DNA from: Atopobium sp. BS2
GTDB lineage: Bacteria > Actinomycetota > Coriobacteriia > Coriobacteriales > Atopobiaceae
Reading direction: 5' to 3'
Assembly: GCF_000565075.1 (NCBI RefSeq)
Contig: NZ_JDFG01000046.1
Location: 1-54,262, forward strand
DNA length: 54,262 nt
Positions 1-54,262 of the stretch are shown one piece after another. Numbering within the stretch: the first letter of the stretch is position 1; the number at the start of each line of letters is the position of its first letter. The translations under genes were made by a program, and so were the position numbers. The notes under the pieces are model-generated. The model saw only the letters and a program-made list of their open reading frames with translations, was not told the DNA's origin and did not search any database.

Positions 1-246
1 ATAAGTCTATTCATTTTCTAGCATATTAGATGAAGTTTATGCATAGAAATGCATATCAGGTAGTGCGACCACCTAGCTGCCTGGCTATCTTGATTAAGAG
101 CTAGTCGATTCTTCGGCAGAACCTACCAAAGCTGCGCTATTTTGTGCGCCAGGCCTAAAAGCCGACGCTAACACGCTGCAGAATCATAATCACCTGCATA
201 TGAACTGCCTCCCATTTCTTATGTCCAAGAAATGGGAGGCAGTTCA
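1..246 (-). repeat. 246-bp interspersed repeat, copy 1 (inverted relative to copy 2)
   Basis: Read as its reverse complement, this segment aligns along its length with 28799-29044, with scattered substitutions and one more diverged patch near 90-125. It begins at the window edge, so the true element may extend further left. It has no plausible ORF. It carries a perfect 20-bp stem hairpin at its right end (201-246) and an AT-rich stretch with two ATGCAT hexamers at its left end (1-60). It lies immediately downstream of the thiZ stop. No transposase-like ends or target duplication are visible, so whether it is a MITE, an RNA-coding repeat or a terminator-linked repeat is unknown. Confidence 0.85.
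201..246. terminator. Strong hairpin downstream of thiZ, member of a repeated hairpin family
   Basis: TGAACTGCCTCCCATTTCTT (201-220), a 6-nt loop, then its exact complement (227-246). It sits 20 bp past the thiZ stop and could end that operon, but neither side has a run of T, so it is not a classical intrinsic terminator. Related hairpins occur at 28802-28841 and 29214-29260. Confidence 0.6.
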
Positions 247-265
247 CAGCGCTCGTAAAGGATAA

Positions 266-1171
266 CTATCCCAGCAACGAAAGCACTTCTCGCTTAGCAG
301 CCAAAAACTCTTCGCTTAGGTCAAACGATGCCAGTTCGGCGTCTTGACCAGCGTCTTTGCCAGAGCCTACCGCCGCCGTATCTGCGCAGCCCTGTGGCTC
401 AACAACGCCCACAATCTTGGTTACCACACCCTGCGCGGGACTTCCCGCCATCACGTAAATGCACGAAGCCATGGCAACTGCCTCGTCAACGTCGTGCGTG
501 ATCACCAGTACGGAGAGACCAAACTCTTTTACAGAAGACATGAGCCACGCACGCATTTCTCGCCGTGTGAGGGCGTCAAGCGCCGAGAAGGGCTCGTCCA
601 GCAGCATTATATCTGAGCCGATGAGTGCCGTGCGCAGAAACGCAACCCGCTGTCTCATGCCACCTGAGAGCTCGTGAGGCCAGCTTTGTGCCACGCGCTC
701 AAGTCCACCGCGTTCCAGCATCTCCTGGGCCCGTGCGCGTGCCTCAGAGCGCGAGATTCCCTTCAACTCAAGCGGAAGCGCTACGTTGTCGACGATGCGC
801 TTGCTTGGGATAAGCAAATCCTTCTGGAGCATGTAGCCAATGTGTCCCGGATGCCCTGTGACGTCAGAGCCATGCAGCAGTACCTTGCCCTCCTGCGGCT
901 TCAAAAGTCCCGCAAGTGCGTGGAGCAGTGTTGTCTTGCCGCAGCCCGAGCGACCAACCAGGCAGGTGATTGTGCCCGGCTGCAGCTTAATTGAAATGTC
1001 CTTGGCAACTACCTGGCCGTTTCCCCAAACCAGCGTAAGGTTGCGTGCTTCAAGCGCTGGAGCAGTCTGTTGCGACTCGCATGCAGCTGCAGCTACAAGG
1101 TCCTTCTCGCCAGGATCTTCTACGGTTGCACCTTCTGTTATGTCAGTAGTTTGCTTATCCAAGGTACTCAC
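266..1171 (-). CDS. thiZ: ABC transporter ATP-binding protein, thiamine-precursor uptake (ThiZ-like)
   Basis: ATPase of a nitrate/sulfonate/taurine-type ABC importer that powers ThiX-ThiY; cytoplasmic, bound to the permease. Visible motifs are Walker A GRSGCGKTT, Q-loop region YMLQKDLLIPSKR, signature LSGGMRQR and Walker B IMLLDEP, followed by the switch histidine in VITHDVDEA. The start is set at GTG 1171: AGGA stands 7 nt upstream, and the gene then overlaps the thiY stop by 17 bp, which suggests translational coupling. A TTG at 1195 is possible but has no ribosome site. The roughly 30 residues before the ABC fold are acidic and probably disordered. It is third in the TPP-riboswitch operon, hence the thiamine-related substrate; the ATPase alone would not reveal it. 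Confidence 0.88.
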   Translation of the reverse strand: MSTLDKQTTDITEGATVEDPGEKDLVAAAACESQQTAPALEARNLTLVWGNGQVVAKDISIKLQPGTITCLVGRSGCGKTTLLHALAGLLKPQEGKVLLHGSDVTGHPGHIGYMLQKDLLIPSKRIVDNVALPLELKGISRSEARARAQEMLERGGLERVAQSWPHELSGGMRQRVAFLRTALIGSDIMLLDEPFSALDALTRREMRAWLMSSVKEFGLSVLVITHDVDEAVAMASCIYVMAGSPAQGVVTKIVGVVEPQGCADTAAVGSGKDAGQDAELASFDLSEEFLAAKREVLSLLG

Positions 1172-2207
1172 TAGTAAATCCTGCAGATGGATCAATCTTA
1201 TTCTCTAGCAGCTGCTGGTTATTGAGCCAGGTATAGAAACGCTGCCAGCGAGCGGAGTCAATAACGCCCCACTTCTCAGCGTCGTCAATATACTTAGCAG
1301 CCAAGAACTTCTGAGAGGCTTTAACCAAATCAGCGTCAAGTTCTGGAACAGCTTTGAGCAGAATCTCTGCCGCCTCATCAGGGTTAGAAACGCAGAACTC
1401 GTAACCCTTTCTTGCGGCGCTCAAGAAGGTCTTAACAGCATCTGGATTCTCTTTTGCAAAGCCGTCATTTACCGCAATAACTGGCGTGTAGTAGTCAAAG
1501 TTCTGGTCAATAGCTGCAAAGGCAAAGTAGTTGTACGCAAAGTTCTGAACACGAGCGTTTTGAACAGCCCACTGCTCGTACACCCAAACAGCATCAAACA
1601 TCTTTGCTTTTAAGCCAGATACCTCGTCATCTACCTCGTAAGGTACCATCTTAAGCGTTGAAGGATCTCCGCCATCAGATTCCATAACAGACCTGATAGT
1701 AGCCTGTTCAACAGGGAGATTCCACGTTGCGTAAGTGCGGTCATTAAGGTCTCGCGGACGAACAATGTGATCTTCTTCACGGCTCATAATGCCCGAAAGA
1801 TTGTGCTGAATAATAGCGGCCACCGCGGTATATGGCAGCGGATTAGATGACGAGAGGCTGTTAGCAATATAGTCCTGGTAGGTAACGCCCATCTGAGCGC
1901 CGCCTGCACCAATCAGCGCGTCCGCACCGTCAGCAGGTGGCTGCTGAATGGTTACCTTGAGACCAGCTTCGTCAAAGTAGCCTTTCTCCTGAGCCACATA
2001 AATGCCGGTGTGGTTGGTATTTGGGGTGTAGTCCAGGGCAAACGTAATCTCTGTAGCTCCACCGTTTTTCTCGCCACCGCCCTTGTTGCTGTTGGACGGA
2101 GCGGATGGCTGCTCAAGCGAGCAACCTGAGCAAAGTCCAGCTGTCGAGAAACCCATCGCAGCTAGAAAGCCTTTTCTTGTCAAACCCTTGCAATCAGATA
2201 CGTTCAT
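1155..2207 (-). CDS. thiY: Thiamine-precursor (HMP/FAMP) substrate-binding protein, NMT1/THI5-like (ThiY)
   Basis: Extracytoplasmic binding protein of the thiamine-precursor importer, about 350 aa. The start of the mature domain (TFALDYTPNTNHTGIYVA, then KGYFDEAGLKV) is typical of the NMT1/THI5-like family that binds hydroxymethyl- or formylamino-pyrimidine. ATG 2207 is preferred over an upstream in-frame start at 2282 because it begins right at the export signal, with a modest AAGAAG ribosome site. The signal is odd: LTRKGFLAAMG resembles a Tat motif with RK instead of RR, and the lipobox region ends CSGC, with Cys instead of Leu at -3. A Ser/Asn/Lys/Gly linker follows, as expected after a lipid-anchored Cys. 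It begins 36 bp after the permease stop. Confidence 0.88.
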   Translation of the reverse strand: MNVSDCKGLTRKGFLAAMGFSTAGLCSGCSLEQPSAPSNSNKGGGEKNGGATEITFALDYTPNTNHTGIYVAQEKGYFDEAGLKVTIQQPPADGADALIGAGGAQMGVTYQDYIANSLSSSNPLPYTAVAAIIQHNLSGIMSREEDHIVRPRDLNDRTYATWNLPVEQATIRSVMESDGGDPSTLKMVPYEVDDEVSGLKAKMFDAVWVYEQWAVQNARVQNFAYNYFAFAAIDQNFDYYTPVIAVNDGFAKENPDAVKTFLSAARKGYEFCVSNPDEAAEILLKAVPELDADLVKASQKFLAAKYIDDAEKWGVIDSARWQRFYTWLNNQQLLENKIDPSAGFTSEYLG

Positions 2208-2242
2208 GCGGTTAATCACTTCTTTCTTTGAACCAATTGAGA

Positions 2243-3016
2243 TTAGTGCGTGGATTCTCCACTGTCTTGAGAGGTGTCCCAAGGAAGCGCACGCTTTTGG
2301 ACAAGTTCTACGAACTTCATCAACACCAGCGACAATGCAGAAACCACCACGATTGCTGCAAACATCCTGTCGTACGCAAATGCTTTTCTGACGCGCGTCA
2401 TGTACACGCCAAGGCCAGCATCACCACCCAGCCACTCTGCAATTACTGCACCAATTACGGCGTAGGTCACACTCATTTTGAGTCCCGAGAAGAACTGCGG
2501 TGCAGCAGCAGCCAACTTAACATGCCAGAAAATCTGTGCACGACTAGCTCCCATAGTGATCATTAGATCAACCATGTCGGGGTCAATCGATTTAAATGCC
2601 GAGTTCAGCGCCACGGTAATGGGAAAAAACGTTGAAATAGCCACAAGAACGATCTTGGGCAAGAAGCCATAACCCAGCCAAAGCACCAAAAGCGGAGCAA
2701 TGGTCACAATAGGGATAGTCTGTGAGATGGTGACAAGTGGAGAAAGCAGCTTATCCAGCGTTTTGAAGAAGTCCATAAGAACCGCAAGCGCAAAGCCAAT
2801 AAGAACTCCTATGGCCAGGCCAACAAGGGATTCTAAAAGCGTAATCCCTGTATGCGTCATAAGAAGCTGAAAGTCTTTAACCAGCGCAAAGACAACCTGA
2901 ATAGGAGTTGGAACAAGGTAATTTGGGATAATTCCTACAACAATAACAAGCTGCCAAAGCACAAGAAAAGAAGTAAGGGATATGGCTTGCAGTGCAAACT
3001 GAGAAAGCTTTTTCAT
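2243..3016 (-). CDS. thiX: ABC transporter permease, thiamine-precursor uptake (ThiX-like)
   Basis: Inner-membrane permease of 257 aa, BPD_transp_1 family. It starts with a basic MKK and a first membrane segment (residues about 10-30), followed by several more. The EAA loop that contacts the ATPase is recognisable as DLMITMGASRAQIFWHVKLAAAAPQ around residues 155-175. ATG 3016 has AAGGAGG a few nt upstream. It is the first gene after the TPP riboswitch, and thiY and thiZ follow on the same strand, so the three form one uptake operon. The substrate is inferred from the riboswitch and the ThiY family. Confidence 0.9.
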   Translation of the reverse strand: MKKLSQFALQAISLTSFLVLWQLVIVVGIIPNYLVPTPIQVVFALVKDFQLLMTHTGITLLESLVGLAIGVLIGFALAVLMDFFKTLDKLLSPLVTISQTIPIVTIAPLLVLWLGYGFLPKIVLVAISTFFPITVALNSAFKSIDPDMVDLMITMGASRAQIFWHVKLAAAAPQFFSGLKMSVTYAVIGAVIAEWLGGDAGLGVYMTRVRKAFAYDRMFAAIVVVSALSLVLMKFVELVQKRALPWDTSQDSGESTH

Positions 3017-3045
3017 ATGCCCTCCTTCTTGTAGTGCGTAAGGAC

Positions 3046-3140
3046 GGCATCGACTCCCTACGCTGGCATTACCCAGATCAGGTTAATGGGTCGCAACATA
3101 CGGTGCTGCCTCTCAGCCGGGCCATTTCCCAGCTCCCCGT
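3046..3140 (-). promoter_or_regulatory. TPP riboswitch (thi-box) controlling thiXYZ
   Basis: On the minus strand the leader reads CGGGGAGC, then GGCTGAGAGG, GACCCATTAACCTGATCTGG, then GTAATGCCAGCGTAGGGA. The CUGAGA and the ACCUGAUCUGG/UAAUGCCAGCGNAGGGA blocks are the defining conserved parts of the THI element. It ends about 30 nt before thiX, so thiamine pyrophosphate most likely lowers expression of the importer. I see no long T-run between the aptamer and the gene, and the thiX ribosome site is close by, so translational control is the simpler reading. Confidence 0.95.
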
Positions 3141-3147
3141 TACAGAT

Positions 3148-3175
3148 ATTATAGCGCGGACGCCTCTAACATCAA
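3148..3175 (-). promoter_or_regulatory. Promoter of the thiXYZ operon
   Basis: On the minus strand TTGATG (3170-3175) is followed after 16 bp by a perfect TATAAT (3148-3153). This places the start of transcription just before the TPP riboswitch, as expected. Confidence 0.7.
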
Positions 3176-3224
3176 ATAAATAGTTAAACAATCCCCTAAA
3201 GCCGCGTGTTCCTGCCCAACAAAA

Positions 3225-3866
3225 CTAACCCAAGAGCTCCTTAAGTCCCAGCTTATCAGCCTCAGTAATTTTTCGCACAACCTTTGCTGGAGAACCAACC
3301 GCAAGAGAATTATCAGGGATATCTTTAGTGACCAGGCTGTTCGCGCCAATAACGCAGTTGTTGCCAATAGTTACACCAGGAAGCACCGTTACATTTCCAC
3401 CAAACCAGCAGTTATCCCCTACCGTAATAGGTAAAGCTCGCTCATACCAAGCGTTTCTCTCCTCAGCGTCTAAAGGATGCTGAACGGTGTATGCCTTAAA
3501 TTGAGGTCCCACAAAACTATGAGCACCAAAGGTAATAGGCGCACAATCCATCAGGTATGCACCGTGGTTGATAAAGCTGTGCGGGCCAATCTTGATGTTG
3601 AAGCCATAGTCAACATGAAAAGGAGAAACTGCTGCGCTTCCCTCTCCCAATTCGCCGAGAAGTTCGGTCAAAATCTGACGACACTTTTCTTTATCGCTTG
3701 GGCGAGTTTGATTGAACTCCCAGGCTAGATCCTTAGCACGCCAAAAAGCTGCGTTTTGTTCTGCGTCAGCTTCACCACCGCACCATTCACCTGCACTCAT
3801 ACGCTCAAGCTTTGATTTCTTACTTTCTGAATTTGCGGTGGTCTGCTTTGGATCAATATCGTACAT
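3225..3866 (-). CDS. Maltose/galactoside O-acetyltransferase family protein (Maa/LacA/NodL type)
   Basis: Acetyl-CoA-dependent sugar O-acetyltransferase, 213 aa, cytoplasmic. An N-terminal helical Mac domain (residues about 18-70, containing ERMSAGEW) is followed by a left-handed beta-helix of hexapeptide repeats (about 75-200, e.g. ITVGDNCWFGGNVTVLPGVT). The catalytic histidine is the one in YTVQHPLD. The C-terminal GSPAKVVRKI is typical of the family. ATG 3866 has AAGGAG 6 nt upstream. The exact acceptor (maltose, galactoside, other sugar) cannot be read from the sequence. It lies upstream of the thi promoter on the same strand, and I see no functional link. Confidence 0.9.
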   Translation of the reverse strand: MYDIDPKQTTANSESKKSKLERMSAGEWCGGEADAEQNAAFWRAKDLAWEFNQTRPSDKEKCRQILTELLGELGEGSAAVSPFHVDYGFNIKIGPHSFINHGAYLMDCAPITFGAHSFVGPQFKAYTVQHPLDAEERNAWYERALPITVGDNCWFGGNVTVLPGVTIGNNCVIGANSLVTKDIPDNSLAVGSPAKVVRKITEADKLGLKELLG

Positions 3867-3913
3867 AGCTAACTCCTTGTGCTTCTTTATGTAACAACAA
3901 GAAGTGTAATAAA

Positions 3914-3939
3914 AGAAGAGCCCCTGACGAGGCTCTTCT
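3914..3939 (-). terminator. Intrinsic terminator after the phosphotransferase gene
   Basis: AGAAGAGCC and GGCTCTTCT arms form a stem; read on the minus strand it is followed by TTTTAT. It stands 28 bp past the stop of the gene ending at 3967. Confidence 0.8.
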
Positions 3940-3966
3940 CGGCTAGTTTAAAGTTCTTGTAACCAA

Positions 3967-4731
3967 CTACATTGCATCAAAAACATTTACCCACTTAAGC
4001 AGGAACTCTGTTTCTTTTACACGACCGCGCGCAAGCTCTGCTGCAGCAATAATGCCAAGCCATTCGTTTACATACTGACGTGTGCAGCCCTGCTTGGTGC
4101 AATAAAGATTGATGTATTTCTCGGCAAGCTCCTCATCACCATGGAGAAGCAGGTGCAGATAAGTTGTAGCGCAGTCTGCAGCGCCGTTGCCCTGTGTTGC
4201 GTGGGCCCAGTCAAGAATTACTGGAGTGCCATCCTCGGCGAGAATAACGTTGGAAGGAACAAAGTCACCGTGGCAGACCTTAGTGTGAGGCTTCATACCG
4301 TCAAGCTTAAGCAGAAGCTCATACCTTGTAGCCTCATCAAGAATGTCTGGAATGCTATTAATCATTCGAGTGAACTTGTCTTTTTGACGAGTCAGAAGCG
4401 GCGCCTTATGAGCGTGAATGGCCAGCTCAATATCGACAAACTTATTGAGATATTCGTCCTCTTTTTCTGGATGCTCTTCAATAAGCTGCCTTATTGTTTT
4501 ACCTTCAACTTTTCTGGTTGAAATGGCCCAGCAATTACCAACTTTACTGATCTCTACAAGAGATGGAACGTTGATGCCGGCCTGCTCAGCACGAGTGAGG
4601 TTTAAAGCCTCATTCAAGATATCGGCAGAAGGTTTGCTGCCGCTGAACACTTTAACGACTGTGTCACCGTTATCGTACACAACCTTGTTATTACGCTCGA
4701 CAATTACCTTTTTATCAGCTTTGAGCTCCAT
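3967..4731 (-). CDS. APH/choline-kinase-like phosphotransferase
   Basis: Predicted small-molecule kinase of the aminoglycoside phosphotransferase/choline kinase superfamily, 254 aa. The Brenner-type catalytic loop is VCHGDFVPSNVILAED (catalytic Asp in HGDF, Asn in PSN), followed by the metal-binding Asp in VILDWAHA. The N-lobe lysine is probably in VVKVF. ATG 4731 is chosen over an in-frame ATG at 4767 because GGAGG stands 5 nt before it and the fold begins there. The substrate is not identifiable: choline, ethanolamine, a thiamine-like alcohol or an aminosugar are all possible. The thiamine uptake operon lies about 0.9 kb downstream, so a thiamine-salvage kinase can be considered, but it has its own terminator and the link is weak. 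Confidence 0.78.
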   Translation of the reverse strand: MELKADKKVIVERNNKVVYDNGDTVVKVFSGSKPSADILNEALNLTRAEQAGINVPSLVEISKVGNCWAISTRKVEGKTIRQLIEEHPEKEDEYLNKFVDIELAIHAHKAPLLTRQKDKFTRMINSIPDILDEATRYELLLKLDGMKPHTKVCHGDFVPSNVILAEDGTPVILDWAHATQGNGAADCATTYLHLLLHGDEELAEKYINLYCTKQGCTRQYVNEWLGIIAAAELARGRVKETEFLLKWVNVFDAM

Positions 4732-4901
4732 AACAACCTCCAATAAGGTACTCATGCAGATACTCACTATCCACCTAGTAGTATTGTCGTTCTTCTCTAA
4801 CCTTCCCTGGCGAGAAGAACGCTCTTATTGGTTAAACGGTTGGCAAATTCGGTGAACGTAAACATCCCCAGCTAAAACAAGAAATTGTCCAGCTGACAAA
4901 A

Positions 4902-4934
4902 ATCCCTCGCTTTCTATGAAAGCGAGGGATTTGC
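4902..4934 (-). terminator. Intrinsic terminator after the beta-helix surface protein
   Basis: AAATCCCTCGCTTTC, a 3-nt loop and the exact complement; on the minus strand the stem is followed by ATTTTTGTC. It lies 23 bp past the stop of the gene at 4957. Confidence 0.88.
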
Positions 4935-4956
4935 ATACTAGGGGTGTATATGTAGC

Positions 4957-7158
4957 TTACTGATCTTTACGAGTACGAGCATATGCTCCAACACCAACAA
5001 AGCCAGCACCAACTGTTGCAAACGAAACCATAGCTACAACACTTGCATCACCTGTATAAGGTGTACGGTGCTTACGCTTCTTACCAGGCTTCTCTGGAGT
5101 TGGAGTTGGGGTTACAGGAGCGTCAGCCTTGTTAGTGAGAGTTGTAACATTGCCGTTAACCTCAGGAGTCTGAGCAGTCCAACCAGTTGGAGCAGACTCC
5201 TCGAAGGTCAGAGTTACATTATCAGGAAGTCCAGTAAAGGTGTGCTCCCAGTTATTAGCTGCAGAAAGCTCAACAGAGTCAACACGGTAGCCATCAGCAA
5301 CAAGGTAAACAGTAAGCTTCTCTGGAATAACTGCATCTGGATTTGCAGAAGTATCCCAAACCTTCTTAACAGTTACATCCTGAGTACCCTCTTCACCAGT
5401 AATAACGGTACCGTTAGAACCAATACCGCCACCACGCTGTGCAGTGTTGCCATAAATGAGCAACTTAGCCTTATTCTGTGCAGCATTAATTGACTCATGG
5501 CGTGGGTTGGATTCAAGTGCAAGCAAATCAGTATTGTTAACGATACTGCTTACTTCTTCAGTAGTGTGACGTGCAGCAGCTGGATCTGCATCACCAAGGA
5601 TCGAAGGAAGGTTGATAGTAACCGCGCCATCCTTAGTCCAATGTGCAGAGGCACCACCAAGCATATAATCAGAAATAGTAGCACCGGCAGATTCACCTGC
5701 ACCACGAACGGTTGCAATCTCATCACCAGCACCATTTGCGGTGTTGTTGAAGAATGCTACGCCATTTTTGGAGTGGAACTCAGCTACACCGGTTGGACAG
5801 AACCAAGCGCCGCCGCCAATAACTGTTGCAGTGTTGTCCTTAATAAGTGCGTTATTGATATGAAGGACATACGGAACTGAAGCAACGTAAACTGCGCCAC
5901 CCTGATCATTTGCTGTGTTATTGATAATTTCGCCAGCATTAAGAGTTACATTGGCAGATGCAATATAAACACCAGCGCCAACGCCCTTATCGCCAAGCTT
6001 GTTAGTACCGTTACTAGTAGCCTTATTCTGTTCAATAGAACCACCGTTCATGGTAAAACCAGCGCGGTAAATATTTGGCCAGTTATTCCATGGAGCACCA
6101 ACCCTGGAGTAAGGAACCTTCTGTCCTTTAACAACGCCTACAAATTGATCGTATGTTGCTACACCGCCACCGGCAATACCAGCGGTGTTGTTCTTGATAA
6201 TACCGTTGTTCATTACAACGTTGCCATTCCAGGTTACGTAGATGCCGCCACCGGATTCAGAAGCAACATTATTAGTAATAGAGCCACCATTGAACGTAAA
6301 GTCTGCCTTAGACTTAGAATCATCAAAGTTAGGATTGCCTGCGTAAACGTGGACGCCCGCACCGTCAACAGCCTTGTTGTTAGTGATATAACCACCGTTC
6401 ATGGTAGCTGTTGTTGTCTCGCCCTTAGGATCACGAGCATACAACATCAAACCGCCAGAAGAGCTAATAGAAGAAGCATCGCCACCAGTGATGGTACCGC
6501 CAGTCATAGTGAAATCAGCATTTCTTACCATAACGCTGCCGGAGTACTGATTGGTAAGAGTAGTGTTCTGAATAGTGCCATCACGGAGCTCACCTGTTGC
6601 GCCATTTGCAACAGTAACTGCGCCACCAAGAGCACTGTCAACCGTGCTGTCCTGAATGGTGCCGCCAGCCATAACAAACTTTGCACCAGCACCAATGGTG
6701 AGAACTACGCCGTTATTTCCAAAATCAGGTTTGGCCTTGCCATTTTTAATAACGCCGCGAAGCAAGGTAAAGCTACCACGGTTCTCAACGGCAAATGCAG
6801 TGTTGTTGCCATCAATAGTGGCACCATCAAGAGTAACTGCACCGCCAGAAGCAATCTTGAACATATAGAAGAGATGCTTAGGGTCGGTCATGGCGCTGGT
6901 AATAGTTCCACTACCCATCAACCTAATGTTCTTATTAGCTGGAACCTGGACTGGAGCAGTAATAGTAAAGTCCGCATTTACCTGAACGATAGTCTGCGAA
7001 CCATCTGTTGGAGCAGTAGCAATAGCAGCCAGCAGCTCAGTCTCTGAGGTAACAGGGGTGGTGTCTGCGAGTGCTTGCTTTGCAAGTCCTCCAATGAGCG
7101 AGAGTGCTAGCACAAACGTAGCAACAATCGCCATGCTCCAACGTGAAAGCCTTTTCAT
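4957..7158 (-). CDS. Secreted surface protein: right-handed beta-helix plus Cna-B domain and cell-wall anchor
   Basis: A 733-aa exported, probably sortase-anchored adhesin. The signal peptide is residues 1-31 (basic MKRLSR, hydrophobic core, AxA cleavage ALA-D). Residues about 60-580 are a run of degenerate beta-helix repeats of the type MNGGxIxxN(N/K)xAxxxGGGVYV, as in polymorphic outer-surface and pectate-lyase-like folds. Residues about 598-685 form a Cna-B-like domain (VTVKKVWD, LPDNVTLTFEE). A short Thr/Pro spacer (VTPTPTPEKPGKKRKHR) leads to TPYTGD at 699-704, a membrane segment and the RTRKDQ tail. The sorting motif is degenerate, with Thr where LPXTG has Leu. ATG 7158 has AAGGAA upstream. 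The ligand is unknown. Confidence 0.85.
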   Translation of the reverse strand: MKRLSRWSMAIVATFVLALSLIGGLAKQALADTTPVTSETELLAAIATAPTDGSQTIVQVNADFTITAPVQVPANKNIRLMGSGTITSAMTDPKHLFYMFKIASGGAVTLDGATIDGNNTAFAVENRGSFTLLRGVIKNGKAKPDFGNNGVVLTIGAGAKFVMAGGTIQDSTVDSALGGAVTVANGATGELRDGTIQNTTLTNQYSGSVMVRNADFTMTGGTITGGDASSISSSGGLMLYARDPKGETTTATMNGGYITNNKAVDGAGVHVYAGNPNFDDSKSKADFTFNGGSITNNVASESGGGIYVTWNGNVVMNNGIIKNNTAGIAGGGVATYDQFVGVVKGQKVPYSRVGAPWNNWPNIYRAGFTMNGGSIEQNKATSNGTNKLGDKGVGAGVYIASANVTLNAGEIINNTANDQGGAVYVASVPYVLHINNALIKDNTATVIGGGAWFCPTGVAEFHSKNGVAFFNNTANGAGDEIATVRGAGESAGATISDYMLGGASAHWTKDGAVTINLPSILGDADPAAARHTTEEVSSIVNNTDLLALESNPRHESINAAQNKAKLLIYGNTAQRGGGIGSNGTVITGEEGTQDVTVKKVWDTSANPDAVIPEKLTVYLVADGYRVDSVELSAANNWEHTFTGLPDNVTLTFEESAPTGWTAQTPEVNGNVTTLTNKADAPVTPTPTPEKPGKKRKHRTPYTGDASVVAMVSFATVGAGFVGVGAYARTRKDQ

Positions 7159-7248
7159 GGCAAAATTCCTTGCGCTTAGGGAGCCTGTAGTGACAAAACA
7201 ATAAAATAATTAATATAAAAGAGTAAAACAGTACAACTTTAGCGTACT

Positions 7249-7737
7249 TTACTCTTCTTTATCTAGCTGTTCAGGCTCTTCTGGGCGATGTTTTAGGCGA
7301 TCGTATTCCTCTTCGGTCAAAACATCTTCAATTCGCAGGTTAACACCAGAAACTTCAAGGCCTGTCATACCCGTGATTTTCTCGACAATCGTACGTTTAA
7401 CGTCTTCAAAAATCTGAGGAGCGTAAGAGCCATATTTAATAAGAACGGAAACGGTAACATTTAGCGAGCTATCAGGCAGCACCTCAACAGTAACACCTTT
7501 GGCTGTATCAGATGCACCAAGTACATCCTGAACTCTGTTAAGCCAGTTTCCGCGAGCGCCCACCACGTTGGGGACATCGCGAAGAGCCAACGAGACGATC
7601 TTCTCGACAACTCCACCAGAAAACGTTAGAGAATCTGCATCCTCAAGATCTGCATCGGAGGGAACATCTGTTGTTTCTTCTGCAGGAACAATTTCTTCAG
7701 AGGCGGTCTCTTGCGAATTAGTAAGCTCTTCTGCCAC
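7249..7737 (-). CDS. Asp23/Gls24 family envelope stress response protein
   Basis: A 162-aa protein whose residues about 40-150 match the Asp23/Gls24 family: GGVVEKIVSLALRDVPNVVG, a variable turn, then VLIKYGSYAPQIFEDVKRTI and VSGVNLRIEDV. Both termini are acidic, with the N-terminal 37 residues probably disordered. Asp23 proteins form filaments tethered to the membrane by AmaP and are tied to alkaline or cell-wall stress in Firmicutes. Here it is last of three genes, after an AmaP-like and a DUF2273 protein. It uses a GTG start at 7737 with AGGAG upstream, 13 bp after the DUF2273 stop. Confidence 0.9.
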   Translation of the reverse strand: MAEELTNSQETASEEIVPAEETTDVPSDADLEDADSLTFSGGVVEKIVSLALRDVPNVVGARGNWLNRVQDVLGASDTAKGVTVEVLPDSSLNVTVSVLIKYGSYAPQIFEDVKRTIVEKITGMTGLEVSGVNLRIEDVLTEEEYDRLKHRPEEPEQLDKEE

Positions 7738-7750
7738 AGCTCTCTCCTAT

Positions 7751-7993
7751 CTAATTTCTGTCCGTAAATAAGGAACGAACCTTTGTCAAAATTGTTGCCT
7801 TTCCGTCAAAGATCTGACCAATGGCAACTCCTACCAGTACAAACAATGCGACAACTAGCATTTTAAAAAGGCCAAACGTAAACAAAAGAATTGCAAACAA
7901 AAGGCCTAAAAATCCACCAATAATGGCACCCGGATGGCCAACGACATATTTTTTGCACTGTTCTTGCATCTTTTGGAAAAAGCTTTTATCCAT
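7751..7993 (-). CDS. DUF2273 family small membrane protein
   Basis: An 80-aa protein with two closely spaced hydrophobic segments (about residues 23-41 and 43-59) separated by a Phe-Lys turn, as in DUF2273 proteins that accompany Asp23. A basic N-terminus (MDKSFFQKMQEQCKK) precedes GHPGAIIGGFLGLLFAI, the family's usual Gly-rich first helix. ATG 7993 is preferred over 8014: AGGAGGT stands 9 nt upstream, and the start then overlaps the end of the upstream gene by 8 bp. Probably part of the membrane assembly of the Asp23 layer; the molecular role is not established. Confidence 0.85.
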   Translation of the reverse strand: MDKSFFQKMQEQCKKYVVGHPGAIIGGFLGLLFAILLFTFGLFKMLVVALFVLVGVAIGQIFDGKATILTKVRSLFTDRN

Positions 7994-8681
7994 TGTCTTT
8001 GACCTCCTTTGCATCTGGCTCTGAAATGCTCAATCGAATGTCTTGACCAGCCTGCTGCGTAGCAGCTTGATTGGAAGACTGTTCATACGTTTGCTCTTCA
8101 ACAATCTCTGGCTCTGACACAACCTCTTTTGCCTGGGATAAAGACGAGCTTTCTTCATCTTTTGGCGAGAAGGAACTTGGTTTGATAAAAGAAAGATTGA
8201 TGCTAGAAACACAAGGTCCGCACACGATAGCAAGACCAGACTGAAGTGCGTTGTAAAACTCAGAGCCCTTTGCAGTAACATCAACAGGCTCTTTAGGGAG
8301 AATATCAATCTGTATAGCTACAGAATTATTTTTAGAAATCTGCACGTTAACACGGTGGGCCAAGCACGTTCCGTCTTCTTCAATGATATGTGCTGCCTGA
8401 GAAGAAATAGCATCTTTTGTGACGGAGATTGTTCCGCCCTCAACAGTGGCAACCGTGAGCTTGACCGTTTTTCTAATAAAGAAAGCTCTAAACAAAACCA
8501 CTACAAGGCCAAAGATGCTAATTGCTGCACAAGCGTTAAGCGCAATAAGATAGGGCTTGGTGAACAAGAGGTTAGTTGCCTGATGTGTCCAAGGACCAAA
8601 CCACGTTAAGGCAAGAGCTAAAAATACAAAGGCACTTGCAAGAACATAAAGTATGTAGCAAAAACGCTTGAAGCCGCTCAT
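7986..8681 (-). CDS. amaP: AmaP-like alkaline shock response membrane anchor protein
   Basis: A 231-aa protein with two N-terminal membrane helices (about residues 7-30 and 43-68), then a region with the AmaP/Asp23-like pattern (VKLTVATVEGGTISVTKDAIS to VQISKNNSVAIQIDILP) and a long Ser/Glu/Gln-rich tail. In Staphylococcus AmaP anchors Asp23 at the membrane; the gene order here (anchor, DUF2273, Asp23) fits that role. ATG 8681 follows GGAGG by 4 nt. The stop at 7986 overlaps the next start. The tail is low complexity and the symbol rests on context as much as on sequence. Confidence 0.8.
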   Translation of the reverse strand: MSGFKRFCYILYVLASAFVFLALALTWFGPWTHQATNLLFTKPYLIALNACAAISIFGLVVVLFRAFFIRKTVKLTVATVEGGTISVTKDAISSQAAHIIEEDGTCLAHRVNVQISKNNSVAIQIDILPKEPVDVTAKGSEFYNALQSGLAIVCGPCVSSINLSFIKPSSFSPKDEESSSLSQAKEVVSEPEIVEEQTYEQSSNQAATQQAGQDIRLSISEPDAKEVKDNG

Positions 8682-8742
8682 GGCACCTCCACTTTCTTGT
8701 ATATAAACAGTTTAACCCCAATACCGGACAAAAAGAGAATAT

Positions 8743-8773
8743 AAAAACTGCCTCCCGGCGGAAGGCAGTTTTT
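8743..8773. terminator. Bidirectional terminator between the DUF47 gene and amaP
   Basis: AAAAACTGCCT and AGGCAGTTTTT arms around a 9-nt loop, with A-run and T-run on the two sides. It ends the minus-strand pit/DUF47 unit 32 bp past its stop. The ACTGCC stem core echoes the repeat hairpins at 201-246 and 28802-28841. Confidence 0.85.
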
Positions 8774-8804
8774 AGTCTTTATTTACCGTTTACAAGAAAC
8801 AAAC

Positions 8805-9425
8805 TTAAGCGTTCTTCATAACAACAGAGCGGACAACTCCTGCTGCATCGTCGCAGGAATCCAAGACGGTCTCCATGCGGTCAAAAATACGAAGCCAAGC
8901 AACGGTGTGACGGCCAGGCATCTCGTCACGGAACAAGCGAGAGAGTGCGTTGTGGTAGATAAGATCGCCCTCGTCCTCAACGTGTCCAACAGCAATGGCC
9001 TTCTCCATAACGGTAGGGTCTTTTTTGTAGTCGCTCAGAACGCTCAGCATCTCCTGAACTGTCTTGCATGCGCGAAGGGTAAGCTCAGCAAGTTGCATGG
9101 CCTCTTTACGAGTATCGTCAACATTGAAGAGGTCAAGACGCTCTGCAACAGAGTTCATTCCGTCAACAATGTCATCAAGACGAAGCGCCAAATCGGAGAT
9201 GTCCTCGCGCTCAAATGGAGTGACAAAGGAAGCGTAAAGCTCCTTCATAATGTGCTGGACCTTCTCGTCACACTCACGCTCATAGACCTTCATCTGAGGA
9301 ATACGGGCAGCAGTCTCGGGATAGCCTTTCATAATGACTGCATACTCTTCAGCGGTTTCTACAATTTTGTCGCCAAACTCACGGAACATGGTGTAGAAGA
9401 CGTCCTCTTTTGGCTTACCTAGCAT
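8805..9425 (-). CDS. DUF47 / PhoU-like Pit accessory protein
   Basis: A 206-aa all-helical protein of the DUF47 (TIGR00153) family, the usual partner and likely regulator of low-affinity Pit phosphate transporters. Typical features are KVYERECDEKVQHIMKEL, FVTPFEREDISDLALRLDDIVDGMNSV and the C-terminal EDEGDLIYHNALSRLF followed by RIFDRMETVLDSCDDAA. The acidic/His pattern is that of PhoU-like metal-binding bundles. ATG 9425 follows GGAGG by 4 nt. It is 57 bp downstream of pit and probably co-transcribed with it. Confidence 0.92.
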   Translation of the reverse strand: MLGKPKEDVFYTMFREFGDKIVETAEEYAVIMKGYPETAARIPQMKVYERECDEKVQHIMKELYASFVTPFEREDISDLALRLDDIVDGMNSVAERLDLFNVDDTRKEAMQLAELTLRACKTVQEMLSVLSDYKKDPTVMEKAIAVGHVEDEGDLIYHNALSRLFRDEMPGRHTVAWLRIFDRMETVLDSCDDAAGVVRSVVMKNA

Positions 9426-9482
9426 GAATCCTCCAATAAATTAAGTGGTTCAATAGAACTCGTAAAAGACAGTAAAACGTGC

Positions 9483-10532
9483 TTAGAAAATCATCAGGAA
9501 CAGTTTTGCAAAAAGAAAACCAATGAATCCGCAGCCAGGGAAGGTAAATACCCATGCTGCAACCATTTCTTTTGCAACGCCCCAGTTAACTGAACGAATA
9601 TTTTTTGCAGCACCCGCGCCCATCATGGCGGTCATTTTTGTATGAGTTGTTGAAACAGGAAGACCGGTCAGTGTGGAAAGCAGCAAAGATGCAGATGCCG
9701 AGAAGGACGCGGCAAAGCCCTGATAACGCTCAAGCTTTACCATTTCCATTCCGACTTTTTTAATAATCTTTCTTCCGCCAATTGCAGTGCCGATAGACAT
9801 AAGAGCAGCGCAGAGCACCTGCAGCCAAAGTGGAAACACATCTGCTCCAGCAGCTCCATGACCAGCAGAAAGCGCAATTGCAAGCATGGCAATGGACATG
9901 AACTTCTGGCCATCTTGTGCGCCATGCATAGCCGCAACAAATGCTGAGCCAACAACCTGCAAGTGACCAAACATTTCGTCGGCACGCTGTCGATCAACAT
10001 TTACGCAAAGCTTATTAATTGCCTTAACAATGACCCAACCTGCGGCAAAACCCAGTGTGGTCGAGAAGAACAGTCCAATAAGAACCTTGCTCCACTCTGC
10101 CCAGTTGACAGCATTAAAGTCACCATGAATAGCAAGAGCAGCACCAGTAAGTCCTGCAATAAGGGCGTGTGACTCAGAAGTTGGAATACCTAAAGCCCAA
10201 GCTCCTACTGCCCAGGTAACAATACCAACGCAGCCTGCGGCCAGAGCAACAAGAGCCTCATGGTTGTTGCTACCAAAGTCAACCATGCCCAAGATAGTGT
10301 CTGCAACTGCAGTTGAAATGAGGCACATGGCCACCAAACCAACAAAATTGCATACAACGCTCATGATAATTGCATTGTTTACTTTGATTGAACGAGTTCC
10401 AACAGCCTCTGCAATAGCATTTGCTGCATCAGTTGCACCGTTTACAAAGATGCATCCAAAAACAAGGACAATGACGAGGGCCAAAAAAGGATTGGCGACC
10501 ATCATCTCAAAAAAGTGTCCGAGGGTTATCAT
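9483..10532 (-). CDS. pit: Inorganic phosphate transporter, PiT family
   Basis: A 349-aa integral membrane cation-coupled phosphate symporter. The two PiT halves are visible: FVNGATDAANAIAEAVGTRSI near the N-terminus (the family consensus is GANDxANA; here GATD replaces GAND) and GLPVSTTHTKMTAMMGAGAA in the C-terminal half, where NWGVAKEMVAAWVFTFPGCG follows. The middle HGAQDGQKFMSIAM is also typical. ATG 10532 has AAAGGT upstream. The DUF47 gene follows, the common two-gene arrangement. Confidence 0.92.
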   Translation of the reverse strand: MITLGHFFEMMVANPFLALVIVLVFGCIFVNGATDAANAIAEAVGTRSIKVNNAIIMSVVCNFVGLVAMCLISTAVADTILGMVDFGSNNHEALVALAAGCVGIVTWAVGAWALGIPTSESHALIAGLTGAALAIHGDFNAVNWAEWSKVLIGLFFSTTLGFAAGWVIVKAINKLCVNVDRQRADEMFGHLQVVGSAFVAAMHGAQDGQKFMSIAMLAIALSAGHGAAGADVFPLWLQVLCAALMSIGTAIGGRKIIKKVGMEMVKLERYQGFAASFSASASLLLSTLTGLPVSTTHTKMTAMMGAGAAKNIRSVNWGVAKEMVAAWVFTFPGCGFIGFLFAKLFLMIF

Positions 10533-10730
10533 TCGGTACCTTTCAAACCACTTTCATAACGGGACAATGATAATCGAAATATCGTTCAATTATGTTTAAA
10601 ACATTCGAATAGCTAAATCAGCGTAAGTTGTTTCTTACGCAATCCACTCCCACTTATGAAAATTACAAGCTGACCCAGGAGAGCTACCTAGTTGTCCCAA
10701 ATGAGTTACTCAAAAATGCGCGCCTCATTA

Positions 10731-11429
10731 CTAGGCAAGCTTTTTGATAATAGCTGCAGTAATACGAGCAGAACGCTCAGAAGCCTCGCGCTCAAACGTC
10801 AAATAATCAACGCTTGAAGTAGTGCCGGGCTTATCGGACATAAGTCTAATCACCACAAAAGGCGTGTGGTTAAGCCAAGCAACCTGAGCAATCGAAGCGC
10901 CCTCCATCTCGCAACAATCCGCACCAAACGTTGTGTAAATATGATCTGCGAGCTCTGATGAGCTGACAAACTGATCTCCTGAAGCAACACGTCCAGAAAT
11001 AACCTGCAGTTCAGGAGCTACTTCTTTAGCTGATGCAAGAGCGTGTTCAACAAGACCCTCATCTGCTGTAAACGAGAAGACCGGAAGACCTGGAATTTGA
11101 CCAGCGGCAAAATTGAGAGGACCAACGTTCATATCGTGCTGAACTAAATCAGAAGAGATAACAATATCCCCTACCTGCAGCTCAGGACTAAGAAGTCCTG
11201 CAATACCAGTATTAATCATATGCGTTACCGCAAATGTATCAATCAGAATCTGTGTGCATGCTGCGGCATTGACTTTGCCAATTCCTGACTGAACAACAAC
11301 TACAGGAACTTCTCCCAAAAGACCTTCGACAAACTGCATACGAGCCTGCTCATAGGTGCGCTCAATGGTCATCTGCTCTTTTAACAGAGCAACCTCGGGC
11401 TCCATGGCACCAATAATTCCAATTTTCAT
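10731..11429 (-). CDS. mtnN: 5'-methylthioadenosine/S-adenosylhomocysteine nucleosidase
   Basis: A 232-aa cytoplasmic enzyme that cleaves adenine from methylthioadenosine and S-adenosylhomocysteine, recycling products of SAM use. Diagnostic segments are MKIGIIGAMEPEVALLKEQM, the NTGIAGLL loop, SGDQFVSS, and CCEMEGASIAQVA, which holds the substrate-binding Met-Glu. VIRLMSDKP near the end holds the catalytic Asp of the SDxxD-type loop. AGGAG stands 8 nt before ATG 11429. It starts one base after the mscS stop and is the last gene of the pcrA-mscS-mtnN unit. Confidence 0.95.
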   Translation of the reverse strand: MKIGIIGAMEPEVALLKEQMTIERTYEQARMQFVEGLLGEVPVVVVQSGIGKVNAAACTQILIDTFAVTHMINTGIAGLLSPELQVGDIVISSDLVQHDMNVGPLNFAAGQIPGLPVFSFTADEGLVEHALASAKEVAPELQVISGRVASGDQFVSSSELADHIYTTFGADCCEMEGASIAQVAWLNHTPFVVIRLMSDKPGTTSSVDYLTFEREASERSARITAAIIKKLA

Positions 11430-11430
11430 G

Positions 11431-12213
11431 TTAGGCTCCTACTCCTGCAAGCCAACTGGAACCAGCCAGGGCTCGTACAATTTTGTCTCGCACACTCATA
11501 TCATTCGCATCATCTTTAATGTGTGCGTGAATTACAACGGTAATGCCAGCATCAACAATGCTTGCGGCCTCGACTTCAATAGGGAACGTTCTATCAAGCT
11601 GAGATGCAACAGTTTCTTGGATTGTCTCAATAATTTCTTGAGTGACTGCCTCTAAATCTGCTGATGGTTTAAGCACAATAGTTACAGGAACCTCGGTTAC
11701 ATCCCACCTTGTCCTATGCACCAGTGCCGTTTTATTGAGCACCGAGTTAGGGATGATATCCACTTTACCGCCGCGGTCACGCACAATGGTGGAGCGCCAG
11801 TTCATGTCAATGACCTCGCCAGAAATATTGCCAATGCTTACCTGGTCTCCTGGCTTAACCACGCCTCCCAGCATAAGACCTAAGCCGCCTACCAGGTTAG
11901 AAATAGTGTCCTGAAGACCAAAAGACAAGGCGATGGAGGTAACTCCCAAGGCGGTCACAAATGCTGTCGGCTGAATACCAAAAACAGGCTGCAACACCGC
12001 GAGAATAGCAAACGCCCAGATGATTCCTCGGATTATGTTGACAAAGATAGATGCCGACGGCAGTTTAGATGAATCCAAAGCCTTTCTTGAGAGCTTTATT
12101 GCAAAATGCTCAATCAAGAATGCAATGAAAAACACAACTACAAAGGTAACTACCCTAAAAATAAAATCTTGTGGAGTGAGGCCCAAAATCAAGCCGTCAT
12201 GCATCAACACCAT
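11431..12213 (-). CDS. mscS: Small-conductance mechanosensitive channel (MscS family)
   Basis: A 260-aa membrane channel that opens under hypo-osmotic tension. Three membrane helices are visible: about residues 14-34, 50-73 and 75-110. The third has the Gly/Ala packing pattern of the MscS pore (VTSIALSFGLQDTISNLVGGLGLML). The beta domain follows (VKPGDQVSIGNISGEVIDMNWRSTIVRDRGGKVDIIPNS). The start at 12213 is 2 bp after the helicase stop, with GAGGG just upstream; a second in-frame ATG lies 9 bp inside. Translationally coupled within the pcrA unit; I infer no functional tie to the helicase. Confidence 0.92.
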   Translation of the reverse strand: MVLMHDGLILGLTPQDFIFRVVTFVVVFFIAFLIEHFAIKLSRKALDSSKLPSASIFVNIIRGIIWAFAILAVLQPVFGIQPTAFVTALGVTSIALSFGLQDTISNLVGGLGLMLGGVVKPGDQVSIGNISGEVIDMNWRSTIVRDRGGKVDIIPNSVLNKTALVHRTRWDVTEVPVTIVLKPSADLEAVTQEIIETIQETVASQLDRTFPIEVEAASIVDAGITVVIHAHIKDDANDMSVRDKIVRALAGSSWLAGVGA

Positions 12214-12215
12214 GG

Positions 12216-14654
12216 CTATCCCTCAATTTTGACTATCGGAGCAAAGCCCTTCATAAGCTTCTTTGTCTTATTAGTACGCGTAAACTTGACCTCAATGGTA
12301 TCGCCCTGAACTGCTAAAACAACGCCTGGACCAAAGGTCTTGTGAGACACCTGATCTCCCACGGCAAAACTTGCAGAAGCGCGCGCTGGGTCCTTTTGAA
12401 TAGGAGCTGGACGTGGGGCTGGAGCGCCACCAGTAGAGCGCGTACGAGAACCAAAAACGTTTCCACCATAGACTTCTGGACCACGGCCAGAGCCAAAGGT
12501 GCCATGACGGTCTCCGCGCTTTGCCCAGCCAACACCAGAAAAGCCCGCGGAACCAACACCAATAGCTTTAACGTGCTCCTGAGGAATTTCCCCCACAAAA
12601 CGTGACACTGGATTTGCCTGAACAGAGCCATAGGTTCTTCTGGTAGACGCATACGTCAAATACAAGCGTTTGCGCGCACGCGTAATAGCAACGTAAGCAA
12701 GCCTGCGCTCTTCTTCTAACTGAGCTGCTTCTGCCTCGTAATTTGCATGAGGGAAGATTCCCTCCTCCATGCCAGCAACAAATACTGCTGGGAACTCCAG
12801 ACCCTTTGCAGCGTGAATGGTCATGAGTGTTACCGCAGAGGTAGAACCATCCAAACTGTCAAGGTCAGAGCGAAGCGCCAGCCATTCCATAAATGCCGGG
12901 AGCTTCTCGGCAGCAACCTGCGGATGTAGAGCTTCTTCCTGAGGTGCAGAATCTGGCTCAACAGCAACACCAGCAAGCGCGCCGGTAGCAGCATCAAAGC
13001 CTGCCGCACTCAGCGAGGCAGCATCTTGTGCGTCAAGCGCTCCTGCTTCCCTTAGCTGCTGCAGGCTCTCAAGCGTTTCTTCAACGTCATCGTGAGACTC
13101 GTCAAACTCTGCCGCAACGCCAAAGAACTCTCGAATGTTCTCGATACGTCCATCAGCCTCAATAGTATGCTCAGCCTCAAGTGCACGAATAAGACCTGAG
13201 CGGTCAATAATTGCCTCAACTACCTCATCAAGCTCACCGTCAATATGACGGCCGTGCTCAATAGCAGACGTGAACTCTACCAGCGCATTTCTCACCTTTG
13301 CGGTAAGAAGGCTCTCCTCCATCACACATGCTTCACATGCCGAGAAGAACGACAGGCCGTTATACAGTGCGTACGTCTGAATCTTCTGAATGCTTGTTGC
13401 ACCAATACCGCGGCGAGGCGTGTTGATAACGCGCAGCGCAGCCATATCATCATCGGGGTTTACAACAACCTTAAGGTAAGCCATAACGTCTCTGATCTCT
13501 GCACGATCAAAGAATCGAGTGCCGCCCACAATCTTGTAAGGAACACCTGCTCTGAGCAACATATCTTCAAGAATACGAGACTGCGCGTTGGTTCGATAGA
13601 ACACAGCAATATTGTCGTATGACGTGCCCTTATCGTGCAGCTTTTCTATCTCAGAACCAATCCAGGCACCCTCATCACGCTCATCAGATGCCTGATATAC
13701 CTGGATCTTCTCGCCATCTCCTTCATCAGTGAAGAGGCGCTTTGGCTTGCGGTGAGAGTTGTGCGCAACAACTGCGTTAGCAGCAGCCAAAATATGTCCT
13801 GTTGAGCGGTAGTTTTGCTCTAGCTTAACTACAACTGCTTCCTCATAGTCTTTCTCGAACGCCAAGATGTTTTTGATGTCTGCTCCGCGCCACGAATAAA
13901 TGGACTGGTCATCATCGCCAACAACCATAAGATTGCGATACTTGGATGCCAAAAGCTTGGTAATTGCGTACTGGACGCCGTTGGTATCCTGATACTCGTC
14001 AACGTTGATATAACGGAAACGCTCCTGGTACTTAGCAAGCACGTCTGGATACTTGGAGAGCAACTCAAATGCCTTAACCAGAAGGTCGTCAAAATCCATA
14101 GCGTTGGCTTTATCTAAGCGAGTCTGAAGCGCACGGTACACGCGAGCTACCACGTGATCCATAGGACTAGCTGCTTGAGCCTCTACATCATCAGGATACA
14201 GAAGCGCATTCTTAGCAGCAGAAATCTTAGAGCGGATGGAGTTGAGTGGGAACTGACGAACATCAATATCTAAATCAGACAGAATGGTCTTTACCAGGCG
14301 CTTTGAATCGTCATCATCATAGATGGCAAAATTGGAGCTATAACCAAGACGCTCGCCATCTTCTCTGAGCAGGCGAACACACATAGCGTGGAACGTGCAG
14401 ACCCACATTCCGCGAATATTGTTAGGAAGCAGCGCCTCAAGACGCTCGCGCATCTCCGCTGCAGCCTTGTTGGTAAACGTGATAGCCAGAATCTGCCAAG
14501 GACGAACTCCCTCGTCAGCAATCATGTGTGCAATTCTAAACGTCAAAACACGCGTCTTACCCGAGCCAGCTCCTGCAAGAACCAACAGAGGTCCCTGAGT
14601 TGTCATAACCGCCTGATGCTGGGCAGGATTTAAACCTTCAAGATCAATCTGCAT
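12216..14654 (-). CDS. pcrA: ATP-dependent DNA helicase PcrA/UvrD
   Basis: A superfamily 1A 3'-5' helicase of 812 aa acting in DNA repair and removal of replication and transcription blocks. It starts LNPAQHQAVMTTQGPLLVLAGAGSGKT (Q motif and Walker A), then TFTNKAAAEMRERL (Ia), VDEYQDTN (II), VVGDDDQSIYSWRGA (III), LEQNYRST (IV), TIHAAKGLEFPAVFVAGMEEG (V) and VAITRARKRLYLTYA (VI). The C-terminal about 60 residues (SFAVGDQVSHKTFGPGVVLAV) form the small KOW/Tudor-like domain that in PcrA contacts RNA polymerase. An acidic, Ala-rich stretch near residue 560 (VEPDSAPQEEALHP) is an insertion. AAGGA precedes ATG 14654. Confidence 0.96.
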   Translation of the reverse strand: MQIDLEGLNPAQHQAVMTTQGPLLVLAGAGSGKTRVLTFRIAHMIADEGVRPWQILAITFTNKAAAEMRERLEALLPNNIRGMWVCTFHAMCVRLLREDGERLGYSSNFAIYDDDDSKRLVKTILSDLDIDVRQFPLNSIRSKISAAKNALLYPDDVEAQAASPMDHVVARVYRALQTRLDKANAMDFDDLLVKAFELLSKYPDVLAKYQERFRYINVDEYQDTNGVQYAITKLLASKYRNLMVVGDDDQSIYSWRGADIKNILAFEKDYEEAVVVKLEQNYRSTGHILAAANAVVAHNSHRKPKRLFTDEGDGEKIQVYQASDERDEGAWIGSEIEKLHDKGTSYDNIAVFYRTNAQSRILEDMLLRAGVPYKIVGGTRFFDRAEIRDVMAYLKVVVNPDDDMAALRVINTPRRGIGATSIQKIQTYALYNGLSFFSACEACVMEESLLTAKVRNALVEFTSAIEHGRHIDGELDEVVEAIIDRSGLIRALEAEHTIEADGRIENIREFFGVAAEFDESHDDVEETLESLQQLREAGALDAQDAASLSAAGFDAATGALAGVAVEPDSAPQEEALHPQVAAEKLPAFMEWLALRSDLDSLDGSTSAVTLMTIHAAKGLEFPAVFVAGMEEGIFPHANYEAEAAQLEEERRLAYVAITRARKRLYLTYASTRRTYGSVQANPVSRFVGEIPQEHVKAIGVGSAGFSGVGWAKRGDRHGTFGSGRGPEVYGGNVFGSRTRSTGGAPAPRPAPIQKDPARASASFAVGDQVSHKTFGPGVVLAVQGDTIEVKFTRTNKTKKLMKGFAPIVKIEG

Positions 14655-14747
14655 TACGCCGTCCTTGTGTCAATCATTCTTAGATTAAAAGTGTACCCCG
14701 ATAACCGGACATTAATTGCGCCACTTTGCCCTCACTCCACAATTAAA

Positions 14748-14775
14748 AAACCGGTCCTCAAAAGAAGACCGGTTT
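14748..14775 (-). terminator. Intrinsic terminator after the InlB-repeat surface protein
   Basis: AAACCGGTC and GACCGGTTT arms; on the minus strand the stem is followed by TTTTTTAATT. It is 71 bp past the stop at 14847. Confidence 0.88.
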
Positions 14776-14846
14776 ATCTGCAAGAACGTGCCTATCAGAT
14801 CCATGCTCGCGTATAGCGAGAAGATCTTCTAGCCCAAACGCTTGCC

Positions 14847-16331
14847 TTAGTTCATGGAGTTTGTCTGACGGCTCTTTGCGCGAGCAACAACAGCCAGTGC
14901 AATCACACCACCTGCGACACATGCCATAACAATAGCGCTAAGCGAGTGATTCTCATCACCAGTGTATGGAAGCACAGAGCCTCCATAATACGGGATAACT
15001 GCAGGATTTGGAGCTCCTGGGAAGCTTGGTGTCAAAGGACCACCAGGGTTGCCTGGGATGCTTGGAGTACCAGGATTCTCTGGAGTTACAGGGTTTTCTG
15101 GGGTAACAGGAGCAACTGGCTCTGGCTCCCACTCTGCAACAAGAACAACCTTAGGAGTGGCGGTGGTAAGGGTTACCTGATCTCCTGCCTGGTAGGTAGT
15201 ACCGTCAAGCTTCCAACCCTTGAAGATATAGCCATCACGAGTTGGGACGGTTGCAGAAACAGTCTCGTTCTTAGGATCAGTAAGAGAATCAGCGGTGTTG
15301 CTATCAATACCAAAATAACCGCTCTGTGCTGCAGGAGCACCAGTACCACCGTTTGCGTCGTAGCTCAGTTCATACTCCTGGTTCCAAACGGCAGTCAGGG
15401 TATAAGGGCTTCTCATGTTAAAGACCGTAGTCTCAGAAACATAGCGCTTATCGCCAGCTGGGTTGTTGTTTACATCTGCAGGAACAGCAGAAGCACCAAC
15501 ATAGCGGAAGTGGTTATCAACGTAAGAACGCTTCCAGAACTCAAACTTATAGCCATCGCGGACAGGCAGGTCCTCAATGATGTTGTACTCAGCGAAGCCG
15601 TAGGTGCGAGGGTTATTTGGAGTCTTGGATTCTGTATAAGTTGCGTTGCCATAGATGGTGCCGCCATTTGCGTCATAAATGAGCTGATTAACTGCAGATG
15701 GTGTTGGAGAAGGCGTAGGAGTTGGGGTGGTCTCTGCAGGAATAACGTGGATGTGATAACCAACCCACATGAGGCGAGTGGTGTTACCACCAACGTTAGC
15801 AGGGTCCGTTGAATCTCCCTGCATGGTAACAAGGAAGAAAACGGTAGCAGGCTGGTTAGCAGGGGTTACTTGACGGCCAGTGAACTCAAAATAGAACTGA
15901 CCACCATTATTGGTAACAGTATTGCTGTTTCCATAGAATGCATATGTAAAGTCATTATCAGTAGCTGGAAGCTCTGGATAAGGAGCGGCGGTAACCAGCG
16001 TAGTAGTTACGCCAAAAGGTGCAAAACCGGGACGAGTAGTGGTGTAGTGAGAATACGCACCGGTGTCTCTAATGGTCTGACCAACGCGAACGACAATCTC
16101 GCCATACTGACCAGGAACAGGGGTCTGGTGGCCAGAATGCTGAGGGTTGTCTGTAAGGACTCTGGATGTATCGGCATTACCGTCAGCCGAGAAAACAGAA
16201 ACCTTTACACCTGGTGTAGATGTATCAATACTGTCTGCAAATGCAAGTTTTGGTGCAGAAACTGCAAGAACTGCAACAAGCACAAGCGCAAGCGTGCATG
16301 CAATTCTCTGAAGCGTCTTAATGTGGCGCAT
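14847..16331 (-). CDS. LPxTG-anchored surface protein with InlB/Flg_new-type repeats
   Basis: A 494-aa secreted protein. The signal peptide is residues 1-32, cleaved after AFA. An N-terminal domain of unknown fold (about 33-205) is followed by a Thr/Pro linker (TTPTPTPSPTPS), then two Listeria-Bacteroides (Flg_new/InlB B-repeat) modules, each with YDANGGT...RDGYxFxxWK...LTAVW or VAEW. A Pro/Gly-rich wall-spanning stretch (PVTPENPGTPSIPGNPGGP) ends at LPYTGD (454-459), with a hydrophobic segment and short basic tail. AGGAGG precedes ATG 16331. Surface display by sortase is a confident inference; the ligand is unknown. Unlike the protein at 4957-7158, its sorting motif is intact. Confidence 0.9.
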   Translation of the reverse strand: MRHIKTLQRIACTLALVLVAVLAVSAPKLAFADSIDTSTPGVKVSVFSADGNADTSRVLTDNPQHSGHQTPVPGQYGEIVVRVGQTIRDTGAYSHYTTTRPGFAPFGVTTTLVTAAPYPELPATDNDFTYAFYGNSNTVTNNGGQFYFEFTGRQVTPANQPATVFFLVTMQGDSTDPANVGGNTTRLMWVGYHIHVIPAETTPTPTPSPTPSAVNQLIYDANGGTIYGNATYTESKTPNNPRTYGFAEYNIIEDLPVRDGYKFEFWKRSYVDNHFRYVGASAVPADVNNNPAGDKRYVSETTVFNMRSPYTLTAVWNQEYELSYDANGGTGAPAAQSGYFGIDSNTADSLTDPKNETVSATVPTRDGYIFKGWKLDGTTYQAGDQVTLTTATPKVVLVAEWEPEPVAPVTPENPVTPENPGTPSIPGNPGGPLTPSFPGAPNPAVIPYYGGSVLPYTGDENHSLSAIVMACVAGGVIALAVVARAKSRQTNSMN

Positions 16332-16490
16332 AAATCCTCCTGAAACTATTACAAGTAATTACTTACTCTTACGACCAAAAATCAGCCGTAAGAGCATAGA
16401 GGACAAGGCAATTCTTAGTAAATGAGCCAAGAGAGATTACATATATCTTTCATAGGTTTTCCACGCTTTTTCCATATGTTTTGCGCATAA

Positions 16491-16519
16491 AAAAGCGCGG
16501 CGAGAAACTCACCGCGCGT
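16491..16519 (-). terminator. Intrinsic terminator after uppP, containing the GGCGAGAA motif
   Basis: GCGCGGcGAG and CTcACCGCGC arms; the minus-strand stem is followed by TTTTTTAT. The window-wide octamer GGCGAGAA (16499-16506) lies across the 5' arm and loop. Confidence 0.85.
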
Positions 16520-16553
16520 AAATGCATAGGTAGTAATGCTTGTAAGTCAAAAA

Positions 16554-17486
16554 CTACTTAACAAGCAGGAAGTATGCAATAACAGCAATACCCAAAATAA
16601 TACGGTACACACCAAAAGGCTTGAAATCATGCTTGCGGACATAACCCATAAGCGCACGAACCATAACCAGCGAAACAATAAAGGCTACCAGGCATCCTAC
16701 ACCCAGAATAACTGCCTCGGGAATGGTAAAGGTATTGCCCTTCATAAAGTAGCGTACAAGTCTCAACGCAGAAGCGCCGGCCATAGTAGGAATAGCCAGG
16801 AAGAACGTAAACTCAGCAGCCACTGCCCTCGAGCAACCAAGTGCTAAACCGCCCAGGATGGTTGCACCAGATCTTGAAGTACCTGGAACAATTGCAAGTA
16901 CCTGGAAAACGCCAATTCCAAGCGCGGTCTTCCAGTCCAGGTTATCAATGTCTTGTACGCGGGCCAGGTTGTCGGCAGAGGGGGCCTTAAGGGATGCTGC
17001 AGCATCTGGGCTCATGTGCTTGCCTCGAGGCACCTCAACCTTTACTGCTGCAGCGACCTTCTCGCGATGGAGCTCAAGCAGGATGAAGATGATGCCGTAG
17101 AAAATAAGAGTTGCAGCAATAACAAAAGGGCTTCCAAGATGCTCTTCAATGAAGTCGTTGAGCGGCAGGCCAATTGCCGCAGCAGGAACGCAGCTGACCA
17201 CCACTTTTGCCCAGAGTTTCCAGGTAGAGCGCTTCTCGTCTTTGGATTTCTTTGGCGAGAAGGGATTGAGCTTGTGGAAAAATCCCACACATACTGCAAG
17301 AATTGCGCCAAGCTGAATAACTACTAGGAACATATTCCAAAAGTCTTCAGAGACATTGAGTGGTAAAAACTGATTGAGCAGCAGCATATGGCCTGTTGAT
17401 GAGATAGGTAGCCACTCGGTAATACCTTCAACCACGCCAAATAACGCTGATTTAAGCGCTTCAATCCACAAAATTGCCGACTCCAC
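16554..17486 (-). CDS. uppP: Undecaprenyl-diphosphatase
   Basis: A 310-aa polytopic membrane enzyme that dephosphorylates undecaprenyl pyrophosphate, recycling the lipid carrier for peptidoglycan and other wall polymers; also linked to bacitracin resistance. Signature segments are GVVEGITEWLPISSTGHMLL (catalytic Glu-rich motif) and VPGTSRSGATILGGL in the second half. Between them lies a hydrophilic loop of about 45 residues (HREKVAAAVKVEVPRGKHMSPDAAAS), longer than usual for the family. The GTG start at 17486 has AAGGAGG 5 nt upstream. Confidence 0.96.
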   Translation of the reverse strand: MESAILWIEALKSALFGVVEGITEWLPISSTGHMLLLNQFLPLNVSEDFWNMFLVVIQLGAILAVCVGFFHKLNPFSPKKSKDEKRSTWKLWAKVVVSCVPAAAIGLPLNDFIEEHLGSPFVIAATLIFYGIIFILLELHREKVAAAVKVEVPRGKHMSPDAAASLKAPSADNLARVQDIDNLDWKTALGIGVFQVLAIVPGTSRSGATILGGLALGCSRAVAAEFTFFLAIPTMAGASALRLVRYFMKGNTFTIPEAVILGVGCLVAFIVSLVMVRALMGYVRKHDFKPFGVYRIILGIAVIAYFLLVK

Positions 17487-17610
17487 TAAAACCTCCTTGG
17501 GGACTGATTACGAACCTATTGTACGCAATCCGTTCGCCCTTTCTTTTCCTACCGTTCACGGTTTTACCTAACGACTTTACTACTTTAAAAGTGCCTTGTT
17601 TTCTGCAAAG

Positions 17611-17640
17611 TTGGCATTTGGAGCCAAAAACAAGTAGAAT
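17611..17640 (+). promoter_or_regulatory. Promoter of the CwlO-like secreted protein gene
   Basis: TTGGCA (17611-17616) and TAGAAT (17635-17640) are separated by 18 bp. Transcription from here gives a leader of about 130 nt that contains a hairpin with arms AAGGTCA/TGACCTT (about 17686-17708). I tried to match the leader to known riboswitches, including the c-di-AMP class, and could not. Confidence 0.55.
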
Positions 17641-17780
17641 TGACACCCTCGCACGAGCGGAGAGAAGCGATTATGCGTATTTTTAAGGTCAAGTGTTATC
17701 TGACCTTGCGCTTGAAGCCAGAAATGAGCGGATGGCACTAACTGCGCACTAATCGGAAGCCCCCAATCGCGGAGGTCGAT

Positions 17781-18854
17781 TTGAACAAATATATGCGTCA
17801 CAGACGCTTACCTTCATGCTCTACCCTTATGACAGCACTCCTTGCAGCAGTGCTTGTTGTTAATACCTTTTTGTTTGGCGTCTCAAGAGCTCAGGCAGAG
17901 ACTCTTGAAGAGCTCCAGGCCAAGGTAGAGCAGACCAATTCTGATTACGATGCCGCCAATCAGCGTGTGGCCGAACTGCAAAAACAGATTGCAGATAATG
18001 AGGCGCGTATTGCAGAGATTGAACAGCAACTCCCAGAGCAGCGCCTAAAAGCTGCAGAGTCTATTAGAGCAATGTATCGCATGCAGCAGGGCTCTATGGG
18101 AATTATTGATCTGCTTTTATCGGCAGATAACTTTAATGATTTGATTGCTGTTATTCAGTATCTTGAGATTATCCAGAACAAAAATTCAGATGCTATCAAC
18201 CACCTGGTTGATCTTAGCAAAGAGCTTTCTGAGACCCAGTCATCTTTAAATGCACAGATGGCAGAAGCAGAGGAGCAGAAGAAGGCTGCTGAGGATGCTA
18301 TGAATGCAGCAATTGCAACAAGAGAGCAACTGCAGGCAGAACAGGCTCAACAGGCAGCAGCAGAAGCAGCAGCCGCAGAAGAAGCTCTAAAAGAAGCTTC
18401 TACTGAGACCACCTTTACCAACGCTTCTGGTAATACCACTGAAGTCACCACCCCATCAACTCCTTCAGCTCAAAATGTTGATTGGTCAAGCGATAAGACC
18501 AACTTTGTAAGCAGCTGGGGCGCTCGAATTGACGCCTATCTTGCTGGCTCCCCTCTTGCTGGCTACGGCTCAACCTTTGCCGAGGCTGCATGGGCCTACG
18601 GCGTTGATCCGCGTTTATCGCCTGCTATTTCTGCAGTTGAGAGTACAAAGGGTAGGTATAACTTCCTCCCCTACAACGCATGGGGCTGGGGCTCTTCAAG
18701 CTGGGGTAGCTGGGAAGAGGCTATCTGGGATCACACAGCTGGTCTTGCTGCTGGTTACGGCGGAAGGCTTTCTGTTTCTGGAGCTGCAAAGTACAACCCA
18801 GCAAATCCAAACGGCTGGTACTCGGCAGTTCTCACGCAGATGGAACTCATCTAA
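17781..18854 (+). CDS. Secreted coiled-coil protein with C-terminal lysozyme-like domain (CwlO/PcsB-like architecture)
   Basis: A 357-aa exported protein. The signal peptide is residues 1-39 with AQA-E cleavage. Residues about 40-210 are a long coiled coil rich in Glu/Ala/Gln, as in the N-terminal domain of CwlO/PcsB-type wall hydrolases that are activated by FtsEX. An Ala-rich then Thr/Ser linker (to about 235) leads to a C-terminal domain (VDPRLSPAISAVESTKGRYNF, then NAWGWGSSSWGSWEEAI) resembling glucosaminidase or transglycosylase-like domains; the Glu in AVES is a plausible catalytic acid. The start is TTG 17781: GGAGGT stands 4 nt upstream, while the next in-frame ATG (17793) is too far from it. 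Enzymatic activity is inferred. Confidence 0.82.
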   Translation: MNKYMRHRRLPSCSTLMTALLAAVLVVNTFLFGVSRAQAETLEELQAKVEQTNSDYDAANQRVAELQKQIADNEARIAEIEQQLPEQRLKAAESIRAMYRMQQGSMGIIDLLLSADNFNDLIAVIQYLEIIQNKNSDAINHLVDLSKELSETQSSLNAQMAEAEEQKKAAEDAMNAAIATREQLQAEQAQQAAAEAAAAEEALKEASTETTFTNASGNTTEVTTPSTPSAQNVDWSSDKTNFVSSWGARIDAYLAGSPLAGYGSTFAEAAWAYGVDPRLSPAISAVESTKGRYNFLPYNAWGWGSSSWGSWEEAIWDHTAGLAAGYGGRLSVSGAAKYNPANPNGWYSAVLTQMELI

Positions 18855-18886
18855 GCCTCTGGCCACACAACCTTTAGAGAACGTTA

Positions 18887-18918
18887 AAACCCCGCAGCTT
18901 GCCTGCGGGGTTTTTGTT
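18887..18918. terminator. Intrinsic terminator between the cell-wall protein and the EamA gene
   Basis: AAACCCCGCAG and CTGCGGGGTTT arms, 5-nt loop and following T-run. It serves the plus-strand gene ending at 18854 and may also serve the minus-strand gene ending at 18930. Confidence 0.92.
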
Positions 18919-18929
18919 GTTGGGCACGG

Positions 18930-19925
18930 TTAGGCGGTGAGCACGACCATCGCTAGGATGAGGGCAAAGCCGATGAGGTCGGCAACGCTAAAGGTAGTTC
19001 CAAGAACCAGTGCGGTGGTGATGGTTGCCATAACGGGCTCGATAGTACCCAGCAGGACCGCTCTAAGTGAGCCTGCGTCCTTAACGCCCTGCAGGTAGAG
19101 ACCGTACGCCAAGAAGGTTCCCACCAGCACACCAATAACTACCAGCAAAACACCAAAGGCATCCAGCTGAGGCATATGGTTCCAGGGCTGATAGAACACG
19201 GCAATCAGCGTGCCTGAGAACAGAAAAGCTAGGCCGTTAACGGTAAAGCTTCCCCACTTTTCCATCAGAGGCTTTGGCAAAATCGAAAGAGCTGCCTGAG
19301 CAAACGCGCACATAACGCCCCAGAAAATACCTGCTGTTGGCAGGCTAAGCGTGCCTGGATTTCCTCCTGTTACCAAGAGATAGGTGCCAATGAGCGCCAA
19401 AACAATACCAAGAATCTCTCGACGACGAGGCCAGCGCTTGCCAACCACACAGACAAAGGCTAAAACGCCCAGCATGCCCAACGACTGCATGATTGTTGCA
19501 GTTCCAGAATTAGTAGCATTAACTGCATAAATATAAGCAACTTGCGAGAAAAGAATGGCAAACAAGCTAACCACAAATATTTTTGCCAGCTCTTTTGGCT
19601 TCCTGATGACAGTTGTGAGATTTTTTCTATCAAACGCAAAAGCAGTTCCTAAGAATAACCAGCAGGCACAAAGCTCACGAATATCAATCAACCACATCGG
19701 ATCAACGTGATAGGTATCAAGCAGGTATTTTGCAGCGGTTCCAAATGCGCCCCAGGAAGCTCCACCAATCAAGACAAAGAGCATTCCTCGATAGATTTTC
19801 TTCTTGTTATCAGGGGTTATTTCAGCATCATCGCTGCCAAGTGCTTCCTCTTCTGCAGAAGCCTCTAAAGCGTCTGCAGCCTTAGAAGACTCCACATCGC
19901 TCTCATGAGAAATGAAATCATTCAT
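18930..19925 (-). CDS. EamA/DMT family transporter
   Basis: A 331-aa inner-membrane exporter of the drug/metabolite transporter superfamily. After a hydrophilic acidic N-terminus of about 45 residues, ten hydrophobic helices form two EamA repeats (repeat 1 starts LFVLIGGASWGAFGTAAKYLLD and includes AVNATNSGTATIMQSLGML; repeat 2 starts TAGIFWGVMCAFAQAAL and ends near LRAVLLGTIEPVMATITTALVLG). The substrate is unknown; amino acids and purines are common for the family. ATG 19925 has only a weak ribosome site. Confidence 0.88.
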   Translation of the reverse strand: MNDFISHESDVESSKAADALEASAEEEALGSDDAEITPDNKKKIYRGMLFVLIGGASWGAFGTAAKYLLDTYHVDPMWLIDIRELCACWLFLGTAFAFDRKNLTTVIRKPKELAKIFVVSLFAILFSQVAYIYAVNATNSGTATIMQSLGMLGVLAFVCVVGKRWPRRREILGIVLALIGTYLLVTGGNPGTLSLPTAGIFWGVMCAFAQAALSILPKPLMEKWGSFTVNGLAFLFSGTLIAVFYQPWNHMPQLDAFGVLLVVIGVLVGTFLAYGLYLQGVKDAGSLRAVLLGTIEPVMATITTALVLGTTFSVADLIGFALILAMVVLTA

Positions 19926-19962
19926 CTGGGTATAAATCTTTCATTACAAAATACGGATACAA

Positions 19963-19991
19963 GTGTCACTTTTCCCCTGACGCGGTAGTAT
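19963..19991 (+). promoter_or_regulatory. Possible promoter of the M16C peptidase gene
   Basis: GTGTCA (19963-19968), a 17-bp spacer and TAGTAT (19986-19991). The match is moderate. It would give a leader of about 120 nt if translation starts at 20118. Confidence 0.35.
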
Positions 19992-20117
19992 CACAATAAC
20001 AAAAATCCACCTTACCCCGCTTTGTGTGGAGTCTCAAGTCTCCAAACGGTTCAAATGGGCAAGATGGTTCAAAACGGCATTGATGCTCACGTAAGTTTTC
20101 GTATAGATTGGCAGCTT

Positions 20118-23075
20118 ATGACATCCAAGTATTCGCAGATGGACAGCGCGTTTTCTGTTGGTACGCTTCATGCAGAAGACAAGAGCTTTGAGGTAATCTC
20201 AGCTGAGTGGGTTAACGAGATTTCTGGCTACGCCTACATCTTTAAGCATGTTCCTACAGGTGCTCGCCTTATGTGGTTTGCCTGCGACGATGATAATCGC
20301 TCGTTTGCCATTGCTTTTAAGACGCCCCCTGTAGACCACACAGGCGTCTTCCACATCTTGGAGCACTCTGTTCTCTGTGGATCCGATTCCTATCCTGTCA
20401 AGGAGCCTTTTGTTAACCTGCTCAAGACCTCTATGCAGACGTTCCTGAACGCAATGACTTACCCTGACAAAACGGTTTACCCTGTGGCCAGCACCAATGT
20501 GGCTGACTTGGAAAACTTGATGAGCGTGTACCTGGACGCCGTTCTGCATCCTGCAATCTATAAGCGCAAGCGCATCTTTGAGCAGGAAGGCTGGCACCTA
20601 GAAGCTGACGAGCAGGGCAATCTGAGCTACAACGGCGTTGTCTTCAACGAGATGAAGGGCGCCCTCTCTGACCCTGATCGCGTGCTCTACGATTCTGTGA
20701 GCGAGGCTCTCTTCCCTGACACCGCCTACGACAAAGAATCCGGTGGTAAGCCTCGTGCAATCCCCGAGCTCACCTACGAGAACTTCCTGGACACCCACGC
20801 TCGCCACTACGACCTCTCTAACAGCTACACCTTCCTCTACGGCGACCTTGACTGTGAGCGTGAGCTCTCCTTCATTGCCCAGAGATTTGCAGCTGCCGAG
20901 AAACGCGATGCAGGTGCCCCTAATCCGCTTAACCTACAGGCACCCGTGTTGCCCGAGCCTGCTCAGGTCCGCATGAACACCACAGCTGACAACTCCAGCG
21001 TTGGCCTGGGCTACGTGCTTGGAACACCTGACCAGCGCAATAAGATGATGGCAGCAGATATCTTGTTTGACACCCTCATGGGCTCCAATGAATCCCCGCT
21101 TAAGCGTGCAATTCTTGACGCAGAGCTTGGCGATGACTTTAGCTACTATCTCTCCGACGACCTTGCCCAACCTATGCTCTTCTTGCAGCTCAAAGGCCTT
21201 AAGGAGGGCGCAGCTCAGAAGTTCCGTGAGCTGGTAGAAACCACCTGCCAGAAAATTGCCGCTGAAGGCATTGATCCAAAGAAGCTCAATGCTTCCATTG
21301 CGCTTGCAGAGTTTAACCTGCGCGAGAATGATCAGCCGTACTCAAACGGTATTGAGTACACGCTGCGTTCGCTTTCAAGCTGGCTCTATGACGACGCACG
21401 TCCTCTGGACTACATCCGTTACGAGGACGCCATTGCCTACGTCAAAGAACTTGCAGCTCAAAAGGGCTTTGAGAAGTTGCTGCTGGAGCTCATCTGCAAC
21501 AGCAAGCACGCAGCTCAAGTTGAGCTTGTCCCCACAGATGAGGGAGAGGCTCAAGAAGAAGCTGCTGAGCTGGCACAACTTCACTCCACGCTCACTGATG
21601 AGGATGTCGAGAAGATCCGTGCAGAAGTTGAAGCACTGCGTCTGGAGCAAGAAACACCTGACGCTCCAGAAGACTTAGCCAAGCTGCCGTCCCTCTCGCT
21701 CAGTGATATCGGTGCAGGTAGAGAGCGTCCTGCTGGCTTTGAGGTTGAAGCTCCCCTACCGTGCATTGCGCACGAGCTGGATACTCACGGCATCGACTAC
21801 GTCTACCATTACTTTGATTTGACCAGCGCGGTTACCTTTGAAGAGCTGCCTCTTGTGGGCATTCTTGCTGAGGCGCTGGGAAAGCTTGATACGGCTACAC
21901 ATACCGCATCCGAGCTTGATATTCTTATTGAGAGCAACCTTGGTCACCTCTCGTTCTTCACGGATATCTACGACCACGACACCCTTGACCAGGCATATCC
22001 TGCCTTCATTGTTGCTGCAAGCGCCCTTGCCGAGAAAACCCAGGGGCTTGCAAGCATTCCTTCTGAGGTCTGGTCCAGCACATGCTTTGACGACTTGGGC
22101 CGCCTCAAGAACATCTTGATTCAGCGACGCATTGCGCAGGAACAGTACTTTGTTGGCGCGGGTCATACCGCTGCACAGAATAAGGCTTTAACCTCCTATT
22201 CTGCTGCTAGCCGCGTAAACGATGCGCTGGCAGGTGTTGGCTTCTACGAGTACCTAAAGAACCTGCTTGCCAACTGGGATGAGCGCGCTCCTCAGCTTGC
22301 AAAAGACCTGGATGCACTTACTTGTAAGATTTTCCGTGCAGACAACGTTACGGTCAGCTTTACCGGCTCCACCCAGAGCCGCGAGGCATTCTGGCAGACA
22401 GCAGGAGTCCTTGGCCTCAAGAAGGGCAACACATCACAATCAGATAACGTAACGCCAACGCTTATTGTTCCTGAGGGCAAGCTGCAGCGCGTGGCCTACC
22501 TCATTCCATCAAACGTTTCCTACGTTGGTCTCTCCTATCCAAACGTTGCCCACGCAACCAATGAACAGCAGGGTAACTGGCTAATTGCCACCAGAGTTCT
22601 TGGTCTTGATTACCTGTGGAACGAGGTTCGCGTCAAGGGCGGAGCTTATGGCGTTATGTTTAGAAACTCCATCGCTGGCCTGCAGAGCTTTGTCTCCTAC
22701 CGAGATCCTGCGCTTGATGCAACCCTTGACCGCTATGTTGGCGCAGGTAGCTGGCTCTCTGAGTGGACTCCAGACGCTGACGAGTTTGAAGGCTACGTAG
22801 TTGCCTCTGTTGCAGGTGTTGACGCTCCTGTTCCCGCTCGCATGCTTGCTCGCAGGCAGGACATTGAGTACTTCAACCACCGTGACCCAGAGCGTTTGCT
22901 TAAACTTCGCGAGAAAATCCTTCACGCCCAGGTTGAAGACATTAAAGCACTGGGAAGCACTATGCCTCAAAGCTATGATGACCTCTCGGTTGTTGTCTTT
23001 GGCGCAAAGGATGCCGTTGAAACCTCCAAGCTTGGTCTTGAGGTTGTCGACCTCTTTGGCGGCCAGGAAAACTAG
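20118..23075 (+). CDS. M16C (presequence protease/insulinase-like) zinc metallopeptidase
   Basis: A large single-chain peptidase of about 985 aa. The inverted zinc motif HILEH (HxxEH) is in TGVFHILEHSVLCGS, and the distal zinc-ligand Glu is probably in YNGVVFNEMKGAL about 75 residues on. The PreP-type block FVNLLKTSMQTFLNAMTYPDKTVYPVAST follows. The second half carries the arch-forming inactive domain and the Arg/Tyr region VKGGAYGVMF. Such enzymes degrade peptides in a closed chamber and this one has no signal peptide. The start is uncertain: an open frame reaches back to TTG 20022, but no ribosome site is visible for any candidate, and ATG 20118 (or 20139) best matches where the fold begins. 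Confidence 0.9.
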   Translation: MTSKYSQMDSAFSVGTLHAEDKSFEVISAEWVNEISGYAYIFKHVPTGARLMWFACDDDNRSFAIAFKTPPVDHTGVFHILEHSVLCGSDSYPVKEPFVNLLKTSMQTFLNAMTYPDKTVYPVASTNVADLENLMSVYLDAVLHPAIYKRKRIFEQEGWHLEADEQGNLSYNGVVFNEMKGALSDPDRVLYDSVSEALFPDTAYDKESGGKPRAIPELTYENFLDTHARHYDLSNSYTFLYGDLDCERELSFIAQRFAAAEKRDAGAPNPLNLQAPVLPEPAQVRMNTTADNSSVGLGYVLGTPDQRNKMMAADILFDTLMGSNESPLKRAILDAELGDDFSYYLSDDLAQPMLFLQLKGLKEGAAQKFRELVETTCQKIAAEGIDPKKLNASIALAEFNLRENDQPYSNGIEYTLRSLSSWLYDDARPLDYIRYEDAIAYVKELAAQKGFEKLLLELICNSKHAAQVELVPTDEGEAQEEAAELAQLHSTLTDEDVEKIRAEVEALRLEQETPDAPEDLAKLPSLSLSDIGAGRERPAGFEVEAPLPCIAHELDTHGIDYVYHYFDLTSAVTFEELPLVGILAEALGKLDTATHTASELDILIESNLGHLSFFTDIYDHDTLDQAYPAFIVAASALAEKTQGLASIPSEVWSSTCFDDLGRLKNILIQRRIAQEQYFVGAGHTAAQNKALTSYSAASRVNDALAGVGFYEYLKNLLANWDERAPQLAKDLDALTCKIFRADNVTVSFTGSTQSREAFWQTAGVLGLKKGNTSQSDNVTPTLIVPEGKLQRVAYLIPSNVSYVGLSYPNVAHATNEQQGNWLIATRVLGLDYLWNEVRVKGGAYGVMFRNSIAGLQSFVSYRDPALDATLDRYVGAGSWLSEWTPDADEFEGYVVASVAGVDAPVPARMLARRQDIEYFNHRDPERLLKLREKILHAQVEDIKALGSTMPQSYDDLSVVVFGAKDAVETSKLGLEVVDLFGGQEN

Positions 23076-23098
23076 GCCTGGTAGCTGCAATAGCAACG

Positions 23099-23137
23099 CA
23101 AAAACCCTGTCATGTGCACGCATGACAGGGTTTTTCT
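23099..23137. terminator. Intrinsic terminator between the peptidase and the ABC exporter
   Basis: AAAACCCTGTCATG, a 6-nt loop and the exact complement, followed by T-run. The A/T-runs on both sides suit both convergent genes. Confidence 0.92.
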
Positions 23138-23197
23138 AGTAAGGTAAAACGTACCGCTCGACGACCTTCTCGCCAGATGACGCGTTTAGGCAGTAGG

Positions 23198-26100
23198 CTA
23201 CTCGCTTCTCAGTGCCTGAACTGGGTCTGATTTAGCCGCCCTACCTGCAGGAATAAGACCTGCAAGAAGTGTTAGAACAACGCTAATCAGAATCAAAATG
23301 AGCGCACCATTCAGCGGCAAGACCACCAGGTTGTCCACGTTAAACATGGCTTTGACCACAGCATTTGCGGGCAAAATGAGTAGCTGCGTAATGCCAATAC
23401 CCATAACACCAGAAATAAGACCTTCGATAAACGTCTCCGCGTTGAATACGTTGGCAATGTCTCGCCTGGAAGCACCAATGGAGCGCAGAATACCAATTTC
23501 CTTTTTACGCTCAAGGACCGAGATGAACGTAATGATGCCAATCATGATGCTAGAAACAACAAGCGAGATAGATACAAATGCAATCAGCATGGCCGAGATC
23601 ATATCAACAATCAGCGTAACAGAGCTCATCAGCGCGCCGACAATGTCGGTATAGGTAATTACCTTAGACTCTTCGCCAGCAGCCTTTGCGTCGGCGTTGT
23701 ACGTATTAAGAATTTCAACAATCTTTTCTTTACTTGCAAAGTCTTTCGGATAAATGTTGATTGACGTGGGCTTATTAAGGTCCGCATATCCCATCTTAGA
23801 AAGATTTGACTCATACGTTGCTGGCGTTGCCCTTAACATTGAGGCGGCAATAGCTGCTAGCTGCGATGGGTCAGCATTGAGCTTAAAGGCACTTGCGAGC
23901 GTTGCTTGATCTATGTGCATAGCATTGGACATATTTGCCGCGACGCCCTGCATAGCTGTATTGAGAGCGCCTGCAATCTGATTTTGCATCCTGGAAGCAA
24001 CCTGCGTCATCACGCTGGTTAACGCAGACTGCACGTAAGCACTCATAGCACGCGTAATAGCTGCAGAAAGAGCACTTGCAATCTGTGATTGATAAGCACT
24101 CATAAGCCTCTGAGAAACCTCAGCCTGGACGCTTGGAAGATCTGGATTGGTTCCCAGCTTATTTGCCAGAGCACTAACCAGCTGTTGCTGCAGGTCATCG
24201 GTATCAACCGCAGAAGAAACGGTTGTCAAAATCTGCGTGCGCACCTGATCTGTTGCTAGGTAGTCTGCCATGGTCTTGCCGGGGTTAGCCGCACTCCAAG
24301 AGTTCCATCCCAGAGCAATATTGCCCATGAGCGAAGAAATAGCAGCTTGTCCTCCTGGTTTGAAATTAACGGTAATGCCAGAAAGAATCTGCTGAATGTC
24401 TGACGCAGAGAGCTCTGGGAAAGCCGTCGCCAGCGCAGCTGGATCAAGCGAAGACGTAACGGAAGACAGTACATTGCTGTCAGACAGATTAAGCTGTGAC
24501 GGATCAAAAGCTGGTAGCTGCACGTCAGAAAGGTCAAGCGAGGACATATCCAGCCCAGATAGATTAATTGACGAGAAGTTCAGTGCCTGCGAATTAAAGT
24601 TGAACGCTGAAGACAACACATTAGGATCAACAGAAATGAGAGAGCCGATAGAAAGTCCCTCAGAAGTTTGACCGTTCTTCTCGTCCTCAAAGGTTTTACC
24701 CGTGAAAACGTCAACGTCCGAACGATTCATCTGGTCCTGAACAATAGGAGATGCCTCTGCATCAGAAATCATCTTCTGAGTCAGTTGTGGCGTGTAGTAA
24801 ATGCCCTCAGAAAGCGCTCCTGTGGTAGTTGGGTCTTTTGCCTGAACAACACCAACAATATGCAGGTCGGGTGCGTTAGCAATGAGGTCATTCATGTATG
24901 ACTGATCATCGGATTTGTCTGTCCAGACACCAAGATTTCCGTCCCATACATAGCGCTGATAAGGCATAACCAGCTTAAAGGTTGGAGACATCAGCTGGTC
25001 GTAGGTGTATGTATTATGAGACTCTTCGATAGTGCCAGATTCTCCACTTGCAATTTTATCAACGGTAGAGCGCAGGCCAGCGTAATCACGCAGGCCAAGC
25101 GTGTACTCCAAAAAGTCATCCATGGTGCCGTTTGGACGCAGTACCAGAACAGCCTCATTCCAAGCAGTGGGCCATCTACCAGCACGAACCGTATAGCGGT
25201 CCTCGTAAATGGAAGGATTTCCCGGAAGCTCACTAAACAGCGTGGTACTTGCAAATGAAGCAAGCGGACTATATGATGGAATCTTAGGCGACACCTTAGA
25301 GAAGGTAACATCTGGCTGCACCTGAACAGGATCAGAAGAGCCAGAGTCCGCGCCTGCTGGCAGGTAGATGAAAGGACTTACGGAATAGCCATAGGTAATA
25401 GCACTGGCATACGTGTTAATGCCGCCGCCATTATTGTCGAGAAACGCCTTCAAGCTGGTCAGATCATTGGATCCGATACTCTCTGCCTCCATCCCCAACC
25501 TATTATTGGTAGGAATAGCACCTTCAGCGGGCTGGTTTTCTAGCTTTGCGGCTTCTGCGTTTTTCTGATTCTGCGTCATCTCACTTTGTGCATCTTGCGT
25601 TTGAGAATCAGCCGAGTCAGAACTGCTACCACTTCCAGAAATAAAGGAAGAAATATTAACGGACTGTTCAGAGATGGTGAGTGGATACATTGAAAGCGTA
25701 TCCTCCTCAACCTTTTTGATGTAACCGTTTGCGCCATTTGCCAGTGCCAGAATTGCCGCAATACCAATAATGCCAATAGAACCCGCAAACGCCGTCATAA
25801 GCGTGCGGCCCTTTTTGGTCATGAGATTATTAAACGAGAGACCCAGTGCAGTCAAAAGCGACATAGAGGTCTTGCGAGAAGGCTTGGCTTCTCGACGAGA
25901 AACGCTTGCAACATCAAATGGATCTGAATCTGCAGTTACCTGGCCATCTGCCAATTCAACAATACGCGTTGCATACTGATGAGCCAGCTCAGGATTATGC
26001 GTAACCATAATGACCAAACGGTCCTTAGCCACCTCTTTGAGCAAATCCATAACTTGCACAGAGGTTGAAGAGTCAAGTGCTCCTGTTGGCTCATCTGCCA

Positions 26101-26590
26101 GCAAAATCTCTGGATCATTTACCAGCGCACGAGCAATAGCCACGCGCTGCATCTGTCCGCCAGAAAGCTGATTTGGACGCTTGTTTGCGTGTGCTTTAAG
26201 GCCAACCTTATCAAGGGCTTCAAGCGCACGTTCATGACGTTCTGTCTTGGAGACACCAGAAAGCGTCAACGCAAGCTCAACGTTACTTACCACGCTTTGA
26301 TGAGGAATAAGGTTATAGGCCTGGAATACAAAACCAATACGATTGTTTCTGTACGTATCCCAGTCTCGCTCTTTGAACTTCTTGGTAGAAATACCATCTA
26401 CCAGCAAGTCTCCTGAGTCAAAGCGATCAAGACCACCAATGACATTGAGCATAGTAGTCTTACCCGAGCCCGAAGGACCAAGGATTGCTACAAACTCGTT
26501 ATCCCTAAACGCAACGGAAATATGGTCCATTGCGGTTTGTTCAAATCCACCAGTGTTGTAACGCTTTGAAATACCTTTAAGCTCAAGCAC
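23198..26590 (-). CDS. Fused ABC transporter: MacB/LolD-type ATPase plus FtsX-like permease with large extracytoplasmic region
   Basis: A 1130-aa protein. Residues 1-220 are an ABC ATPase (Walker A GPSGSGKTT, signature LSGGQMQRVAIARAL, Walker B LLADEPTGALDSS). A membrane helix follows at about 270-290, then a roughly 690-residue extracytoplasmic region, and three C-terminal helices with the FtsX motif (ERKKEIGILRSIGASRRDI). The external part contains a Leu/Ser/Asp-rich run (about 680-720, INLSGLDMSSLDLSD) and an Ala/Gln-rich predicted helical stretch (about 840-920). This mechanotransmitter-type exporter acts on lipoproteins, peptides or envelope factors; the substrate is unknown. The start is GTG 26590 with a weak AGAAG site. 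The small membrane protein gene upstream is probably co-transcribed. Confidence 0.88.
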   Translation of the reverse strand: MLELKGISKRYNTGGFEQTAMDHISVAFRDNEFVAILGPSGSGKTTMLNVIGGLDRFDSGDLLVDGISTKKFKERDWDTYRNNRIGFVFQAYNLIPHQSVVSNVELALTLSGVSKTERHERALEALDKVGLKAHANKRPNQLSGGQMQRVAIARALVNDPEILLADEPTGALDSSTSVQVMDLLKEVAKDRLVIMVTHNPELAHQYATRIVELADGQVTADSDPFDVASVSRREAKPSRKTSMSLLTALGLSFNNLMTKKGRTLMTAFAGSIGIIGIAAILALANGANGYIKKVEEDTLSMYPLTISEQSVNISSFISGSGSSSDSADSQTQDAQSEMTQNQKNAEAAKLENQPAEGAIPTNNRLGMEAESIGSNDLTSLKAFLDNNGGGINTYASAITYGYSVSPFIYLPAGADSGSSDPVQVQPDVTFSKVSPKIPSYSPLASFASTTLFSELPGNPSIYEDRYTVRAGRWPTAWNEAVLVLRPNGTMDDFLEYTLGLRDYAGLRSTVDKIASGESGTIEESHNTYTYDQLMSPTFKLVMPYQRYVWDGNLGVWTDKSDDQSYMNDLIANAPDLHIVGVVQAKDPTTTGALSEGIYYTPQLTQKMISDAEASPIVQDQMNRSDVDVFTGKTFEDEKNGQTSEGLSIGSLISVDPNVLSSAFNFNSQALNFSSINLSGLDMSSLDLSDVQLPAFDPSQLNLSDSNVLSSVTSSLDPAALATAFPELSASDIQQILSGITVNFKPGGQAAISSLMGNIALGWNSWSAANPGKTMADYLATDQVRTQILTTVSSAVDTDDLQQQLVSALANKLGTNPDLPSVQAEVSQRLMSAYQSQIASALSAAITRAMSAYVQSALTSVMTQVASRMQNQIAGALNTAMQGVAANMSNAMHIDQATLASAFKLNADPSQLAAIAASMLRATPATYESNLSKMGYADLNKPTSINIYPKDFASKEKIVEILNTYNADAKAAGEESKVITYTDIVGALMSSVTLIVDMISAMLIAFVSISLVVSSIMIGIITFISVLERKKEIGILRSIGASRRDIANVFNAETFIEGLISGVMGIGITQLLILPANAVVKAMFNVDNLVVLPLNGALILILISVVLTLLAGLIPAGRAAKSDPVQALRSE

Positions 26591-26637
26591 AAGTTACTTC
26601 TTTCTTGTTGGGCTGTATGGGGCGCGGAACTGTACCG

Positions 26638-27159
26638 TTAGTTGATTGCATCTCCGTCAGCTGCATCGGTGTCAGCTACACCGATCTTCTCGCCAGCGGC
26701 TGTCTGAGCTTCCGTATCTTCTGCAAATGGATCAGCAGTGACGTCCTCAATAACCTTCTGCTGAGCCCAGCTCAAGCCGTAGAGCAGGCCAAAGAGCACC
26801 CAGAACCATGGCGCGTAGAGCATGACAACCATCAAGAGGGCAAAAAGTCCTCGGAGAAGAGTCCAAGGAAGCACCACAATCAGGAAGAAAAAGAATGGCA
26901 GTACAAAGAGGATTGCTGCAAGCGTGCGAAGTACAACTGCCACTGTCTTAGTCAACGAGAAACCCGTATTGCGTGCAATAAACAGACCTACCAGGCCAGC
27001 AATGCCAAAATACAGCATGATTGGCGCAACAAAATAGGAATAGAACAGCGGTGTAGAAGGGTCTTGAGGCAGCGTTTGCCTAAGAACCATCAAAACAATT
27101 CCCAAAACCGTTAAAACGCCAAGAAATGATGCGTTTCCAATAAAAGTCTTTTTCGTCAT
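26638..27159 (-). CDS. Small membrane protein of unknown function upstream of the ABC exporter
   Basis: A 173-aa protein not recognised as a known family. Four hydrophobic segments are visible (about residues 12-27, 42-62, 75-97 and 102-130), the last two separated by a short Pro/Arg loop, then a C-terminal acidic tail of about 40 residues (DVTADPFAEDTEAQTAAGEKIGV). AAAGGAG precedes ATG 27159. It ends 47 bp before the ABC exporter start with no terminator between them, so an accessory role in that exporter is possible. Confidence 0.75.
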   Translation of the reverse strand: MTKKTFIGNASFLGVLTVLGIVLMVLRQTLPQDPSTPLFYSYFVAPIMLYFGIAGLVGLFIARNTGFSLTKTVAVVLRTLAAILFVLPFFFFLIVVLPWTLLRGLFALLMVVMLYAPWFWVLFGLLYGLSWAQQKVIEDVTADPFAEDTEAQTAAGEKIGVADTDAADGDAIN

Positions 27160-27303
27160 AGTTAACTCCTTTGATAAGGGGTATTAAGTATAGTGTAACT
27201 AGTACCTTGTTCCCGACCTTGTCTATTTCATACGCGAGATGCCGCTAAAACCACTGCTCTCCATATGTTTCAGGGTCAAACGTTTGAATTAAAGGAGTTT
27301 TTC

Positions 27304-28749
27304 ATGACTGATGCAGAACTCAAAGCAAGCGCTGAGGCGTTTGTTAACGAGCACTGGGAAGAGATTATTGAGGATATCCGCTACCTTGTGCAGGTAGAGT
27401 CCGTTGAGGATCTGTCTCTTGCAGAGCCTGGTAAACCTTGGGGCCCAAAGTCTTACGAGGCACTTCACCGTGGTCTTGAGATTGCAGAGCGCCTAGGCCT
27501 TGAGACCACAGACGTAGACGGCTACCTGGGCTTTGGTGACCTTCCTGGTGAGTCCGAGAAGTACCTTGCTACTATCGCTCACTCCGATATTGTTCCTCTG
27601 GGTAAGGGTTGGACGGTAGATCCACTTGACGTTACCCGCCGTGAGGGCTTTATTCTGGGTCGCGGTGTTCTGGACGACAAGGGTCCTCTGGCACTCTCAC
27701 TCTGGGCAGCACACTACTTTGTTGAACAGGTAAAAAAGACTGGCAAAAAGCTTCCATACACCTTGCGCGCCATCGTTGGCAACAACGAAGAGACCGGCAT
27801 GGGCGACGTCCCTTACTATCTCTCCAAGTATCCAGAGCCAGCATTCTGCTTCACTCCTGATGCTGAGTTCCCACTTATTTGCGGCGAGAAGGGCGTGTAC
27901 CACGCACAGTTCACTTCTCCAAAAATTGCTGGCGCAAACAGCGAGAAGATCGTTGAGCTTGACGGTGGTACCGTACCTAACGCAATTCCAGGACTTGCAA
28001 GCGCACTTGTTCGCGCTGACGCTTCTACCTTGGCTGATACTGATTCCATCAAGGTTGAGGACGCAGGTGTTGAAGATGATGGCACCAAGCTTGCCCGCAT
28101 TAACGCAACAGGTAAGGGTGGACACGCTTCCATGCCTGAGGGAACTGTCAACGCAATTGGCCTGCTTGTGACCTATCTGCTTGATAACAACATCTGCGGA
28201 GAGGCAGAACGTGACTTCTTGACCTTCTCACAGCAGCTTTGCTCAACTACTGACGGTACTGGAACTGGTATCCAGAGCACTGATGACAAGTTTGGTCCTC
28301 TGACCTGCATCTCTGGTACTATCCGTACCAAGGGTGACGTCTACGTACAGACTATTGACTCCCGCTATCCAACCTCAACCACTGGCGAGGCAATTACTGC
28401 TCGCATGACTGAGCTTGGTGAGGCTCATGGTTGCACCTTTGAGGTTCTTTCCGATGCAGTTCCTTTCTACATTGACCCAAGCTCTCCTGAGATTACTACC
28501 CTTCTTGATACGTTCCATGAGTACACAGGAAGCAATGAGCAGGCGTTTGTTATCGGTGGCGGCACCTATGCACGTCACTTTAAGCGTGCCGTTGCCTTTG
28601 GTCCTTATGACAGTAAGGCAGCAAAAGACCTGCCTGAGTGGGTTGGTATGGAGCACGGTCCTGACGAGGGAATCTCTGAGGAATGGCTCAAGCGCGCTCT
28701 TAAGATCTACATTGTCAGCATTGCTCGCCTGATGCAGCTTGACCTGTAA
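27304..28749 (+). CDS. pepV: Dipeptidase PepV-like (M20 family)
   Basis: A cytoplasmic zinc dipeptidase of 481 aa. The metal site is recognisable: AHSDIVPLGKGWTVDPLD (first His), ILGRGVLDDKGPLAL (bridging Asp), NNEETGMGD (catalytic Glu-Glu), FCFTPDAEFPLICGEKG (Asp ligand) and the C-terminal VIGGGTYARHF (last His). GKGGHASMPEGTVNAI is the PepV lid-type insertion signature. ATG 27304 follows AAAGGAG by 6 nt; an upstream in-frame start at 27265 lacks a ribosome site. It releases amino acids from dipeptides, a likely nutrition route. Confidence 0.94.
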   Translation: MTDAELKASAEAFVNEHWEEIIEDIRYLVQVESVEDLSLAEPGKPWGPKSYEALHRGLEIAERLGLETTDVDGYLGFGDLPGESEKYLATIAHSDIVPLGKGWTVDPLDVTRREGFILGRGVLDDKGPLALSLWAAHYFVEQVKKTGKKLPYTLRAIVGNNEETGMGDVPYYLSKYPEPAFCFTPDAEFPLICGEKGVYHAQFTSPKIAGANSEKIVELDGGTVPNAIPGLASALVRADASTLADTDSIKVEDAGVEDDGTKLARINATGKGGHASMPEGTVNAIGLLVTYLLDNNICGEAERDFLTFSQQLCSTTDGTGTGIQSTDDKFGPLTCISGTIRTKGDVYVQTIDSRYPTSTTGEAITARMTELGEAHGCTFEVLSDAVPFYIDPSSPEITTLLDTFHEYTGSNEQAFVIGGGTYARHFKRAVAFGPYDSKAAKDLPEWVGMEHGPDEGISEEWLKRALKIYIVSIARLMQLDL

Positions 28750-28798
28750 AACTACAAGCACAGAAATGTAAGAATAAAGCCTCTGTATTCCATTTGAT

Positions 28799-29044
28799 TT
28801 GACTGCCTCCCATTTCTTGGACATAAGAAATGGGAGGCAGTTCATATGCGGGGGATTTGATTCTGCAGCGTGTTAGCGTCGGCTTTTAGGCCTGGCGCAC
28901 AAAATAGCGCAGCTTTGGTAGGTTTTGCTGAAGAATTGACATGTTCCCAATCAAGATAGCCAGGCAGCTAGGCGGCCGCACTACCCGATATGCATCTCTA
29001 TGCATAAACTTAATCTAATATGCTGGAAAATGAATAGACTTATA
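28799..29044 (+). repeat. 246-bp interspersed repeat, copy 2
   Basis: Reverse-complement match to positions 1-246. It opens with a 17-bp stem hairpin (28802-28841, arm ACTGCCTCCCATTTCTT), then a segment containing GCGTGTTAGCGTCGGC, then TAGCCAGGCAGC and an ATGCAT-containing AT-rich end. There is no ORF. The hairpin loop sequence is the complement of the loop in copy 1, as expected for an inverted copy. Confidence 0.88.
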
Positions 29045-29082
29045 TAAGAAATTTAACTATCGATAAATTCTGTATCTACGGA

Positions 29083-29211
29083 ACACACCTAAGTCGGATA
29101 ATCTGCTCAGATGAGGGCATTTTACACATCTAATGACGATAATCTGCATGATTGAGGTATTTTCTGCGTCATGTATACGTCTTTTTAACAGATTATCCGA
29201 CTTAGGTGTGT
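29083..29211. mobile_element. 129-bp MITE-like element with perfect 23-bp terminal inverted repeats, copy A
   Basis: The left end begins ACACACCTAAGTCGGATAAT (29083-) and the right end (29189-29211) is its exact 23-bp complement. An internal block (29124-29147, ACACATCTAATGACGATAAT...) is a third, diverged version of the end sequence in the same orientation as the left end. There is no ORF. A second element of the same length lies at 43672-43800. No clear target-site duplication is visible. Confidence 0.8.
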
Positions 29212-29213
29212 AT

Positions 29214-29260
29214 TGAACTGCCTCCTATTTTTTTGTGTCTAAGAAATGGGAGGCAGTTCA
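29214..29260. repeat. Third copy of the ACTGCCTCC hairpin
   Basis: The right arm AAGAAATGGGAGGCAGTTCA (29241-29260) is identical to the right arm of the hairpin at 201-246. The left arm carries substitutions (CCTCCTATTTTTT instead of CCTCCCATTTCTT). It follows the 129-bp element directly and precedes the terminator arm at 29262. Confidence 0.8.
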
Positions 29261-29298
29261 GATACAGAGGCTTTTTGCAAGCAATTGCTTTTTACATG

Positions 29299-30456
29299 CT
29301 ACGCATTGGAACAAATCTTCTTCCACAAGCGTAGACCATAGCTATTTGGCAATCCCGCTTCAATACGAATAGCCAAATACCATCCCGTGGCGTTATACAC
29401 CAACTCAAAGACATCCTGACTATTTATGGCAGGAATGCCCTGCGTTAGTGCCGTAAAGATAATCCTTGCTACGTCAAACAGAACGATGGTGCTCACAATA
29501 AGAATATAAGGTCTAATGAAACGTGCATCGTTTGAACCCTTAAGGGCAAGAAGACCTGCAACAAGAGAAAATACTGCACCAACTGTCACCAAGAAAATGG
29601 TAAGAATACCCTGTTGCTCAAGAAATTGATTAACAGTTGCCAAGAACGGTTGATTTACAACTCTAGAAAGGTCATGCAGTCCAAGCAGAATCAGAACTAG
29701 AAAAAGTGCAATTCCACTCAGCGTGATAGAAACCAGTGCAAAAAAGTGAAGAACTCGCTGATGACGAGAGCGCCAATATGTAGTTCCCACAATACCCTGG
29801 TCGTGCTCCTTCTTTACTTTATCCGCAAGATTGGAACAAATTACCACGTAAACTATAGTATTAAGTTGAACAAAGGGATCAAGAATAATCAACTCTCCTC
29901 TACCCCAGGCCCATAAAATTCCTACCAGAATAATCAGGCCAATCAGGTAGCAAAGAAATCTGTATGGTTCAACTTTTGATGAGTCTTTAGCTGCGCGTAA
30001 TCCAAGTACCGAGGTTACAACCTGCAGCACACCAATAAGCAATACAAACACATAGCCTAGAAGCACGTTATTGCTGAACGTAAAATACACACCGCTGAAC
30101 TCAAGCTGTTCCAAAGGAACAGAAGGCTGTAAGCCCATAACAGTTGCAAAAAGAGACGCTGACGTAGTCAAAACATCTGCCACACCCAAAATAATCAAAA
30201 CAATTGAGACGATGCGTAAAACATGTTGAGCAGGAGTTCTTGGAACTGTAGCCTTAACTCGGTCGGACGCAGGACGGTCCAATGGTTCATCCTCGTCTAC
30301 TATAAGGATTTTCTCGGCACGTTCTGCTACTTCAGAAACGTTTTCTGCCAGCTCAGAGGATACCTCAGTGACCTTTTTAGAAAGCTCTCCTACCTTTGAA
30401 TTTTCAGCCAGCTGAGCAAGCTCAGCGCCGATATCTTTTTTCTGTTCCACTGACAC
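29299..30456 (-). CDS. Multi-pass membrane protein of unknown function with N-terminal coiled coil
   Basis: A 385-aa protein that I cannot assign. Residues 1-50 are a charged helix with heptad character (AELAQLAENSKVGELSKKVTEVSSELAENVSEVAER), followed by an acidic linker. About eight hydrophobic segments are visible from residue 80 on, in two similar halves (each of four helices, with ...VLRIVSIVLIILGVADVLTTSASLF and ...VLHFFALVSITLSGIALFLVLILLG), which suggests an internal duplication. The preferred start is GTG 30456, with TGAGGA 5 nt upstream; GTG 30468 is the longest frame but has no ribosome site. It is transcribed away from the MATE gene. Confidence 0.7.
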   Translation of the reverse strand: MSVEQKKDIGAELAQLAENSKVGELSKKVTEVSSELAENVSEVAERAEKILIVDEDEPLDRPASDRVKATVPRTPAQHVLRIVSIVLIILGVADVLTTSASLFATVMGLQPSVPLEQLEFSGVYFTFSNNVLLGYVFVLLIGVLQVVTSVLGLRAAKDSSKVEPYRFLCYLIGLIILVGILWAWGRGELIILDPFVQLNTIVYVVICSNLADKVKKEHDQGIVGTTYWRSRHQRVLHFFALVSITLSGIALFLVLILLGLHDLSRVVNQPFLATVNQFLEQQGILTIFLVTVGAVFSLVAGLLALKGSNDARFIRPYILIVSTIVLFDVARIIFTALTQGIPAINSQDVFELVYNATGWYLAIRIEAGLPNSYGLRLWKKICSNA

Positions 30457-30654
30457 AAAAATCCTCACACTTGTCCAAAATGTTCAAATAAATCATAGCA
30501 TTAGCTACTTTGCTGTGTTAGTATTTGCAACTGTCCGTGTACCTGCAAGTATGTAAGGAGGCTTGTTCGATGCTTTTTTAATCTTCTCGTGAGCGTGTCA
30601 CATGTCCACACCACGAGTCTGTCTGACATGTTCCACCACTAATCGAGGAGAAGT

Positions 30655-32151
30655 ATGGAATCGAATAAGCTTTTTGCGGAAACACCACCATTTAAATTAT
30701 TTATACGAGCAGCCCTTCCAGGTGCCATTGCTATGCTTGCGTCGATGCTCTACGACACTGCAGATGGAATCCTTGTTGGACGCTATCTGGGTCAGGATTC
30801 CTTTGGCGCGGTTACCATTGCCATTCCACTGGTTATTCTCTGCTTTGCTGTTGCCGACCTTATTGGCGTTGGAGCCTCTGCGGTCATTGCCGTTGAGCAC
30901 GGCAAGAAAAATCACCAGACAGCCAATAACATCTTTACCATTGCTTTTATCATGCTCGTTACCACTGGTGTTATCAGCGGCATTTTCTTCTACTTTTTTG
31001 CGCCAAACGTTCTAGCACTTATGGGTGCTCAAGGAAAGATTGCCGAACAAGGAACCATTTACCTGCGTGTATGGACCCTTTTCTTGCCGGTAATGTGCAT
31101 CTCATACGCCGTTGATAACTTCCTTAAGATCTGTGGCAAAATTAGGCGCTCTACCAGCATTGCCTTTATTTCCGCAATTCTGGGAACCGTGCTTGAGTAC
31201 TACTTCTTAGGTGTTTTGGGATTATCCGTTGAGTACGCAGCGCTGGGTTACTGCATCTCAATTACCTTCTCGTCCCTTTATGGCATCTGGCCCTTTATTG
31301 GCAACAAGCAAATCCTTAAGTTTGTAAAGCCACACTTTAATTGGACGCAAATCAAAGAAATCTTTGTAAACGGCTTCCCTATCTTTATGCAGAACATCTC
31401 AAGCAGGATTTATTCCCTGCTGATGAACGCTGCCTTACTGAGTCTTGGCGGAGATATTGCCATTGCTTCTTACGGCGTGCTCCTCTATTCCGGCGGCCTT
31501 ATTCAGCCACTCATTTATGGCCAGGCCGACGCCATGCAGCCAGCCATTGGTTACAACTGGGGCGCAAAGAAAAAAGATCGAGTGCTTGCTATCGAGAAGT
31601 ACATCTTCTCCACAGGCATCATTATTGGCATCTTTGCGTTTTGTGTCTCGTTCTTCTTCTCGGAGTTCTTGGTCAAGCTCTACCTGCCAGAAGGAACACA
31701 AGAGCTGCTTAACATGGCCATCCCGGCTATGCGCATTCACGCTTTTATCTTTATTTTTAGCTGGATTACTATGTGCACCGAGAGCTTGGCTATTGCGCTC
31801 AAGCAAACAAAGATCTCCAACCTTTTGAGCGTCTTTATGGCACTCATCTTCCCTATCAGCTCGCTTATGGTTCTGAGGCCATTTGGTCTGGACGCGCTCT
31901 GGTACGTCTCAGTTGTATCCAACATACTCTCGGCGCTGCTTTCTGTTGGCTGCCTCATCCACATCTATCGCAAGCATTTCAAAGGTGTGAATTCAGACGG
32001 TGTTGATGGCGCTGATGCTGTATCCGATGGCACTCAGGAAGAGGACTCCGAACTCACCGATGCAGAGCTCGCCGAGGCAGAGCTTTCAGCTCCCGAGCTC
32101 TCCAGCCCAGAAGATCACCTGGACCCAGAATCCATCTCCCGAGCTCAATAG
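30655..32151 (+). CDS. MATE family efflux transporter
   Basis: A 498-aa polytopic membrane exporter with about 12 helices in two homologous halves. It starts FKLFIRAALPGAIAMLASMLYDTADGILVGRYLG, the MATE N-terminal pattern, repeated in the second half as IFVNGFPIFMQNISSRIYSLLMN. A conserved GYNWGAKKKDRVLAIEKY segment follows helix 8. The last about 60 residues are an acidic tail (residues about 440-498) with repeats of AEL, PEL and DAEL, unusual for the family. GAGGAG stands 5 nt before ATG 30655. Export of drugs or metabolites by cation antiport is the family role; the substrate is unknown. Confidence 0.9.
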   Translation: MESNKLFAETPPFKLFIRAALPGAIAMLASMLYDTADGILVGRYLGQDSFGAVTIAIPLVILCFAVADLIGVGASAVIAVEHGKKNHQTANNIFTIAFIMLVTTGVISGIFFYFFAPNVLALMGAQGKIAEQGTIYLRVWTLFLPVMCISYAVDNFLKICGKIRRSTSIAFISAILGTVLEYYFLGVLGLSVEYAALGYCISITFSSLYGIWPFIGNKQILKFVKPHFNWTQIKEIFVNGFPIFMQNISSRIYSLLMNAALLSLGGDIAIASYGVLLYSGGLIQPLIYGQADAMQPAIGYNWGAKKKDRVLAIEKYIFSTGIIIGIFAFCVSFFFSEFLVKLYLPEGTQELLNMAIPAMRIHAFIFIFSWITMCTESLAIALKQTKISNLLSVFMALIFPISSLMVLRPFGLDALWYVSVVSNILSALLSVGCLIHIYRKHFKGVNSDGVDGADAVSDGTQEEDSELTDAELAEAELSAPELSSPEDHLDPESISRAQ

Positions 32152-32198
32152 CCTGCTCTCTCACAGCTCCGCGCAACAACTTACTCCTCACAAAAACA

Positions 32199-32236
32199 TG
32201 GCGAGAAGATCTTCTGATTCCAAGATCTTCTCGCCA
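32199..32236. terminator. Terminator hairpin built from two inverted TTCTCGCCA motifs
   Basis: TGGCGAGAAGATCTT (32199-32213), an 8-nt loop and the exact complement (32222-32236). Both outer arms are the window-wide repeated 9-mer. On the minus strand the stem is followed by ATGTTTTTG, so it ends the sulfhydrylase gene; it also lies 48 bp past the MATE gene on the other strand. Confidence 0.85.
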
Positions 32237-32264
32237 TAAACATAAGCGGTTATAGAACGTCTAC

Positions 32265-33545
32265 CTACAGCGCAGCAAGTGCCTGCTCGACGTCGTTGAT
32301 AAGGTCCTCGGTGCCCTCAATACCGCAGCTCAAGCGTACGGTACCTGGGGTAATGCCTGCTGCCACAAGTTCCTCGTCAGTAAGCTGACGGTGCGTTGAA
32401 GAAGCTGGGTGCAAACAGCAAGAACGAGCGTCTGCAACGTGCGTTGCAATGGAGAAGACCTTGAGGTTACCCAAGAACTTCTCGGCAGCCTCACGACCAC
32501 CAGCAACGTCAACAGTGATAACACCGCAGGAACCGTTTGGCAGATACTTCTGAGCCAGCTCGTAGTACTTATCGCCTGGAAGGCCAGGATAGCTTACGTG
32601 TGCAACCTTAGGGTTGTTTACAAGCGCCTCGGCAACTGCCTGGCCATTCTTGCAATGCTGAGCCATGCGAACGTGCAGGGACTCAAGGCCAAGGTTGAGA
32701 TAGAAAGCACTTTGTGGCGACTGAATAGAGCCGAAGTCGCGCATAAGCTGGACGGTTGCCTTAGTAATAAAAGCGCCACCCTTACCAAAGGTATCTGCAT
32801 ATACAAGGTTGTGATACGAAGGGTCAGGCTGGGTCAGACCTGGGAACTTATCTGCGTGAGCAGCCCAGTCAAAGTTACCACCATCAACAATAGCGCCGCC
32901 AACAGCAGAGCCATGACCGTCCATATATTTGGTTGTTGAATGGGTCACAATATCTGCTCCCCACTCAAGAGGACGGCAGTTCACAGGTGTGGCAAAAGTA
33001 TTGTCAACAATCAGAGGTACACCATGATCATGAGCGGCCTTTGCCCAACGCTCAATATCAAGAACAACCAGTGCAGGATTTGCAACGGTCTCACCAAAGA
33101 CGCACTTTGTATTTGGTCTGAATGCTGCGTTAATCTCTTCGTCAGTTGCATCTGGCGAGATAAACGTGCACTCAATACCCATCTTCTTAAGAGTGATAGC
33201 AAACAGGTTAAAGGTGCCGCCATAGATGGTAGACAGGGAGATAAAATGATCTCCAGCCTCAGCAATGTTAAAGACGGCAAAGAAGTTTGCTGCCTGACCA
33301 GAAGAAGTCAGCATTGCAGCAGTACCGCCCTCAAGAGCACAAATCTTTGAAGCTACATTATCCAGCGTTGGATTTTGAACGCGAGAATAGAAATAGCCAG
33401 CAGCTTTGAGGTCGAACAACTCTCCAAGCTGCATCGACTCGTCATATTTGAACGTGGTTGATTGAATGATAGGCACTTGCCTAGGCTCACCGCAACCAGG
33501 CTGATAACCGCCCTGCACGCAGCGAGTCTCGATGCTCTCAGACAT
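32265..33545 (-). CDS. metY: O-acetylhomoserine aminocarboxypropyltransferase/sulfhydrylase
   Basis: A PLP-dependent enzyme of the Cys/Met metabolism family, 426 aa, making homocysteine from O-acetylhomoserine and sulfide. The PLP lysine is in HSTTKYMDGHGSAVGG; the cofactor-stacking and phosphate regions are LTSSGQAANFFAVFNI and YGGTFNLFAITLKK; the C-terminal TRLS-type region is TPGTVRLSCGIE. Length and the YSRVQNPT segment fit the O-acetylhomoserine class rather than cystathionine gamma-synthase. ATG 33545 has GGAGG 6 nt upstream; an upstream in-frame codon at 33599 lacks a site. No other methionine gene lies near. Confidence 0.92.
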   Translation of the reverse strand: MSESIETRCVQGGYQPGCGEPRQVPIIQSTTFKYDESMQLGELFDLKAAGYFYSRVQNPTLDNVASKICALEGGTAAMLTSSGQAANFFAVFNIAEAGDHFISLSTIYGGTFNLFAITLKKMGIECTFISPDATDEEINAAFRPNTKCVFGETVANPALVVLDIERWAKAAHDHGVPLIVDNTFATPVNCRPLEWGADIVTHSTTKYMDGHGSAVGGAIVDGGNFDWAAHADKFPGLTQPDPSYHNLVYADTFGKGGAFITKATVQLMRDFGSIQSPQSAFYLNLGLESLHVRMAQHCKNGQAVAEALVNNPKVAHVSYPGLPGDKYYELAQKYLPNGSCGVITVDVAGGREAAEKFLGNLKVFSIATHVADARSCCLHPASSTHRQLTDEELVAAGITPGTVRLSCGIEGTEDLINDVEQALAAL

Positions 33546-33614
33546 AGCATCCTCCCTCATAATCATCATCCACGCCGCGCAAACGTCAATGCGCTCCAAA
33601 CGTGGACTATGTGA

Positions 33615-34955
33615 TTATCTAAGGATACTAGTCTCTCTACCCTCAATAACACGCTCAATCAAAACTTTTTCATGTTCTGAAACAATTGCGAGGTCTGAGG
33701 TAACATCTCTGAAGTCCATAGAGTCTTTCCACTCTTTGACCAGAGAAATGTTACGCTGAGCTGTGCAAACAGTACTGAGCTCAGAGTCAATGTCTTGCAT
33801 AATCTGGGTGTAATTTGCGCGTTTCTCGCCCAACATGTCACTGAGGTGGAAAAGAATGTGCTCAACTTCACGAACTTCTCGCCTTGCATGGTGTACCTCA
33901 GAGAAGCTGGTCATATCCAGGCCAAACAGGCGCGCATCAATAGTCTCAAGCATGTAATCAAAGCGGCTGCTGACATCCTCAAACGAGATGCCATCTTGCA
34001 AGACAGCGTCTGACCATGCGGGCTCAAAGAGCTCATCCAGAGCGCAGCGCAGACTACGACGAACTGCCTTCTTGCGCAGAGCCTCACAGACGCGATCGCG
34101 CTCAGTCTCGCGAGCTGCCTCGACAGCACTGACCAGCTTGGAGCCTTGAGAGAGCTCTCCGGACTCCATCAAATCTGCAACGGTATCAGAGAAGCCGTCG
34201 ATCTCACGAAGACGCGTAGTTGCACCAAGCATCAGCCTATAAACTGGCTCGGCAATCTCAACTGCCTCCTCGTTAAGAAGTGGCGAGAAGAACTTGGTGA
34301 GTAGCTGAGTTCCTCTGAGGGCAAACCTAAATGCTGCGATTACTGCAGGATCTTCTGGATGAGCGCGGAACTCCGTGTACGCGTCTTCCAGGTTAGTTGC
34401 CGCATGAGCACATGCCTCATCCAGGGCATCAAGCGTCTCCCAAGGCTGAGTGGAAGGACCACTGACCAGCCAAAGAAGCTTACCGTGAGGCTCGCGAACA
34501 TCTCCAAGCTGCTTCCAGACGCACTCGTGTTGATGACAAAGCGAACCACGTACGTCAATAGCGCACACAGCGCCCTTTGTCAGCGGAAGTTCAAATCCCA
34601 GCAGAGTCTCTGCAACATAACCCAAAAATGGAGCGTGTCCGACAAGAATCAGTGTTTCTGCATCAGCGTGCTCAAGCTCTGCCTGAAGTGCAGGAAGATC
34701 TTGATCGTAAAGGGAGTCATGAATCTCCAGACCTTCTGCATCCAGAGCCTCTGCCACAATCTCTGCAGTCTCAAGTGCGCGAAGAGCGGGACTTGTCCAA
34801 ATCTCAGCCTCTTCACCCTCTGGTCCTAACAGACCAAAAATATGAGGATAATTGGCAGATAAAGCCCTTTGACCAGCACGTGTGAGCTCTCGACTCATGT
34901 CTTCAGAGCCACGTTCAGATACACCATGTCGTACAAGAACCAAAGTCTTTACCAT
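33615..34955 (-). CDS. Histidine phosphatase (SixA-like) fused to a CHAD domain
   Basis: A 446-aa two-domain protein. Residues 1-165 are a histidine-phosphatase domain: LVLVRHGVSERG (catalytic RHG), WTSPALRALETAEIV (second Arg) and LVGHAPFLG (second His). Residues about 195-446 form a helical CHAD domain with conserved His/Arg/Lys positions (FRFALRGTQLLTKFF, VHHARREVREVEHILF). CHAD domains bind polyphosphate; SixA-type domains remove phosphate from protein histidines. It is cytoplasmic, with no signal peptide. ATG 34955 is preceded by GGAGG and a promoter-like TTGCGC-N16-TATAAG (34991-35018). The role, perhaps polyphosphate- or phosphoprotein-linked, is inferred. Confidence 0.88.
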   Translation of the reverse strand: MVKTLVLVRHGVSERGSEDMSRELTRAGQRALSANYPHIFGLLGPEGEEAEIWTSPALRALETAEIVAEALDAEGLEIHDSLYDQDLPALQAELEHADAETLILVGHAPFLGYVAETLLGFELPLTKGAVCAIDVRGSLCHQHECVWKQLGDVREPHGKLLWLVSGPSTQPWETLDALDEACAHAATNLEDAYTEFRAHPEDPAVIAAFRFALRGTQLLTKFFSPLLNEEAVEIAEPVYRLMLGATTRLREIDGFSDTVADLMESGELSQGSKLVSAVEAARETERDRVCEALRKKAVRRSLRCALDELFEPAWSDAVLQDGISFEDVSSRFDYMLETIDARLFGLDMTSFSEVHHARREVREVEHILFHLSDMLGEKRANYTQIMQDIDSELSTVCTAQRNISLVKEWKDSMDFRDVTSDLAIVSEHEKVLIERVIEGRETSILR

Positions 34956-35000
34956 GTTTACCTCCGCTGGTCATCTGCAGAAAACTGCTTCTTATAGCGT

Positions 35001-35043
35001 AATAGGACGCCCGCGCAATTTTGCACGGACGTCCTATTTTTAC
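35001..35043. terminator. Long hairpin between asnS and the phosphatase/CHAD gene
   Basis: AATAGGACG and CGTCCTATT outer arms with an inner CGcGCAA/TTGCaCG stem. A T-run follows on the plus side. On the minus strand it lies 187 bp past the asnS stop and overlaps a candidate -35 for the downstream gene, so it may be a terminator, part of a leader, or both. Confidence 0.55.
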
Positions 35044-35229
35044 TGCCAACGGGCAAATATATCGGTATATGGCGAGAAAAACTTTTTATCTCGCATCTCT
35101 GCTATGCAGTTTTTGCATAACGGCTATGCATAATCTGCACGCAAAAATCCAACATGAAAGACTTGGCAACTGTGGCGGTTAAGTTAGCGCTCTATCCACG
35201 CGTCCCTACACCGCCTGTGACCGGCAATC

Positions 35230-36633
35230 TTAAAAGTCAGCGTTGCCAACGGTACGAGGGTGAGGAATAACGTCGCGGATGTTGTCCACACCGGTGAGGT
35301 ACATAACAAGGCGCTCAAAGCCAAGACCAAAGCCAGCATGGGTGCAAGAGCCGTAACGACGAAGATCCAAGTAATACTTGTAATCGTCGGGGTTCATGCC
35401 AAGCTCAACAATGCGCTTCTCCAGAAGTTCAAGACGGTCTTCTCGCTGTGAGCCACCAATAATCTCGCCAATGCCTGGAACAAGGCAGTCAGCTGCGGCA
35501 ACAGTCTTGCCGTCATCGTTAAGGCGCATGTAGAAGGCTTTGATTTCTGCTGGATAATCAGTAACAAAGATTGGCTTTCCAAAGTGCTGCTCGGTAAGGT
35601 AGCGCTCGTGCTCAGTCTGAAGGTCAATGCCCCACTCAACAGGGTATTCAAACTTCTGACCAGCCTTTACTGCCTCCTGCAGAATCTCAATTGCCTCGGT
35701 GTAAGAAACACGAGAGAACTGGGAAGTTGCAACGTGGTTCAGGCGCTCAAGCAGACCCTTATCCACAAACTTGTTCAGCATCTCAAGCTCATCTGGGCAA
35801 TGCTCAAGCACGTATGCAATAACGTAGCGCAGCATCTCTTCTGCAACGTCCATGTCCTGTGCAAGGTCACAGAAAGCCATCTCTGGCTCAATCATCCAGA
35901 ACTCTGCAGCGTGACGACGTGTGTTGGAGTTCTCTGCGCGGAACGTTGGACCAAAGGTGTACACATCACCAAAGGCCATAGCAAAGTTCTCTGCCTGAAG
36001 CTGTCCAGAAACGGTGAGGTGAGAAGACTGACCAAAGAAATCCTTTGAGTAGTCAACATCGCCCTTCTCGGTACGTGGAACGTTGTTTAGATCAAGCGTG
36101 GTAACGCGGAACATCTCTCCTGCGCCCTCAGCATCGGATGCGGTGATGATTGGGGTGTTCACGTAGACAAAGCCGCGATCCTGGAAGAACTGATGGATGG
36201 CAAAGGCAGCCACAGAACGGATGCGGAAAACTGCACGGAACATGTTGGTACGAGGACGAAGATGCTGCTGCGTACGAAGGTACTCAAGAGACTGACGCTT
36301 CTTCTGCATTGGATAATCTGGGCTGGATGGTCCTTCTATCACAATGGTCTGAGCCTGCAGCTCAATAGGCTGTGGGCGATCGGGAGTAAGCTCAAGGACA
36401 CCCTGAATAATCAGAGCAGCGCCAACGCCACAGGAAGCAACCTCCTCGTAATTGCCAAGGTTCTCACGATTCATAACAACCTGTAGGTCTTTGAAGCAGC
36501 TACCGTCATTAAGTGTGACGAAGCCAAAATTCTTCATATCCCTTACTGAACGTACCCAGCCGGCCACCGTAACTTTTTGGCCACCAAGTTGCTCTGCATC
36601 TGCGTACAATGCAGAAATCGTGATGCGCTCCAC
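35230..36633 (-). CDS. asnS: Asparaginyl-tRNA synthetase
   Basis: A class IIb aminoacyl-tRNA synthetase of about 468 aa. An N-terminal OB-fold anticodon-binding domain ([25 protein letters not shown]) is followed by the catalytic core: motif 2 in [24 protein letters not shown] and motif 3 in [15 protein letters not shown]. The Asn/Asp discrimination pattern and lack of a bacterial GAD insertion fit AsnRS. The start is ambiguous: AGGAGG is 8 nt before GTG 36633 but only 2 nt before ATG 36639, so GTG is favoured. The leader upstream carries a duplicated hairpin (36657-36696). Confidence 0.94.
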
Positions 36634-36656
36634 GGGCATACCCTCCTTGTAACTCA

Positions 36657-36696
36657 CTCTGCAGGCTTATCCTGCGCTCTGCAGGCTTATCCTGCG
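36657..36696 (-). repeat. Tandem duplication of a 20-bp hairpin unit in the asnS leader
   Basis: Two exact copies of CTCTGCAGGCTTATCCTGCG (36657-36676 and 36677-36696). Each contains the small hairpin GCAGG-CTTAT-CCTGC, just upstream of the asnS ribosome site. Confidence 0.85.
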
Positions 36697-36912
36697 AGAC
36701 GAACAAATATCTACTTAGAATACCGCATAACCACATGGCAAACGTTCACTTTTATATATCTGGCAGTATTTACGCTAATCTCACACAGCGAAGTCAACGT
36801 GCGCCATAAAACACCGCGCCATAAAACACATATCCGCAATTCGGCTAAACTAGTGCAGTAGAACTTGCCTACAAAGTGCCGCTACGTTAAAAGGCCTGCT
36901 AAAGGAGAAACC

Positions 36913-37593
36913 ATGGAAGACTACAAGCGCGAGTTTATTGAGTTTATGGTCCATAGCAACGTACTTAAATTTGGCGATTTTACGCTCAAGAGTGGTCGCA
37001 AATCTCCTTTCTTCATGAACGCCGGCGCCTATGTCACTGGTGAGCAGCTCCACAAGCTGGGTCTTTATTACGCTCGCGCCATTCACGACAACTTTGGCCT
37101 GGATTTTGACGTAGTTTTTGGTCCTGCTTACAAGGGCATTCCCCTTTCCGTTATCACTGCAATGGGAATCAATGAGCTCTATGGCAAACAGGTTCAGTAC
37201 TGCTCCAACAGAAAAGAAGCAAAAGATCACGGCGCTGATGCGGGCATGCTTTTAGGAGCAGAGCTCAAAGACGGCCAGAGAGTAGTTATGGTTGAAGACG
37301 TCACCACTTCTGGCAAGTCTATTGAAGAGACCTATCCTCTGATTACCTCTATTGCAAACATCGAGGTAGTTGGCCTTATTGTCTCGCTTAATCGAATGGA
37401 AGTTGGCAAGGGCGGAAAAGTTGCGGCTCTCCAGGAAGTCTCCGAGCGCTGGGGCATGCCAACCGCAGCCATTGTCTCCATGGATGAGGTTACCGAGGCC
37501 CTCTACAACAAAGAGGTTGACGGCAAAGTTATTATCGACGACACCTTAAAGGCCGCCATTGATGCCTACTACCAGCAGTATGGCGTTAAATAA
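36913..37593 (+). CDS. pyrE: Orotate phosphoribosyltransferase
   Basis: A 226-aa cytoplasmic enzyme that makes orotidine 5'-phosphate in pyrimidine synthesis. It has the type-I PRTase PRPP loop VVMVEDVTTSGKS, the upstream FGPAYKGIPLSV and the flexible catalytic loop YCSNRKEAKDHG, which holds the expected Lys/Arg. FTLKSGRKSPFFMNAG near the N-terminus is typical of PyrE. ATG 36913 has AAAGGAG 5 nt upstream; the longer frame from 36865 is not favoured. No other pyr gene lies in the window. Confidence 0.95.
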   Translation: MEDYKREFIEFMVHSNVLKFGDFTLKSGRKSPFFMNAGAYVTGEQLHKLGLYYARAIHDNFGLDFDVVFGPAYKGIPLSVITAMGINELYGKQVQYCSNRKEAKDHGADAGMLLGAELKDGQRVVMVEDVTTSGKSIEETYPLITSIANIEVVGLIVSLNRMEVGKGGKVAALQEVSERWGMPTAAIVSMDEVTEALYNKEVDGKVIIDDTLKAAIDAYYQQYGVK

Positions 37594-37626
37594 GGCGAGA
37601 AAAACCTCTGCGTAGAAATCTGACTT

Positions 37627-38541
37627 ATGACTCTGACTCAACTTAAATACGTTCTTGCTATTGCTAAGGCAGGCACTATTAACGCCGCAGCTAAACAGCT
37701 CTTTATCTCGCAGCCTACCCTGAGTAGCGCAGTTAAAGAGCTTGAGGCCGAGCTGGGAATCTCCCTTTTTAACAGGACCAGCAAGGGTGTTGAACCTACC
37801 GCAGATGGCGAGGAGTTTTTGAGTTATGCCAGGCAAGTTATCATGCAGACCGACCTTATTGAAGAGCGCTATCTGGGCACCGCCCCTTCTAAGCAGCGCT
37901 TCTGCGTTTCTTGCCAGCACTATTCTTTTGCAGTTGAGGCTTTTGTCAACCTGATTAAAGAGCACGGCGGCTCAAAGTACGATTTCCGTATCAGAGAGAC
38001 GCAAACCTACGAGATTATTGAAGACGTGTCCAAGCTAAGAAGTGAGGTAGGCGTTCTCTACCTCAACTCGTTCAACGAGCGCGTTATTAGAAAAACGCTG
38101 CAGGACCAGGGCTTGGTTTTCTCGCCATTGTTTAAGTGCAAGCCAAGCGTCTTTGTGGGAAAAGATAACCCGCTGGCAAAGCGCTCCTCGGTAACACTTA
38201 ACGATCTTGCCCCCTACCCTCGCCTTTCTTACGAGCAGGGTGAGCACAACGCGTTCTATTTTTCCGAGGAGCTTCTGGCAACGCTTGATCGCGATAAGGA
38301 CATCATGGTCCGAGACCGTGCCACTATCTTCAACCTGATTATTGGCTTGAACGGTTACACCATCAGCACCGGTCTTATTAACGAGGAGCTCAACGGCCCA
38401 AACATTGTTGCAATTCCTCTAGCTGTTGATGATTACATGGAAGTTGGCTACGTAACACACGACGAGAAGAGCCTCTCGCCCTTTGGTGAGCTCTACATCG
38501 ATGCGCTTAAGCGCTGCTGCCAGGCAGTTACGTGGGTTTAA
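37627..38541 (+). CDS. LysR family transcriptional regulator
   Basis: A 304-aa DNA-binding regulator. Residues 1-60 are the winged helix-turn-helix (LTQLKYVLAIAKAGTINAAAKQLFISQPTLSSAVKELEAELG, then LFNRTSKGVEPTADGEEFL). The rest is a periplasmic-binding-protein-like effector domain. It begins 33 bp after pyrE on the same strand but lacks a clear ribosome site, so translation may be weak or coupled. Being downstream of pyrE and next to engB gives no clue to its targets; LysR regulators often act on a divergent neighbour, and none exists here. Confidence 0.9.
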   Translation: MTLTQLKYVLAIAKAGTINAAAKQLFISQPTLSSAVKELEAELGISLFNRTSKGVEPTADGEEFLSYARQVIMQTDLIEERYLGTAPSKQRFCVSCQHYSFAVEAFVNLIKEHGGSKYDFRIRETQTYEIIEDVSKLRSEVGVLYLNSFNERVIRKTLQDQGLVFSPLFKCKPSVFVGKDNPLAKRSSVTLNDLAPYPRLSYEQGEHNAFYFSEELLATLDRDKDIMVRDRATIFNLIIGLNGYTISTGLINEELNGPNIVAIPLAVDDYMEVGYVTHDEKSLSPFGELYIDALKRCCQAVTWV

Positions 38542-38607
38542 GGTTCTACACCTCCTTGTTTGCGCTAAAATAATACCTTACGTTTTTGAAGCGCACAGGG
38601 AGGCATC

Positions 38608-39192
38608 ATGGGTCTTAAGTATGAAACCGCACGATATGAGGCATCATACGGGGCAATTTCACAACTTCCTTCTCCAGAAACTCCTGAGGTGGCCTTTGTG
38701 GGCCGCTCAAACGTGGGTAAATCTTCCCTCTTAAATAAACTTATTGGTCGAAAGCAACTCGCACGAGTTTCAAGTGTCCCAGGTAAAACCGCTAATATCA
38801 ACTTCTTTGACGTTGATGGCGTCAAATTTGTAGACTTGCCTGGATACGGATTTGCACGAGTTTCTCGCCAAGAAAAACAACGCTGGGCGGACCTCATTGG
38901 CGGCTATTTTGAGCAAGAACGCAGCTTTAACCTGGTCATTAGTCTTGTTGATATCAGACACGAAGCTCAAAAGCTTGACCTGCAGATGATTAGCTTTCTC
39001 CAAGAGGCTGATCTGCCCTTTGTAGTTGCGTTTACCAAGGCTGATAAGATTGCACGCGGCAAGCAAAACCAAGCCGCGGCTGCTTTGCGTAAAGCATTCC
39101 ACATTACCCCTGAACAGGCCATTATTACCTCATCCGAGACCGGCCTGGGCATTGACGAGTTGCGCCGCCGCATCGAAGACGCAACTATCTAG
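38608..39192 (+). CDS. engB: Ribosome biogenesis GTPase EngB (YsxC/YihA)
   Basis: A 194-aa TRAFAC-class GTPase needed for 50S ribosomal subunit assembly. The G motifs are visible: G1 GRSNVGKSSLLNKL, G2 near SSVPGKTANINFF, G3 VDLPGYGFARVS, G4 AFTKADKI, G5 ITSSETGLG. GGGAGG lies before ATG 38608. The helicase gene follows 7 bp after the stop. Confidence 0.95.
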   Translation: MGLKYETARYEASYGAISQLPSPETPEVAFVGRSNVGKSSLLNKLIGRKQLARVSSVPGKTANINFFDVDGVKFVDLPGYGFARVSRQEKQRWADLIGGYFEQERSFNLVISLVDIRHEAQKLDLQMISFLQEADLPFVVAFTKADKIARGKQNQAAAALRKAFHITPEQAIITSSETGLGIDELRRRIEDATI

Positions 39193-39199
39193 GAGCATC

Positions 39200-41434
39200 A
39201 TGGATCCAATCCACCAGCAAGAGCAAGAGCACCTCTCCCACGTTTATCAAAAACTTGTTGAGATTCGTGAGGATTTGGACACAACGCTCAATACTACGCA
39301 AAAAGATGCAGCTAGAGACCTTCGTCAGATGAGTGAAGAAATCCGCCCAGACTTTGGTGGAGCGGACGAAACCATCGAGACCCTTGCGGCCATTGAGACG
39401 CTCAACAGCGTTATTGATACCTACAACCAGTATCACGATTTCACTGTCGAGAAACTCGGTCGAGTCGAAATCCTCTTGAGGCAGCCTTACTTTGCTAAGG
39501 TCACGCTCAAGATGCGACCTGGACGTCCTTCTCGCGATGTATACATTGGTGCGGCGGGCATTACGGACAAAGACCGTACGCCGCTTATTGTGGATTGGCG
39601 CAGCCCCGTTGCCGAGACGTATTACAACCAAGAGATGGGAACTACGTCGTACCAGGTAGACGGCAAGAAAAGAACGGTTGAACTGGAACTTCGACGACAG
39701 TTTGACATCACACGAGACAAGCTGAACCTCTACTTTGACACAACGGTTGCCATTGAAGACTCTCTGCTGCTTGCCGCTCTGAAACGTCAGCACACCGAGA
39801 AGCTGCAGGCCATCACCGCAACTATCCAGCGCGAACAAAACGTTGTTGTCAGGCACGAGGATGTGCCCGTTCTACTGGTCAACGGCATTGCAGGCTCGGG
39901 CAAAACATCCGTTTTGCTGCAGCGTATTGCGTACCTTCTCTACCAGCAGCGCACCACACTTACCGCAGATCAGGTGTACCTGTTCACTCCTAACGAGATG
40001 TTTGGTCGCTACATCAACACTGTTTTGCCTAGCATGGGCGAGCACAATCCGCAGGTATTTACCTGGGATTCTTTCCTCAAGGCTTTAGGTCTGGCCGACC
40101 ACGCATCGGGTGCCCACAACAACCCTAATTCTCTGAAGAAACTTGAAGAGCAGCTTGCCGTACTTGAGCTCTACGAGGACGACTTCAAGGCCATTTCTGT
40201 TGAAGGAACCACGCTTATTAAGCCAGCTCAGGTGGCTAGTTCTGTGGCAAAGTTCTCACAATTCCCTGTGGGACCGCGCCTCATTGCACTTGCCAAAGAC
40301 GAGCTCCACACCCGCCTGGAGCGCAGACTTGGCCAGATGGCTCACAACGACGAAATCCAGGAAGAGATGCTCTCCCTTGACGTTGAGCAGCAGCTTGAGG
40401 TCTTTGGTCGCACCATCAGCCCTTCCGACGAGGAAGAAGTTCTGGCGCGCACCCGCGAGTTCCTCAACTGGCGTTTTGCCTATGCGCACGAGGTCATCGA
40501 GTCCGCTTCCTGGCTGCGCATCGACCGTATTGGTATGCGCATGCTCAACGCCTCCGCGCTAAGCGGAGCCGAATGTGTTTACCTGCGTCTTCTTATCACA
40601 GGCGCTGGCGAGAAAAACGTCAAGTTTGTCATGATTGACGAGGTCCAAGACTACACCGAAACGCAGCTTATGGTGCTTGGAAAGTACTTCTCGCGTGCGC
40701 ACTTTCTGCTTTTGGGCGACTCTAACCAGGCAATTTGGGAAGATACCGCAACGTTTGAGCAGATTGAGAAGATCTTTAGTGCAACACACGGCGAGGGCGC
40801 TGTTTCTACCTGTAAGCTTCTGACCAGCTACCGCTCCTCTCCCGAGATTACCGCACTGTTTACCTCGCTTTTGAGCGAAGAAGAGCGTGGCCAGACAAGC
40901 TCCGTTCAACGCGGCGGCAAAAAACCTGAGTTCTTTGAGGTGGTCGCTGACAACAAAGATACTGAGCGCGCCGAGTACCTGCAAACTATGAAGTCCCTTA
41001 TTGAGCAGGCACAAGAGTTTGACGGGCTGACCGCCATTGTGTGTACCGAGAAGTCTCGTGTTCGCTGGCTTGCCAAACAGCTAGAAGGGGTTTTTGCAGA
41101 GAGCGGAAACGGCACCGCGGACGGCGCGACCGATGGCGTTGCGGACAACGGTGCGGCGCAGGCCAACGGCGCAGCGCAGGCCAAGCTGTGCACCGGCGTC
41201 AAAGTGCTCACCAGTCACGATTCCCTACCCGCGAAGGGTGTTGTTCTTCTCGACCTTGCACTAGCAAAGGGCCTTGAGTTTGATCAGGTCATTGTTGCCG
41301 ACGCACAAGAGGAAGTGTATAAAGCAGACGGAATTTCTCGCCGTAGGCTCTACACCGCCCTGTCGCGTGCGATGCATCATGTGATGGTGGTCTCTCAGGG
41401 AAAGATGACTCCGCTGCTCAGCAAATTGCTTTAA
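39200..41434 (+). CDS. HelD-like superfamily 1 helicase (RNA polymerase-associated type)
   Basis: A 744-aa UvrD-like ATPase. An N-terminal coiled region (residues 1-70) precedes the HelD-type domain (RPDFGGADETIETLAAIETL..., then YIGAAGITDKDRTPLIVDWRSPVAETYY). Walker A is NGIAGSGKTSVLLQRIAYLL; motif II is MIDEVQDYTETQL; motif III is LLGDSNQAIWED. HelD proteins release stalled RNA polymerase in Gram-positives, which the N-terminal architecture favours here. An Ala/Gly/Asn-rich insertion (about residues 635-660, GNGTADGATDGVADNGAA) with short internal repeats lies before the last motifs. ATG 39200 is 7 bp after engB, with AGGAG overlapping its stop. Confidence 0.88.
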   Translation: MDPIHQQEQEHLSHVYQKLVEIREDLDTTLNTTQKDAARDLRQMSEEIRPDFGGADETIETLAAIETLNSVIDTYNQYHDFTVEKLGRVEILLRQPYFAKVTLKMRPGRPSRDVYIGAAGITDKDRTPLIVDWRSPVAETYYNQEMGTTSYQVDGKKRTVELELRRQFDITRDKLNLYFDTTVAIEDSLLLAALKRQHTEKLQAITATIQREQNVVVRHEDVPVLLVNGIAGSGKTSVLLQRIAYLLYQQRTTLTADQVYLFTPNEMFGRYINTVLPSMGEHNPQVFTWDSFLKALGLADHASGAHNNPNSLKKLEEQLAVLELYEDDFKAISVEGTTLIKPAQVASSVAKFSQFPVGPRLIALAKDELHTRLERRLGQMAHNDEIQEEMLSLDVEQQLEVFGRTISPSDEEEVLARTREFLNWRFAYAHEVIESASWLRIDRIGMRMLNASALSGAECVYLRLLITGAGEKNVKFVMIDEVQDYTETQLMVLGKYFSRAHFLLLGDSNQAIWEDTATFEQIEKIFSATHGEGAVSTCKLLTSYRSSPEITALFTSLLSEEERGQTSSVQRGGKKPEFFEVVADNKDTERAEYLQTMKSLIEQAQEFDGLTAIVCTEKSRVRWLAKQLEGVFAESGNGTADGATDGVADNGAAQANGAAQAKLCTGVKVLTSHDSLPAKGVVLLDLALAKGLEFDQVIVADAQEEVYKADGISRRRLYTALSRAMHHVMVVSQGKMTPLLSKLL

Positions 41435-41536
41435 AAAAAGCAATTTCTACCTGCGATTTTTTTGAAATTTACTGATTGAAGACGGCTAGTTCGGGTAAAT
41501 GCTAGTCATCGATAACATTTACCGTTGGAGGTTAGT

Positions 41537-41893
41537 ATGTCCGAAGAATTGATTCCTGGTGTCATGAAGAACATCGATGCAAAGACTGTGGTAACCCTTA
41601 AAGACCAGGTTGCATGCCTTTCTGGCCAGGTCATCAGTAAGACTCTTGCGCAAAACGATGCCGTCAGCGTTACCCTTTTTGGTTTTGGCGCAGGTGAAGA
41701 GATCGCAAGCCATCGCGCGGGCGGCGACGCATTTGTCACCATTCTTGAGGGACGCGCAAGCATTACCATCGATGACGATGTCTACACCCTTGAAGCTGGT
41801 CAGTCTATTGTGATGCCACTTGGTCACCCACATGCGCTTCAGGCTCCAGAAGAGTTCAAGATGCTGCTGGTTGTTGTGTATCCTCAAAAATAA
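41537..41893 (+). CDS. Cupin domain protein
   Basis: A 118-aa single-domain cupin. Motif 1 is EEIASHRAGGDAFVTILEG and motif 2 GQSIVMPLGHPHAL; only some of the usual His/Glu metal ligands are clear. ATG 41537 follows GGAGG by 5 nt. Such small cupins are often metal- or sugar-binding proteins of unknown role. A weak hairpin (41918-41939) and the eno upstream region follow. Confidence 0.85.
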   Translation: MSEELIPGVMKNIDAKTVVTLKDQVACLSGQVISKTLAQNDAVSVTLFGFGAGEEIASHRAGGDAFVTILEGRASITIDDDVYTLEAGQSIVMPLGHPHALQAPEEFKMLLVVVYPQK

Positions 41894-41917
41894 TTTATAT
41901 ATTTACCTAACAATTCC

Positions 41918-41939
41918 GCAGAATTCTACATAATTCTGC
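41918..41939. terminator. Hairpin after the cupin gene
   Basis: GCAGAATT, a 6-nt loop and AATTCTGC, followed by GGCATTTTCTATTT. It could be a weak terminator; the stem is AT-rich and the T-run interrupted. Confidence 0.4.
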
Positions 41940-41950
41940 AGGCATTTTCT

Positions 41951-42008
41951 ATTTGACCAGGTGGACAGTGCATCTGCCTGGTCAAATACTATCTCTACTC
42001 GGTCAAAT
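41951..42008 (+). promoter_or_regulatory. Operator-like inverted and direct repeats upstream of eno
   Basis: ATTTGACCAGG (41951-41961) and its exact complement CCTGGTCAAAT (41977-41987), then a third half-site GGTCAAAT (42001-42008), 21 bp after the second. They lie 40-100 bp before a possible -10 (TATACT, 42049-42054) and the eno start at 42105. A transcription-factor operator is the best reading; the regulator is unknown. A hairpin RNA is an alternative for the first two arms. Confidence 0.55.
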
Positions 42009-42101
42009 AGTATGTGTAATTACAATACACACCACATAACAGAATGGGTATACTATTTATGTCTGTGCAATCAGCAAAATGTTAAACCTAAAGAAAGGTG
42101 A

Positions 42102-43394
<1,293 letters not shown>

Positions 43395-43471
43395 ACTCGC
43401 AGGTTGTAGGCTAGACGGCGCGCGTCCGGCCCGACCGAGCTGCAACGCCGTTTAGACTGCTAGAAGCTACG

Positions 43472-43504
43472 AAGCCGCATCTCATTTGAGATGCGGCTTT
43501 TTTG
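43472..43504 (+). terminator. Intrinsic terminator after eno
   Basis: AAGCCGCATCTCA, a 2-nt gap and the exact complement TGAGATGCGGCTT followed by TTTTG; 78 bp past the eno stop. Confidence 0.93.
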
Positions 43505-44071
43505 TGCGCGCGTGCGGCGAGCGGCGGGCACGAGCAGCGGTCAGGCGTCAGGTGCGAGCGTGGCATGGGACAGGGAACGGCGGCGAGACCTGCGGGTTTC
43601 TCGCCGCACGCGATGCCTTAGCGGGCGTATGAGTTCCGTAAGCACATCCGTGTCTAGTTCGAAACGCCCGAACACACCTATGTCAGATAATCTGCTGAAA
43701 ATGCGTATACATTTCGCTCAAAACGCTTATCTCATGCAGAATATCGTCATTAGATGTGTTTTTGATTCTTGATTTTGCAGATTATCTGACATAGATGTGC
43801 TTGCTTAACCCTGAAATTTAGGGTAATTAAATCTTTGATATATCTTCATTCATAATTATGTATATCAGATAGAACTTATGCATAATAGTGAATTGAACGT
43901 ACCTGATTAAATTCAAATCCTATAACAAAAGCTAATCCACGATGTATTTGGGCTATTAAGCCTGACTTTATCTGCAGTTTTTTGAGGATGTTTCGTCAGT
44001 CGATATAACAGCACCGCAGCTGCCTACCGCGGTTATACTTGATACGTCAACTTTCAAGAATCCGAGGCGCT
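43505..44071. other. Intergenic region between eno and the PFK gene: GC-rich hairpin, 129-bp element, AT-rich tail
   Basis: No gene is visible in 567 bp. The first part (43505-43670) is GC-rich and contains the hairpin CGGCGAGA/TCTCGCCG (43581-43606), one arm of which is the repeated octamer. The 129-bp element fills 43672-43800. The rest is AT-rich, with TATGCATAAT-type words near 43875 like those in the 246-bp repeat, and a -10-like TATACT at 44034-44039. Confidence 0.6.
43672..43800. mobile_element. 129-bp MITE-like element with 24-bp imperfect terminal inverted repeats, copy B
   Basis: The left end begins ACACACCTATGTCAGATAAT (43672-) and the right end (43777-43800) is its complement except for two substitutions near the tip. 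The length equals copy A (129 bp). The internal third end-like block appears at 43732-43759, reverse-complemented relative to copy A, so the two elements lie in opposite orientation. Sequence between the blocks has diverged considerably. No ORF. Confidence 0.8.
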
Positions 44072-45379
44072 ATGAACACCACAACAGAGCATGCAATTCA
44101 CACAATCCTGGTCGGACAGTCGGGCGGGCCGACTGCAGCCATCAATGCATCGCTTGCGGGTGTTATTCGCGCAGCTCACGCCCAGGGCCTCCGAGTGCTC
44201 GGGATGCGCAACGGAATCCAGGGATTTCTTGAGGGCAACGTCGTTGACTTAGTGGAAGCACTTGAATTTACAGCATCTGAATCCGGATCGTCCAACCACG
44301 CATCCACAAATCCTGGCGAGAAGAACCTCCAGCTCCTAAGAAAAACGCCTTCAAGCTGGCTGGGTAGCTGCCGCTTTAAACTGCCGGAGCTTACTGACAA
44401 CTCAGAATTCACAGCTATCTCTCCTATCTACCAGCAGATTGATGCGCAGCTCAAGAAATACCAGGTAGACGCCGTGCTATACATCGGCGGAAACGATTCC
44501 ATGGACACAACGGACAAGTTGTCTCGATACTTTGCCCAGGTAGACAGTGCCGTTCGCGTTGTAGGTGTGCCAAAAACCATCGACAACGACCTCGAGGGCA
44601 CCGATCATACCCCTGGCTTTGGCAGCGCGGCGCGATTCGTTGCGTCCGTAACCGCCGAGCTCATCCGCGACGGCGGCGTCTACAACAGCAAAAACGTCAC
44701 GTTTATCGAAGCCATGGGTCGCGACGCAGGCTGGCTCACGGCGGCTGGTGCACTGGCGCAAGATATTTGTGGAACCGCCCCAGATTTTGTCCTTCTGCCC
44801 GAGATTCCGCTTGATGAGCACGCACTACTTTCCGCCATTGAACAGCGACTTCGCGAGAAAAACAACGTGGTTGTAGTTGTCAGCGAGGGCGTCCATCACG
44901 CAGATGGTAGTTTCCTTTTTGATGCAAAGTCCGTCTCAATTGACACATTTGGCCACCTCGCAGCACAGTCCGGGACAGCACAATACTTGTCGCAGCTGGC
45001 CAAAGAGCAGCTGGACGTAAAGTCTCGCGGCATTGAGCTCAATACGCTGCAGCGTTGCGCTTCGCATGCTGCTAGCAAGGTTGACTTGGACGAGGCAGAA
45101 GCGCTCGGTGCTGCAGGAGTTGAAGCTGTTCTCCAAGGTAAAACCGGTGTTATGGTAGGCGTTCACCGAACTTCTGATGTCCCATATACTTCGGAGATTC
45201 GCGCCACCCCTGTCGCCGATGTTGCTAACAAGGTAAAGCTTGTACCTCGAGAAATGATCTCCGAAGACGGCTTCAACGTTACCGACACTGCCCTGACCTA
45301 TCTGCGTCCTCTTGTCGCAGGTATGGAGGAGCCGATTTCTACCGACGGACTTCCCCGTTTTCTTGCGGAGCTATCGTAG
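44072..45379 (+). CDS. pfp: 6-phosphofructokinase family, probably PPi-dependent
   Basis: A 435-aa glycolytic enzyme phosphorylating fructose 6-phosphate. It begins ILVGQSGGPTAAINASLAGVI (phosphate-binding loop); YIGGNDSMDTTDKL is the site that in ATP enzymes reads GGDGS and in PPi enzymes GGDDS; GVPKTIDNDLEGTDHTPGFGSA holds the catalytic Asp. The combination of Asp in the first motif and Lys in PKTIDND is the pattern associated with pyrophosphate as phosphoryl donor, so this is probably a reversible PPi-PFK. The first motif has Asn where Asp is usual (GGNDS). ATG 44072 follows GAGG by 4 nt. Confidence 0.85.
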   Translation: MNTTTEHAIHTILVGQSGGPTAAINASLAGVIRAAHAQGLRVLGMRNGIQGFLEGNVVDLVEALEFTASESGSSNHASTNPGEKNLQLLRKTPSSWLGSCRFKLPELTDNSEFTAISPIYQQIDAQLKKYQVDAVLYIGGNDSMDTTDKLSRYFAQVDSAVRVVGVPKTIDNDLEGTDHTPGFGSAARFVASVTAELIRDGGVYNSKNVTFIEAMGRDAGWLTAAGALAQDICGTAPDFVLLPEIPLDEHALLSAIEQRLREKNNVVVVVSEGVHHADGSFLFDAKSVSIDTFGHLAAQSGTAQYLSQLAKEQLDVKSRGIELNTLQRCASHAASKVDLDEAEALGAAGVEAVLQGKTGVMVGVHRTSDVPYTSEIRATPVADVANKVKLVPREMISEDGFNVTDTALTYLRPLVAGMEEPISTDGLPRFLAELS

Positions 45380-45407
45380 CGATTCGTTGCGGACGAAACA
45401 GCGCCGC

Positions 45408-45464
45408 GCGGACGCGTGTGATTCGTGCAAACGCGTGCAATCCGTGCGGACGCGTGCAATCCGT
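45408..45464. repeat. Three tandem 19-bp units between the PFK gene and murB
   Basis: Units at 45408-45426, 45427-45445 and 45446-45464, best copy GCGGACGCGTGCAATCCGT, with diverged flanking half-copies on both sides. They lie in the short space between convergent genes, and no clear terminator is visible there. Confidence 0.8.
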
Positions 45465-45490
45465 TGCGGATGGGTGTGAGCCGCGGCTCA

Positions 45491-46417
45491 CTACTCCCCG
45501 AGGAACCTTACCTCAGGGTGAAGCTCGACATCAAACTGGCGCTTGACCTCGGCTTGAACATGCTCGATAACTGCATGAACCTCAGCAGCGGTAGCGTTGT
45601 CGTAATTGACCACAAAACCAGCATGCTTATCGGAAACACCGGCGCCGCCAAAGCGATAGCCTTTAAGACCAGCGTCGGTAACAAGCTTGCCTACAAAGTG
45701 ACCCTCAGGACGCTTGAAAGTTGAACCGGCGGAAGGCAGCTCAAGTGGCTGCTTCTCCTCGCGAGCGCGCGTGAACTCTTCCATCTTTTCACGGATTTTC
45801 TCGCCATCTGCGCGATGAAGATTGAACGTGGCGGAAAGCACAATCATGCCCTCATCAGCGATTCTGCTGTGACGATAACCCAGGTCAAGCTCGGATGCGT
45901 CCAGCGTAGCAAAGGTGCCATCGGCGAGAAGAACGCGGACGGATTTGAGCACGTCAGCGATGCAGCCGTCGTAAGCACCTGCGTTCATGAAGCATGCGCC
46001 GCCCACAGAACCTGGGATGCCACACGCAAACTCCAGTCCAGAAAGGTCCAGCTCACAGGCCATCTCGGACGCCTCTTTGAGGCCAACGCCGGCCTGGCAG
46101 GTCATCTCGGTGTCGTCGATGCTTACGCTGGTCAGGCCATCAGCGACGGCAATGATGACGCCGCGATATCCTGCATCAGAAACAAGCAGGTCAGAGCCAT
46201 AACCGAGAATAAAATAAGGAGCTTCTGCGTCTTTAACCGCAAGGAGAATCTCTTTAACCTCATCGGGATCATCAGGGATGACATAGAGATCCGCAGGTCC
46301 ACCCACTTTAAAGGTGGTGTGCTCGCTCATTGGCTCGTCTACCAGGACGTTCTCTTCTCCAACAATCGAGCAAAGCTTTCCGGCCAGGCTTTGTAAGTCA
46401 TAGCCACTTTCAGACAT
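45491..46417 (-). CDS. murB: UDP-N-acetylenolpyruvoylglucosamine reductase
   Basis: A 308-aa FAD enzyme completing UDP-N-acetylmuramate for peptidoglycan. The FAD-binding PP-loop region is HTTFKVGGPADLYVIP and YFILGYGSDLLVSDAGYRGVII; GIPGSVGGACFMNAGAYDG is diagnostic; LPSAGSTFKRPEGHF holds the catalytic Ser; the C-terminal HAGFVVNYDNATAAEV is typical. AAGGAG stands 8 nt before ATG 46417. It is a lone minus-strand gene among plus-strand neighbours. Confidence 0.96.
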   Translation of the reverse strand: MSESGYDLQSLAGKLCSIVGEENVLVDEPMSEHTTFKVGGPADLYVIPDDPDEVKEILLAVKDAEAPYFILGYGSDLLVSDAGYRGVIIAVADGLTSVSIDDTEMTCQAGVGLKEASEMACELDLSGLEFACGIPGSVGGACFMNAGAYDGCIADVLKSVRVLLADGTFATLDASELDLGYRHSRIADEGMIVLSATFNLHRADGEKIREKMEEFTRAREEKQPLELPSAGSTFKRPEGHFVGKLVTDAGLKGYRFGGAGVSDKHAGFVVNYDNATAAEVHAVIEHVQAEVKRQFDVELHPEVRFLGE

Positions 46418-46460
46418 GTAACACGCTCCTTAGTAAGTTACTTTTTATAGTTTATCGCAA

Positions 46461-46597
46461 GCGAGAAAAACGTGGCGTTGAGGCGAGAAAATCACGTCAT
46501 TAGGCCGAGAAAATCATGACACTGAAACGAGAAAACGGTTTCTTTTGCACGTCTTTTGCGCGTCTTTTGCACGTCTTTTGCACGTCTTTTGCAATTC
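46461..46597. repeat. Helically phased repeat array: 22-bp x 4 then 11-bp x 5
   Basis: The word (G/C/A)CGAGAAAA recurs at 46461, 46483, 46505 and 46527, exactly 22 bp apart, once with the full GGCGAGAA motif. Five 11-bp units TTTTGCACGTC follow at 46543-46597 with small changes. A/T-runs thus repeat every one or two helical turns, as in intrinsically curved DNA. The array lies about 50 bp before the -10 of the riboflavin transporter operon and about 45 bp before murB. Confidence 0.85.
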
Positions 46598-46648
46598 TGT
46601 CAAAGAAATGTCCATCCCGTTTTACGTGTTATGAGCTGTTAACTCTGC

Positions 46649-46654
46649 TATAGT
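46649..46654 (+). promoter_or_regulatory. Possible -10 element of the FMN-riboswitch operon
   Basis: TATAGT about 50 bp before the riboswitch. No convincing -35 hexamer is visible at 16-18 bp; curved upstream DNA may compensate. Confidence 0.45.
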
Positions 46655-46707
46655 ACGTATCGATATGTTTCAGAAATGGTTGCAATTACCTACTGGTGGT
46701 AAGGTGG

Positions 46708-46826
46708 CCGAGCTTCAGGGTTTATAACAGCCCAGTGCAAAGAGCCATCAAGTCCGCGACCCGCAAAGGCGGTTAACCTGGTTAAAGTCCAGGACCAACG
46801 GTACAGTCCGGATGTCAGAAACGGAG
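46708..46826 (+). promoter_or_regulatory. FMN riboswitch (RFN element)
   Basis: Conserved blocks in order: GCTTCAGGG (46712-46720), AAGTCCGCGACCCGC (about 46750-46764), CCTGGTTAAAGTCCAGGACC and ACGGTACAGTCCGGATG (up to 46815), closing AGAAACGGAG. These match the RFN consensus, with some departures in the first helices. It ends against the ribosome site of the S-component gene, so FMN probably blocks translation of the transporter. Confidence 0.9.
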
Positions 46827-46832
46827 ACTTTT

Positions 46833-47420
46833 ATGGCTTCATCCCACTCAACCCACGCAACAACCGCATCTTCTAACGGCTGGTCTACCAAGAGAATTGC
46901 TATTCTCGCCATGCTTTGTGCAGCTGCTGCAATCAGCACCATGGTGCTTCAGTTCCCGCTTATTCCAGGCGTGACGTTTTTGAAGTACGATCCATCGGGC
47001 GTCTTTGCCCTGCTCGCAGGCGTAGCTTTTGGCCCTGCCGCGGGCGCGATTGTCTCGGTGCTTCCCTACCTTCTGCACCTCACCACGGAGTCAGGAATTT
47101 ACGGAACTATCATGGCAATTCTGGCAACGCTTAGCTACGTTTTGCCTGTCTCGCTGATTGTGTATAACCGTTCCGAGAAGATCAAGCAGCTGGTATTTGC
47201 CCTCGTTGTCGGCAGCGTTATCAGTGTTGTTGCCTGCATTCTTGGCAACCTTGTAGTTACTCCAATCTACACCGGCATGAGCGTAGAGGCAGTGAGCGGA
47301 CTAATTGTCCCCGCGCTTCTCCCCTTCAACGTGGTGAAGGTTGCTATTAACAGCATCATCTTTGTTGTTATCATGCGCTCGGCTACCTCACTCTTTGAGA
47401 GCATCAAAGACGGTGAGTAA
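46833..47420 (+). CDS. ribU: ECF transporter S component, riboflavin (RibU-like)
   Basis: A 195-aa substrate-binding membrane protein of an energy-coupling-factor importer. After a Ser/Thr-rich N-terminus, about six helices are visible; FPLIPGVTFLKYDPSGVFALLAGVAFGPAAG is the RibU-type first part, with the Asp-Pro-Ser segment near the binding site. ATG 46833 follows GGAG by 6 nt; an in-frame ATG at 46812 lies inside the riboswitch and is disfavoured. The FMN riboswitch and family pattern together make riboflavin the substrate with good confidence. Confidence 0.92.
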   Translation: MASSHSTHATTASSNGWSTKRIAILAMLCAAAAISTMVLQFPLIPGVTFLKYDPSGVFALLAGVAFGPAAGAIVSVLPYLLHLTTESGIYGTIMAILATLSYVLPVSLIVYNRSEKIKQLVFALVVGSVISVVACILGNLVVTPIYTGMSVEAVSGLIVPALLPFNVVKVAINSIIFVVIMRSATSLFESIKDGE

Positions 47421-49308
47421 TCTGGGCAACAATTCCCCTGATTTATACACGTCTGAAAGCACCGCACAAACTCAGGACCTGCCTGTAGCTGCGACGCTTT
47501 TGGACGTGACTTTTGTGCACGCAAAAGGCGTGATTGCCTTAGACCACGTCTCGTTCTCTATTCCTGCAGGTAAACGTACCTGTATTGTTGGTGCAAACGG
47601 TTCGGGCAAGTCTACCGTTGCCTCAATTCTCTCTGGCCTTTCCGCTCCTGACGAGGGAACTGTTACCTTTCTGGGAACCACCGTTGTCAATGACGGCCAA
47701 GTTGACTTTGAGGCGTATAAGGCCATTCGCCCGCAGCTTGGCTTGGTCTTCCAGAATCCTGAGGACCAGATTATTTGCAGCGTTGTCGCAGACGATATTG
47801 CCTTTGGTCTAGAGAACCTTCAGGTGCCCAGCGATCAGATAACTCCGCTGGTAGAAGAACAGATTACCCTTGGGACTCTCACCGAGTTTGCGTCCGAAAA
47901 TCCACAGATGCTCTCGGGCGGCCAACAGCAACGCGTGGCCATCTCGGGCGCTCTGGTCATGAAGCCGCAAATTCTGATTCTTGACGAACCTTCCGCAGCT
48001 CTTGACGTTGTTCATAGAAATAACGTTATGGGGCTTGTCGAGAAACTCCGTGCAGCTGGAAAAACTATCGTTCATGTGACGCATTTCATGGACGAAGTGG
48101 TTTCCGCTGACCACGTTATTGCCTTAGACGACGGCCGCGTTGCGTTTGAGGGAACACCCGAAGCCCTCTTTAAGCAGCACGAACTGGTTGAATGCCTGCA
48201 TCTTGAAGAGCCGTTTGCCTATCAGGTGGCGCATGCGCTCAACAACCGCGGAGTTGCCGTGTGCAAATCACCTTCGGCTCAGCGCGTGCTTAACGAGCTG
48301 ACGGGGCTTCTCGCCACGGGGTCACGAGGCGAGAAGGGCGGCGTGGCTGAAAGCTGCGACGCGATGGCCGCGGGTTGTGACAGCGTGGCTACAGCCGACA
48401 GCGTGTCCGAGCCAGCAGCGGTTTCTGTGCGGGACGTGACGTTCTCGTACCAGAAGCCTGTGCTCAAAAACATTTCGGTTGACGTGCAAAAAGGCTCGCA
48501 TGTTGCCGTGATTGGCTCAACCGGTTCCGGCAAGTCTACCCTGGCGCGCTTGATTTGCGCACTTGATACGCCTGACGCCGGCAGCCTCTGTGTAACTGGA
48601 TTGGATACTCGACAGAAGCAAAATCGCAGAAAACTTCACGGCATTGTTGGCTACGCCATGCAGCAACCGGAGCGCCAACTTTTTGCACAAACGGTTGCAG
48701 AAGACGTGGCATTTGGCCCCACTAACCTGGGACTTTCTGCCTGCGATGTAGCAAGTGCTGTGAATGCTGCTCTGGAGCTTGTGGGGCTTTCCCACAAGGC
48801 AGATGCATCCCCTTTTGAGCTTTCTGGTGGTCAGCAGAGACTTTGCGCACTTGCAGGCGTTATTGCTATGCATCCAAAGGTGCTTGTGCTCGATGAGCCT
48901 ACCAGCGGACTTGATCCCTACTATTGCTCTGAACTCAGAAAAATTATCAACGCCGTTCTTGAGGACGGCTGCACCGTCATTGAGCTCACACACTCGATGG
49001 AGGATGCGGCAGAAGCTGACCAGATTATCGTGCTTCATGAGGGAGACCTGGTTTTCTCAGGCTCGCCGCAACAAACATTTACTCATTTCTCAGAGGCAGA
49101 ATTCCAGGAACTTGGTCTAGGCATTCCTCATGCGCTTGCTTGGGCGCAACGTCTGTCCCGCGCTACGGGAATCAACCTGGGAGAACCTCTGACTTTGTCT
49201 GAGCTGGTAGACGTACTGGTTGCTGCGCTACCTACCAACTCTGGCGACACGCGAGCCAACGCTACAAAGACCGACAACCTCTCGCAAGGAGGTTACTATG
49301 GCGCTTAA
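47413..49308 (+). CDS. ecfA: ECF transporter ATPase, fused A and A' domains
   Basis: A 631-aa cytoplasmic protein joining both ECF ATPases in one chain. Domain 1: Walker A IVGANGSGKST, signature LSGGQQQRVAISGALVM, Walker B ILILDEPSAALD. Domain 2 (from about residue 335): Walker A VIGSTGSGKSTLARL, signature LSGGQQRLCALAGVIAM, Walker B VLVLDEPTSGLD. Between them an Ala/Gly/Ser linker contains two inverted copies of the octamer (48308-48335). The start is GTG 47413, overlapping the S-component stop by 8 bp (GTGAGTAA); no separate ribosome site is seen, so coupling is likely. Confidence 0.9.
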   Translation: MSNLGNNSPDLYTSESTAQTQDLPVAATLLDVTFVHAKGVIALDHVSFSIPAGKRTCIVGANGSGKSTVASILSGLSAPDEGTVTFLGTTVVNDGQVDFEAYKAIRPQLGLVFQNPEDQIICSVVADDIAFGLENLQVPSDQITPLVEEQITLGTLTEFASENPQMLSGGQQQRVAISGALVMKPQILILDEPSAALDVVHRNNVMGLVEKLRAAGKTIVHVTHFMDEVVSADHVIALDDGRVAFEGTPEALFKQHELVECLHLEEPFAYQVAHALNNRGVAVCKSPSAQRVLNELTGLLATGSRGEKGGVAESCDAMAAGCDSVATADSVSEPAAVSVRDVTFSYQKPVLKNISVDVQKGSHVAVIGSTGSGKSTLARLICALDTPDAGSLCVTGLDTRQKQNRRKLHGIVGYAMQQPERQLFAQTVAEDVAFGPTNLGLSACDVASAVNAALELVGLSHKADASPFELSGGQQRLCALAGVIAMHPKVLVLDEPTSGLDPYYCSELRKIINAVLEDGCTVIELTHSMEDAAEADQIIVLHEGDLVFSGSPQQTFTHFSEAEFQELGLGIPHALAWAQRLSRATGINLGEPLTLSELVDVLVAALPTNSGDTRANATKTDNLSQGGYYGA

Positions 49309-50092
49309 GATTTCTGTGGGCCAGTACTATCACGGGGATTCGCTCATCCATAGGCTTAATCCCAACGTCAAGTGCCTGGCTGCACTCCTTTTGATGCTCG
49401 CAACATTTTTTATCCGCAATGCACCACAGCTTGCACTGCTGGTAGTAGGCGTGCTCTGCCTGCTGGCACTCGCAAAAATCCCCGTCAAACAGGTACTTGT
49501 GTCAATCATCCCACTTGCCTGGCTGCTCATCTTTCTCTCGCTTTTCAATCTGTTGCTTACGCGAGAAGGAACTGTGCTTGTCTCTTGGTCAATCTTTACC
49601 ATCACTGATGTGGGAGCATGGAGTGCTTTTCTCTACCCCGTACGCATTTTAGCTGCAATTTTAATGGGCGCACTACTCCTGCTTACCACAACTCAAACGG
49701 ATCTAGGCAACGCCTTTGAAACAGCATGCTCGCCACTTTCTAAGATTGGTCTTCCCGGCAAAGAAATTGCCATGATTTTCTCGCTTATGCTGCGCTTTAT
49801 TCCAACGCTTGCGGGCGACGCGGTGTCTATTTCAGAGGCTCAAACTGCTCGCGCAGGAGACGTTGCTTCAGGTTCGCTGCCCAATAGACTCCGTGCGACC
49901 TTCTCCATTGTGGTAGCGCTTCTGGCCAGCTCGCTCAGACATGCCAACAACCTTTCTAAGGCACTTGACGCTCGACACTATGTAGCAGGGGCTTCTCGCA
50001 CGCGTTGGCATCAGCCGACCTTTGGCGCTCGCGAGGCAATTGCCTTGGGCGTAACCGTTTGTTTTATCGCCTTTATCTTTGTGCTGGCGTAA
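49298..50092 (+). CDS. ecfT: ECF transporter T component
   Basis: A 264-aa transmembrane coupling protein that links the ATPases to the S component. About six helices, with the start YHGDSLIHRLNPNVKCLAALLLM typical of EcfT and coupling-helix motifs SEAQTARAGD and SKALDARHYV (the Ala-Arg-Gly/Ala-Arg signatures). AAGGAGG stands 5 nt before ATG 49298 and overlaps the ATPase stop by 11 bp. With S, A-A' and T adjacent under one riboswitch, it looks like a dedicated riboflavin importer, though the module could also serve other S components. Confidence 0.92.
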   Translation: MALKISVGQYYHGDSLIHRLNPNVKCLAALLLMLATFFIRNAPQLALLVVGVLCLLALAKIPVKQVLVSIIPLAWLLIFLSLFNLLLTREGTVLVSWSIFTITDVGAWSAFLYPVRILAAILMGALLLLTTTQTDLGNAFETACSPLSKIGLPGKEIAMIFSLMLRFIPTLAGDAVSISEAQTARAGDVASGSLPNRLRATFSIVVALLASSLRHANNLSKALDARHYVAGASRTRWHQPTFGAREAIALGVTVCFIAFIFVLA

Positions 50093-50277
50093 AGCACGCT
50101 GGCTTAAGCGTACTGGCGAAAAACCTTCCAACGTAAAACTTTTAACTAAATAATTTGTATTTTTAACGCTCTGTTACAACCCATTTTTCTTTTCTCGACA
50201 ACCGCCAATTTGGCCACCTAAGTAACGTACAATAAAGCCAGTAAAAGCGTTCAAGGCTTGCATTGAAAGGTGGCCCC

Positions 50278-53200
50278 ATGGTCCTGCGCGTCTACGTCCA
50301 AAGAAAATCTGGTTTCGAGGGCGAGGCAAAAGCCCTGCTCAAAGAAGTGAAAGACCTTCTTGGTATTACCGAGTTACAACGCATTGACCTGCTTAACCGC
50401 TATGATGTTGAGGGAATTTCAGAGGAACTCTTTGAGTCCTGTATCCCCACCGTTTTTTCAGAGCCACAGTCCGATCTTGCCAGCCGTACCATGCCAGAGT
50501 TTTCTTCTGAAGGTGCGGCTGTTCATACGTTTGCTGTTGAGTTTTTGCCTGGCCAGTTTGACCAGCGCGCAGACTCTGCAGCTGAGTGTGTGCAGCTCAT
50601 CAGCCAGGGAGAACGTCCACTTGTGCGCTCTGCTCGCCTTTACGTGCTAACCGGAAACCTCACTGAGGCAGACGTTGCCGCCATCAAGAACTACCTCATA
50701 AACCCCGTTGAGGCTCGCGAGGCTTCCCTTGAGTTGCCCGAGACTCTCAAGATTTCCATTCCAGAGCCTGCTGATGTAGAGGTTCTTGAGGGCTTTAACG
50801 CTCTTGACCAGGACGGTCTCAAGGAGTTCATTGCTTCTCACGGCCTTGCTATGGACCTGGCTGACCTCACCTTCTGCCAGCAGTACTTCACCAAAGAGCA
50901 GCGCGATCCTACCATCACTGAGATTCGCGTCATTGACACCTACTGGTCAGACCACTGCCGCCATACTACCTTCAACACCGGAATTACCGGTGTGCAGATT
51001 GACGATGACCTGGTAAAGGCCGCGTTTGAGAAGTATCTCTCCATGCGCAAAGAGCTTGGGCGAGAAGACCGAGCCGTGTCTCTTTGGGATATGGCAACTA
51101 TTGGTGCAAAGTACCTTCGCGAGAAGGGCGTCCTCACCAATCTTGATGAGTCAGAAGAAATCAACGCCTGTACCGTAAAGGTCAAGGTGGACGTTGACGG
51201 CAAAGATGAAGACTGGCTCTTCCTCTTCAAGAACGAGACTCACAACCATCCAACCGAGATTGAGCCTTTTGGTGGCGCGGCTACCTGCATCGGCGGTGCT
51301 ATCCGCGATCCCCTTTCTGGCCGCAGCTACGTCTACCAGGCAATGCGCGTCACTGGCGCTGCAGACCCAACCGTTCCAGTTTCTCAGACCCTTCCAGGAA
51401 AGCTTCCCCAGCGCACCATCGTGCGCACGGCAGCTGCAGGTTATTCCAGCTACGGCAACCAGATTGGCCTTGCTACCGGCCAGGTTTCTGAGCTTTACCA
51501 CCCAGGCTACGTTGCAAAACGCATGGAGATTGGTGCTGTTGTAGGCGCAACTCCTCAAAGCCACGTTCGCCGCGAGCGTCCAGAAGATGGCGACATCATC
51601 GTTCTTCTCGGCGGCCGCACTGGTCGTGACGGCATTGGCGGCGCAACCGGCTCTTCAAAGGCACACGATGCCGGCTCCATTGAGCGCGACGGTGCCGAGG
51701 TCCAGAAGGGCAACGCTCCTGTTGAGCGCAAGCTTCAGCGCCTCTTCCGCCGTGAAGACGCTTGCAAGCTCATCAAGCGCTGCAACGACTTTGGTGCAGG
51801 CGGCGTTTCTGTTGCTATTGGCGAGCTCGCCGACGGCCTTGACGTCAACCTGGATGCTGTTCCTAAGAAGTATGACGGCCTTGATGGCACTGAGCTGGCA
51901 ATCTCCGAGTCTCAGGAGCGCATGGCCGTTGCGCTTGAGGCAAAAGACGTCGATCAGTTCTGCGCATATGCCCGCGAAGAAAACCTCGAGGCAACCATTG
52001 TGGCAACAGTCACCGAGGACCCGCGCCTGGTCATGCGCTGGCGCGGTCAGAAGATTGTCAACATCAGCCGCGCATTTCTCGCCTCAAACGGCGCACCTAA
52101 ATCAATCACCGTGCGCCTGGCCAAGCCTCTTGCCTACCAGCGCACCTGGGCAGGCACAACTCTTGGCGAGAAACTCCACTCACTGGTACGCGATCTAAAC
52201 GTTGCATCTAACAAGGGTCTCTCTGAGCGCTTTGACTCTACCATTGGCGCAGGTACCGTCCTCATGCCATTCGGTGGCGCTCGCCAGCTGACCCCTGCCC
52301 TTTCTATGGTGGCTAAGCTTCCTGTTATGGGTCAGACCAACACCGTCTCGGGCATGGCTTGGGGCTTTAACCCCTACCTCATGGAAGCCGACCAGTTCCG
52401 TGGCGCCTACCTCTCTGTTGTTGAGTCCGTTTCCAAGCTGGTTGCTACCGGCTTTAAGTATCAGGACCTCTACCTCACCTTCCAGGAGTACTTCGAGAAG
52501 CTCGGTCAGAATCCAAACCGTTGGGGCAAGCCAGCAGCGGCCCTTCTTGGCGCACTGATGGCACAGGTCAACCTTGGTCTTGCAGCTGTTGGCGGCAAGG
52601 ACTCCATGTCCGGCACCTTTGAGGACCTGGACGTTCCACCAACGCTGGTTTCGTTTGCTACCGGCCTTACCAAGGTAGATAAGATTGTCTCCAACGAGTT
52701 CAAGGGTGCAGGTCACAGACTTATCTCTATTGTCCCATCCTACGACGAGTCCGGCCTTCTCCCCGATAACGAGTCCCTGCTCACCGCATACAAGCTGGTC
52801 AGCACCCTAGTCCAGTCCAAGAGCGCACTTGCCATTACCACGCCAGGTTACGGCGGCGTGGCCGAGGCTCTCTTTAAGAGCTGCCTGGGCAACAAGCTGG
52901 GCGTTGAGCTGGTCCCAGAAATTTCTGCCGACGCGCTCTTCTCGCCAACCTACGGTGCCTTCATCGTTGAGCTGGCAGATGGCGTTTCCGTTGACGACGT
53001 CGACGGCGTGTGCGTGGCTCCTCTGGGCGTCACCACGTCCGAGTACGCTTTCAGCGCATGTGGCGAGAAGATCGACCTCTCCGAACTCCAGGAAGCATGG
53101 GAGCGTCCACTTGAGGAGGTCTTCCCGTACCGCGGAGGCTCCGACGAGGCTGTAGAGAAAATCAGCTTCGACGGTGCATCCACACGACACTCTTATGCTG

Positions 53201-54033
53201 GTCCAGCCCTTATCGCACCTGCTCGCCCACGCGTCATCATCCCCGTATTCCCAGGTAACAACTGCGAGTACGACGTTGCGCGTGCTTTTGAGCGTGCAGG
53301 CGCTGACCCAACCACGCTGGTCATTAACAACCTGACACCTCAGGACATTGTTGAGTCCGCAAATGCGCTGGCAGAGTCCATCAAGAAGAGCCAAATTGTC
53401 ATGATTCCAGGCGGTTTCTCCGGCGGAGACGAGCCAGACGGATCAGCTAAGTTCATCTGCGCCCTCTTCCGCGCTCCTCAGGTAACCGAGGCTGTTCGCG
53501 AGCTTCTGCAGCAGCGCGATGGCCTTATGCTGGGCATCTGCAACGGCTTCCAGGCACTCATCAAGCTGGGCCTTGTTCCTTATGGCGATATCCGACCCAT
53601 GGACGACACCTGCCCAACACTGACGTTCAACACCATCGGCCGCCACCAGAGCCAGCTTGTTCGTACCAGCGTTGCATCCACGATGTCTCCATGGCTCTCC
53701 AAGTGCACGCTTGGCGACATCCACACTATCGCAATCAGCCACGGAGAAGGTCGCTTTGTTGCTTCCGACGAGTTGCTTGAGACGCTCAAGGCCAACGGCC
53801 AGATCGCAACGCAGTACGTTGACGCAGCGGGTACTCCAAGCATGGACTTCTCCGTTAACCCTAACGGTTCCGTCCTGGCTATCGAGGGCATTACCAGCCC
53901 CGATGGTCGCGTCCTGGGCAAGATGGGCCACACGGAGCGCTCCGGTGCTGGCCTCTACAAGAACATCCCTGAGCTCACTGCTGGCGACCAGTTCCAGCCT
54001 CTGATTGAGGGCGGCGTCGAGTACTTCAAGTAA
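50278..54033 (+). CDS. purL: Phosphoribosylformylglycinamidine synthase, single-chain clade II
   Basis: A 1251-aa purine-synthesis enzyme combining synthetase and glutaminase in one chain. It starts VLRVYVQRKSGFEGEAKALL, characteristic of the clade II form of Clostridia and relatives rather than the E. coli form. The synthetase halves include NHPTEIEPFGGAATCIGGAIRD and GGKDSMSGTF. The C-terminal glutaminase domain (from about residue 980) has PVFPGNNCEYDVARAF, PGGFSGGDEPDGSAKF, nucleophile Cys in LGICNGFQALIKLG and HGEGRF for the His. ATG 50278 follows AAAGGTGG by 4 nt. No other pur gene lies in the window. Confidence 0.96.
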   Translation: MVLRVYVQRKSGFEGEAKALLKEVKDLLGITELQRIDLLNRYDVEGISEELFESCIPTVFSEPQSDLASRTMPEFSSEGAAVHTFAVEFLPGQFDQRADSAAECVQLISQGERPLVRSARLYVLTGNLTEADVAAIKNYLINPVEAREASLELPETLKISIPEPADVEVLEGFNALDQDGLKEFIASHGLAMDLADLTFCQQYFTKEQRDPTITEIRVIDTYWSDHCRHTTFNTGITGVQIDDDLVKAAFEKYLSMRKELGREDRAVSLWDMATIGAKYLREKGVLTNLDESEEINACTVKVKVDVDGKDEDWLFLFKNETHNHPTEIEPFGGAATCIGGAIRDPLSGRSYVYQAMRVTGAADPTVPVSQTLPGKLPQRTIVRTAAAGYSSYGNQIGLATGQVSELYHPGYVAKRMEIGAVVGATPQSHVRRERPEDGDIIVLLGGRTGRDGIGGATGSSKAHDAGSIERDGAEVQKGNAPVERKLQRLFRREDACKLIKRCNDFGAGGVSVAIGELADGLDVNLDAVPKKYDGLDGTELAISESQERMAVALEAKDVDQFCAYAREENLEATIVATVTEDPRLVMRWRGQKIVNISRAFLASNGAPKSITVRLAKPLAYQRTWAGTTLGEKLHSLVRDLNVASNKGLSERFDSTIGAGTVLMPFGGARQLTPALSMVAKLPVMGQTNTVSGMAWGFNPYLMEADQFRGAYLSVVESVSKLVATGFKYQDLYLTFQEYFEKLGQNPNRWGKPAAALLGALMAQVNLGLAAVGGKDSMSGTFEDLDVPPTLVSFATGLTKVDKIVSNEFKGAGHRLISIVPSYDESGLLPDNESLLTAYKLVSTLVQSKSALAITTPGYGGVAEALFKSCLGNKLGVELVPEISADALFSPTYGAFIVELADGVSVDDVDGVCVAPLGVTTSEYAFSACGEKIDLSELQEAWERPLEEVFPYRGGSDEAVEKISFDGASTRHSYAGPALIAPARPRVIIPVFPGNNCEYDVARAFERAGADPTTLVINNLTPQDIVESANALAESIKKSQIVMIPGGFSGGDEPDGSAKFICALFRAPQVTEAVRELLQQRDGLMLGICNGFQALIKLGLVPYGDIRPMDDTCPTLTFNTIGRHQSQLVRTSVASTMSPWLSKCTLGDIHTIAISHGEGRFVASDELLETLKANGQIATQYVDAAGTPSMDFSVNPNGSVLAIEGITSPDGRVLGKMGHTERSGAGLYKNIPELTAGDQFQPLIEGGVEYFK

Positions 54034-54102
54034 GGTGGGAGTGCAGCGACGGCAACGCTGCAGGTCAGCGCCGCGTGCGCACACAGGTTGCAAGTGATTT
54101 CT

Positions 54103-54137
54103 ACCCGGTATCCATTTCGTGTGGATGCCGGGTTTCT
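54103..54137 (+). terminator. Intrinsic terminator after purL
   Basis: ACCCGGTATCCA and TGGATGCCGGGT arms with one central mismatch, followed by TTCTTG; 69 bp past the stop. Two copies of TTCTCGCCA follow at 54167 and 54228. Confidence 0.82.
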
Positions 54138-54262
54138 TGTACGTATCCGCTGCTAGTGGACGGGGTTTCTCGCCAAGCGGGCGGTGCAAGCTGAGTGTGA
54201 GCCTGCGAGCCTGCTGTAAGCCTGATTTTCTCGCCATGTCTGAACGATTTGCCTGAAAAACA

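Follow-up and report, generated by a model that had tools for sequence, protein, structure and literature searches.

The 129-bp element at positions 29,083 to 29,211 (+) is probably a solo, dispersed copy of a site array that belongs privately to a nuclease-like protein encoded in the same genome. It lies in a contig of 54,262 nucleotides from Atopobium sp. BS2, and this whole stretch is referred to here as the window. The original prediction suggested a binding-site cluster for a transposase or a regulator. That idea is supported in kind, by the helical phasing of the repeats and by a motif tied to one gene. The element in the window is itself a recent passenger of an IS3-family unit, but this passenger belongs to what appears to be an undescribed nuclease-array system.

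The three-site array and its IS3-family carrier

The array contains three sites of 24 bp. Site A forms the left end (29083-29106, +; ACACACCTAAGTCGGATAATCTGC), site B is an internal direct copy (29124-29147, +), and site A' is the inverted right end (29188-29211, -). Site B matches the left end at 19 of 24 positions, as judged by eye, and starts 41 bp, or about four helical turns, past the start of site A. The perfect 23-bp inverted ends (29083-29105 against 29189-29211) and the internal third copy that were first reported from the sequence are thus both real. So is the sister element of equal length at 43672-43800 (-), which has the same three sites with imperfect ends. The sister is of an old type that lacks IS3 ends, and its locus is common with position 411915 of a sister Lancefieldella genome, taken as L. 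parvula (G002).

What was described as a 129-bp element is the right part of a larger, non-autonomous IS3-family unit of 462 bp (28799-29260, +). Its left end is a 46-bp palindrome (28799-28844, +) that starts TTGACTG, not TGAACTG, and its right end is a palindrome at 29214-29260 (+). The unit is flanked by a GAT target-site duplication, with the left copy at 28796-28798 (+; by eye) and the right copy at 29261-29263 (+). It interrupts an intrinsic terminator whose left arm is at 28779-28788 (+) and whose right arm, followed by a T run, is at 29262-29271 (+). The terminator hairpin is uninterrupted at the same locus in L. parvula, which provides the empty site that had been sought, for the window copy only. 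The duplication was read against this uninterrupted terminator; because of a one-base alteration in the left end, an automatic rule returned ATT/GAT. The flank at the insertion lacks one G of the L. parvula site. A further IS3-ended unit, consisting of core and palindrome, is partially present at the contig end (1-246, -).

Most copies are arranged in the same way, with the array on the right within a longer unit that 46-bp palindromes bound on both sides. After examination of 30 matches, the right palindrome was seen in 18 of the 23 copies whose right flank is visible, and the left palindrome in 9 of the 15 copies whose left side is reached. Two further IS3-ended copies have 3-bp target duplications (AAG/AAG and TCC/TCC). 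Four IS3-ended copies have both sides in one contig. Three of them lie between terminator arms and one lies just before a terminator; one of the four lacks the left palindrome. The sequence of the palindromes corresponds to the left end of an IS3-family element, a complete version of which, encoding rve and HTH_21 domains and flanked by a 3-bp repeat, is present in L. parvula. In the window's own genome (G000; 1.60 Mb in 49 contigs), both genes of the element are found at locus L072, and L068 has the left end together with the beginning of the first gene. The left end and first-gene start are also present in a third congener (G003). Two loci in the window's genome (L059 and L084) have lone 46-bp IS3-type palindromes without a core, apparently minimal IS3 remnants.

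The 462-bp unit therefore has the features of an IS3-family MITE: ends shared with an autonomous element, a 3-bp duplication and, for the window copy, an empty site. A full-length insertion sequence with the ends of the 129-bp element had also been proposed as a target for search. An insertion sequence does exist, but its ends match the flanking palindromes and not the 129-bp ends. A simple MITE mobilized by its own transposase was rejected on this ground, and no element combining 129-bp-type ends with a transposase was met at the loci inspected. The arrays without IS3 ends showed no clean target duplication.

The window contains other features of note. The octamer GCGAGAAG/CTTCTCGC occurs 30 times in the whole window, against about 1.6 occurrences expected from base composition, with both strands alike. 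A TPP riboswitch (3038-3149, -) and an FMN riboswitch (46662-46827, +) both score above the Rfam gathering threshold, and tandem 11-bp units (TCTTTTGCACG) at 46541-46595 lie just before the FMN riboswitch.

Copies of the array in the genome and in its relatives

The original prediction called for further copies in the genome, and many were found. A search of the window's genome with the element gave 66 matches, arms counted separately. Intact 129-bp copies were taken from this genome (22, with more fragments at contig ends) and from L. parvula (8). The site pattern, with up to three mismatches, occurs 87 times in the window's genome, 26 times in L. parvula and not at all in three other congeners, and the reversed pattern is absent from all five genomes. 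The number of copies, together with these counts against the reversed control, indicates that the repeat layout is not a product of chance. Constancy of size holds in part. All 30 copies from the two species measure 129 bp, but five more diverged arrays in the same two genomes measure 137-139 bp and are longer by about one helical turn.

Ten loci, judged by their flanks, carry an array in both species. Five of these have copies without the right palindrome (L011, L017, L018, L026 and L027). Three more 129-bp loci are shared, namely the IS3-ended L006 and L007 and a copy beside the nuclease-like gene, and two arrays of other lengths are also common to both genomes. In the three most diverged orthologous pairs, sites and spacers are 88-90% and 63-79% identical, respectively. 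For the remaining five the ranges are 89-94% (sites) and 81-95% (spacers); one pair is equal and in one the spacers score higher (0.94 for sites vs 0.95 for spacers). Sites are thus clearly better conserved than spacers in some orthologous pairs but not in all eight. Several arrays sit between genes of unrelated function, and 6 of the 11 arrays in L. parvula lie within about 125 kb of the record ends (position 1), possibly near the origin.

Conservation at the same loci in distant relatives had been put forward as a sign of a fixed regulatory site. Several copies are indeed shared with the sister species, but the other 138 genomes of the family had no match. This result comes from an array model built on sequence only, which matched 2 of 140 family genomes (the window's genome and L. 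parvula) with filters that lose weak matches. The IS3-family element accounts only for the recent spread of the array, since the older copies have no IS3 ends. A phage, plasmid or virus source was also considered and rejected. The array DNA had no match in phages or plasmids and no exact site in viral contigs, and protein searches found no relative in plasmids (with one family member), phages (with another) or viral contigs (with three). A wider contig collection, from which records close to the window may have been excluded, gave one pattern match, in Peptostreptococcus porci, at about the level estimated for chance.

A nuclease-like gene adjoins the array

Outside the window, the same genome has a gene of 347 codons (contig C12, 13500-14543), with an orthologue in L. 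parvula (709855-710898). In both species an array directly follows the stop codon of this gene, and the gene adjoins adhE, with folA on the other side. In the window, positions 29000-29061 (+) are a non-coding remnant that resembles the 3' end of the nuclease-like gene, as found by BLAST and by ungapped comparison. In the BLAST alignment, L. parvula positions 709763-709911 match window positions 29000-29148 at 71% identity (E 7e-15), spanning the remnant and the first two sites. In ungapped comparison with the gene-side copy L120, the window remnant is identical at 49 of 80 positions, and 23 other copies have 44-52 identical positions of about 80 just before the array. The remnants of L041 and L043 need a one-base shift, and those of L002 and L009 are too short to judge. 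One copy, L010, has no gene remnant (23 of 66 positions identical). Most 129-bp copies, then, carry a remnant like the 3' end of this gene.

The gene pair of the two species has a dN of 0.10 and a dS of 1.19, values that indicate purifying selection. The L. parvula protein had no match in Pfam, NCBIfam or PADLOC. Its C-terminal domain appears to be Vsr/DUF559-like, of the EDxHD type, and the protein would act as a nuclease. A profile of nine Lancefieldella proteins was used to search 40 related genomes. The family was found in 31 of them, with 142 matches, of which 74 were examined. Among 63 members, residues E188, D233 and D268 are invariant, and E253, H259 and R271 are conserved in at least 90%. 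This E, D, E, H, D pattern agrees, at the level of sequence alone, with an EDxHD/Vsr-like nuclease of related fold. The best solved relative of the family profile is 3r3p, a 'Mobile intron protein' (E 3e-4). Pfam models matched a minority of the 63 members (MTES_1575 in 13, DUF559 in 6 and BAG in one), and the model for Y1 (HUH) tyrosine transposases matched none of them at E 0.01. The MTES_1575 family is described in one article as a Vsr-fold restriction endonuclease (PMC3710099).

The gene next to adhE appears to turn over rapidly. Between two congeners, G003 and G004, the nuclease-like proteins beside adhE are 39% identical, vs 96% for AdhE itself, which suggests that the protein and its motif were replaced together.

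Private motifs flank many genes of the family

An automatic test scored flanks for at least three copies of an 11-mer, with at most one mismatch, within 400 bp of the gene. Such repeats were found 3' of 43 of 74 genes, 5' of 23 of 73 and within the bodies of 5 of 74, so that not every member has them; L135, for example, has no 3' repeat in this test. The gene of the window's own array has sites on its 3' side only, and its array scores just 2. Shuffled sequences reached the threshold in 9 of 370 cases under a shuffle that could revert to plain shuffling, and in 7 of 370 when rerun as an exact dinucleotide shuffle. Tiles of the window reached it in 9 of 135 cases and tiles of the L. parvula genome in 13 of 188. 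By itself the 3' count is weak, because 36 of 133 windows farther out in the same loci also have at least three repeats.

The stronger observation is that the motif is shared between the two sides of a gene. The 3' motif recurs in the gene's own 5' flank for 24 of 42 testable genes, with at least two copies in 19. In the 5' flanks of other genes, at least one copy was found in 35 of 3024 comparisons and at least two copies in none of the 3024. Many family genes of the Coriobacteriales own a private motif. In the 5' flanks of 71 family genes, within 170 bp of the gene starts, self-match is also raised at 11- and 22-bp lags (0.288 and 0.287 vs about 0.26). This signal, which is absent farther upstream, resembles the 11-bp direct repeats of an OmpR/PhoB-type regulator.

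Ownership of a motif predicts that genomes other than that of its gene should lack dispersed copies, and five congeners were searched for this. The prediction held for two further motifs, each of which was clustered in its own genome alone. The motif of the G003 gene had 65 matches in G003 and 4, 3, 2 and 1 in the other four genomes. The motif of a second gene in the window's genome had 33 matches there, 1 in L. parvula and 0 in the other three. Reversed controls gave 1-3 matches per genome for each motif. With the array in the window, three Lancefieldella motifs are dispersed in their own genomes, and across the five genomes dispersed arrays of these motifs occur only where the matching gene is present. 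Inverted arrays on both sides of the G003 gene match 11 solo arrays at 77-95% identity over about 90-180 bp. Steps within the eleven solo clusters are mostly 21, 33, 42 or 43 bp. Neither these 11 loci nor five loci inspected in the window's genome were found to contain a family gene. At one cluster of the motif of the second gene, the window's genome has about 495 bp where L. parvula has about 31 bp. Presence/absence differences of this kind between genomes may reflect movement of the arrays.

Outside the genus, samples of 400 kb from two more genomes differed in their outcome. In G009, which belongs to another genus, 4 of the 6 own motifs formed clusters; none of the 20 foreign motifs and none of the 6 reversed ones did. 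In G019, which counts against the general pattern, only 1 of 4 own motifs gave a dispersed cluster, as did 0 of 20 foreign motifs.

Some arrays have features of their own. A sequence similar to the octamer that is frequent in the window lies at the centre of the G003 arrays. At five of five loci examined in the window's genome (L212-L215 and L231), the arrays of the second gene are accompanied by a separate array of another motif, ACAGATTCTTTG. None of the three family-gene loci of the genome was found to contain this motif, and its gene may accordingly have been lost. At L261 in G009 (1646-2183), the motif of L184 is repeated 17 times with a 31-bp period and one gap, in a 20-kb stretch in which no family gene was found.

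Helical phasing of the repeats

Neighbouring copies on the same strand are spaced at distances that cluster near 21, 31, 42, 51, 62, 84, 95 and 104 bp, with off-grid 3' spacings of 12, 16, 17, 38, 45, 73 and 75 bp. The helical repeat of DNA is about 10.5 bp, and at this period a Rayleigh analysis of 55 distinct 3' spacings gave R 0.58 (p~1e-8). All 75 spacings together gave p~3e-9, and the 20 spacings on the 5' side taken alone were not significantly phased (R 0.34, p 0.10). Phasing was retained when one spacing per locus was used and a near-identical orthologue was dropped (n=37, R 0.56, p~8e-6). When periods from 6 to 20 bp were scanned with the smallest spacing per locus, the peak was at 10.6. 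R was 0.10 for the 28 control windows with spacings. Proteins that sit side by side on one DNA face would be expected to leave phasing of this kind, and the arrays are likely to be bound in this manner.

Alternative explanations

An ordinary IS3-family MITE, in which the 129 bp are mere filler of a non-autonomous element, is an unlikely account of the array, even though the window copy has every outward sign of one: IS3 ends, the GAT duplication, the empty site in L. parvula, palindromes common among the other copies and an autonomous partner. As a full explanation it is contradicted by the arrays without IS3 ends at orthologous loci, since 5 of the 23 copies with a visible right flank lack the right palindrome and share both array and locus with L. 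parvula. A like arrangement with other motifs is also found beside other genes of the family. It is somewhat less improbable, though still doubtful, that the arrays are operators of another DNA-binding protein, a regulator or a nucleoid organizer, and that the nuclease-like genes are mere neighbours or targets. Helical phasing and conservation of sites would look alike in that case, and the position of several arrays between functionally unrelated genes would also be in keeping with it. What operators of a separate protein would not lead one to expect is a motif that varies from one family gene to another, often on both flanks of the gene, and three motifs that in five genomes are dispersed only where the matching gene is present.

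A structured RNA, in which a third arm is an alternative partner in a 23-bp stem, is very improbable. This idea was part of the original prediction, as a folded RNA with three similar arms, and the strand does fold strongly (z -8.4). Two-sided changes affect 6 of the 23 stem pairs, and none of 500 shuffles reached the covariation score observed. The sequences behind this score are related, however, and a like signal is to be expected from paired DNA sites. Despite the two-sided changes, compensatory change shows no preference for wobble pairs: the arm mismatches of 28 distinct copies comprise 12 G-T, 11 A-C and 27 others. In 8 of 15 sequences position 19 does not pair, the element has no match at the Rfam gathering score, and the periodicity of the spacings is that of DNA. 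The prediction of a folded RNA is therefore disfavoured, and a private array of the nuclease-like protein is the reading followed below.

Comparison with known systems

Several known systems share features with the nuclease-array system. Tn7- and Mu-type ends contain several transposase sites of about 22 bp in a fixed register and start with TGT. The element in the window also has several sites in fixed register, but its ends start with ACACA, and apart from that of the IS3 carrier no DDE transposase came to notice at the inspected loci. The 462-bp carrier is like an IS3-family MITE in its matching ends, 3-bp duplication and autonomous partner, but differs in that its cargo also occurs without IS3 ends. 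EDxHD homing endonucleases are related through 3r3p, which we take to be I-Bth0305I and which is the nearest solved relative of the family's C-terminal domain. The genes inspected here, unlike homing endonuclease genes, were not seen in introns or inteins; many are flanked by arrays and some have dispersed solo arrays. In a review passage, I-Bth0305I is said to dimerize on a target of nearly 60 bp (PMC3943268).

The closest parallel is with REPIN-RAYT systems. One account describes a resident enzyme gene for each repeat type, repeats beside the gene, dispersed copies as inverted pairs and gene-specific 'flavours' (PMC3116915). Nuclease-array genes likewise have their own adjacent repeats and dispersed copies, with a motif that differs by gene. 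The protein, however, is Vsr/DUF559-like and not a Y1 (HUH) transposase, and the arrays have at least three repeats with helical spacing, in contrast to the REP doublets of a REPIN. Since the enzyme is unrelated, the nuclease-array system is not a member of the REPIN-RAYT family.

A system of this kind has apparently not been described so far. In the open-licence literature, nothing was found that ties DUF559 to transposition or Coriobacteri- names to MITEs or inverted repeats, and an earlier description elsewhere is possible. Papers on DUF559 and repeats (by title and start of abstract) and papers on Vsr and mobile elements or dispersed repeats (among the matches listed) included none on nuclease-linked arrays. 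Open-licence literature on repetitive extragenic palindromic sequences likewise had nothing related for Coriobacteri- names.

A model of the nuclease-array system

In the proposed model, the three sites of the array, two forward and one inverted, most likely bind copies of the nuclease-like protein on one face of the DNA. Arrays would have been copied to other intergenic places, and most of the 129-bp copies would have taken along part of the gene's 3' end. Some of them have probably been kept at their loci since before L. parvula split from the window species. In the window species, an IS3-family element may then have captured one array, and the resulting 462-bp unit would have spread by IS3 transposition, one copy reaching the terminator hairpin in the window. 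We infer that the nuclease drives the copying of arrays in the manner in which a RAYT would act with its REPINs.

It is about an even chance that these genes and arrays represent a new class of gene plus satellite in Coriobacteriales. In such a class, a Vsr-fold nuclease would recognize and spread phased arrays, protein and motif would be swapped by fast allele turnover, and the whole would parallel REPIN-RAYT independently, with an unrelated enzyme at its core. Only a small number of enzyme families are known to maintain their own short non-coding satellites in bacterial chromosomes. The present protein family is common in the order searched, and many of its genes are paired with a private DNA code. 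The finding raises the questions of how a Vsr-type protein reads long sites, whether the DNA is copied, and why the allele beside adhE turns over so strongly. It also offers many natural pairs of protein and site from which rules of recognition may be learned.
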